Below, one piece after another: positions 1 to 39,751 of a DNA stretch of 39,751 nt. The translations under genes and the position numbers were made by a program. The notes beneath the pieces are model-generated. The model ran no database searches, was not told the DNA's origin, and saw only the letters and a program-made list of their open reading frames with translations. The DNA lies in assembly GCA_018971945.1 (NCBI GenBank), contig JAGWZH010000019.1, positions 1-39,751 on the forward strand, in the 5' to 3' direction. Source of the stretch: Alphaproteobacteria bacterium. Lineage in GTDB: Bacteria > Pseudomonadota > Alphaproteobacteria > Caulobacterales > Aquidulcibacteraceae. Positions within the stretch are counted from its first letter, which is position 1, and each line of letters opens with the position of its first letter.

Positions 1-765
1 GCCGCCCAGGCGTCCCTCCCGCAGCGCGGCGATGAGCGCGTCCTCATCCACAACCGAGCCGCGGGCGACATTGATCAACACGCCTTCAGGGCCCAACGCC
101 TCAAGAATCTCCGCATTGATCATGCGTTCGGTGCCCGGATCTGGACGAAGGGTGAGCAAAAGCGCATCCGACCAACGGGCGAGGGCGATGAGATCGGAAT
201 CGTAGGTCCAGGGCTTGTCAGGCTTGGGACGCGGCCCGGTCCAGCGAATGTCACAGCCGAAAGCGGCGAGGCGCCGCGCGGCGGCCTCGCCAATAGCGCC
301 CAGGCCGACAAGGCCTGTTTTCAGGCCCTTCATACCCCTGGGGGGGACAGGAAAGGCGGGAATGCCCTTCCAGCCCCCGCTCCGGAGGAGGCGATCGCCC
401 AAGCTCAGACGGCGTTCGACATCAAGCAGCAGGCCGACCGCGAAATCCGCCACGTCCTCGGCGTTGGCCGCCGGGCAATTGCCGACCGCGATGCCTCTGG
501 CGCGGCATTGCGCTGCGTCGACGCCGTCGACGCCAGCGCCGAAAGCGCAAATGGCCTTGAGGTTCGGCAAAGCTTCATAGGCCTCCGGCGGCAGTCCGGT
601 AGAGCCGATCACGACCGCGGCGGTCACTCTCCCCGCCGTCTCCCGCAGGAAGACCGCAGATTGCTCCGGCGTTTTCGGCCACGTCACCACCTCATAAGCG
701 CCCTGGAAAGGCGCGATAAGACCGCCAAGGCCAGGATGGGCGAGAATAACGGGTTTATCGCTCAT
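1..765 (-). CDS. D-isomer-specific 2-hydroxyacid dehydrogenase, 3' end missing
   Basis: This gene reads leftward from an ATG at 765 and is still open at base 1, so only the first 255 codons are present. The family oxidises or reduces 2-hydroxy/2-oxo acids with NAD(P). Visible signatures are an N-terminal substrate-domain segment (AFGAGVDGVDAAQCRARGI), the conserved NCPAANAEDVADFAVGLLL helix, a Rossmann nucleotide-binding loop GLVGLGAIGEAAARRL, and the late motif GVLINVARGSVVDEDALIAAL. The last of these is typical of glyoxylate/hydroxypyruvate reductases and phosphoglycerate dehydrogenases. The catalytic His region lies beyond the window. It starts 12 bp after the carA stop on the same strand, so the two are probably cotranscribed. 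The exact substrate cannot be read from the sequence; a hydroxypyruvate/glyoxylate reductase-like role is inferred. Confidence 0.88.
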   Translation of the reverse strand, partial: MSDKPVILAHPGLGGLIAPFQGAYEVVTWPKTPEQSAVFLRETAGRVTAAVVIGSTGLPPEAYEALPNLKAICAFGAGVDGVDAAQCRARGIAVGNCPAANAEDVADFAVGLLLDVERRLSLGDRLLRSGGWKGIPAFPVPPRGMKGLKTGLVGLGAIGEAAARRLAAFGCDIRWTGPRPKPDKPWTYDSDLIALARWSDALLLTLRPDPGTERMINAEILEALGPEGVLINVARGSVVDEDALIAALREGRLGG

Positions 766-777
766 GAGAGCGGGTCC

Positions 778-1962
778 TCAGGTTGTGGGCCGGGCTGCTT
801 TGTCCGCCATTATGCCAGCGAAGCGTTCAAAAAGCTCATGGCTGTCTTGTGGGCCAGGGCTCGCTTCGGGATGGTGCTGAACGCTGAAGATCGGCCGGTT
901 CTTCACAGCGATACCGCAGTTCGAGCCGTCAAAGAGAGAGACGTGGGTCTCAAAGACGTCCTCGGGAAGGCTTGCGGAATCCACCGCAAAGCCATGGTTC
1001 ATTGAGACGATCTGGACTTTGCCGGTGGCGAGCTCTTTGACCGGGTGATTGGCCCCATGATGGCCTTGGGCCATTTTGACCGTCTTGGCCCCTAGGGCGA
1101 TGGCGAGCATCTGATGGCCGAGGCAGATGCCGAACATGGGAATTCCGGCTGCGGCGATGGCTTGGATCGTCGGGCAGGCGTAGGCGCCTGTGGCGGCAGG
1201 ATCGCCCGGGCCGTTGGAGAGCACTACGCCGTCTGGCTTCATGGCCAAAATCTCGTCGGCGGCGACAGAGGCTGGGAGCACGGCGACTTCGCAGCCCACA
1301 TCGCCCAAGGCCCGCAAAATATTTCGCTTCACGCCGTAATCGATCAGCGCCACACGAAAGCGGGGATGGGCCACGGGCCTCACCCCGTGCTCCCAGGTCC
1401 AGCGTTCCTCCGCGACCACATAGCGTTGGGCGGTCGTGACCTCTTTGGCGAGATCAAGCCCAACCAGCCCCGGCCAAGCCGCAGCTTTGGCCTTCAACGC
1501 TGCCAGATCAAATCGCCCCTGCGGGTCGTGGGCGATGACCGCGTTCGGCATGCCCAGCTCGCGGATGCGGACGGTCAAGGCGCGGGTATCGACGCCAGCG
1601 AGACCGATGACGCCGCGGCGCGCAAGCCATGCGCCTAAAGGCAGCTCCGCTCTGTAGTTCGAAGGGGCCGTGGGGGGGGCGCGCATTATCGCGCCGCGCG
1701 CCGCGGCCTGGGCTGCCGGCGAGGACGCCTCCACATCCATGTCATTGACCCCGACATTGCCGATATGGGGGAAGGTGAAGGCCACAATCTGAGCAGCATA
1801 GGAGGGATCAGTCAGAATCTCCTGATACCCGGTCATGGCGGTATTGAAGCACACTTCGCCGACTGCTTCGCCGACAGCGCCCAATCCGTGGCCGAACAGA
1901 ACCGACCCATCAGCCAACGCCAAAACGCCGGTGGCGCCCCCAGGGACAAGACTCGCGCTCAC
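778..1962 (-). CDS. carA: Carbamoyl-phosphate synthase small (glutaminase) subunit
   Basis: CarA hydrolyses glutamine and passes ammonia to CarB for carbamoyl phosphate synthesis, feeding pyrimidines and arginine. The N-terminal CPSase small-chain domain shows [17 protein letters not shown]. The C-terminal class I glutamine amidotransferase domain has the nucleophile elbow GICLGHQM (Cys280) and the His-Glu part of the triad in [13 protein letters not shown] chose the GTG at 1962 because AAGGAG lies 6 nt upstream of it; the frame is open to a GTG at 1980, but that start lacks such a site. The product is 394 residues, close to the usual 380-400. carB is not adjacent. The gene is divergent from the S9 peptidase lipoprotein at 2145. 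Confidence 0.97.
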
Positions 1963-2144
1963 GGCCGGCTCCTTCCACACAAACGCGCGTCAGCTAAGGA
2001 GCGCCGGGAGCGGCGTCAATGCCGAAGGCGTGGACTTCGTGAGGAAGACTGCACCCTCCCGGTTTGCGGGGAGCTTTATTTTCGGTAAGGTTGGGACCGG
2101 GCTGATCCCGTTTGGCGTGGCCCAGCAGCCCCTGGAGTGACTGG

Positions 2145-4325
2145 ATGAGCGTTTCGCTCCGGCGCCTTGGCCGGCCTCGCGCGCTGCGCCCGCTTCGCCT
2201 CCTCGCGGCGGCGGCGTGCGTGTTGATCCTGGGATGCGGGGCCCGCCGGGACGAGGCGGCGACGACGACGGCCCCCGTCCTGCCTTCCCCGCTGATTGCG
2301 CGCGCGGCGTTGTTCGCCGATCCCGCCTATCTCAGCCCGCGTCTAAGCCCCGATGGGACTGAGATTGCGTTTCTCGCGCCGTTTGAGGGCTATCTTAATC
2401 TATGGGCGGCCCCCAGCGGGGACCTCGCTCAGGCCCGCCCGCTGACGCGGGAGGAAGGCCGGGGTTTGCGCTGGTTCACATGGTCGGGGGATGGGGCGTT
2501 TGTGCTCTATCGCCAGGACGATCGAGGGGACGAGAACTGGCGGCTTTTCGCCATCCCCGCCAGAGGCGGCGAAGCGATCGCGCTCACGCCTCCAGGGGCG
2601 CGGGCCGAACTTGTGTCGGCGGCGGCGGCGGATCCCGGCTCGGTCCTCGTCACGATCAATGATCGGGACCGGGCGTGGCCGGACGTCTATCGCGTCACGC
2701 TCGCGACAGGCGAACGCATCCTTGTCGAACGCAACACGCAATCATTCTCCAACTGGCTCGCGGACCGGGGCAATCGGCTGCGGGCGGCGACAAAGACCCG
2801 TCCCGACGGGTCGCAAGAGATCTGGGTGCGTGAGAGCCGCTCTCGGGACGGCGCCGGCCGGTGGCGGCGGCTCTCTGAGATCGCCTTCGAGGATGTGTCG
2901 ATGACGCGGCTGATCGGCTTTGAGGCCGATGGCGCGCATATCGTGATGATCGACAGCACGGGACGGGACAAAGCCGCGCTCGTCCGGATGGACGCTGTGA
3001 CCGGGGAACGCGACGTCTTGGCGGAAAGTCCCGCCGCGGACGTCGTGGACGTGTGGATCAATCCCATCACCTTTGCCCCCGAAGCCTTCGCCGTGGAGTT
3101 TCTCCGCCGCGAGTGGCGAGGTTTGACCGACGTCGCGACCGCTCGGCTTGATGCGCTGGACGCCGCGTTCGAAGGCGATTTCACGGTGGTGAGCCGGTCG
3201 CAAGACGACAGGCTGTGGGTGGTGGAGGAAACGGCCCCGACGCTGCCGACCCGGAGCGCGCTGTTTCGTCCCACAGCGCCCGCCGCAGCAGCCCCCGCAG
3301 CCACAGTGGTCAGCGCTGAGCCGCCGTCGATGGCGGCGGGGGCGGCCAGCCCGCTTTTTGAACACTATCCGCAGCTCGCGGGCATGAGCCTGCAACCCAT
3401 GATCGCCCGTGAGATCAGCGCGAGCGACGGACTGACTTTGGTGTCGTATCTGACTTTACCGTCCGGCTCGGACCCTGATGGGGACGGCTTGCCCCAGCGG
3501 CCTGCACCCATGGTCATGCTTGTGCATGGGGGACCATGGTCTCGGGACTCCTTCGGCTTCGATCCTCGGCACCAATGGCTTGCAAATCGCGGCTACGCGG
3601 TTTTGAGCGTGAATTTCCGGGGGTCGACAGGCTTCGGCAAGGCCTTCTTGAACGCAGGGAACCTGGAATGGGGCCGGCGGATGCAGCAGGATCTCACGGA
3701 TGCCGTGGGTTGGGCGGTCGCGGAGCAGATCGCTGACCCAACCCGGGTGGCGGTGATGGGAGGCTCTTACGGGGGCTATGCGGCGCTGGCAGGTCTCGCT
3801 TTCACGCCCGATCTCTACGCCTGCGGCGTGAGCCTTGTGGGGCCGTCCAACCTCACAAGCCTTCTCAACGCCATTCCGCCCTATTGGGCTGCGGTGAGGG
3901 CGGAGCTCTATTCCCGGGTTGGGGATCCCTCCACGCAAGAAGGGCGTCAGTTGCTGCAGGAACGTTCCCCGCTGTTCTTCGCATCGGCGATCCAGGCGCC
4001 GCTTCTGGTGGGCCAAGGCGGGCGCGACCCTCGGGTGCCGCGCGCGGAAAGCGATCAGATCGTCGCGGCCCTGACGGCGCGGCGCTCCCCGGTGACCTAT
4101 CTCTTGTTTCCCAACGAGGGGCATGGGCTCACACGGCCGCAAAACCGCCTCGCGTGGCACGCCGCAACCGAAGGCTTCTTGGGACAATGCTTGGGCGGCG
4201 CAGTTGAGGCGATCGGCGACGATTTCCAAGGAGCTGAGGTCTATGGCCTGCGCGGCGCAGCCTTGGTGCCAGGACTGCAGGCTGCGGCCCCGCGTCCGCC
4301 GCCGCGGGCGCCGGCCGCGCCCTAA
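2145..4325 (+). CDS. Lipoprotein S9 family prolyl-oligopeptidase-like serine peptidase
   Basis: This is a 726-residue protein of the prolyl oligopeptidase/acylaminoacyl-peptidase family, which cleaves short peptides. The N-terminus is an arginine-rich lipoprotein signal ending in LILGC (lipid Cys31), so it should be anchored to a membrane outside the cytoplasm. Residues about 50-370 have WD40/TolB-like propeller features (LSPRLSPDGTEIAFLAP, WSGDGAFVLYRQDD). The C-terminal alpha/beta-hydrolase domain has HGGPWSRD, the nucleophile elbow GGSYGG (Ser541), Asp628 in GGRDPRVP and His660 in NEGHGL, so the triad is complete. The ATG at 2145 has a GGAG 8 nt upstream and gives the proper signal peptide; an in-frame TTG at 2112 adds only unlikely residues. 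Its stop overlaps tail-to-tail with the stop of the convergent sulfoxide reductase gene. Confidence 0.93.
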   Translation: MSVSLRRLGRPRALRPLRLLAAAACVLILGCGARRDEAATTTAPVLPSPLIARAALFADPAYLSPRLSPDGTEIAFLAPFEGYLNLWAAPSGDLAQARPLTREEGRGLRWFTWSGDGAFVLYRQDDRGDENWRLFAIPARGGEAIALTPPGARAELVSAAAADPGSVLVTINDRDRAWPDVYRVTLATGERILVERNTQSFSNWLADRGNRLRAATKTRPDGSQEIWVRESRSRDGAGRWRRLSEIAFEDVSMTRLIGFEADGAHIVMIDSTGRDKAALVRMDAVTGERDVLAESPAADVVDVWINPITFAPEAFAVEFLRREWRGLTDVATARLDALDAAFEGDFTVVSRSQDDRLWVVEETAPTLPTRSALFRPTAPAAAAPAATVVSAEPPSMAAGAASPLFEHYPQLAGMSLQPMIAREISASDGLTLVSYLTLPSGSDPDGDGLPQRPAPMVMLVHGGPWSRDSFGFDPRHQWLANRGYAVLSVNFRGSTGFGKAFLNAGNLEWGRRMQQDLTDAVGWAVAEQIADPTRVAVMGGSYGGYAALAGLAFTPDLYACGVSLVGPSNLTSLLNAIPPYWAAVRAELYSRVGDPSTQEGRQLLQERSPLFFASAIQAPLLVGQGGRDPRVPRAESDQIVAALTARRSPVTYLLFPNEGHGLTRPQNRLAWHAATEGFLGQCLGGAVEAIGDDFQGAEVYGLRGAALVPGLQAAAPRPPPRAPAAP

Positions 4326-4819
4326 ACAGTCAAAAGATCCGCCATGATGGCTTCAAGCCCTGCTGCGTCTTCGCCGTCGAAGGCGGCGAGCCAAGCGGAG
4401 TCGACGTCCAACACAGCGGCGAGGGCGCCGTCGGTATCGAACACTGGAACGACGATCTCGCTGCGTGAGCGGCTGTCGCAGGCGATATGGCCAGGAAAGG
4501 CGTCCACATCCGGGACGATGATGGTCTTTTTCGCGGATGCGGCGGCGCCGCAGACGCCCTTTGCAAAAGGAATGCGAAGGCAGCCCAACGACCCTTGATA
4601 GGGCCCCACGACAAGTTCCCCCGGCTTTTGGGAGTCAACCACATAAAATCCGACCCAGAGAAAGGTTTCAGGGAAGGCTTGCCGCAAAAGACAAGCGGCC
4701 GTGGCGTAACGGGCGGTCGGATCAGTCTCGCCCGCAATGACGGCGGCGATCTCTTTTCGCAAAGCGCTGTATCGGCCAGGTTTGTCGGCGGGTAGATCGG
4801 CGAGGGCGGCTTCGGCCAC
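4322..4819 (-). CDS. msrC: GAF-domain free methionine-(R)-sulfoxide reductase
   Basis: This enzyme reduces free L-methionine-(R)-sulfoxide in the cytosol, using cysteine chemistry in a GAF fold. Family hallmarks are WVGFYVVD, VVGPYQGSLGCLRIPFAKGVCG (read here as two pieces, with catalytic-type cysteines in SLGC and GVCG), VPDVDAFPGHIACD (third conserved Cys) and SEIVVPVFD. The GTG at 4819 gives 165 residues, the family norm, and has GGAG 9 nt upstream. A TTG at 4834 is in frame and would add five residues, so the start is not certain. It is convergent with the S9 peptidase and shares bases with that gene's stop. Methionine repair fits the methionine-cycle genes further on, but there is no linkage. 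Confidence 0.93.
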   Translation of the reverse strand: MAEAALADLPADKPGRYSALRKEIAAVIAGETDPTARYATAACLLRQAFPETFLWVGFYVVDSQKPGELVVGPYQGSLGCLRIPFAKGVCGAAASAKKTIIVPDVDAFPGHIACDSRSRSEIVVPVFDTDGALAAVLDVDSAWLAAFDGEDAAGLEAIMADLLTV

Positions 4820-5448
4820 GGCTTCAGTCTCCAAGTGAGCTTGTTTCCCTGAAGACCCTGAGGACGGCGGTCAAGCGGTTTGGCGCTTCCCTCGAACAGC
4901 AGGGAAACATGGGGTGGCGTCGGCGGCGGCGGCGCGCAGAAACCGCGGGGCCATCACGCGTGCGGTCATGATCCGCCGAAGAAACGGCGCGCTCGATCAT
5001 CTGGCGCAGCGTTTCAGAAATTGGCTGGCGCATTGCGGCCCGACTTGAGCGGCTGCTGACACGTCATGCCAGACCCGCTTTCGGCTCTTCCAGCCGCCTT
5101 GCCCACCCGGACTTGCCGGAACAGACCGCCCCCATGCTTTGACGATCCTCCGCCTGCCGCCAGTCAATCGCTTTACCAACTCCCCGAACACGCTCGGTCC
5201 AACAAAAAGCGCGGCCCACGTCGCCAAGGACTGGTGATTCTGTTCCGTCGGATCGGCAACGGCTCTCATCCGCGGCGCGCCCGGGCCTCGTGTACGCCCA
5301 AGATCGGGCGCTCGTGCTCTTCATCCGGATCAAAGCGCATGGGCGATGGGGCGGCGAAGGCTTTGTCGCCTGACTCCGCCGCCGTCTGCGGTCTTTCCAG
5401 AGGTCGGCTTGGATGCGAAAGACCGCTTCGCCCTGCGGCTGAAAGCCG
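4820..5448. other. Gene-poor stretch between msrC and the VOC gene
   Basis: About 630 bases without a gene I can support. Several frames are open because the DNA is GC-rich, but their products are arginine- and proline-rich with no recognisable motif. On the minus strand, a 24-codon ORF ends in an ATGA overlap with a 90-codon ORF (4997-5269), and a 69-codon ORF (4824-5033, starting MRQPISETLRQMIERAV) runs into the start of msrC. Any of these could be a relic or a leader, but none has a good ribosome binding site. Confidence 0.5.
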
Positions 5449-5823
5449 TCAGCCTGCAGGATGGAAGAAGGCGAGCTTGTTGCCGTCCAGATCCCGCACA
5501 TAGGCGAACTCGCCCCATTGGCCGCGCGGCCCGGGCGGGCCCTCGCAAGAGCCGCCCATCGCAAGGCACTTGGCGTGCAAGGCGGCGACCTGCTCTTTGG
5601 CGTCCACCCGGATCGTGACCATCGCGCCGTTGCCGTAGCTTGCGGGCTGGTCGTCGAAAGGCTTTGTCACCATGATCATCGGGCCCTCGCCAAGGCCATA
5701 CATTTGGCCTTTGCCGGCAGGGAAGAGGCGCTTGCCGCCGACGATGGCCATGATCTCGTCATAGAAAGCAAGGGCGCGATCGAGGTCGCTAGCGCCGAGG
5801 CAAACATAGGCAATCTGGGCCAT
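5449..5823 (-). CDS. VOC (glyoxalase/bleomycin resistance) superfamily protein
   Basis: A 124-residue single vicinal-oxygen-chelate fold protein. The beta-alpha-beta-beta-beta pattern shows as IAYVCLGASDLDRALAFYDEIM at the start and WGEFAYVRDLDGNKLAFFHP at the end, the DPDGN/DLDGN-type turn being characteristic. The closest flavour is the glyoxalase-like family (e.g. YaeR/CatA-type small proteins); the substrate is unknown. The ATG at 5823 is preceded by AAGGGAG 6 nt upstream, a strong start, although the frame stays open to 6072 through repeat-derived sequence. It lies downstream of a 17-bp triple repeat and upstream of the gene-poor stretch, and shows no operon partner. Confidence 0.88.
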   Translation of the reverse strand: MAQIAYVCLGASDLDRALAFYDEIMAIVGGKRLFPAGKGQMYGLGEGPMIMVTKPFDDQPASYGNGAMVTIRVDAKEQVAALHAKCLAMGGSCEGPPGPRGQWGEFAYVRDLDGNKLAFFHPAG

Positions 5824-6224
5824 GAGGGCTCCCTTCATTGAAGACACAAAGTCTCGTAGAGCGCTTGCCTTGAGGGAAGCAAGCGGCGAGCGCTGCGAAC
5901 CCCTTGGGCAGGGCGCGTATCGGGGATGGCGAAGCGCCGCGGAAGGCGAAGCGCCGCGGAAGGCGAAGCGCCGCGGATTGGGCAGGGCGTTCGCGCGCGA
6001 CTGCGCCATTGCGCTGCGGATCAACAGCGGCCATCCCCTGCTGCGGCGTCGTCTTGTCCAGCCGTGACGCATCCGCGGGAGGCCGCTCTTCTCTCAGCGT
6101 GCATGAGATAGTGACGCTCTTTTTGCAGCAGTCTTAAAAGACTTTGCGCACGCGCCGCTCTCAACCCCCTTGCAAAGCTGGCGGGGGCTATGAGCCTTGT
6201 CATCGTCCTCGCCAGCCTGACGCT
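5824..6224. other. Intergenic region between the VOC gene and ettA
   Basis: About 400 bases with no supportable gene. It holds the triple 17-bp repeat at 5928-5978 and, on the minus strand, the expected promoter region of the VOC gene and the 3' flank of ettA. A weak GC stem (CCCCC paired with GGGGG) near 6163-6187 follows the ettA stop but has no clear T tract, so I do not call it a terminator. Confidence 0.5.
5928..5978. repeat. Three tandem 17-bp repeats flanked by 12-bp direct repeats
   Basis: The unit GGCGAAGCGCCGCGGAA occurs at 5928-5944, 5945-5961 and 5962-5978 (last base T). Each unit contains the near-palindrome GGCGAAGCGCC-GCGG. The block is bracketed by TTGGGCAGGGCG at 5904-5915 and 5978-5989. 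It lies in the leader region of the VOC gene. Confidence 0.9.
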
Positions 6225-7895
6225 TCATCGCCCAAACTTCTGGAACTTGATCCGGCTCGGGATTATTTCCGTCAGACCCAGGCGACGCTTCTTGTCCTCT
6301 TCGTAAGCCTCGAAATTGCCCTCGAACCATTCCACGTGGCTGTCGCCCTCGAAGGCCAAGATGTGGGTCGCTAAACGGTCGAGGAACCACCGATCGTGGC
6401 TGATGACCACCGCGCAGCCTGGCCAGTCCTCAAGCGCTGTCTCAAGCGCCTGCAGGGTCTCCACGTCAAGATCATTGGTCGGTTCGTCCAGCAAAAGAAC
6501 ATTCGCGCCGGTGCGCAGAATTTTCGCCAAATGCACGCGGTTGCGTTCGCCGCCCGACAAGAGACCCACTTTCTTCTGTTGGTCGCCGCCCTTGAAATTG
6601 AAGCTTGAGACATAAGCGCGAGAGGGGATCTCGCGTCCCCCCACGTCAATCATATCAAAGCCCCCGGAGATTTCCTCCCAGATCGTCTTGGTGGCGTCGA
6701 GATTGTCTCGGCTTTGGTCGACAAAGCCAAGCTTCACGCTTTCACCGATGACAATCTTGCCGGCGTCAGGCTTCTCCGATCCTATGATCATCCGGAAAAG
6801 CGTCGATTTTCCAGCACCGTTGGGACCAATGACGCCGACAATGCCGTTGGGCGGGAGCTTGAAGGTCAAGTCCCTGATCAGCAGCTTGTCGCCGAAGCCC
6901 TTGTTCAGGGCCTCGAAAGCGACAACGTTGGCGCCAAGCCGCGGTCCAGGCGGGATCTGGATGGTGGCGAAGGTCTGCTTTTCGCGTTCAGCCTGGGCCG
7001 CCATCTCCTCATAGCGCGCCAAGCGGGCCTTGGATTTGGCTTGGCGGGCTTTGGGGCTCTGCCGGACCCACTCAAGCTCCCTCGCCATCATCTTGGCGCG
7101 GCCCTCGCTTTCCCGCTCTTCTTGCGCCATCCGCTTTGTCTTTTGTTCAAGCCAGGCAGAGTAATTGCCCTCATAGGGGATGCCCTTGCCGCGGTCGAGT
7201 TCGAGGGTCCATTTCGTGACCTGGTCGAGAAAGTAGCGGTCGTGGGTCACAAGGATGACGCAGCCGGGGAAGGCCTCGAGATGATGCTGCAGCCAGGCGA
7301 CGCTTTCGGCGTCAAGATGGTTGGTCGGTTCATCGAGCAGCAACATGTCGGGCTTGGACAGAAGAAGCCGGCAGATGGCGACGCGGCGCTTCTCCCCGCC
7401 TGAGAGCTTGTCGACAGGCCAGTCGTCGGGCGGGCAGCGAAGGGCGTCCATCGCCTGGTCGATCCGTGAATCAATGTCCCACGCGTCCGAGGCGTCGATC
7501 CTCTCCTGAAGAGAGGTCATCTCCTCCATCAACGCATCGGAATAATTCTCCCCAACCTCCATCGACACATCGTTGAAGCGCGTGAGGAGCTGCTTCTCGG
7601 CGCACCAGGCCTCGACATTGCCGCGTACGCTCAGGGCCGGATCGAGATTGGGCTCCTGCTCAAGATAGCCCATTTTCGTACCCGCAAGCGGAAGGGCCTC
7701 GCCTGTGAAGTCCTTGTCCAGGCCCGCCATGATCTTCAGCAGAGTGGACTTGCCCGACCCGTTGACGCCAACGACGCCGATCTTTGCGTCCGGGTAGAAG
7801 GACAACCAGATGTTTTCGAAGACCTTTTTTCCGCCTGGGTAGGCCTTTGTCAGGCCTTGCATGGAAAAGATGTACTGGGCCGGCTTGTCCGCCAT
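6225..7895 (-). CDS. ettA: ABC-F translational throttle ATPase EttA
   Basis: EttA is a soluble ABC-F protein that binds the ribosomal E site and gates the first elongation cycle in response to ADP/ATP. Two ATP-binding cassettes are visible in 556 residues, the family length. The first Walker A is GVNGSGKST (43-51) with signature LSGGEKRRVAICRLLL and Walker B MLLLDEPTNHLD. The second Walker A is GPNGAGKST (357-365) with signature LSGGERNRVHLAKIL and Walker B VLLLDEPTNDLD. Between them is the charged P-site-tRNA-interaction linker (LEQKTKRMAQEERESEGRAK). There are no membrane segments. The ATG at 7895 begins MADKPAQYIFSMQGLTKAYP, as in other EttA proteins. It is monocistronic as far as visible. 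Confidence 0.97.
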   Translation of the reverse strand: MADKPAQYIFSMQGLTKAYPGGKKVFENIWLSFYPDAKIGVVGVNGSGKSTLLKIMAGLDKDFTGEALPLAGTKMGYLEQEPNLDPALSVRGNVEAWCAEKQLLTRFNDVSMEVGENYSDALMEEMTSLQERIDASDAWDIDSRIDQAMDALRCPPDDWPVDKLSGGEKRRVAICRLLLSKPDMLLLDEPTNHLDAESVAWLQHHLEAFPGCVILVTHDRYFLDQVTKWTLELDRGKGIPYEGNYSAWLEQKTKRMAQEERESEGRAKMMARELEWVRQSPKARQAKSKARLARYEEMAAQAEREKQTFATIQIPPGPRLGANVVAFEALNKGFGDKLLIRDLTFKLPPNGIVGVIGPNGAGKSTLFRMIIGSEKPDAGKIVIGESVKLGFVDQSRDNLDATKTIWEEISGGFDMIDVGGREIPSRAYVSSFNFKGGDQQKKVGLLSGGERNRVHLAKILRTGANVLLLDEPTNDLDVETLQALETALEDWPGCAVVISHDRWFLDRLATHILAFEGDSHVEWFEGNFEAYEEDKKRRLGLTEIIPSRIKFQKFGR

Positions 7896-8532
7896 CGTGC
7901 ATGCGCCTTCGATTGATGAGAGCTGAGAGGCTTCCTAGCCTGTTTCGCGGCGCTCTGTGAACCGGTTTTGGACGCGGTCCGGTCTGCAGAAACCGCGCTT
8001 CGCCGCTCCCTCTGATCGGCCCGCATCGTCAGCGCCAAGACGCGCGATCTTCCGATGCGGGGCCGCGCCCGTCAGCGCCCTTCACGCTTCGCCCGCCAGT
8101 CTCTCCGCGTCCCTTGTCTCGACCTTGAAAAACGAGGGTGGGCCGCACTTCAGCGTTCGGCCGTGTCCCCCCGCACGTTCGGGCGGCCATCGCGATCCAT
8201 CCGGGCCTGGCTCGCCCATCGCCTGACGTCACCCCCCCACTGTGACAGTCGCTGCATGCTTCCAAAAGACGCGCCAGACTTTTCATCACGCTGTGGCGGC
8301 CCATCCAGACGCCGTCGCCACATCGCCGGGAAGCGCTCGCTGCGTTGCGGCCCCCCGGGGCGTTGGGTTTTCGGCGGGGCCGAAAAGCGCCGCGATCATT
8401 TATGACATTTACACGACGGCGTTTATGACGTTTATATTACAATCAGCGCCCGCGTCCGCGGGTCGTCGCTCACCGATCGGAGGCCCGGAAGGAGGTCTCT
8501 GGCGAGGTCGGCGCAAGAGGAGGCTTTTGAAC
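7896..8532. other. Long intergenic region between ettA and the UrcA-like gene
   Basis: About 640 bases between divergent genes. Open frames here give low-complexity Arg/Pro/Ala products with no motif. The right part contains a locally AT-rich patch (8395-8445) with the TTTATGAC direct repeats annotated separately. The rest should hold the ettA promoter, which I cannot pin down. Confidence 0.5.
8399..8434 (+). promoter_or_regulatory. Putative operator: two direct repeats TTTATGACRTTTA
   Basis: TTTATGACATTTA (8399-8411) and TTTATGACGTTTA (8422-8434) differ at one base and are offset by 23 bp, about two helical turns. They stand out in a GC-rich background about 100 bp upstream of the exported UrcA-like gene. 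This looks like a site for a dimeric or two-site DNA-binding regulator; the regulator is unknown. Confidence 0.45.
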
Positions 8533-8853
8533 ATGTCGTCTTTCACACATGCGGTCTGGTCCGCGACAGTTCTGGCTCTCGCCTGGGCCGCCCCCGGTTA
8601 TGCGCTTCCCGACGGGAGGGTCGCTTTGGCGGGGGCGGACGTGGGAAGGCTCCACGCCGAGATTGTCAGGGAAGCCGAAGCCCTTTGCCGCGCCGACTAC
8701 GTGCCGCGGATTCACTCGCAGCGAGACCTTCAGCGGTGCGTCAGCGAAACGACGGCGGACGCGGTCACGCGCTCGAGGCGGGAGGACTTAATCGCCTTTC
8801 ACGCTCAGCAAGCAGGGGAAGAGCCGCCCGCGACGGTCGCCGCTCTGCGCTGA
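8533..8853 (+). CDS. Small exported UrcA-like protein
   Basis: A 106-residue protein with a Sec signal peptide (about 1-25, ending GYA). The mature part is short and helical with two cysteines (REAEALCRADY and LQRCVSETTADAV). The spacing of an Ala/Arg-rich helix, a Cys, a basic loop, a second Cys and a helix resembles the UrcA family of alphaproteobacterial periplasmic proteins, whose function is unknown; the match is by pattern only. The ATG at 8533 has an AGAGGAGG tract about 10 nt upstream. The frame is open further upstream to 8242, but the signal peptide and ribosome binding site decide the start. It ends just before a palindromic terminator and is convergent with a glycine-zipper lipoprotein gene. 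Confidence 0.7.
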   Translation: MSSFTHAVWSATVLALAWAAPGYALPDGRVALAGADVGRLHAEIVREAEALCRADYVPRIHSQRDLQRCVSETTADAVTRSRREDLIAFHAQQAGEEPPATVAALR

Positions 8854-8871
8854 GCGGGTTTCTCTTGCGTG

Positions 8872-8903
8872 AAAAAGGGCCAGCGCGCGCGCTGGCCCTT
8901 TTT
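8872..8903. terminator. Perfect-palindrome bidirectional terminator
   Basis: Five A, an 11-bp GC-rich arm GGGCCAGCGCG, its exact complement and five T form a 32-bp perfect palindrome. It lies 18 bp after the UrcA-like stop and about 55 bp from the convergent lipoprotein stop, so it can terminate both genes. Confidence 0.85.
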
Positions 8904-8958
8904 GTCCATGCCAATCCTTGGTTCGCGCGCGGGGTGCGGTCACACCGTGCGCGCGCCC

Positions 8959-9471
8959 TCAGGCAACCGGCGTCCAGGCTCCGTTCGCATCCCGGCAGAA
9001 TGTTTCCTGCGGCAGGGCCTGGGAGGCGCCGGTATTGTCGCTGACAGTGGCTGTGATGACCCGACAATTCGGACCACGACCTGGCGCGGCTTGCGGCGCA
9101 GACACCTGCAAGGTCGCCGGGGCGCCATTGGGCCCGGTCAGGCTTTGGCGCTGGGGCGAGCCGGTATTGAGCGCGCGATAATAGCTGTCCTCTACGCTGG
9201 CGGTTTGCCTGGAATTGCCCAGCCAACGGCATACCGCATAAGTGCCCCCGCCGGCGATGATCGCGCCAAGCGCGGCATTCTCGGTGCGGTTGCCTTCCGG
9301 AGCGGTGACGCCGCCAATGACCGCGCCGACGCCTGCTCCGATCAAGGCGTTGCGCATGCACTGCGACAGCTGGGTTCCGCCGCCATAGCCGCCATAACCG
9401 CCGCCTGTGGTTTCGCAGGCGGTCAAGCCCAACGCCGCTGCGGCGATCGCCGCCATAAACGCTTTGCGCAT
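8959..9471 (-). CDS. Glycine-zipper outer-membrane-type lipoprotein
   Basis: A 170-residue lipoprotein. The signal ends in LTAC (lipid Cys19), followed by a Gly/Tyr-rich linker (TTGGGYGGYGGG). Residues about 43-75 are a glycine-zipper segment (LIGAGVGAVIGGVTAPEG, AALGAIIAGGGTYAV) like that of the 17-kDa surface antigen/SlyB and OsmB-type lipoproteins. The C-terminal half (NCRVITATVSDNTGASQ, PQETFCRD) resembles the surface-antigen C-terminal domain, with two cysteines that could pair. The ATG at 9471 has AGGAGA 6 nt upstream. A role in envelope integrity is family-level inference only. Confidence 0.85.
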   Translation of the reverse strand: MRKAFMAAIAAAALGLTACETTGGGYGGYGGGTQLSQCMRNALIGAGVGAVIGGVTAPEGNRTENAALGAIIAGGGTYAVCRWLGNSRQTASVEDSYYRALNTGSPQRQSLTGPNGAPATLQVSAPQAAPGRGPNCRVITATVSDNTGASQALPQETFCRDANGAWTPVA

Positions 9472-9534
9472 CGATTATCTCCTGGATGTCATTGTTCGCC
9501 GCGCGGACGCGACCAAACGAGGAAGTCCTCTATC

Positions 9535-9676
9535 ATGTCTGAACCGCAGCTGAAGAGACGATTTGTTTCAGCCCATTTTGTGGGTGCTAGCGCTCATCGC
9601 TTTGTGGGTCTTTGAGCGAACGCAAGCCGCTTGGGCCTTATTGGGGGGCCTTATTGGGGGGCCTTATTGGGGGGCC
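9535..9676 (+). pseudogene. Possible frameshifted small membrane-protein ORF
   Basis: An ATG at 9535 opens MSEPQLKRRF and then stops after 26 codons. Shifting by one base near 9562-9565 gives a clean hydrophobic segment, FQPILWVLALIALWVFERTQ, that runs on into the 13-bp tandem repeats. A hydrophilic start followed by one membrane helix looks like a small membrane protein broken by a single base. It could equally be chance, and there is no database support. Confidence 0.2.
9636..9674. repeat. Three perfect 13-bp tandem repeats
   Basis: The unit CCTTATTGGGGGG is present at 9636-9648, 9649-9661 and 9662-9674, followed by a partial CCTATT. Thirteen is not a multiple of three, so copy number changes would shift any frame through it. 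Confidence 0.9.
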
Positions 9677-9712
9677 TATTCAATGCGTCGATGCGCATCA
9701 AAGGCCCTGGCG

Positions 9713-9751
9713 GCATGGTTGGGCCCGCATGGTTGGGCCCGCATGGTTGGG
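9713..9751. repeat. 14-bp tandem repeats, 2.8 copies
   Basis: The unit GCATGGTTGGGCCC is at 9713-9726 and 9727-9740, with 11 bases of a third copy at 9741-9751. It lies about 85 bp upstream of the tRNA. Confidence 0.9.
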
Positions 9752-9834
9752 AAGGGGGCGGAAAGAAATGCGGCGCTTGAGCGGGCTGGCGCCTATCGCG
9801 GCAGTTGGGCTAGGAGGATTACGCTGCGCGTGTC

Positions 9835-9907
9835 GGGCCTGTAGCTCAGCGGTTAGAGCTGGCCGCTCATAACGGCTAGGTCGGGGGTTCGAATCCCTCC
9901 GGGCCCA
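9835..9907 (+). tRNA. tRNA with CAU anticodon, probably tRNA-Ile2 (lysidine type)
   Basis: A complete cloverleaf is visible. Acceptor GGGCCTG pairs with CGGGCCC, the D stem is GCTC/GAGC, the anticodon stem is GGCCG/CGGCT with loop CTCATAA (anticodon CAT), and the T arm is GGGGG-TTCGAAT-CCCTC. The discriminator is A at 9907; the next bases are CGC, so CCA is not encoded. The 8-nt D loop and GGGCC acceptor favour the isoleucine tRNA whose C34 is converted to lysidine by TilS over elongator methionine. That choice is inferred from identity elements only. Confidence 0.85.
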
Positions 9908-9980
9908 CGCGGCGGTGTTTTTTCCGCATGCGGCGCCGACGAGCCTTGAAGGGCTCGGTTCAGGCGGGCACATCTTCAGC

Positions 9981-10694
9981 ATGAATGTGTGCGTGCGATC
10001 TGCGGTTTGGGCTTTCGTGCTGGGGGGTAGTCTCGCCTTCAGCCTCGGGGCGTGCGGACCAATCGCCGCGCCCTCCTCTTCGGGATCGGCCTCTTCGGGA
10101 TCGGCCTCTTCGGGATCGGCCTCTTCGGGATCGGCCTCTTCGGCATCGGCTCCACCTCGCTCAGCATCGCCGTCCTCTGCTGGCGCCGCAAGGGCTTCCT
10201 CGTCATCGGCCGCGCTGGGCGCCTCTGGCGAAGCGTCCAACTGCACTGACGCCCTGGCCTACCGGCCGGAGGGTCGCGCGGAGCAGTGGATCGCTCTGTC
10301 TGGTTCCGCCTTGACGGTGACAGGAGATTTGGTCCTCGCGCCCTCTTTGGCCCAGTTTCAATATTTTCGACCCGCAGGATTGCGGTTTCTCGGCAACCAA
10401 GCGCTCGGGCCTTCGGCGGCGGCGCTGATGGGGGGCTCGTGCGCAGCCGTGTTCGGTTTGGTCGTGGATCCCGCTCCGACGGCGGGAGAGGCCCGGCTCT
10501 GCGAAGGAACGGAGGCCGGGGCTTTGGCGGCGCGGCTTTCCAATGACGGCGAGCGATTATCGGTGACGGTCTATCCCGCAGGCGTCGAACCCGCCGCCGG
10601 GGCCGAGCCATGCCAGTCCTATCGTTACGCAAGGCTTGGGCTGAACAGCGCTTCCTCGCCCTCCGGCGAGGCGGGCGGGCCGCCTACGCCCTAG
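9981..10694 (+). CDS. Hypothetical lipoprotein with Ser/Ala-rich repeat linker
   Basis: A 237-residue protein not recognised as a named family. The signal peptide ends in LGAC (lipid Cys25). Residues about 34-80 are a disordered Ser/Ala/Gly linker containing GSASS repeats. The folded part (about 85-220) has NCTDALAYRPEGRAEQWIALSG, GLRFLGNQALGPSAAALMGGSC and EPCQSYRYARLGL, with several cysteines, suggesting a small beta-rich periplasmic domain. I chose the ATG at 9981 because it yields the lipoprotein signal; a GTG at 9915 would bury it. No good ribosome binding site is seen. It follows the tRNA by about 70 bp. Confidence 0.75.
   Translation: MNVCVRSAVWAFVLGGSLAFSLGACGPIAAPSSSGSASSGSASSGSASSGSASSASAPPRSASPSSAGAARASSSSAALGASGEASNCTDALAYRPEGRAEQWIALSGSALTVTGDLVLAPSLAQFQYFRPAGLRFLGNQALGPSAAALMGGSCAAVFGLVVDPAPTAGEARLCEGTEAGALAARLSNDGERLSVTVYPAGVEPAAGAEPCQSYRYARLGLNSASSPSGEAGGPPTP
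10081..10140 (+). repeat. Four perfect 15-bp repeats inside the lipoprotein gene
   Basis: The unit CGGGATCGGCCTCTT occurs four times in a row (10081, 10096, 10111, 10126), followed by a diverged fifth copy. Each unit encodes Ser-Gly-Ser-Ala-Ser, so copy number changes keep the frame and only alter linker length. Confidence 0.95.
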
Positions 10695-10814
10695 TCCCAC
10701 GGCCCCATCCTGCGCGCGATCGCCGTCGCCGCCGCCAATCACATGTGGCCACGGCGAAGGATTTTGCTCGCAACGCGCAAGGAGGGGGCTTCCCAACCTG
10801 TCGGTCTTGGTGTC

Positions 10815-10834
10815 ATATAAAGATATGTTTATAT
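10815..10834 (+). promoter_or_regulatory. SahR-type operator upstream of the methionine operon
   Basis: ATATAAAGATATGTTTATAT is a 20-bp inverted repeat with one mismatched pair, lying 35 bp before the regulator start. It matches, from memory, the AT-rich palindrome assigned to SahR, the S-adenosylhomocysteine-responsive ArsR-family repressor of methionine-cycle genes in Proteobacteria. The natural reading is autoregulation of sahR-metF-metH. Confidence 0.75.
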
Positions 10835-10869
10835 CTCCAAGCGATGGGGCGGCGTATGGGAAGCCGGTG

Positions 10870-11838
10870 ATGCCTGCGGCGCAAGCCGTGGAGGCGTTGA
10901 GCGCGGCCGGCGAGCTCACCCGGCTCAGGGCCCTGTCGCTCCTGGCCCAGGGGGAGCTTGCGGTCGGGGAGCTGGCGGCGGCGTTGGACCAGAGCCAGCC
11001 GCGGGTCAGCCGGCATGTGCGGCTTCTGACCGATTGCGGCCTCGCGGAGCGGACTCCGGAGGGCGCCTGGGTGTTCTGCAGGCTCGCCGCGCCCGGCACT
11101 CCCCAGCGGCTGCTCGCCGAAGCCGTGTTGGCCCTCATCGATCCCGCCGATCCCGTCTTTCAAGAAGACCTGGAGCGGCTGGCTGCGATCCGGGAAGCGC
11201 GGAACGCCCAGGCGAGCGCCTATTTCGAAAGGGTCGCCCCAGAATGGAACCGCCTGCGGTCGCTGCATCAGCCCGAGGCGGCCATCGAGGCGGCGCTGCT
11301 CGCGATGGCAGGGAACGGCCCCTTCGCCAAGCATCTCGATATCGGCGTGGGCACCGGGCGGATGATCCAACTGTTCTCACCCCGGACGCAAACGGCGGTG
11401 GGCGTCGACTCCAGTCGGGAAATGCTCGCCATAGCCCGGGCTGAACTCGACGAGGTCGGAGCGCACGTGGAGCTGCGCTCTGCAGACGCCTATCGGCTCC
11501 CCTTCGCTTCGGGTTTTGCAGACCTCGTCACGCTGCATCAGGTGCTTCATTATCTGGCTGACCCCGATCGGGCCGTTGCGGAAGCAGTGCGGGTTCTCGC
11601 ACCGGGAGGCGCCCTTCTGATCGCCGATTTCGCTCCGCATGATCACGAGTTTCTGCGGGAAGACCACGCCCACCGACGGTTGGGGATCGCGCCGGCGGAG
11701 ATCGCGCAATGGGCCGGAGCGGCAGGGGCTATCGTCGAGGCGACAAGAACATTGGCCCCAGAGACGGATGCGCCAGGATTGACGGTGACCATCTGGAAGC
11801 TTGCGAAGCCGGCCTCGGCGGCGGCCTTGGGGGGATAA
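10870..11838 (+). CDS. sahR: ArsR-family regulator fused to a SAM-dependent methyltransferase domain (SahR-like)
   Basis: A 322-residue two-domain protein. Residues about 1-95 form an ArsR-type winged helix (AVEALSAAGELTRLRALSLL, LDQSQPRVSRHVRLL as recognition helix). Residues about 110-310 are a class I methyltransferase domain with motif I LDIGVGTGRM (about 156-165), VGVDSSREML, the post-motif SADAYRLPF, and ALLIADFAPHD. This architecture, next to metF/metH, is that of alphaproteobacterial SahR, which senses S-adenosylhomocysteine; the methyltransferase fold would bind the ligand. I take the ATG at 10870, downstream of the operator; the frame extends to a GTG at 10807, which would put the operator inside the gene. 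Its stop is 1 bp before metF. Whether the domain still methylates anything is unknown. Confidence 0.88.
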   Translation: MPAAQAVEALSAAGELTRLRALSLLAQGELAVGELAAALDQSQPRVSRHVRLLTDCGLAERTPEGAWVFCRLAAPGTPQRLLAEAVLALIDPADPVFQEDLERLAAIREARNAQASAYFERVAPEWNRLRSLHQPEAAIEAALLAMAGNGPFAKHLDIGVGTGRMIQLFSPRTQTAVGVDSSREMLAIARAELDEVGAHVELRSADAYRLPFASGFADLVTLHQVLHYLADPDRAVAEAVRVLAPGGALLIADFAPHDHEFLREDHAHRRLGIAPAEIAQWAGAAGAIVEATRTLAPETDAPGLTVTIWKLAKPASAAALGG

Positions 11839-11839
11839 G

Positions 11840-12730
11840 ATGAGCGTTGCTGATGCAGGGGCGGGCCGGCTGTCCGTGTCATTCGAGTGTTTCCCGCCCA
11901 AGTCCGCTGAAGCGGAAGTGAAATTGTGGGAAACAATCGGCAAACTCGCGCCGCTTAACCCAGACTTCGTGTCTGTGACCTACGGCGCTGGAGGGTCCAC
12001 GCGGGACCGAACCCACAGGACGGTGGCCCGCCTTATCCAGGAGACCCATCTCAAGCCGGCGGCGCATCTGACGACGGTGGCGGCCTCGCGCGGCGAGGTC
12101 GATGGGGTCTTGCGGCAATATTGGGATGCGGGCGTGCGGCATCTTGTGGCCTTGCGAGGGGATCCGCCCGGAGGGCTTGCGGAGGCCTTCACGCCTCACC
12201 CGGACGGCTACGCCAACGCCACGGAACTTGTCGCAGCGGCGAAGCGCTTGGCGGACTTCGAAATCAGCGTCGGGGTCTATCCCGAAAAACACCCCGAAAG
12301 CCCGTCGATCGAGCATGACCTTGACGTCATACGCGCCAAGATCGACGCGGGAGCGAGCCGCGGGATCAGCCAGTTCTTCTTCGAGGCGGAGACGTTTTTG
12401 CGCTTCCGCGACAGGCTCGCCAAGGCCGGGATCGCGCTGCCCATCGCGCCCGGGATCATGCCTGTGACGAACTTCAATGGTTTGAGGAAAATGGCCGCCG
12501 GCTGCGGCGCGCACGTGCCGCCTTGGCTTGAACGGCTTTTCGAAGGACTCGACGACGATCCGGAAACCCGCAAACTCGTGGCGGCGACGACGGCGGCGCA
12601 GCTTTGTCTAAAGCTCGCGGAGGAGGGTGTCGCTCTTTTTCATTTCTACACCCTCAATCGGGCCGAGCTGACGCTCGCGGCCTGCCGAATGCTGGGTGTT
12701 CTCCCAGAGGCTAAGGAGCAGGCGGCATGA
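11840..12730 (+). CDS. metF: 5,10-methylenetetrahydrofolate reductase
   Basis: MetF reduces 5,10-methylene-THF to 5-methyl-THF with NADH and FAD, giving the methyl donor used by MetH. The 296-residue product is of bacterial length. Visible motifs are [13 protein letters not shown] (start of the TIM barrel, with the catalytic Glu), [17 protein letters not shown] (the conserved folate/FAD region), [35 protein letters not shown] and the late [12 protein letters not shown]. The ATG at 11840 follows the sahR stop by 1 bp, and the 3' end overlaps metH part 1 by an ATGA, so the genes are translationally coupled. Regulation is probably through the SahR-type site at 10815. Confidence 0.97.
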
Positions 12731-13791
12731 GCGATCGAGAGCGGCGCCTGGCGGCGGTCGAAGCCGAGCGGCAGAAGAGAATCTTGATCCTGGACGGGGG
12801 CTGGGGATCAATGATCCAAACCCAAGGTCTTGAGGAGGAGGATTATCGCGGCGGCCGGTTTTGCGCCCATCACAAACCGCTGAAAGGCGACAATGATCTC
12901 CTGTGCCTGACGCGGCCGGACATCGTTGCAGGTATTCATGCAGCCTATTTCGCCGCCGGGGCTGACATCAGCTCCACAAACAGTTTCAACGCCACCGCCG
13001 TCAGTCAGGCGGACTATGACCTGCAATATGCGGTGAGGGATATCAATCTAGCGGCGGCGCGGATCGCCCGGGAAGCGGCGGATGCTGCAGAGGCCCAGGA
13101 CGGCAAGCCGCGGCTCGTGGCCGGGGCGATCGGGCCAACCAGCAAGACCTTGTCGCTGTCGCCCGATGTGAACGACCCGGCTTTCCGCGAGGTGGACTTC
13201 CCCCAGCTCGCGGCAAGCTATCAAGAGCAGGCGGAGGCTCTCATCGAGGGCGGGGCCGATTTGATCTTGATCGAGACGATTTTCGATACGCTGAACGCGA
13301 AGGCGGCGCTCTGGGGCGTTTGGGAAGCCTTCGATAAGACTGGCGTAGCGCTGCCGATCTGGCTTTCCGGTACGATCACTGACCGGTCCGGGAGGACTTT
13401 GTCGGGCCAGACGACGGAGGCGTTTTGGAACGCTGTGCGGCACGCTCAACCCTGGGCCGTCGGACTCAATTGCGCCCTTGGTCCTGCAGAGTTGAGGCCA
13501 TTTCTTGCGGAAATGGCGCGGGTCGCGGACTGTCCTGTCTCTGCGTATCCCAATGCGGGCCTGCCAAACGCCATGGGCGGCTATGATCAGGACCCGGCAG
13601 CCATGGCCGAGCACTACAGCGAATGGGCGCAGGCGGGGCTGGTCAATATTCTCGGAGGCTGCTGTGGGACCACTCCTGCGCACATCGCTGCGCTTGCGAG
13701 GGCGGTGGAAGGCGTCGCGCCCAGACGGCCGCAGCAACCGCCTCGGGCCATGCGGCTGTCCGGGCTTGAACCCTTCACGGTCGCGGGCTGA
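12727..13791 (+). CDS. metH1: Methionine synthase, homocysteine-binding module (split MetH, part 1)
   Basis: A 354-residue stand-alone homocysteine S-methyltransferase domain, equal to the first module of cobalamin-dependent MetH. It shows [36 protein letters not shown], and the zinc ligands Cys249 (GLNCALG) and Cys312/Cys313 ([10 protein letters not shown]). It lacks the folate, cobalamin and activation modules, which are encoded by the next gene 14 bp downstream; together they equal a full MetH. The start overlaps the metF stop, with AAGGAG 8 nt before the ATG. Split MetH is known in alphaproteobacteria, so this is not a broken gene. Confidence 0.95.
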
Positions 13792-13805
13792 GGAGCCGTT
13801 GGGCG

Positions 13806-16481
13806 ATGACGACAGCCAACCCGTTTTCGAATTTCGTGATCATTGGCGAACGGACGAACGTCACGGGCTCGGCGAAATTTCGCAAATTGATCGAAGCGGA
13901 CGACTATGCCGGCGGACTGGCTGTCGCTCGGCAGCAGGTTGAATCAGGCGCCAATGTCCTCGACGTGAACATGGATGCGGCCCTCATCGACGGGCCCTCC
14001 GCAATGACGCGGTTTTTGAACCTGATCGCAGGCGAGCCAGACATCGCCCGCATCCCTATCATGATCGATAGTTCGAAATGGGAGGTGATCGAAGCGGGCC
14101 TGCGTTGCGTCCAGGGCAAGCCGATCGTCAATTCGATCAGCTTGAAAGAGGGTGAAGAAGCGTTTCTGCGGCAGGCTAAACTCGTCAGGCGCTACGGAGC
14201 GGCGGTCGTGGTCATGGCCTTCGACGAAAAGGGCCAGGCCGACACGACAAAGCGCAAATACGAGATCTGCGCGCGCGCCTATCATCTCCTCACAGGCCAC
14301 GGCTTCCCGCCGGAAGACATTATCTTCGATCCGAATATCTTCGCGGTTGCGACCGGGATCGAGGAGCACAATGATTATGCCTTGGCTTTCTTTGAGGCGA
14401 CCCGGATGATCCGGGAGAGCCTCCCGCACGCGCACGTGTCGGGAGGTGTATCGAATGTGTCCTTCTCGTTCCGGGGCAACGAGCCTGTGAGAGAGGCCAT
14501 GCATGCGGTTTTCCTCTATCATGCGATCCGGGAGGGGATGGATTTCGGAATCGTGAACGCAGGCGCCCTTGCGGTCTATGACGATATCGAACCTGAATTG
14601 AGAGAGCGGGTGGAGGACGTTCTTTTGAACAGACGGTCGGATGCGACCGAACGCCTTTTAGAGATGGCCGAGCGCGTCAAAGGCGGGGCCAAGAGAAAAG
14701 ATCCAGAGCGTGATCTGGCCTGGCGCGGCCTCGGGGTTGAAAAGCGTTTGGAACACGCTTTGGTGCACGGGCTGAGCGAGTTCATCGTTGAAGACACCGA
14801 GGAAGCCCGACAGGCTGTGTCGCGCCCCCTGCATGTCATTGAAGGCCCCCTCATGGCCGGAATGAATGTTGTCGGCGACCTTTTCGGCGCAGGCAAAATG
14901 TTCCTTCCCCAGGTGGTGAAAAGCGCGCGCGTGATGAAACAGGCGGTGGCGCATCTCGTTCCGTTTTTGGAGGAAGAAAAACGCCTGACGGGCATGGCTG
15001 GACGATCGAACGGCACGGTGGTGATGGCGACAGTCAAAGGCGATGTCCACGATATCGGCAAAAACATCGTGGGCGTCGTCCTGCAATGCAACGGTTATGA
15101 CGTCATCGATCTCGGCGTAATGGTTCCGGCTGAGAAAATCCTCGATGCGGCAACGGAAGCGAAGGCTGACATGGTCGGCCTCTCCGGTCTCATCACGCCC
15201 TCTTTGGACGAAATGCGGTTTGTAGCGGAGGAAATGAAACGACGCGGCATGACCATGCCGCTTCTGATCGGCGGGGCCACCACAAGCCGCACGCATACGG
15301 CGGTGAAAATCGCGCCCAGTTACTCGGGGCCGGTTATCTATGTGACCGACGCCTCCCGGGCGGTTCCGGTGGTGCAGAAACTCATGAGCCCGGAGGATCG
15401 CGTCGGCTTCGCCGCAGAGACGCGGGCGGAGTACGAGCGGGTGCGGGAGGCTTATCTCGCCTCGCAGGATAAGAGGCCGCGCTTGGCGCTGGCTGCGGCG
15501 CGCGAGAAAGGCCTCAGACCCGATTTCTCCGCTTATGTCCCGCCGAAGCCAAGTTTTCTCGGCGTCCGTGATGTGTCGATGTCGCTGGCGGAGCTCGCGC
15601 CTTTCATCGACTGGACGCCGTTCTTCGCTTCTTGGGATTTGGCCGGCCGATACCCGGCCATCCTCCAAGATGATATTGTCGGCGAAGCGGCGCGGGGCCT
15701 TTTTAAAGACGCGCAGGCGATGCTTGCGCGCATGATCGACGAAAAATGGCTTGAAGCCAGGGGCGTTGTGGGTTTCTTCCCCGCCAATCGGGACGGCGAC
15801 GACCTGGTCGTGTGGTCGGACGAAACCCGAGCGCTTGAGCGCGCCAGGCTTCACACGCTGCGTCAGCAAATGGACAAAGGCGCCGACAAGCCGAATCTTG
15901 CCCTGGCCGATTTTGTCGCCCCCGCCGGCGTTGGAGACTATATCGGCGGCTTCGCCGTCACCGCGGGCGTCGGTGAGGTCGAAGCGTCGGAAAGGTTCAA
16001 AAAGGCCAACGACGACTACAGCGCGATCATGGTCAAGGCGCTCGCCGATCGGTTTGCTGAGGCTTTCGCCGAAGCCCTGCATTTTCGGGTTCGGAAGGAG
16101 TTGTGGGGGTTTTCGCCCGAGGAGGCTTTCGAACCCGCAGCGATGATCGCGGAGCAGTATCGGGGGATCAGGCCCGCGCCTGGCTATCCTGCTCAGCCAG
16201 ACCACACCGAGAAATGGACGTTGTTTGATCTTCTGGACGCCAGGACGCGAACGGGCATGACCCTCACTGAAAGCCTCGCCATGACGCCTCCGGCGAGCGT
16301 ATCAGGGCTTTATTTCAGTCACCCCCAAGCGGAATATTTCGGCGTCGGGCGGATCGATCGGGACCAGGTTCTCGACTACGCGGTCCGAAAAGGCTGGGAT
16401 ATAGCGACTGCGGAGCGTTGGTTGTCGCCCATCCTGGCTTATGATCCGGCCCGTGACGCCGCAAAGCCGGCGGGGAGCTAG
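13806..16481 (+). CDS. metH2: Methionine synthase, folate/cobalamin/activation modules (split MetH, part 2)
   Basis: An 891-residue protein carrying the remaining three MetH modules. Residues about 5-270 are the pterin-binding barrel ([46 protein letters not shown]). About 300-520 are the cap and Rossmann cobalamin domain with DVHDIG (His415, the lower cobalt ligand), [15 protein letters not shown] and [13 protein letters not shown]. About 570-890 are the SAM-binding reactivation domain ([30 protein letters not shown]). It transfers methyl from 5-methyl-THF through cobalamin to homocysteine held by the part 1 protein. It lies 14 bp downstream of part 1 in the same operon. Confidence 0.96.
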
Positions 16482-16489
16482 AGGCGCGC

Positions 16490-17032
16490 ATGCAGGTCCT
16501 GATCGGGCAATTGCCGTTCATCTTGTTTTTGGCGTTCTATTATTTTTATGGCGCGCGTCTTGTCGGGGCGCTGCTCGCTGCGGCCTGGCGACCGCTTAAA
16601 GGGATCGAAGCGCGGCCGCATTATTGGGAAGGCGGCATCGGGGCGCTGTTCATCGTGCTTGGCCTTTGGGGCGCGGCGCGGCTCTGGGGGAGAGCGGAGG
16701 CATTCGCCTTGGTTCTGATGGGAGTCTTCGTCGCCATCGGGGTTTTTATGCTCCTTGATTGGGCCAGTCGGCGGCTATGGCTCGACCACGGGACGCTCAG
16801 GGCTGAGGCTCTCACGGCGCGTTCGCTCAACTTGGCTTTGACCGAGATCACAGCCGTGCGCCTTGACGGCGGCGGAAGCCTGCTTCTGGAACGGGCGGAG
16901 GGGACGCCTGTGCGGGCGCCGCTCTCGATGGATGGGCTCGATACGCTTTATGCAGCCCTTGTGCGGCAGGGGGTGCCAGGCCCAAGTTTCGAGGCGTTCC
17001 AAACGGCAAGATACAAGTTCCGCCGACGCTGA
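16490..17032 (+). CDS. Unknown membrane protein at the end of the met operon
   Basis: A 180-residue protein I do not recognise. It has three likely membrane segments: PFILFLAFYYFYGARLVGAL (about 8-30), GGIGALFIVLGLWGAARLW (about 48-66) and FALVLMGVFVAIGVFMLLDW (about 71-90). A soluble C-terminal domain of about 85 residues follows, with alternating strands (LDHGTLRAEALTARSLNLAL, EITAVRLDGGGSLLLERAEG) that could be a PH-like/bacterial-PH fold. It starts 8 bp after metH part 2 and is probably cotranscribed. Nothing in it points to methionine, so the link may be only positional. Confidence 0.75.
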   Translation: MQVLIGQLPFILFLAFYYFYGARLVGALLAAAWRPLKGIEARPHYWEGGIGALFIVLGLWGAARLWGRAEAFALVLMGVFVAIGVFMLLDWASRRLWLDHGTLRAEALTARSLNLALTEITAVRLDGGGSLLLERAEGTPVRAPLSMDGLDTLYAALVRQGVPGPSFEAFQTARYKFRRR

Positions 17033-17536
17033 TGCGGCCTCCCAGAAAAACGGTCAAAATCGCCAATCGAACAGATCTCGGATTTGATTTTAGGACAACC
17101 TTTAAATCCCCGACTAATTATCTTCATATAAAACATAACTTTTGTTTATATATATTCAATTTTTATTCTTCTTCTTTTTTATCGAAACGACTTTATTGAT
17201 TCTTTTTTTCTCACTATGTGATTTTATCATTGTTGTGGTCGTTCCTTCGAAGAATGACGCCTGTCTGCCCTTCAGGGCGCCGTCTCTATCCTGGATGCGA
17301 CGCGTGCGACACGGCTCTCGCTTTGTCAGAAGCCGGCAACACGTCGCCAGGCATGCGCCGCGGGGAAGGACGAAAAGGCGGCGAAGGAGATAGCCCAAGA
17401 CGAGAGAGCGCAGGTTTGGCGACCCAAGACGCCCAACGCCATGTGACCCGAACAGGCCTTAATCTTCATAAACCACTCCGCTTCACCTGGAAACAAGAGG
17501 TCTTCTGTAAGCTAAGGGCATGCGATCGGGACGAGC
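17033..17536. other. AT-rich intergenic island
   Basis: About 500 bases without a supported gene. From about 17080 to 17245 the DNA is strikingly AT-rich, with T runs and an interrupted inverted repeat (ATATAAA at 17126-17132, TTTATAT at 17145-17151), whereas all surrounding DNA is strongly GC-rich. ORFs across it (e.g. 17142-17393) encode runs of Phe then Arg and look like chance. It may hold promoters for the CHAP genes or be acquired DNA. Confidence 0.6.
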
Positions 17537-18160
17537 ATGACGACGACCTTGCCTGCCTATTTCTCTCGCTCTCCCTTCGATAGGGCCGCGCGCTGGGGCT
17601 TTGCAGCAGCAGCAGCGGCTTTTTTGGCCGCCTGCGTGAGCGCGCCTGCGCCAATCTACAGGCCAGGACCATCCCCGGCGCCCACCGCGCCGATGGGGTC
17701 GGACGCGCCGCCTTGGGCGTCCCCGCCTGGCGATCTTGGAGCTCCGGCGGTCCTACCCATCGCGCGACCGCTGCAATGCGTGCCCTATGCCCGGGATCGA
17801 TCGGGCGTTCGGATTTATGGAGACGCCAATACATGGTGGGACCAGGCGGAGGGGCGGTTCGCTCGGCTGAGCCGGCCCCGGACCGGGGCGGTCATGGCGA
17901 TGCTCGGCTACAGGACCACTAGACGAGGTCATGTGGCGTTCGTCACCGCCGTCCTCTCAGAGCGCATGATCCTTGTCGATCACGCCAATTGGCTGAATGG
18001 CGGGGAGATTTCCATCAATGTCCCTGTTCTTGACGTTTCACCTCAGAATGACTGGTCCCTTGTCAGAGTGTGGCACATCCCAGCAAGTCATTGGGGAGGC
18101 CGTGTCTATAATGTGCAAGGATTCATTTTGCCGGACACAGTCAACATGGCCAGTCGTTAA
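17537..18160 (+). CDS. Exported CHAP-domain lipoprotein, paralogue 1
   Basis: A 207-residue protein with a lipoprotein signal (LAAC, Cys33), a Pro/Ala linker, and a CHAP (NlpC/P60-like cysteine amidohydrolase/peptidase) domain. The catalytic Cys81 is in LQCVPYARDRSGV, followed by IYGDANTWW. His132 is in RGHVAFV, and a polar residue region follows in ILVDHANWLNGGEI. CHAP enzymes cleave peptidoglycan amide or peptide bonds; this would act at the envelope. The ATG at 17537 gives the signal peptide; a long n-region of about 19 residues precedes the hydrophobic stretch. The next gene is a clear paralogue. It lies just after the AT-rich island. Confidence 0.88.
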   Translation: MTTTLPAYFSRSPFDRAARWGFAAAAAAFLAACVSAPAPIYRPGPSPAPTAPMGSDAPPWASPPGDLGAPAVLPIARPLQCVPYARDRSGVRIYGDANTWWDQAEGRFARLSRPRTGAVMAMLGYRTTRRGHVAFVTAVLSERMILVDHANWLNGGEISINVPVLDVSPQNDWSLVRVWHIPASHWGGRVYNVQGFILPDTVNMASR

Positions 18161-18316
18161 TCTCGCTCTCGGGCTCGTTCTCAATCTTTCTGAAACATTT
18201 TTCATGGGACTTGCGATCGCCTATAGGGCGATCGGGATTGTCCTGGCGTTTGCAATCTTTTAAGCATGCCCCGACGTAGTGACCGGCGACAATGCCGCAG
18301 CGTTACTGGAGAGGGC

Positions 18317-18997
18317 ATGACAGGTAGGATGATCGCACTTGTGGCCGGGGCCGTCGCCGCGGGCTTCGCAACCGGGTGGGCTTCGCCCGCCGAGGCGCGG
18401 GCCCCGCTGTCGATGGAAGAGGTCAATGGCGACGCCGCGGCGTTTGGCGAGGCTTCCGCGCATGCGGAAGCCGCGCCCAGCGCCTTCGCGCCCGCAGGCG
18501 AGGAGGCCTTTGTCGCCAATGCGACGCTGGATCGGACCGCGCCGCCGCAGCAATGTGTTCCCTTCGCACGGCGTTTGTCCGGTGTGGAGATCTACGGCAA
18601 CGCGAATACGTGGTGGCGGCAAGCCGCTTCAAGCGCCTATGACCGGATCGAGCGGCCCGAAATTGGGGCTGTCATGGCCATGCTTGGGTACCGCACCTCA
18701 GCGCGCGGCCATGTGGCGGTCGTGGTGGAAGTGGTGTCGGAGCGCATGGTTCTTGTCGACCACGCCAATTGGCTCAATAGCGGTGAGGTGACCCGCGGCG
18801 TCCCGGTCCGCGACGTCTCGGCCGCAGGCGACTGGAGCGCGGTGCAGGTGTGGCACGTGCCCGGCGGACATTGGGGCGGACGCATCTATGGCGTGCAGGG
18901 CTTTATTCTGCCTCAGTCGGAGCCCGAAAAACCCTTCGGGGCCGTGGGATGGCGTCAGGCGACCCTGCCTGCGGTCGACGCCGCGGCGCAGGGCTGA
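18317..18997 (+). CDS. Exported CHAP-domain protein, paralogue 2
   Basis: A 226-residue protein with a Sec signal peptide (about 1-28, ending AEA) rather than a lipobox, then an Ala-rich linker and a CHAP domain. Cys80 lies in QQCVPFARRLSGV, then IYGNANTWW, and His132 lies in RGHVAVV, followed by VLVDHANWLNSGEV. The domain matches paralogue 1 nearly motif for motif, including GAVMAMLGYRT and HWGGRIYGVQGFILP, so the pair arose by duplication. One is membrane-anchored and the other free in the periplasm. The ATG at 18317 has a GGAG 5 nt upstream; the frame also opens at 18266 but without a signal. Substrate unknown; cell-wall hydrolysis is inferred from family. Confidence 0.88.
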   Translation: MTGRMIALVAGAVAAGFATGWASPAEARAPLSMEEVNGDAAAFGEASAHAEAAPSAFAPAGEEAFVANATLDRTAPPQQCVPFARRLSGVEIYGNANTWWRQAASSAYDRIERPEIGAVMAMLGYRTSARGHVAVVVEVVSERMVLVDHANWLNSGEVTRGVPVRDVSAAGDWSAVQVWHVPGGHWGGRIYGVQGFILPQSEPEKPFGAVGWRQATLPAVDAAAQG

Positions 18998-19173
18998 GCT
19001 GGACGGGCTTTTCTCTTCAGCATGATTGCATCGGGCGGCGATTGCAGTAGCAATCGTTGCCTGGCCTGTCTGCGGTCGCGTCAAGGCGCCGGCGGCTTGG
19101 GGGACGCTGCTTTTTACGCTGCGGCTTCGCTTTGGACCAGTTGGGTTTTGGGGCTCTCGATGTTGGGGGGCTA

Positions 19174-19217
19174 GGTCTTGGGGAGGGCGTGGGTCTTGGG
19201 GAGGGCCTGGGTCTTGG
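19174..19217. repeat. 18-bp tandem repeat upstream of the channel gene
   Basis: GGTCTTGGGGAGGGCGTG (19174-19191) and GGTCTTGGGGAGGGCCTG (19192-19209) differ by one base, followed by GGTCTTGG. The block ends about 40 bp before the channel start and may lie in its leader. Confidence 0.85.
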
Positions 19218-19255
19218 ATTGATGCTGAAAAGGCATTGAGAGCGGGAGGAGCGGG

Positions 19256-20176
19256 ATGGCGGAAGCTGCAGCGCATCGGCAGGCGGACCTGCCGCTTCAG
19301 AACGCCGGAGGATGGCGGGCGATGGCGGCCATCGCCAATTCGCCTTTGTTCCAGGGCGTGATCCTTTTCTGCATTGTCGGCAATGCGATCTCGCTCGGGG
19401 TGGACGCCCATTATGGCGACGCCCACCCGTTCCACTTCTATATCGAGGATCTGGACCGCTATTTTCTGGCGATCTTCACAGCCGAACTTGTGATCGAGTT
19501 CCTGGCGGCGGGGCCCCGGCGCTATTTCCGGTCGGGGTGGAATGTTTTCGACGTCATCGTCGTCGGCCTCTCTTATATATCAATGATGCCGTTCATCAGC
19601 GCCCTGCGGACGCTGCGGATCCTGAGAGTGCTGCGGCTCGTGTCGGCGGTGCCGCAAATGCGAAGGGTCGTAGAGGCGCTTTTCGGAGCGATGCCAGGCA
19701 TCCTGGCCACAGTCGCTGTGCTCGCGGTGGTCTTTTATATTGGCGCAGTGATGGCGACCACGCTCTTCCGCACCACCCACCCGGCGGAATTCGGAGATCT
19801 TTGGCTGTCGCTTTTGACCCTGTTTCAGCTCACCCAATTCGACGGTTGGGGCGACCTCGTCAAGAGCCTCAACGCCGACCATCCTTGGGCCTGGGCGTTT
19901 GTGATGGGGTTCACAGTGATCGCGGCGTTTGCGGTCTTGAACCTCTTCATCGGGGTGATCGTGGACGCCGTGCAAGATACGCGCACATCGCTGATCGCAG
20001 AGGATGTGAAAGAGATCGAGGAAGATATCGGCGAGATCGAAGAGGGAGTCGAAGACATCTCCCAGGCGCAGGACCGGGCTGCGGAAGAGAGCCGGGCGAT
20101 CCTTTCGGAGGTGCGGAGCCTGCGGGAAGAGATCGCCGCCTTGCGCGCCCAACTCGCCCAGCCGCGGAGCTTTTGA
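19256..20176 (+). CDS. Voltage-gated cation channel (single-domain BacNav/CavMr-like ion transporter)
   Basis: A 306-residue six-helix channel subunit that should assemble as a tetramer in the inner membrane. S1 is FQGVILFCIVGNAISLGV. S4 carries the voltage-sensing arginines every third residue (LRTLRILRVLRLV). S5 is ILATVAVLAVVFYIGAVMA, and S6 is VMGFTVIAAFAVLNLFIGVIV with the usual Asn. A charged coiled coil (about 250-303, IEEDIGEIEEGVEDIS onward) ends the protein, as in NaChBac relatives. The pore is LFQLTQFDGWGD: at the sodium-channel filter TLESWSM it has Q194-F-D-G-W-G-D200. An Asp at the key acidic position, a Gly after it and a further Asp resemble calcium-selective filters. The start has GGAGG about 7 nt upstream. 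Confidence 0.92.
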   Translation: MAEAAAHRQADLPLQNAGGWRAMAAIANSPLFQGVILFCIVGNAISLGVDAHYGDAHPFHFYIEDLDRYFLAIFTAELVIEFLAAGPRRYFRSGWNVFDVIVVGLSYISMMPFISALRTLRILRVLRLVSAVPQMRRVVEALFGAMPGILATVAVLAVVFYIGAVMATTLFRTTHPAEFGDLWLSLLTLFQLTQFDGWGDLVKSLNADHPWAWAFVMGFTVIAAFAVLNLFIGVIVDAVQDTRTSLIAEDVKEIEEDIGEIEEGVEDISQAQDRAAEESRAILSEVRSLREEIAALRAQLAQPRSF

Positions 20177-20242
20177 GCGCTCGGGCCCTGAACGACGCTT
20201 CACCGGGTCTTACCCCCACCCGTTTTGAGCCCTGCCCGCATG

Positions 20243-20278
20243 CGCCCTGGACCGGCTTGCGCCGGCCCAGGGCGTTTT
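20243..20278 (+). terminator. Rho-independent terminator after the channel gene
   Basis: Arms CGCCCTGG (20243-20250) and CCAGGGCG (20267-20274) pair, with an inner CCGGC/GCCGG stem separated by one mismatch, a TTGC loop and a TTTT tail. It lies about 65 bp after the channel stop. Confidence 0.75.
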
Positions 20279-20467
20279 CCGGCCTTTTGGGGCCAGAAAG
20301 ATATGGCGGACAACGCTCACGATCACCCTTTTGACCGCATTGCGGTTTTTGGGGCCGAGTCCATATGGCCGCAAGGCGCCCTAGGATCGAACGGCTCTCG
20401 ATGCAGGGTCCCCTGTGCGGGGCCTCCATCGCCAGGTCGCCGTTTTTGAGCGAATGGGCCTTTTCTC

Positions 20468-21028
20468 CTAAGGGGCCGGCGGCGTCAGCACCCCGTCGAT
20501 CACATGGATCACGCCGTTGCCCACGACGATATCGGCCTGGATGACCGTGGCCCCGCCTACCAGCACCGATTGGCCCGATGCGGTCAGAGGCAATGTGGGG
20601 CCTGCCACCGTGGCGGGGGTTTCGGTCTGGCCTGCAAGGTCGGCCGCCATGAGACGGCCGGGGACGACATGGTAGCCCAAGACACGGCGCAGGGGCGCCT
20701 TGTCGGGATTGGCCAGAAGCGCCTGAACGTCTGTTTCAACCGCAGCGAAAGCCTCGTTCACGGGAGCAAAAACGGTAAAGGGGCCCTCGCCGGAAAGCGT
20801 CGCGCCCAGATCCGCAGCGGTGATCGCGCTGACAAGCGTCGTAAAGCGGGGATCCGCAGAGGCGGCCCCCACAATATTGGAGGCCGCATCAGGGGTCGCC
20901 GTCGCCGTCTCCGCCGCCACAGAAGGCGCTGCATTCGTTTCCGGCGCCGGCTGGGGTTGGCCGCACGCGGCCAGAACCGCCAAGGCGGCCCCAAGGCCTG
21001 CGTACGCCAAAGGTCTCATGATCGTCAT
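20468..21028 (-). CDS. Fasciclin (FAS1)-domain lipoprotein
   Basis: A 186-residue protein with a lipoprotein signal (LAAC, Cys22), a Pro/Ala/Thr linker (about 23-50) and one FAS1 domain. The domain has DPRFTTLVSAITAADLGATL, the H1 box FTVFAPVNEAFAAV, the YH motif in LGYHVVPGRL and the H2-type end [17 protein letters not shown]1 domains mediate adhesion or protein-protein contacts at the envelope. It lies 41 bp downstream of a second FAS1 gene on the same strand and is probably cotranscribed with it. The ATG at 21028 is chosen; another ATG three codons in would also serve. Confidence 0.92.
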   Translation of the reverse strand: MTIMRPLAYAGLGAALAVLAACGQPQPAPETNAAPSVAAETATATPDAASNIVGAASADPRFTTLVSAITAADLGATLSGEGPFTVFAPVNEAFAAVETDVQALLANPDKAPLRRVLGYHVVPGRLMAADLAGQTETPATVAGPTLPLTASGQSVLVGGATVIQADIVVGNGVIHVIDGVLTPPAP

Positions 21029-21069
21029 CTGAAGATTATCCTTATCGGTTTCTGGTTACAGTCTTGGAC

Positions 21070-21636
21070 TTAGAACGGCGCAAGCACCGCATCGATGACA
21101 TGGATCACGCCGTTATCGGCAGCCACGTCCGCTGCGATCACCGTTGCTTCATTGACGGTCACGCCCTGGCGGCCGTCAATGGCGAGGATGGCGCCGTTAA
21201 GAGTGACAGGGGCGAGGGTGCGGCCGGCCAATTGGTCCGAAGCCACGCGGCCCGCCACAACGTGATAGGCGAGAAGAGCCCGCAACTCCTCGCGGCTCTC
21301 AGGACGAAGAAGCCGCTCAATGGTTCCATGCGGCAGAGCGGCGAAAGCCGCATCGGTCGGAGCGAAGACGGTCAAAGGACCTTCTCCGCGGAGCGCCTCG
21401 ACCAAACCCGCCGCCTGCGCCGCGGCCAAAAGCGTGTTAAACTGACCCGCGGACCGGGCCACGTCGACGATATCGCCGCGCGTTTGCGCAGGCCGCGGCG
21501 CTGAATGCGTCGCAGGCGCGGCGCGCCCGCCGCAGACAGGGCCTTCGGCGGCGGTAGGGCCTTCGGCGGCGGCAGGGCCCGCGCCGAGGCAAAGGGCGGC
21601 CAGTGCGCCGGCGAGCATGGTCAGGGATTTTCGCAT
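21070..21636 (-). CDS. Secreted fasciclin (FAS1)-domain protein
   Basis: A 188-residue protein with a cleavable Sec signal (about 1-24, ending AAA), a short linker with a duplicated AAEGP motif, and one FAS1 domain. The domain shows [43 protein letters not shown] and [14 protein letters not shown]. It is the first gene of a two-gene FAS1 set; the second product is a lipoprotein, so the pair may have one anchored and one soluble partner. The ATG at 21636 follows AAGGAGAGA. An AT-richer 200-bp stretch upstream, shared with the divergent TerB/DnaJ gene, probably holds the promoter. Confidence 0.92.
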
Positions 21637-21843
21637 GGTTCTCTCTCCTTCGTATGATTTTCTATCTCATACACGATACTTTACGAGAGGCATTGTGATT
21701 GGATCACTGCAGAAGGCGCTCTGCGGCATTCACACCGCTTCAGGCGGCAGGGGAGCGCTTGGGTCGGCGTCGTCAACAGCGTTCAACGACGATCAACTGC
21801 TGGGTGTTTGGACAAGCAGAGCGCATTCAGCCAACATGTCTTC

Positions 21844-22566
21844 ATGTCAGTATGGTCTGCGATCGTCGCTCTGGCGGCAAAGGCGTTTGAACCCGAGGCG
21901 ACCCCAGCCTCAGACGATCTAGCCTGCGCGCCCCAACCCGGGGATGTTGGTTTCACAGCCGCCGTCGTGGGATTGGCCGCGAAAATGGCCAAAGCGGACG
22001 GAGAAGTGAGCCCCACCGAGGTGCGGGCGGCGGCGCAGGTGTTCCGGCCGCCTCCCGGGGAAGAGGAGGCGTTCGGCTTGGCGTTCTCCATAGCCAAACA
22101 GTCGGTTCTCGGGTTTGAAAGTTACGCCAAGCAGATCGGACGGAAATACCGGGCGCGCCCCTGTCTTTTGGAGGATGTGCTTGACGGCTTGTTCCATATC
22201 GCGGCGGCGGACGGGGTGGTGGGGCCACGCGAGATCGCCTATCTGAAGACGGTGTCAGACCATTTCGGTTTCAGCGACAGCGAGTTTCGCCGTATTCGCG
22301 CGACCAATCTGGGACTCGAAGCGGACGACCCCTACGCGGTCTTGGGTCTCTTCCCGGGGGCGAGCCTGGACGAAGCGCGACGGGCCTGGCGCAGGCTCGC
22401 GGCGGAGAATCATCCTGACCGGATGGCTGAGCGGGGGGCGCCGCCGGAGTTTGTCGCTATCGCGCATGACAAAAGCGCCGCCATCAACGCCGCTTTCGCA
22501 CGCATCCGTGCTGAACTTGAGAGCGGCGGCCAACCCCGCGCCGTGTTGCAGAAGGCGGCGGATTGA
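21844..22566 (+). CDS. TerB domain plus DnaJ domain co-chaperone (DjlA-like, no membrane anchor)
   Basis: A 240-residue protein. Residues about 33-150 form a TerB/DjlA-type helical domain (VVGLAAKMAKADGEVSPTEV, LFHIAAADGVVGPREIAYL), whose paired acidic motifs KADGEV and AADGVV may bind metal. Residues about 170-235 are a J domain (DDPYAVLGLFPGASLDEARR, HPD in AENHPDRM), which would stimulate the ATPase of DnaK. Enterobacterial DjlA has an N-terminal membrane helix; here only a short non-transmembrane start is present, so it should be cytosolic. The ATG at 21844 (MSVWSAIV) fits the family start; an upstream GTG or TTG-type start at 21808 is less likely. Confidence 0.88.
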   Translation: MSVWSAIVALAAKAFEPEATPASDDLACAPQPGDVGFTAAVVGLAAKMAKADGEVSPTEVRAAAQVFRPPPGEEEAFGLAFSIAKQSVLGFESYAKQIGRKYRARPCLLEDVLDGLFHIAAADGVVGPREIAYLKTVSDHFGFSDSEFRRIRATNLGLEADDPYAVLGLFPGASLDEARRAWRRLAAENHPDRMAERGAPPEFVAIAHDKSAAINAAFARIRAELESGGQPRAVLQKAAD

Positions 22567-22665
22567 CGTTCGCCTTCATGAGACCAAATTTCCCTGGTGA
22601 GATCGCCGAGGTCGTGGGGACCGAAGCTCGCGTTCGGCGGACCATCATGCAGGAGAGACCCGCCC

Positions 22666-22962
22666 ATGGCAGAATCATCGCCGACCGCAGGGATCGGCTC
22701 GCGTCCGGCGCTTTTGGATGAGCGTGCGGTGCGGACCGAAGGCGCAAGCTCCGCTTTTGTCGGCGGCGCATTGGGCGTGCTCTTGGCGCTGATCCTCGCG
22801 ATCGCGGCGGTCGCAGCGGCTGTGATCGGGCTTCTGGTGGCGTTGGCGGCGCTGGTCACGCGCTTTGCGCCCTCGCGCCGGCGGCCCGGCCCTGCTGGGC
22901 CGCCGCTCCTGGAAGGCCGACCGACTGCGGACGGCTGGGTGGCTGAGCGTTCCTCGCTTTAG
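22666..22962 (+). CDS. Small hypothetical membrane protein
   Basis: A 98-residue protein with no recognised family. Residues about 28-66 are strongly hydrophobic (FVGGALGVLLALILAIAAVA, then VIGLLVALAALVTRF) and form one long or two short membrane helices. A basic, Pro-rich tail follows. AGGAGA lies about 9 nt upstream of the ATG at 22666. It sits 100 bp after the TerB/DnaJ gene and 39 bp before the transporter. The function is unknown. Confidence 0.6.
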   Translation: MAESSPTAGIGSRPALLDERAVRTEGASSAFVGGALGVLLALILAIAAVAAAVIGLLVALAALVTRFAPSRRRPGPAGPPLLEGRPTADGWVAERSSL

Positions 22963-23001
22963 TCGGTCGCTTTCGCGCAACAGGCGTCCTAAGATGTCTG
23001 C

Positions 23002-23949
23002 GTGGCGCAGGGTTTTGCGCGCCGCCATGTGTCCCTCTCCCGCATCCGCGGCTCTGCCTTGACCCTGCGCGATTTCTTCCTTTTGAGCCTCATCTGCTTT
23101 GTGTGGGGGGTGAACATCGTCGTCACGCGTTACGTGGTGATCGACGTCCCGCCTCTGTTTTACGCCACACTGCGCTTCGCGCTCATCGCGCTTGTGCTTT
23201 TTCCGCTCTGCTGGCCGGCGCCGCGGCAATGGGGGCATGCGCTGGCGGCGGCGATGGGGGTGGGGGCGCTCAATTTCATCTTTCTGTTTGCTGCGCTGGC
23301 TACCGGAACGGCCTCCACAGTGGCTGTGGCGCTGCAGCTGGGTTTGCCGTTCACGACGATCCTGTCGATGCTCGTCCTTCAGGAGAAGATTGGCTGGCGC
23401 CGGGGATCGGGCATGGCCTTCGCCTTTATCGGCGTGGTGGTGTTGGCCTATGATCCCCAGGGGTTCGGGCTCTCAGTCGGGGTGCTGTTTGCGGCGCTTG
23501 CAGCCCTCGCCGGCTCGATCGGCGGCATCGTCATGAAACGCATGGAGGAAGTGGCGACCTTCCGGCTGCAGGCGTGGGTGGCGATGGCCTCCTGGCCGGT
23601 CATCGCGCCGCTGACGCTCCTTTATGAGGACAACCAGCTGCAAGCGGCGATCGCCATGGGTTGGCCATTTTGGGCGGCGTTGCTCTTTTCGGCGTTTGTT
23701 GTCTCGATCTTCGGTCACGCCATGTTTTATAGGCTCTTGCGGCGGTATGAGGCGACGCTGATCGCGCCCTTGACGTTGTTGACGCCGGTTTGGGCGGTGG
23801 TGCTGGGGGTGCTGGTGCTGAACGAGCCGTTGACAGGACAACTCCTGGCGGGAGCGGGGCTTGCGCTTTTTGGCGTCGGGATCATCGCGGTGCGGCCCAA
23901 CGCGCGGCTGCCCGATATCGGCGCATTTCTGAAGCGGTGGCAACAATGA
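23002..23949 (+). CDS. EamA/DMT family transporter
   Basis: A 315-residue drug/metabolite transporter with ten predicted membrane helices in two EamA repeats. The first repeat starts FFLLSLICFVWGVNIVVTRY and includes ATGTASTVAVALQLGLPF and VLQEKIGWRRGSGMAFAFIG. The second ends with LIAPLTLLTPVWAVVLGVLV, LNEPLTGQLLAGAGLALFGV. The substrate is unknown. The start is uncertain: the GTG at 23002 gives the longest form, while the GTG at 23029 or the TTG at 23058 would start nearer the first helix, and none has a good ribosome binding site. Its stop overlaps the amidase start by ATGA, so the two are translationally coupled, and it may export an amidase-related or amino-acid product. Confidence 0.9.
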   Translation: MAQGFARRHVSLSRIRGSALTLRDFFLLSLICFVWGVNIVVTRYVVIDVPPLFYATLRFALIALVLFPLCWPAPRQWGHALAAAMGVGALNFIFLFAALATGTASTVAVALQLGLPFTTILSMLVLQEKIGWRRGSGMAFAFIGVVVLAYDPQGFGLSVGVLFAALAALAGSIGGIVMKRMEEVATFRLQAWVAMASWPVIAPLTLLYEDNQLQAAIAMGWPFWAALLFSAFVVSIFGHAMFYRLLRRYEATLIAPLTLLTPVWAVVLGVLVLNEPLTGQLLAGAGLALFGVGIIAVRPNARLPDIGAFLKRWQQ

Positions 23950-24767
23950 CCGTCTGCTCCACGAGCCGGCCTTCGCCGAACTTCGACGCCCGACAGCGCC
24001 CGATTGATCTTGTGGTGCTTCACTATACCGGGATGCAAAGCCTTGCTGCAGCTCTTGATCGACTGACAGACCCCGCTCCCAAAGCAGGGCGGTATCCCGG
24101 TCCTTGGCAGAGCCCGGCCATTGATCCAGAAACCGATCTCAGCCGGGTCAGCGCGCATTATGTCGTGGCCCGAAACGGGGAGATTTTCGCGCTTGTGGAT
24201 GAAGAGGCCAGGGCTTGGCACGCTGGCGCCTCGTTCTGGCGAGGGCTTGAGGGGGTAAACCACAACGCCATCGGCGTCGAGATCGAGAACGGCGGTCACG
24301 ATTTCGGCCTGCCCGACTATCCGCCGCCGCAGATCGCGGCGCTGAACGCGCTGGTCTGGGATATTCTCGCGCGGCGGAGACTGCCGGTTTCGGCGGTGGT
24401 GGGGCACTCCGATGTCGCGCCTGGGCGCAAGGCCGATCCGGGTGAGCATTTTCCATGGGCGGATCTGGGAGCGGCGGGTGTCGCGCTGTGGCCGGATTTC
24501 AAGGCGGGGACGCCGGGGCGCGGGCTTGCAGGCCCCGGATCGGAAAGCGTTGAGGTCCTTGGGTTGCAAGAAGCGCTGGCCGGCATCGGTTATGGGACGG
24601 CGGCGACCGGCCTTTACTGCGAACGCACCCAAGCCTGCGTCGCTGCGTTTCAACGCCGATTCCGTCCAGAACGGATCGACGGTCTCCTTGACGGGCAAAC
24701 CCTCGATCGGGTTACGGCGGTTTTGGAATTGAGCTTGCTGATGTCCCTTCCGCGACGGTCGTCTTAA
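23946..24767 (+). CDS. N-acetylmuramoyl-L-alanine amidase (AmpD/AmiD type) with peptidoglycan-binding domain
   Basis: A 273-residue zinc amidase that cuts the bond between muramic acid and the L-Ala of the stem peptide. The Amidase_2 domain (about 15-185) shows LVVLHYTGM (first Zn His), SAHYVVARNGEIFALVDEEARAWHAG, NHNAIGVEIEN and GHSDVAPGRKADPGEHFPW, with the second Zn His and the Asp/Lys active-site set. A C-terminal PG_binding_1-like domain (about 195-265, VLGLQEALAGIGYG, VAAFQRRFRPERIDG) follows. There is no clear signal peptide, so a cytoplasmic recycling role (AmpD-like) is likely, although AmiD enzymes carry a similar binding domain. It overlaps the transporter stop and is followed by rnpB. 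Confidence 0.93.
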   Translation: MTVCSTSRPSPNFDARQRPIDLVVLHYTGMQSLAAALDRLTDPAPKAGRYPGPWQSPAIDPETDLSRVSAHYVVARNGEIFALVDEEARAWHAGASFWRGLEGVNHNAIGVEIENGGHDFGLPDYPPPQIAALNALVWDILARRRLPVSAVVGHSDVAPGRKADPGEHFPWADLGAAGVALWPDFKAGTPGRGLAGPGSESVEVLGLQEALAGIGYGTAATGLYCERTQACVAAFQRRFRPERIDGLLDGQTLDRVTAVLELSLLMSLPRRSS

Positions 24768-24783
24768 ATCTATAAGGGAGCAA

Positions 24784-25201
24784 GCGTCAGTCGGCCGGGC
24801 GGCCGCTCGCACAAAAGCCGAAAGGCTGTGCGGGAGGAAAGTCCGGGCTCCACCGAGGCACGGCGGCGGGTAACGCCCGCCCAGGGCAACCTGAGGGATA
24901 GCGCCACAGAGAACCAGTCCGCCGATGGCCCATTTCAGGACCCGTCCTGGAACGGGCGCAGGCAAGGGTGAAACGGTGGGGTAAGAGCCCACCGCGCGAC
25001 CCGCAAGGGAAGCGGCACGGCAAGCCCCGCCGGGAGCAAGACCGAATAGGACCGCCGCCCCTTTGCTGGGGTCAGCCTGTCTCGCGGGCGAGAGCGGTCG
25101 GGTAGGTTGCGTGAACCGGGGTGTGAACCCCGGTCCAGAGGAATGGCCGCCCATCCCCAGCAATGGGGTGGACAGAACCCGGCTTACAGGCCGGCTGACG
25201 C
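24784..25201 (+). ncRNA. rnpB: RNase P RNA, bacterial class A
   Basis: The P1 helix is formed by GCGTCAGTCGGCC (24784-24796) with GGCCGGCTGACGC at the 3' end (25189-25201). Between them are the hallmark GAGGAAAGTCCGGGCTCC near 24832, the AGGGTGAAACGGTGGGGTAAGAGCCCACCGC core, and the 3' conserved segment ACAGAACCCGGCTTACAGGCC. This is the catalytic RNA that trims tRNA 5' leaders. The length of about 418 nt is normal. Open frames through this stretch are shadows. Confidence 0.97.
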
Positions 25202-25305
25202 CCTGCGCCTTCCCGCCGCACGGTCTGGGTCGGAGGCGCGCTCGCTGCTTTCTTATTCCCGCCTCCGCGGCTCCCTTGTCGTCTCCATTTTCTTTCTCCG
25301 CCTCT

Positions 25306-25340
25306 TCCCAAAACATCCCAAACTAGCCCATACTGCCCCA
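25306..25340 (-). promoter_or_regulatory. Predicted MraZ operator: four TGGGN boxes at 10-bp spacing
   Basis: On the minus strand TGGGN occurs four times, with its CCCA complement at 25307, 25317, 25327 and 25337, each box followed by a 5-nt spacer. MraZ of E. coli binds TGGGN direct repeats with 5-nt spacers upstream of mraZ, so this is the expected autoregulatory site, 50 bp before the mraZ start. Confidence 0.85.
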
Positions 25341-25389
25341 AAGATGGGTCGCAGCCCCCCCGGAGGCGCCCTTTTGCAGGCATGGGCTC

Positions 25390-25860
25390 ATGTTTTTTAC
25401 AGGGCGGCACCCGATCAGCGTGGAGGACAGCGGGCGACTCAGCCTGCCGGCTTCGCTGCGGGCGCCCTTGCGCGCGCCCGGGGCGGCAGAGAGCGAGGAT
25501 CTGACGCTCTACGTCTTCCCCTCGCTTGATCGGCGTTGCCTGGAAGCGGCGGGGGAGCCCTATCTGGCGGGCCGGCGGGCGATCCTGGCGCGGATGAAGC
25601 CTTTCGACCCGCGACGAGAGGCGCTGGAGCGGCTTTATTTTGGCGAGGCCCGGGCGATCAGCGTGGACGTCAAGGGACGCGTCAGCCTGCCCCTGGAGCT
25701 CAGAGAGATCGCCGGCATCAGCGGCGAGGCCCTGTGCGTGGGCATGGGAGATCGGTTCCAGATCTGGGCGCCCGCCAGAGAGGCGTCGCGGCGCGAGGCG
25801 GCGATCGCTGCAGCGGGCGATCTCCTCGATATCGATGCGGCGGAGGAGGGGGCGCCGTGA
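25390..25860 (+). CDS. mraZ: Transcriptional regulator MraZ
   Basis: MraZ is a ring-forming DNA-binding protein that represses its own dcw operon. The 156-residue product has two SpoVT/AbrB-like halves: FFTGRHPISVEDSGRLSLPASLR (first swapped hairpin, here quoted only up to its core) and AISVDVKGRVSLPLELREIA (second). The key pattern D-x-x-GR-[LV]-SLP is present in both. The C-terminus ends GDRFQIWAP followed by a helix. The ATG at 25390 has only a weak upstream site. Its stop overlaps the rsmH GTG start. The four TGGGN boxes upstream support autoregulation. Confidence 0.95.
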   Translation: MFFTGRHPISVEDSGRLSLPASLRAPLRAPGAAESEDLTLYVFPSLDRRCLEAAGEPYLAGRRAILARMKPFDPRREALERLYFGEARAISVDVKGRVSLPLELREIAGISGEALCVGMGDRFQIWAPAREASRREAAIAAAGDLLDIDAAEEGAP

Positions 25861-26843
25861 GCCATATCCCCGTGCTGCTGAACGAAATGTTGGCCGCTCT
25901 CGCGCCCGCGTGCGGGGAGACTTATTGCGATGCGACATTCGGAGGCGGCGCTTATACGGCGGCCATTCTTCAGAAGGCGGACTGCGCGCTTATCGGCGTC
26001 GACCGGGATCCCGAAGCCATCGCTCGCGGACAAACGCTGGCGGCGCTCTATGGCGACAGGCTGTCGCTCCGCCTGGGGGCTTTCGGGGATCTTGAGTCTC
26101 TTATCGCTGAGCCGCTCGATGGAGTGGTGATGGATATCGGGGTGTCTTCGTTTCAGCTGGATCAGGGCGCGCGGGGGTTTTCATTTCAAGCGGACGGACC
26201 CCTCGATATGCGGATGAGCCAACAAGGGCCGCGGGCCGCGGACGCGGTGAACGGGCTCACCGAGGCGGCCCTCGTCGATCTTTTGCGGGATTATGGCGAA
26301 GAAGACATGGCTCGGCCCATCGCGCGGGCGATTGTTCAAGAACGGGCGGCGTCGGCGATCGACTCAACGGCCCAGCTTGCGGCCATTATTGAGCGCGCTG
26401 TCGGCGGGCGCCGGGGCGCACGCACCCATCCAGCGACAAAGACCTTCCAAGCTTTGCGCATCCTGGTGAACGATGAGCTCGGGGAGCTGGCGCGCGCCTT
26501 AACGGCGGCGGAACGGCTGTTGAAACCGGGCGGTCGGCTTGTCGTGGTGAGTTTTCACTCTTTAGAAGACCGCATGGCCAAGCAGTTTCTCGCGGCGCGG
26601 GCTGGTCTTTTGGGGTCAGGCTCGCGCCATATTCCCGAGCCGCCGGCCGGGCCGCCGCCCAGTTTCGTTCTGCCCGCGCGGAAGCCTGTGACGCCGACCG
26701 ACGCCGAATGCGAGGCGAATCCGAGAGCGCGATCCGCCAGTTTGCGGCAAGCGGTGCGAACGCACGCACAGGCTTTTCCCCCCTTCGAGGCGCCGCCCCT
26801 GTCCTTGCGGGTTGTCGCCGAATGGCGGGAGATCGCCCGATGA
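25857..26843 (+). CDS. rsmH: 16S rRNA (cytosine-1402-N4)-methyltransferase RsmH
   Basis: RsmH (MraW) methylates N4 of C1402 in 16S rRNA using SAM. The 328-residue protein begins at a GTG overlapping the mraZ stop, giving SHIPVLLNEMLAAL as in the family. Motif I is DATFGGGAYTAAIL, followed by LIGVDRDPEAIA, and DGVVMDIGVSSFQLDQGARGFSF is the conserved signature. RTHPATKTFQALRILVNDEL and LVVVSFHSLEDRMAKQF complete the catalytic core. The stop overlaps ftsL by ATGA. An open frame extends back to 25536, but that part lies inside mraZ in another frame. Confidence 0.97.
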   Translation: MSHIPVLLNEMLAALAPACGETYCDATFGGGAYTAAILQKADCALIGVDRDPEAIARGQTLAALYGDRLSLRLGAFGDLESLIAEPLDGVVMDIGVSSFQLDQGARGFSFQADGPLDMRMSQQGPRAADAVNGLTEAALVDLLRDYGEEDMARPIARAIVQERAASAIDSTAQLAAIIERAVGGRRGARTHPATKTFQALRILVNDELGELARALTAAERLLKPGGRLVVVSFHSLEDRMAKQFLAARAGLLGSGSRHIPEPPAGPPPSFVLPARKPVTPTDAECEANPRARSASLRQAVRTHAQAFPPFEAPPLSLRVVAEWREIAR

Positions 26844-27151
26844 AAGCGCCGCGCTGGTTCGCCCTCGCCGCTCTGATCGTGATCGCGGCGTTGGCGGTCG
26901 GTCTTTATCGCGCCAAGACCGATGCGATGCGGGCGCGGCAGCGGATCGCAGGCTTGGAGGCGGCGGTGGCCGAAGCGCAACGCGACGTGGCTGCGCTCGA
27001 AGCCGAGGCGCAGATGCTTGAGTCCCCCGCCCGATTGGAGCAGGAGGCCGCTGGCCGGCTGGGCCTTGAGCCGGGCGCGCAGGCCCAGGCGCAGGACATC
27101 GGCGCGATCGAGGCGATCCCGCTGCGGGCGGACGCGGAGCCTGGACGGTGA
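26840..27151 (+). CDS. ftsL: Cell division protein FtsL
   Basis: A 103-residue bitopic division protein that joins FtsB and FtsQ to regulate FtsWI. There is a short basic N-terminus, a membrane helix (WFALAALIVIAALAVGLY), and a periplasmic coiled coil rich in Ala/Glu (IAGLEAAVAEAQRDVAALEA). A LARLGLEP-like end (AAGRLGLEPGAQ) then matches the FtsL constriction-control region. Sequence identity is low, as is usual for FtsL, so the call rests on topology and on its place between rsmH and ftsI with ATGA/GTGA overlaps on both sides. Confidence 0.88.
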   Translation: MKAPRWFALAALIVIAALAVGLYRAKTDAMRARQRIAGLEAAVAEAQRDVAALEAEAQMLESPARLEQEAAGRLGLEPGAQAQAQDIGAIEAIPLRADAEPGR

Positions 27152-28800
27152 AGCCGTTTCGCGATCCCTTGGCGGAGGCGGAACACCTGACAACGCCCAT
27201 GAGGGCCGCGCCCGCCCGGGGGCGCCTGCGCGTCGTGGCTTTGGTCGTGGCGCTGGTCTTTGTGGGGCTTGCGCTGCGGGCGACGCAATTGGCTTTCACA
27301 GGCGCGCCCGCGCTGGCGACGCGGCCTGAAGCGCCCTCGCAGCGATCGCCGGGGCGGGTGCTTGATCGAAACGGGGCGCTGCTTATCGGAGCGGGTCAGG
27401 GGCAGGTCCTGATCGCGCGGCGCGAACTCGTTTGGGATCCGCGCGCGACGGCGGAGGCGCTTGCGCAGTTGCTGCCAGGCCTTGACGCTTCCGCGCTCGC
27501 GGCCCGACTGATTGAGCGGGAGCGGGGGGTTGTTTATGTGCGGCGAGGATTGACGCAGGCGCAGGCGCAGGCCGCCCTGGATTTGGGCCTGGCCGGCTTG
27601 AGCGTTGAGCCCGAGCCGCGGCGGGTTTATCCCAACGGGCCGCTGGCGGGGCAGACCCTCGGCTATACCGATATCGATCTTGAGCCTCTCTCCGGCGTCG
27701 AGCGCGGCATGGCTTCGCTTATCGACGGACAAGAGGTGGTGCGGCTTTCGCTTGATCTTAGGGTGCAGCACGCCGTCGAGGCTGAACTCGCCGCCGGCGC
27801 GGAGGCCGCCGGCGCCCGCAGCGGCGCCATGGCGGTGCTTGACGGGCGAACAGGAGAGATCCTCGCGCTCGCGTCTTGGCCCTTTCTCGACCCCAATCGT
27901 CAAGGCGGGGCGAGCGAAGAAGCGCGGCGCCATCACGCTGTTGGAGCGCGCTACGAGCTCGGTTCTTCCCTCAAACCCTTGACCTTCGCCATGGCCTTGG
28001 ACGCAGGGGTCTTTCTGGCTTCGGAGCTTTTCGACACCGCCGATGGGGTGCAGGTGGAAGGTCGGGTGATCCAAGACTCCGAACCGGCGCTGGCGCCAAT
28101 CGGGCTCGAGGAGGCCCTGGCGCGGTCTTCAAACGTGGCTGCGGCGATGGCGGCTTTGCGTGTGGGCGGGCCATTGCAAACACAATATCTTGAAAGGCTG
28201 GGCTTTGACGCCCGCTTCGATATCGGCCTGCCGGAAGCGGCGGCGCACCGGCTCGCGCCGCCGCGCGGCCCCACCGACGTCGCCGCGCGAGGCTATGGCT
28301 ATGGGATGCTGCTCTCGCCTCTGTCGCTTGCGAGCGCCTACACCGTCTTTGTCAATGACGGCCGGAGGGTGAGCCTCACTTTGCGGCCGCGGCTGGAGGC
28401 GGAAGCGGAGTATTTTCCCGTCTTCAGTCCAGAGTCTGCGCGGATCGTTCGCGAAGCGATGGCGCGGGCCCTGCCTGAAGGCACTGGTTGGCGGGCCGCT
28501 TCAGCCAGTTTCGGTTTGGCGGGCAAGACCGGTACGGCCCGCCGTTTGACGGCGCAGGGCGCTTACGAGGAAAATCGGGTTGTCGCCAGCTTTGCAGCGG
28601 TGTTCCCGGCCGCGGCGCCCCGTTTCGTCCTGGCCGTGGTTGTTGACGAGCCGGTCCGTGGGGTGGAAGAGGGCGCCGGTCCCACGGGCGGGGGCGTCGC
28701 GGCCCCAATCGCGGGCCGCGCCGCGTTGCGCATCGCGCCGTTCCTGGGGCTATTCACGGCGCAGGCGGCGCCGCAAGCGACAGGAGAAGCCTCCCCATGA
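27148..28800 (+). CDS. ftsI: Septal peptidoglycan transpeptidase FtsI (PBP3)
   Basis: A 550-residue class B penicillin-binding protein that crosslinks septal peptidoglycan with FtsW. It has a short cytoplasmic tail, one membrane helix (VVALVVALVFVGLALRATQL) and a pedestal domain starting with PGRVLDRNGALL. The transpeptidase domain carries SxxK (Ser273-Ser-Leu-Lys276), SxN (Ser327-Ser-Asn329) and KTG (460-462). The usual STxK is SSLK here, a conservative variant. It begins at a GTG overlapping the ftsL stop and ends overlapping murE by ATGA. Confidence 0.96.
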   Translation: MKPFRDPLAEAEHLTTPMRAAPARGRLRVVALVVALVFVGLALRATQLAFTGAPALATRPEAPSQRSPGRVLDRNGALLIGAGQGQVLIARRELVWDPRATAEALAQLLPGLDASALAARLIERERGVVYVRRGLTQAQAQAALDLGLAGLSVEPEPRRVYPNGPLAGQTLGYTDIDLEPLSGVERGMASLIDGQEVVRLSLDLRVQHAVEAELAAGAEAAGARSGAMAVLDGRTGEILALASWPFLDPNRQGGASEEARRHHAVGARYELGSSLKPLTFAMALDAGVFLASELFDTADGVQVEGRVIQDSEPALAPIGLEEALARSSNVAAAMAALRVGGPLQTQYLERLGFDARFDIGLPEAAAHRLAPPRGPTDVAARGYGYGMLLSPLSLASAYTVFVNDGRRVSLTLRPRLEAEAEYFPVFSPESARIVREAMARALPEGTGWRAASASFGLAGKTGTARRLTAQGAYEENRVVASFAAVFPAAAPRFVLAVVVDEPVRGVEEGAGPTGGGVAAPIAGRAALRIAPFLGLFTAQAAPQATGEASP

Positions 28801-30245
28801 AGCTCAGCGCGCTTTTCGATCCCCCTTTGCCTCCAGGCGCTGCCGCGCTTGAAGTCTCAGGGCTCACCGCCGACAGCCGAGCAGTGAAGCCAGGGTTTTT
28901 GTTCGCAGCCCTATCGGGCAGCGCCCGGCACGGGCGGGACTTTGTCGGGCAGGCGGCGGCAGGGGGGGCTGCGGCTATTCTGTCGGCGGGAGATCTGGAC
29001 CTTGAGTCAGACCTGCCGCACATCGTCAGCGACAATCCCCGTCGCGCCTTGGCGTTGGCGGCGAGCCGTTTCTATCCGCGCCAGCCAAGCCTGGTGGCGG
29101 CGGTGACCGGCACGAACGGCAAAAGCTCGACTGTGGATTTTCTGCGCCAGATCTGGGCCTCCGCCGGGATCGAAGCGGCGAGCCTTGGCACGCTGGGCGC
29201 CATCTCCAAAAGCGGGATCGTTGATCTCGGCCACACCACAGCGGACCCCGTGCAGATCCACGCCATGCTGCAACGCCTTTCGTGCGAGGGCGTCACGCAT
29301 GCGGCCCTGGAGGCTTCCTCCCATGGGCTGCACCAGCATCGGTTGGACGGGGTGAAGCTCGCGCTTGCGGCCTTCACTAATCTGACGCAGGACCATCTCG
29401 ACTATCATGGCGACATGGCCGCCTATCGCGAGGCCAAATTGATGCTGTGGGACCGGCTGCCGCGAGGAGCGCCGGCAGTCGTCAACGCCGACGCAAAAGA
29501 GGCGGCCGCCTTTGAGGACCGGGCCCGGGCGAAAGGGCTCTCAGTGATCACTTGCGGCTGGCGCGCGGCCCCTGAGGGGCTGAAGATTGTCGAAATCCAG
29601 CCGCGTCCGGCGGGGCAGACGATCGATCTGCGCTGGAGCGGGCAGACCCATCGGGTGGCGTTGCCGCTGATCGGGGAGTTCCAGGCGCTTAACGCGGTCA
29701 CCGCGGCGACGATGGCGCTGGCGGGTGGTCAGGACGCGTCTACGGTTTTTGCGGGCATGACGCATTTGAAGCCCGTCAAGGGGCGGATGGAGCATATCGG
29801 CGCGACGGCGTCGGGAGCACATGTCTTTGTGGATTACGCCCACACTCCGGACGGTTTGGACGTCCTGCTTCGGGCGGCGCGGCCGCACACGCCGGGGCGC
29901 ATCGTCTTGGTGTTCGGTTGTGGCGGGGATCGGGACAAGGCCAAGCGGCCGCAGATGGGCGCCATCGCCCAGCGGCATGCCGATATGGTGGTGGTGACGG
30001 ACGACAATCCGCGATTCGAGGACCCCGCGGCGATCCGCGGTCAGATTTTGGAAGGGGCGCCGACCGCTCAGGAAATCGCCGGTCGGGCCGAAGCCATCCG
30101 GTCTGCAGTGGCGCGGCTTCAACCGGGGGATGCGTTGCTGATCGCAGGCAAGGGCCATGAAACGGGACAAATCATTGGCGCGACGGTTCATCCGTTTTCG
30201 GATCAAGAGGAGGCGCTGAAGGCGCTGGAGGCGACCTATGCTTGA
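28797..30245 (+). CDS. murE: UDP-MurNAc-L-Ala-D-Glu:meso-diaminopimelate ligase MurE
   Basis: MurE adds the third stem residue in the cytoplasm. The 482-residue ligase has the N-terminal substrate domain (SGLTADSRAVKPGFLFAAL), the ATP loop GTNGKSS (Lys109), the carbamylated-Lys region, FTNLTQDHLDYHGDMAAY, and the C-terminal domain FVDYAHTPDGLDVLLRAA. The sequence VTDDNPRFEDP contains DNPR, the motif that selects meso-diaminopimelate over lysine, as expected for a Gram-negative wall. Coupled to ftsI (ATGA) and overlapping murF by 8 bp. Confidence 0.97.
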   Translation: MKLSALFDPPLPPGAAALEVSGLTADSRAVKPGFLFAALSGSARHGRDFVGQAAAGGAAAILSAGDLDLESDLPHIVSDNPRRALALAASRFYPRQPSLVAAVTGTNGKSSTVDFLRQIWASAGIEAASLGTLGAISKSGIVDLGHTTADPVQIHAMLQRLSCEGVTHAALEASSHGLHQHRLDGVKLALAAFTNLTQDHLDYHGDMAAYREAKLMLWDRLPRGAPAVVNADAKEAAAFEDRARAKGLSVITCGWRAAPEGLKIVEIQPRPAGQTIDLRWSGQTHRVALPLIGEFQALNAVTAATMALAGGQDASTVFAGMTHLKPVKGRMEHIGATASGAHVFVDYAHTPDGLDVLLRAARPHTPGRIVLVFGCGGDRDKAKRPQMGAIAQRHADMVVVTDDNPRFEDPAAIRGQILEGAPTAQEIAGRAEAIRSAVARLQPGDALLIAGKGHETGQIIGATVHPFSDQEEALKALEATYA

Positions 30246-31632
30246 GGTTTTGTGGCGTGCTGAAGACGCCGCCGCCGCGACCGGCGGACGGCTCATTGGT
30301 TCAGACAGCTGGATCGCTGGAGGCGTGTCGATCGACACCCGGACGCTGCAGCCGGGGGATCTCTTTGTGGCTCTCAAGGATGCGCGCGACGGCCATGATT
30401 TCGTCGCCGACGCCATGGCCAAAGGCGCATGCGCTGCGCTGATCAGTGAAGGGCGGGCTCTGGGACATGGACCGGCTTTGCTGGCTCCGAACGTCCTTGA
30501 GGCCCTCAAGGCCCTCGGCGTGGCGGCCCGCGACCGGAGCGCGGCGAAGCGGGTGGCGATTACAGGGAGCGTCGGCAAAACCAGCGTCAAGGAGGCGACC
30601 CTGCTCTGCCTCGCCGCCACCGCCCGGACACATGCTTCGGTGAAAAGCTACAATAATCATTGGGGCGTGCCGCTGACGCTTGCGCGGATGCCCGAGGCGG
30701 CGGCCTTCGGCGTGTTCGAGTGCGGGATGAACCATCGTCACGAGATCGAACCCCTCTCTCAGCTCGTGCGGCCGCATGTCGGCGTCATCACCTGGATTGC
30801 GCCCGCGCATATCGAGAATCTCGGGACATTGGCCCGGATCGCTGAGGAGAAAGCCGATCTTTTTCAAGGGCTCACGCCCGATGGGGCGGCGCTTGTCCCA
30901 AACGAGGCGCCACATGCCGATATCCTCATGGCGGCCGCCGCGCAGTGGGCGTCGCAAACCCTGCGGTTTGGACGGGCGCCCGGATGCGAGGCGCGGCTCT
31001 TGTCCTACAAAGCCGAGGCGGGCGGAGCGCAGGCGGAGGCGGAGGTGCTCGGGCGGCGGATCGCGTATCGCGTCGGGGCGGAGGGCGCGCACTGGGCGCT
31101 CAACGCGCTGGCCGCGATCACGGCCGCTTATCTGGCGGGCGGCGATCTTGAGGCGGCGGCGGCGGCTCTTGTGGATCTTCGCCCATTGGACGGACGCGGC
31201 GCCACCCATTTGATCAAGGCGCCCTTCGGGACGATTGTCGTCATCGACGACGCCTATAACGCCAACCCGGCTTCAATGGCTTTGGCGCTCGAGAGCCTGA
31301 AAGATCGCACGCCAGGCCCCGGCGGTCGCCGGATCGCTGCGCTTGGAGACATGCGGGAACTGGGCCCGCAGGCGCCCCAGTATCACGCCGCCATGGCCGA
31401 ACACGCCCAGAAAGGCCTTGTGGATCTCGTGTTCGCCGCAGGGCCGATGATGGCGCATCTGGCCCAGGCGCTTCCCCCTCAGATGCAAGGAGCGCATAGG
31501 GAGACCTCTCAGGCGCTGATCGATCCATTGCTCGAGGTGCTTGCGGACGGCGACATTGTCTTGATCAAAGGCTCGAACGGCTCCCAGATGGCGCGCGTCG
31601 TAGAGGCGCTCAAGGCGCTCTCGGCGACCTGA
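30238..31632 (+). CDS. murF: UDP-MurNAc-tripeptide:D-Ala-D-Ala ligase MurF
   Basis: MurF adds D-Ala-D-Ala to finish the UDP-MurNAc-pentapeptide. The 464-residue protein shows [20 protein letters not shown], the ATP loop [46 protein letters not shown] and the C-terminal [19 protein letters not shown], all family-typical. The GSVGKTS loop replaces the GTNGKT of other Mur ligases, as is usual in MurF. Its start lies within the last 8 bases of murE, indicating translational coupling; mraY follows after 13 bp with its own AAGGAGG. Confidence 0.97.
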
Positions 31633-31645
31633 AGGAGGCGGAGCG

Positions 31646-32788
31646 ATGCTCGAGCTGCTCGGCGGATTGGCGGACCAAAATCAGTTCTTCAATCTGTTTA
31701 ATTATATCACGTTCCGCACCGGCGGGGCGATCGTGACGGCGCTGTTGATCGCCTTCGTGATCGGTTGGCCGATGATCAATTGGCTACGGAAAAAACAGGG
31801 CAAGGGCCAGCCGATCCGGGAAGACGGGCCACAGGGCCATCTTCTGACGAAAAAGGGCACGCCCACCATGGGCGGCTTCATCATCCTGATCAGTCTCGGC
31901 GTTTCAGCGCTTCTTTGGGCGGATCTGGAAAATCCTTATGTGTGGGGGGTGCTGCTCGTCACGTTCGGGTTCGGTGCGGTCGGGTTCATCGACGACTTCC
32001 GAAAAGTCACCAAGCAGAAGGCCGACGGGCTCTCCAGTCGCCTGCGGCTGGGGCTCGAGTTCCTGATCGCGCTCGCGGCGGTTCTCATCATGTTGTCGGC
32101 GCAGTGGGCTTCCACGATCCCTCCAGGGCACGCCGGGGCCCCGTTCTGGCAGGTCTTGCTGCAAGGGGGCGACTTCACCTCCCTCGCCGTACCGTTTTTC
32201 AAGGACGTGGTGCTCAATATGGGCGTGTTCTTCGTGCTCTTCGCCATGATCGTGGTGGTGGGCGCGGGCAACGCGGTGAATCTCACCGACGGGCTTGACG
32301 GCCTCGCCATCGTGCCCGTCATGATCGCTGCAGCGACCTTCGGGGTCATCGCCTATCTCGTGGGCCGAGTGGACTATTCGGCCTATCTCGGGATCCACCA
32401 TGTGGCGGGCGTCTCGGAGCTGTCGGTGATCCTCGGCGCAGTGCTCGGCGGATCGCTCGGCTTTCTCTGGTACAATGCGCCGCCTGCGCGCGTGTTCATG
32501 GGAGACACAGGGTCTTTGGCTCTGGGCGGGCTTTTGGGGGCGGTGGCGGTGGCCGCCAAGCATGAGATCGTGCTTGCGGTGGTCGGCGGGTTGTTCGTGC
32601 TCGAAGCCTTGTCGGTGATGATCCAGGTCGCCTGGTTCAAGCGGACGGGCAAGCGCGTTTTCCTCATGGCGCCGATCCACCACCATTTCGAAAAACTGGG
32701 CTGGGCTGAGCCCACCATCGTGATCCGTTTTTGGATCATCTCCACGATCTTCGCGCTTGTCGGTCTTGCGACCTTGAAGTTGCGATGA
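31646..32788 (+). CDS. mraY: Phospho-MurNAc-pentapeptide translocase MraY
   Basis: MraY transfers phospho-MurNAc-pentapeptide to undecaprenyl phosphate, making lipid I at the inner membrane. The 380-residue protein has about ten membrane helices. Signature residues are in [25 protein letters not shown] (the DD pair for Mg), [13 protein letters not shown] (third Asp region) and the histidine-rich [21 protein letters not shown] lies 7 nt before the ATG. It follows murF by 13 bp and precedes murD by 24 bp, and is part of the same operon. Confidence 0.98.
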
Positions 32789-32812
32789 TCGGTCAGCAGA
32801 GGGGCGAGGCGC

Positions 32813-34276
32813 GTGATCACCATCGGCGACTATGCGGGGCGGGAGGCGGCGGTGTTTGGCCTTGGGCGCACCGGGCTCTCCGCCGCCCGGGCGCTCGCAG
32901 CCGGCGGGGCGCGTGTCCTCGCCTGGGATGACGACGCCAAAAACCGCGCAGCGGCGGAAGCTGCCGGCGTTCCGGTCAGCGACATCAACGCCCGCGACTG
33001 GCGCGATTTCGCTGTGCTGGTGCTCTCGCCCGGCGTGCCGTTGACACACCCAAAGCCGCACCGCGTGGTGGAGCTCGCTCAGGCCGTGGGCGTGCCGATC
33101 ATGGGCGACGTGGAGCTCTTCGCCCGAGCGGTGAACGCGCTGTCGCCAGCCTACCGGCCCAAAGTGATCGGCGTGACCGGGACAAATGGCAAATCCACCA
33201 CCTCAGCCCTGATTGCGCATATTTTGACTGCGTGCGGCAAGGACGCCCGGCTGGGAGGGAATATCGGCCGCGCGGTGCTCGATCTGCCGCCGATCCACGC
33301 TGGCGCCTATTATGTGCTTGAGCTGTCGTCCTATCAGCTCGACCTCACCCGCTCGTTGCGGTGCGATGTGGCGGTGTGGCTCAATCTCTCGCCCGATCAT
33401 CTTGATCGCCACGGCGACATGAATGGCTATCTCTCGGCGAAAAAGCGTATCTTGATGAACCAGGGGGCTCAAGATTGGGCCGTGATCGGCGCGGACGACC
33501 CCTATTGCGCCAGGGTCTGTACGGAACTCACCGCGGTGGGGGGGCGGCAGGTGGCGGCGGTCTCGAGCGGACAGGCGCTGGCGCATGGGGCATGTGTGGT
33601 CGGCGGGCGGCTCTACGACGCGCTGGCGGGACGGGCGCAAGCGGTCATGGACCAAGACCAGGTCCCGGCGCTGCCCGGGCGGCATAATGGTCAAAATCTC
33701 GCAGCGGCCTACGCCACGGCCCGGGCTTTGGGTTTGGCGCCGCGGGCCATTGTCGAGGCCATCGCGAGCTTTCCAGGCCTTGAGCACCGGCTGGAGCGGG
33801 TCGGCACGGTTCAGGGCGTGCGCTTCGTCAATGACAGCAAGGCGACGAACGCAGACGCCGCGGCGCAGGCCCTCAGCGTTTATCCGCGGGTCTATTGGAT
33901 CGCCGGCGGCCAGGCCAAAGACGGAGGAATCGCCTCGCTGGCGCCGCTGACGCCGCGGGTGGCGAAGGCGTATCTGATCGGAGAAGCGGCCTATGATTTC
34001 GCTGCGTTCCTGGAGGGCAAGGCCGCCTTCGCGATCGCCGGCGATCTTGAGACCGCCGTGAGACGCGCCTATGCCGACGCAGCGGCGGCGCGGGACGTCG
34101 ATCCCGTCGTGCTTTTGTCCCCCGCATGCGCCTCCTTCGATCAGTTCAAAGACTTCGAAGACCGCGGGCGCGCCTTCAAGGCGGCCGTTGCGGCGCTGAA
34201 GGCCGAGGTCGAGACGCGGACCAAGCCCAATGTGGGCCTCGCCCATGGCGGCCATACAAGCGGAAGCGGCGCATGA
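32813..34276 (+). CDS. murD: UDP-MurNAc-L-Ala:D-glutamate ligase MurD
   Basis: MurD adds D-Glu to UDP-MurNAc-L-Ala. The 487-residue protein starts at a GTG and has a Rossmann-like N-domain (AAVFGLGRTGLSAARALAAG), LVLSPGVPLTHP, the ATP loop VTGTNGKSTTSAL, LELSSYQLDLTRSLRCDVAV, NLSPDHLDRHGDMNGY, and the C-domain VNDSKATNADAAAQAL with WIAGGQAKDGG and LLSPACASFDQFKDFEDRG. It is slightly longer than typical (about 440-450) owing to insertions after residue 220. The stop overlaps ftsW by ATGA. Confidence 0.97.
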   Translation: MITIGDYAGREAAVFGLGRTGLSAARALAAGGARVLAWDDDAKNRAAAEAAGVPVSDINARDWRDFAVLVLSPGVPLTHPKPHRVVELAQAVGVPIMGDVELFARAVNALSPAYRPKVIGVTGTNGKSTTSALIAHILTACGKDARLGGNIGRAVLDLPPIHAGAYYVLELSSYQLDLTRSLRCDVAVWLNLSPDHLDRHGDMNGYLSAKKRILMNQGAQDWAVIGADDPYCARVCTELTAVGGRQVAAVSSGQALAHGACVVGGRLYDALAGRAQAVMDQDQVPALPGRHNGQNLAAAYATARALGLAPRAIVEAIASFPGLEHRLERVGTVQGVRFVNDSKATNADAAAQALSVYPRVYWIAGGQAKDGGIASLAPLTPRVAKAYLIGEAAYDFAAFLEGKAAFAIAGDLETAVRRAYADAAAARDVDPVVLLSPACASFDQFKDFEDRGRAFKAAVAALKAEVETRTKPNVGLAHGGHTSGSGA

Positions 34277-35421
34277 CCGCGCTGGCGGCGCCGGGATGGT
34301 TGATCAGGGCCCGGGCGCCTTATGCGGGCCTTGACCGACAATTTCTGACCAACGCCGCCGCGCTCGCGCTCTTGGGGCTTGTGGTGTCGATGGCGGCGAG
34401 CCCCGCAGCGGCGGCGCGGATGAATATCGAGGCGGATTTCCACTTCGCGGGTCGGCACGCGGCGTTCGTTGCGGCGGGGGCTCTTGTGTTGGCGCTGGCG
34501 GCGCGGCTTTCGGCGAAGTCGGCGCGGCGGCTCGGCGTCCTGGTGTTCGCGGCCGCTTTGCCATTGTGCGTCATCGCCTCGCTGACCGCGGAGGTGAAAG
34601 GGGCCGCGCGGTGGATCGATTTCGGACCTCTGAGCCTGCAACCCTCAGAGTTCCTCAAGCCGGGGTTCGTCATTGCTGTCGCCTGGATGCTGGCGGAAAA
34701 AGCGCGAAACCCGGCGTTTCCAGCGATCGGGATCGCCGCATGCCTCTACGCGCTGAGCGCGGCGGTTTTGCTGTCGCAACCCGACATTGGCCAGACCGCG
34801 CTCATGGGGACTGTGCTCGCAGGGATGATGTTCCTTTCGGGGCTGTCCTGGCTGTGGATCGCCGGGGGCGCGGCGGCGGCGGTATGCGCCGGCTTTTTCG
34901 CCTACGCCGCATTCCCACATGTGCGGGCGCGATGGGACGCGTTCGTGGCGCCAGAGGGCCCAGGCGGGTATCAGGTCGGTAGAGCGCTCGACGCCATCGC
35001 TTCGGGCGGCCTTTTCGGCCGTGGCCCGGGCGAAGGGCTCGTCAAGCTTCAGCTGCCGGACGCTCATGCCGATTTCCTGTTTGCGGTCGCGGCCGAGGAG
35101 TTCGGACTTTTGGCGTCGCTGGGCTTGATCGGCCTATTCGCCGCGCTGGTGCTGCGCGGCTTGAGCCGGGCGAGCCGGTTGGCCGACCCCTTCGCCCAGC
35201 TCGCGGCAGGCGGCCTCGTTTTGATGCTCGCAGTGCAGGCGGCGATCCATATGGCGGTGAATCTTGCGCTTATCCCCGCCAAGGGGATGACGCTGCCGCT
35301 TGTGTCCTATGGGGGCTCGTCGATGCTGTCGGCGGCCTTGACCATAGGGCTCGTTTTGGCTCTGACGCGCGCCGCGCCGGGAAATCTGCTCTTTGAGCGC
35401 AAGGGCGAGGCCCATGTCTGA
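34273..35421 (+). CDS. ftsW: Septal SEDS glycosyltransferase FtsW
   Basis: FtsW polymerises lipid II at the septum with FtsI. The 382-residue, ten-helix protein shows KGAARWIDFGPLSLQPSEFL (SEDS signature), LLSQPDIGQTALMG (the catalytic Asp region), GGYQVGRALDAIASGGLFGRG and the late PAKGMTLPLVSYGGSSMLS. The frame is open back to 34126, but the ATG at 34273 overlapping murD fits the family start (MTALAAPGWLI). It overlaps murG by 8 bp. FtsW rather than RodA is supported by its place in the cluster. Confidence 0.95.
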   Translation: MTALAAPGWLIRARAPYAGLDRQFLTNAAALALLGLVVSMAASPAAAARMNIEADFHFAGRHAAFVAAGALVLALAARLSAKSARRLGVLVFAAALPLCVIASLTAEVKGAARWIDFGPLSLQPSEFLKPGFVIAVAWMLAEKARNPAFPAIGIAACLYALSAAVLLSQPDIGQTALMGTVLAGMMFLSGLSWLWIAGGAAAAVCAGFFAYAAFPHVRARWDAFVAPEGPGGYQVGRALDAIASGGLFGRGPGEGLVKLQLPDAHADFLFAVAAEEFGLLASLGLIGLFAALVLRGLSRASRLADPFAQLAAGGLVLMLAVQAAIHMAVNLALIPAKGMTLPLVSYGGSSMLSAALTIGLVLALTRAAPGNLLFERKGEAHV

Positions 35422-36508
35422 GAAAACCGTGGTCATCGCCGCCGGCGGCACCGGTGGCCACATGTTTCCCGCATCGGCCTTCGCTGAGGAGATGCGGGCC
35501 CGCGGCTACCGGATCGTCCTGATCACCGATGAGCGAGGCCGGCGATACGCCGACAAGTTCCCTGCTGAGGCGATCCACGGGGTGTCCGCCGCCACGATCC
35601 AAGGCGTACATCCGCTGCGGGCGATCAAAGCGATGGCCGCGATCTGGAAAGGCCTTGGGGAGGCCAACGCCCTGTTGCGGCGGCTCGAGCCTGTCCTGGT
35701 GGCGGGCTTTGGAGGCTATCCCTCGTTGCCCGCGCTTTGGGCGGCGAAACAGCAGAAGCGACCCATCCTGATCCATGAACAGAACGCTGTGCTCGGCCGC
35801 GTCAACCGGCTGTTCGCGAAAGACGCCGCCGCCATCGCCTGCGGGTTTGACCGGCTCGATCAATTGCCGTCGTCGGCTGCGGCGCGCAAACATCCTGTCG
35901 GCAATCCGGCCCGGCCAGCCATCGTGGCGGCGCGGGCGACGCCTTATCCAGAGGCGCACGCAGGGGCCGAGATCAGGCTTCTGATCATCGGAGGCAGCCA
36001 GGGCGCGCGCATCCTTGGCGAGGTCGTGCCCGCAGCGATCGCGATGCTGCCCGAGGCCTTGCGGCGGCGTTTGTGGGTGACCCAACAGGTGCGCGAAGAA
36101 CAGCTGCATCAGGTTAGGCGCATCTACGCCCAGGCGGGCGTTCGCCACGAGGCGGCGGCGTTTTTCAGCGACATCGCGCCAAGGATCGCAGCCGCCCATC
36201 TCGTGATCGCCCGGGCAGGGGCGTCCAGCGTCACCGAACTCCAGGTCATCGGCCGGCCGGCGATTCTTGTGCCGCTGGCGATCGCTGCGGACGACCATCA
36301 AAGCGCCAACGCCGAAAGCATGGCGCTGGTTGCGGCGGCGGACGTGGTCCCTGAGGGGCAGTTCGACGCGGCAGGGCTTGCCCAATTGCTGGCGACGCGG
36401 CTGAATGACGTCCACGGGCTCAGCGTGCGGGCGGCGGCGGCCAGAGCCGCGGGGCGCACTGATGCCGCCCAAGCGCTGGCGGACCTCGCAGAGCAAATCG
36501 GGCGCTAG
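35414..36508 (+). CDS. murG: UDP-GlcNAc:lipid I GlcNAc transferase MurG
   Basis: MurG adds GlcNAc to lipid I, giving lipid II on the inner face of the membrane. The 364-residue GT-B protein starts MSEKTVVIAAGGTGGHMFPA, containing the first G loop, and has VLVAGFGGYPSLPALWAA, HEQNAVLGRVNRLFA, the second G loop IIGGSQGARIL and the C-terminal ARAGASSVTELQVIGRPAIL with DDHQSANAESM. The ATG at 35414 overlaps ftsW by 8 bp. It is the last gene of this dcw block: murC and murB, which usually follow, are absent. Confidence 0.97.
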   Translation: MSEKTVVIAAGGTGGHMFPASAFAEEMRARGYRIVLITDERGRRYADKFPAEAIHGVSAATIQGVHPLRAIKAMAAIWKGLGEANALLRRLEPVLVAGFGGYPSLPALWAAKQQKRPILIHEQNAVLGRVNRLFAKDAAAIACGFDRLDQLPSSAAARKHPVGNPARPAIVAARATPYPEAHAGAEIRLLIIGGSQGARILGEVVPAAIAMLPEALRRRLWVTQQVREEQLHQVRRIYAQAGVRHEAAAFFSDIAPRIAAAHLVIARAGASSVTELQVIGRPAILVPLAIAADDHQSANAESMALVAAADVVPEGQFDAAGLAQLLATRLNDVHGLSVRAAAARAAGRTDAAQALADLAEQIGR

Positions 36509-36872
36509 GCCCGACTTCTTTGCCGCAACATCGCCTTATCCTAACCGCGCTTGAGACACACGGCGCAGGCGACACTGTCCTCTTGTCGTCTCCGCTCGGA
36601 GCGATGAATGGGGAGGCCGCCTTGCGTCAAAGATCGCCCGACAGGCAAGATGCCGATGTCAATCCATTGGAAAATGCCCGCGACTTGGCTCATAGTTCTG
36701 GCGTGACGGGGGCTCAACCGGCAACCGGCGCGTCGGGCATGGCGATGGACGGCCGAGCGGGATCGGCCGGCGATGAGGAAGCCCAGGGTCGGCGCGCCAC
36801 AACGCATTTCGAAGCGCTCAGAAACAGGGCCGTGGTCCGCCCTGGCGCTTAAGCGACGCGATCGGAGCTCAT
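36509..36872. other. Gap between murG and prkA
   Basis: About 364 bases where the dcw operon ends. No terminator hairpin is obvious. An open frame at 36520-36852 starts at TTG, has no ribosome binding site and encodes a low-complexity, motif-free product, so I do not call it a gene. The stretch presumably holds the prkA promoter. Confidence 0.5.
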
Positions 36873-38813
36873 ATGTCTAACGACCTGTTCCAGTCCTACG
36901 CGAGAACGTTCGAAGCCCGGCGGGAAACCGAGATGGGCTTGAAGGACTATCTGCACGCCTGCCGAGACGACCCGATGATGCACGCCGGCGCGGCTGAGCG
37001 GCTGCTCCAGGCGATCGGAGAGCCCGAGGTGATCGACACGGCGAAGGACGCCCGATTGGGTCGGATCTTCATGAACCGGACGATCCGAATTTATCCGGCT
37101 TTTTCAGAGTTCTACGGGATGGAGGACACGATCGAGCGGATCGTGAGCTTCCTGCGGCACGCCGCGCAGGGGCTGGAGGAGCGCAAACAAATCCTCTATC
37201 TCCTCGGGCCCGTCGGCGGGGGAAAATCCTCATTGGCTGAACGGATCAAGGCGCTGATCGAAAACCAGCCGATTTATGTGCTGAAAGCCGGCGACCAGCT
37301 TTCGCCCGTGTTTGAGAGCCCCTTGGGATTGTTCGACAGCGGCGTCCACGGCGCGGAGCTCGAAGAGCGCTACGGCGTTCCGCGAAGACGCCTGACAGGG
37401 CTGATGAGCCCCTGGGCGGTGAAACGGCTCGACGCGTTCGGCGGGGACATCACCAAGTTCTCGGTGGCGAAGATCAACCCGTCCCGGCTGCGTCAAATCG
37501 CGGTGAGCAAGACCGAGCCGGGAGACGAGAACAACCAAGACATCTCCGCCCTCGTCGGCAAGGTCGATATCCGTAAGCTTGAACTTTTCGCGCAGAACGA
37601 TCCTGACGCCTATAGCTATTCCGGCGGTCTGAACCGAGCCAACCAAGGCGTTCTTGAGTTCGTCGAGATGTTCAAGGCGCCGATCAAGATGCTGCATCCG
37701 CTGCTGACCGCGACGCAGGAAGGCAATTATGTCGGCACCGAAAACATCGGCGCCATCCCGTTCCAGGGGATCGTGATGGCGCATTCTAACGAGGCGGAGT
37801 GGCAGAGCTTCAAAAACAATAAAAACAACGAGGCTTTCATCGATCGGATCTTCGTGATCAAGGTTCCCTACTGCCTGCGGGTGACCGAGGAGCGACGTAT
37901 CTATGACAAGCTGATTTCCGGCTCGGAGCTCGCGGAGGCGCCTTGCGCGCCTGGAACGCTTGAGATGCTGGCGCGTTTCTCGGTCTTGTCGCGCCTGCGG
38001 GCGCACGAAAACTCCAATCTCTTCGCGAAAATGCGCGTCTATGACGGGGAAAGCCTCAAGGAAGTCGATCCCAAGGCGCGGACGATGCAGGAATATAAAG
38101 ACAGCGCTGGCGTCGACGAAGGCATGGACGGGGTCTCCACCCGTTTCGCCTTCAAGGTGTTGGCCGCGACCTTCAACCATGATGTCACGGAAGTCGCCGC
38201 CGACCCCGTGCACCTCATGTATGTGCTCGAACAGGCGATAAAGCGGGAGCAATTCCCCACCGACACGGAGAGCAGATATCTCGAGTTCATCAAGGCCGAG
38301 CTCGCCCCGCGTTATGCCGAATTCATCGGCAACGAAGTGCAGAAGGCCTATCTCGAGAGCTATCACGACTATGGGCAGAACCTCTTTGATCGCTATGTCG
38401 ATTACGCCGACGCCTGGGTGGAGGATCAGGACTTCAAAGACCCTGATACAGGCCAGCTCCTGAACCGCGAGCTTCTGAACCAGGAATTGTCAAAGATTGA
38501 AAAGCCCGCCGGCATCGCCAATCCCAAGGACTTTCGCAACGAGGTGGTGAAGTTCACCCTACGCTCCAGGGCAAGCCACGGCGGACGCAATCCCAGCTGG
38601 ACCAGCTACGAAAAGATCCGTGAGGTGATCGAGCGGCGCATGTTCAGCCAAGTGGAGGATCTGCTGCCCGTGATCAGCTTCGGGTCCAAGAAGGACAATG
38701 AAACCGAGAAAAAACATGAGGAGTTCGTGAGCCGTATGGTCACGCGAGGCTACACCGAACGCCAAGTTCGGCGGCTTGTTGAATGGTACATGCGGGTGAA
38801 ACAGGCCAGCTGA
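36873..38813 (+). CDS. prkA: PrkA-family serine protein kinase (YeaG type)
   Basis: A 646-residue protein of the PrkA/YeaG family, cytosolic AAA+-type ATPases with serine kinase activity, linked to starvation and stress responses. The N-terminal AAA domain has TIRIYPAFSEFYGMEDTIERIV, the Walker A loop GPVGGGKSS (Lys118) and family block GGLNRANQGVLEFVEMFKAP. FQGIVMAHSNEAEWQSF and IDRIFVIKVPYCLRVTEE follow, and the C-terminal kinase-like domain ends LVEWYMRVKQAS. The length is normal. GGAG lies 6 nt before the ATG. The next gene is a DUF444 protein, the usual partner. Confidence 0.97.
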   Translation: MSNDLFQSYARTFEARRETEMGLKDYLHACRDDPMMHAGAAERLLQAIGEPEVIDTAKDARLGRIFMNRTIRIYPAFSEFYGMEDTIERIVSFLRHAAQGLEERKQILYLLGPVGGGKSSLAERIKALIENQPIYVLKAGDQLSPVFESPLGLFDSGVHGAELEERYGVPRRRLTGLMSPWAVKRLDAFGGDITKFSVAKINPSRLRQIAVSKTEPGDENNQDISALVGKVDIRKLELFAQNDPDAYSYSGGLNRANQGVLEFVEMFKAPIKMLHPLLTATQEGNYVGTENIGAIPFQGIVMAHSNEAEWQSFKNNKNNEAFIDRIFVIKVPYCLRVTEERRIYDKLISGSELAEAPCAPGTLEMLARFSVLSRLRAHENSNLFAKMRVYDGESLKEVDPKARTMQEYKDSAGVDEGMDGVSTRFAFKVLAATFNHDVTEVAADPVHLMYVLEQAIKREQFPTDTESRYLEFIKAELAPRYAEFIGNEVQKAYLESYHDYGQNLFDRYVDYADAWVEDQDFKDPDTGQLLNRELLNQELSKIEKPAGIANPKDFRNEVVKFTLRSRASHGGRNPSWTSYEKIREVIERRMFSQVEDLLPVISFGSKKDNETEKKHEEFVSRMVTRGYTERQVRRLVEWYMRVKQAS

Positions 38814-38848
38814 GGTTCGCACAGGCTTTGACGGGGTAAGGGTCGCGC

Positions 38849-39751
38849 ATGCACATTATCGATCGTCGCCTCAACCCCGGCGGAAAGAGCCTCGCCAACA
38901 GGCAGCGCTTCATTCGGCGGGCGCGTTCGCTGGTGCGCAACGCGGTGCACGAGGCCAGCGCCAAACGCAGTATCAAAGATGTGGCGAACGGCGGGGACGT
39001 CTCGATCCCCGCCGACGGCGTGCACGAGCCCACGCTGCGGCGGAGCCCTATGGGGGGACAAAGGGATTATCTCCTGCCCGGCAACAAGACTTATGTGGAA
39101 GGCGACACGATCCCGCGGCCAGACCAAGGCGCGGGCGGCGTCGGCGGTCCCGGAGACGACGGGGAGGGGGAAGACGCATTTCAGTTCGCCCTGACACGGG
39201 AAGAGTTCCTGGAGCTTTTCCTTGAAGATCTGGAGCTGCCAGACCTCGTCAAACGCCAAGTGACAGGGGACGCCGTCGATCAATTCGTCCGCGCCGGATA
39301 TCGCACCAGCGGGCCGCCAGCGTCGCTGTCGGTCTCTCGGACCATGCGCAATAGTCTCGCCCGACGCCTGGCGTTGAAACGGCCGACGCCGCAAGACATA
39401 GAAGCGGCCAAAGACTCGCTCGCGGCGGCGATTGCGGCCGGTGCAGACGAGGACGCCCTCGCGCCCCTGAAGGCGGAGATTGAGCGGCTCCAGCGTCGCG
39501 CGACGCTCGTGCCCTATATCGACCCGATCGATGTGCGCTATCGTCGGTTTGATCCCACGCCGCGGCCAGTGGCGAAGGCGGTCATGTTCTGCCTGATGGA
39601 CGTGTCGGGATCGATGGACGAGCACATGAAGGACCTCGCCAAGCGGTTCTTCACCTTGCTCTATCTGTTCCTCACCCGTCGCTATGCGCACGTGGAGGTG
39701 GCGTTCATCCGCCACACCCACGAGGCCCAAGAGGTGGATGAGCAAACATTT
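38849..39751 (+). CDS. yeaH: YeaH/YhbH family protein (DUF444), 3' end missing
   Basis: The first 301 codons are present; the frame is open at the window end and family members are about 420 residues. MHIIDRRLNPGGKSLANRQR is the typical start. The acidic-glycine linker DQGAGGVGGPGDDGEGEDAF, the LTREEFLELFLEDLELPDL helix and a von Willebrand A-like metal site DVSGSMDE (Asp251) identify DUF444. It lies 35 bp after prkA and is probably cotranscribed, as yeaG-yeaH are in E. coli; a spoVR-like gene often follows but is outside the window. Confidence 0.95.
   Translation, partial: MHIIDRRLNPGGKSLANRQRFIRRARSLVRNAVHEASAKRSIKDVANGGDVSIPADGVHEPTLRRSPMGGQRDYLLPGNKTYVEGDTIPRPDQGAGGVGGPGDDGEGEDAFQFALTREEFLELFLEDLELPDLVKRQVTGDAVDQFVRAGYRTSGPPASLSVSRTMRNSLARRLALKRPTPQDIEAAKDSLAAAIAAGADEDALAPLKAEIERLQRRATLVPYIDPIDVRYRRFDPTPRPVAKAVMFCLMDVSGSMDEHMKDLAKRFFTLLYLFLTRRYAHVEVAFIRHTHEAQEVDEQTF

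Follow-up and report, generated by a model that had tools for sequence, protein, structure and literature searches.

How pores discriminate between Na+ and Ca2+ is a long-standing question, and a gene in an alphaproteobacterial genome of the family Aquidulcibacteraceae raises it in a pointed form: which ions would be admitted by a channel with the build of a bacterial sodium channel (BacNav) and a selectivity filter that reads QFDGWGD? The gene lies in a 39,751-nucleotide stretch of contig JAGWZH010000019.1 (assembly GCA_018971945.1), and this whole stretch is called the window here.

The channel gene

The channel ORF (19256..20176, +) is intact, encodes 306 aa and matches the Pfam Ion_trans domain (PF00520, 4.1e-46). 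Just upstream, GGGAGGAG (19244..19251, +) ends 4 bases before the ATG and, judged by its letters, is likely the ribosome-binding site of the ORF. The protein comprises one Ion_trans domain of six helices plus a P-loop, the arrangement by which members of the BacNav superfamily are recognized. Alignment places the arginines of the S4 voltage sensor (Arg118, Arg121, Arg124 and Arg127; 19607..19636, +) in the same four columns as those of NavAb, NavMs and NaChBac, and these columns are Arg in 30 of 30 rows of the filter clade described below, its 31st row being a fragment. The S4 partners N43, E77 and D99 are likewise kept in the 30 clade rows that reach those columns (30/30), and the polar and acidic residues of S1-S3 are those of the three reference channels. 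In S6, Asn229 (19940..19942, +) aligns with the Asn conserved in this helix across the superfamily, a column that is Asn in 31/31 clade rows and in NavAb, NavMs and NaChBac. An acidic neck and a C-terminal helix follow (19988..20155, +), as read from the sequence and from an AlphaFold2 model with a helix at 210-300; the helix is likely a coiled coil, as in BacNavs. The model, computed on a three-row alignment (the window channel, L034 and L035), is poor overall (pLDDT 55, pTM 0.38), so that filter geometry is unreadable from it. In the PDB, the protein matched by sequence both human Nav and Cav chains and bacterial channels, the latter including 5hvx, 6vwx and 3rw0, which we take to be NavMs, NaChBac and NavAb, respectively.

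Ion_trans was found at three places in the window genome (3.4 Mb, 233 contigs). The two other genes have the K+-type filters TVGYGD and TTGFGD, and the window channel is thus the sole Nav/Cav-type channel found in the genome. The TTGFGD channel (L003, C98:8758-9321) has a C-terminal CxxC...CxxC tail resembling a zinc ribbon. The genome also encodes a protein of the Na+/Ca2+-exchanger family, as do 11/14 control genomes. A recent plasmid origin of the channel was considered and set aside: 39 plasmid records matched it, all at less than 60% identity, and the 20 matches listed were at most 38.7% identical.

The selectivity filter and its conservation

A prior sequence-only reading had placed a filter Q-F-D-G-W-G-D, belonging to a voltage-gated channel, at 19835..19855 (+), and had named alignment with BacNavs as a check. 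The codons translate exactly to these letters as residues 194-200 of the Ion_trans protein. In BLASTP against NavAb (residues 23-297; 88/276 columns identical, E 8e-48), and in a MAFFT alignment with NavAb, NavMs and NaChBac, QFDGWGD falls on the NavAb filter TLESWSM. Both aligners make the stretch after the Trp one residue shorter than in NavAb (WG-DLV versus WSMGIV). Asp200 is position 7 by counting, in the manner of the CavMr paper, whereas the aligners pair it with the NavAb Gly that follows Met. The departures from TLESWSM that had been pointed out are thus confirmed, and they are conserved across a clade of 31 channels.

The clade emerged from a family-level search of 60 genomes, 45 of which had a match with E at or below 1e-20. 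Wider searches gave matches in 178 of 299 genomes of the order, 109 of 385 of the class and 127 of 398 of the phylum, these sets overlapping. Filters were read from part of the matches, giving 258 distinct channels after 9 repeats were removed; this set excludes 11 of the class matches listed, many of those from the order and the phylum, and the family matches in genomes G014 and G028. Three of the 258, from class-level genomes, have filters without the Trp and were left unscored (L142, IYDDYGA; L154, VYDDYGT; L121, TFDNLGD). Filters of the type [QL][FY]D[GDN]WG were found in 31 of the 60 family genomes, each contributing one distinct channel; 27 are Q[FY]D[GN]WG[DE] and four LFD[DN]WG, and because the type recurs in this way, QFDGWGD is not a chance reading. 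Asp3, Trp5 and Gly6 are present in 31/31. Position 1 is Gln in 27 and Leu in 4, position 2 Phe in 30 and Tyr in 1, and position 4 Gly in 26, Asp in 3 and Asn in 2. Position 7 is Asp in 19, Glu in 9, Asn in 2 and Ala in 1, i.e., acidic in 28/31. With Asp or Asn at position 4 in 5/31 and no acid at position 7 in 3/31, neither position is strictly kept.

Among the 224 scored channels outside the clade, Gln1 was absent, Gly6 occurred once (L017, TLDGWGD), and Gly4 occurred in 79. The sequence-only reading had called the first two filter residues unusual. This is so for Gln1; Phe2, in contrast, was found in 19/224 channels outside the clade, 16 of them with TFEDWTD-type filters, and Phe at this position is reported for some BacNavs and AnclNavs (PMC10349818). 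In the class-wide sample, 24 of 110 distinct channels, the window's included, had EGW or DGW filters.

Relatives in two Hyphomonadaceae MAGs (JAEUMQ010000016.1 and JAIELK010000009.1) have channels 59% and 55% identical to the window's, and their S1-S6 segments equal those of family genomes G016 and G010. On this basis the family searched is taken to be Hyphomonadaceae, assigned by NCBI to Hyphomonadales, Alphaproteobacteria. Among 12 listed pairs, the two most alike in protein gave low dN/dS, 0.039 (L047/L013) and 0.052 (L037/L039). Most other listed values lay at 0.19-0.71. The median was 0.18 over 380 pairs with dS <1.5, and beyond the closest pairs such values are unreliable because synonymous sites are saturated, an odd 0.705 at 52% protein identity being one example.

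Tandem BacNav-type gene pairs were seen at L208, L214 and L215 (genomes G760, G704 and G839) and at G739:C22. The first three have unlike filters, TTEGWP.. and T[MS]EGWPD, and unlike pairs of this kind could form heteromers, comparable to the four unlike domains in one animal-channel chain. TLESWSM channels also occur as adjacent tandem pairs (L052, L053 and L055; family code f69).

Tree placement

Trees were built with the filter columns removed. In a quick tree of 159 rows, the window channel fell in a 17-row clade of QF/LF-filter channels (SH-aLRT 97), itself nested in a 29-row clade (99) made up entirely of rows from the window's order. A careful tree was built on 63 rows, chosen by hand among the 159 so as to cover the filter types, the 159 having been thinned from 269; here, 24 rows of the order-level clade stood together at 99/94.

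CavMr itself lies outside these trees. Channels with EDW filters (TLEDWTD and TFEDWTD) were used as a proxy for its AnclNav group, since the filter of NavPp is TLEDWTD and AnclNav lies nearest a Bacillus group (PMC7041947). In the careful tree, nine EDW rows and NaChBac split from all others, the window clade included, at 100/98, and an AU test rejected the window clade and the EDW channels as one clade (p 0.0056); the same kind of test on a 108-row quick tree failed to reject that grouping (p 0.151). No EGW or DGW row lay inside the EDW clade of the 159-row tree. Identity to the window channel averaged 31.5% over 23 EDW rows, 40.1% over 117 ESW rows, 38.2% over 48 EGW rows and 41.7% over 32 DGW rows, with the references and some repeats counted among the ESW rows. 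On the careful tree, the EDW split and the mean identities, membership in the CavMr/NavPp group, as represented by this proxy, was rejected, the quick-tree test being the exception. By tree, the window channel belongs to the NavAb-like sodium-channel group, not with the NavPp-like EDW channels. Of the three references, NavMs is the closest: aligned S1-S6 identity is 95/218 for NavMs and 76/218 for NavAb, both on the same side of the tree as the window channel. A union of the window clade with the TLEGWPD clade was not firmly rejected (AU p 0.065, 63-row tree).

On the 63-row tree, and for that choice of rows, ten changes between Gly4 and not-Gly were counted, one for Gly6 and two between Thr1 and not-Thr. 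Gly4 therefore came or went repeatedly, and a single gain suffices for Gly6.

The genomic neighbourhood

Upstream of the channel, the window has a tandem pair of CHAP-domain proteins (17537-18997) identified by Pfam, the first at 17537..18160 (+) and the second at 18266..18997 (+). Downstream are a tandem fasciclin pair (20468-21636) and a protein with TerB and DnaJ domains, again by Pfam (21808..22566, +; from 21844 if an ATG is the start), which served as a synteny marker. Neighbours were surveyed at 98 loci with flanks of at most 1.5 kb; four loci were shorter than 2.6 kb, so that some absences are contig ends. TerB/DnaJ lay 3' of the channel on the same strand at 20/29 QF/LF, 2/3 TGDGW and 4/4 TMDGW loci, and in this survey it was found beside the channel at 0/36 ESW, 0/15 EGW, 0/10 other DGW and 0/1 TLDGWG loci. 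CHAP matches were present at 24/29 QF/LF, 2/3 TGDGW and 1/36 ESW loci, and fasciclin matches at 13/29 QF/LF and 1/3 TGDGW loci. Sixteen larger regions around relatives, two of them shortened, contained TerB/DnaJ in 12, CHAP in 11 and fasciclin in 9; the matches to the two CHAP proteins, which are similar, overlap in part. The TerB/DnaJ-linked relatives include channels with the filters TMDGWRF and TGDGWSE. Given this common neighbour, the filter seemingly changed at one genomic place, and the QF, TGDGW and TMDGW channels appear to be orthologues in which the filter was altered in situ. The fixed neighbours may be passengers, and no functional link to the channel is drawn from them.

Elsewhere in the window, MTHFR, homocysteine S-methyltransferase and the pterin/B12/activation part of methionine synthase are encoded by separate adjacent genes, a split MetH (11840-16481). 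The RNase P RNA lies at 24787-25202 (Rfam RF00010, 270.5 bits), followed by MraW and a penicillin-binding transpeptidase at 25887-28800; what looks like a cell-wall and division cluster starts about 5.7 kb past the channel.

Which ions might pass

The window channel has in common with the NavAb/NavMs-type BacNavs (TLESWSM) the fold as judged by sequence, the voltage sensor, the S6 Asn and the placement of the P-loop. Its filter, in contrast, differs from TLESWSM at positions 1, 2, 3, 4, 6 and 7, besides having one residue fewer after the Trp. Read letter by letter, it is the Asp3, Gly6 pair of NsvBa joined to the Gly4, Asp7 pair of CavMr.

NsvBa of Bacillus alcalophilus (TLDSWGSG) is described as not discriminating among Na+, K+ and Ca2+ (PMC4225499). 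According to the same source, NsvBa differs from NaChBac in two filter letters, Asp3 and Gly6, these two letters put into NaChBac transfer the non-selectivity, D186E alone gives NsvBa Na+ selectivity, and G189A reduces K+ and Rb+ permeation. The sequence-only reading, which had suggested that the channel could be calcium- or mixed-selective, was incomplete here, as both Gly6 and NsvBa had been missed. That the window channel is, like NsvBa, a non-selective cation channel passing Na+, K+ and Ca2+ is a possibility to be taken seriously, if tentatively, and the distribution of Gly6 (31/31 clade channels against L017 alone among the 224 others) is in its favour. Nevertheless, NsvBa has Ser4, no acid at position 7 and a Ser-Gly end on a Bacillus-type scaffold 61% identical to NaChBac (PMC4225499), whereas Gly4, the acidic position 7 and the shorter stretch after the Trp in the window filter should favour divalents. 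The frame with one residue fewer also differs from that of CavAb.

Gly4 was the residue on which the sequence-only reading had leaned, and in CavMr it has indeed been reported to determine Ca2+ selectivity. The selectivity of that channel (TLEGWVD) is weakened by G4S and G4D and unaffected by D7M, and in NavPp the change D4G brings divalent selectivity along with increased K+ and Cs+ permeation (PMC7041947). The window filter has Gly4, Trp5 and Asp7 in common with CavMr. It has Asp3, Gly4, Trp5 and Asp7 in common with CatSper3 (TVDGWTD) and CatSper4 (TQDGWVD), filters quoted in PMC7041947; the likeness is one of filter letters, as these proteins are subunits of a sperm channel with four different subunits. 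Further, a 2023 proposal holds that Gly after an acidic ring of Glu or Asp yields Ca2+-selective one-domain channels (PMC10120453). A truly Ca2+-selective channel resembling CavMr, with Gly4 widening the entrance, Asp3 binding Ca2+, and Na+ and K+ excluded, is nonetheless slightly less likely than the NsvBa-like reading. The window filter has Asp3 rather than Glu and Gly6 rather than Val, the very pair reported to abolish selectivity in NsvBa (PMC4225499), plus Gln1 and Phe2. CavMr, an AnclNav channel, belongs to a different tree group by the EDW proxy and carries a loop with a disulfide ahead of S6 (PMC10120453), whereas the window channel is without such an extension. Moreover, NavAb carrying the CavMr filter is reported to give no detectable current (PMC7041947). 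Given that silence and the NavAb-like tree place of the window channel, selectivity is not transferable from CavMr by filter letters alone, and Gly4 may behave differently in a pore of the NavAb type. A comparison with the extra Asp residues of engineered CavAb (TLDDWSD) had also been drawn. Asp3 and Asp7 are present as in CavAb, but position 4 is Asp there (PMC10120453) and Gly in the window channel, and with CavMr still selective as D7M, the counting of Asp residues is a weak guide.

A Na+ channel subject to block by Ca2+ from outside, as in NavPp (TLEDWTD), is unlikely. With two acid rings, Ca2+ might be bound more tightly, and NavPp illustrates that extra acids need not bring Ca2+ permeation (PMC7041947), but the replacement of its Asp4 by Gly, the residue found in the window channel, made it divalent-selective (PMC7041947), and L176F, the Phe2 change in NavAb, is reported to give no Ca2+ block (PMC10349818). 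It is more unlikely still that the window channel is an ordinary sodium channel whose filter letters changed by neutral drift. The scaffold is like those of Na+-selective BacNavs, with NavMs the nearest reference; however, Asp replaces Glu at position 3, and the retention of D3, W5 and G6 in all clade channels although identity to the window channel drops to 55% reads as selection, not drift. Finally, a potassium-type filter, suggested by the resemblance of GWGD to the K+ signature GYGD, by a MAFFT alignment of GWGD with the TVGYGD channel of the same genome and by a GxG motif noted in NsvBa by its authors, at other positions, is very improbable and was set aside, as the TVG half of a TVGYG-type filter is missing, an Asp ring precedes GWGD, and NsvBa filters altered toward K+ selectivity are reported to have failed to express or conduct (PMC4225499).

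Taking the NsvBa-like and CavMr-like possibilities together, we think that the window channel is probably voltage-gated and Ca2+-preferring to mixed, and not strictly Na+-selective. Both the NsvBa pair and the CavMr pair argue against strict Na+ selectivity and for Ca2+ entry, and they disagree on the exclusion of monovalent ions; by analogy with them, calcium or mixed selectivity is plausible from the filter. We infer the tetramer, the voltage gating, the selectivity and the physiological role as follows. The ORF product is predicted to be a homotetramer of the BacNav superfamily, on its NavAb-like side. Depolarisation would move the four S4 arginines and open the S6 gate, as the conserved residues suggest. 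In the pore, the Glu ring of Na+-selective BacNavs would be replaced by an Asp ring at position 3; Trp5 would be kept, positions 4 and 6 would be Gly, and position 7 would supply another acidic ring at the outer mouth. The shorter acid at position 3 and the small, flexible glycines near it should weaken the tight Na+ site and admit Ca2+. The most likely function would be Ca2+ entry on a voltage trigger, with or without Na+.

Implications for the family

In the open-access literature, searched by titles and abstracts, none of the matches listed dealt with a QFDGWGD filter or with Hyphomonadaceae channels. Within the literature covered, no native NavAb-like channel was met whose Cav-like filter has this composition. 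We raise, with reserve, the possibility of a second bacterial origin of Ca2+ selectivity, arising inside the NavAb-like lineage by a route of its own (Asp3, Trp-flanking glycines, one residue fewer and a second acid ring), together with living members of the order whose orthologous or nearly related channels retain the filter variants TLESWSM, TLEGWAx, TMDGWRx, TGDGWSE, TLDGWGD, LFDNWGD and QFDGWGD, several of these variants sharing a single genomic address. A series of this kind, provided by nature on a common scaffold, would allow selectivity to be tracked stepwise in recordings, and the range of calcium-like filters among the relatives could make the family usable for testing how Na+ and Ca2+ channels interconvert.
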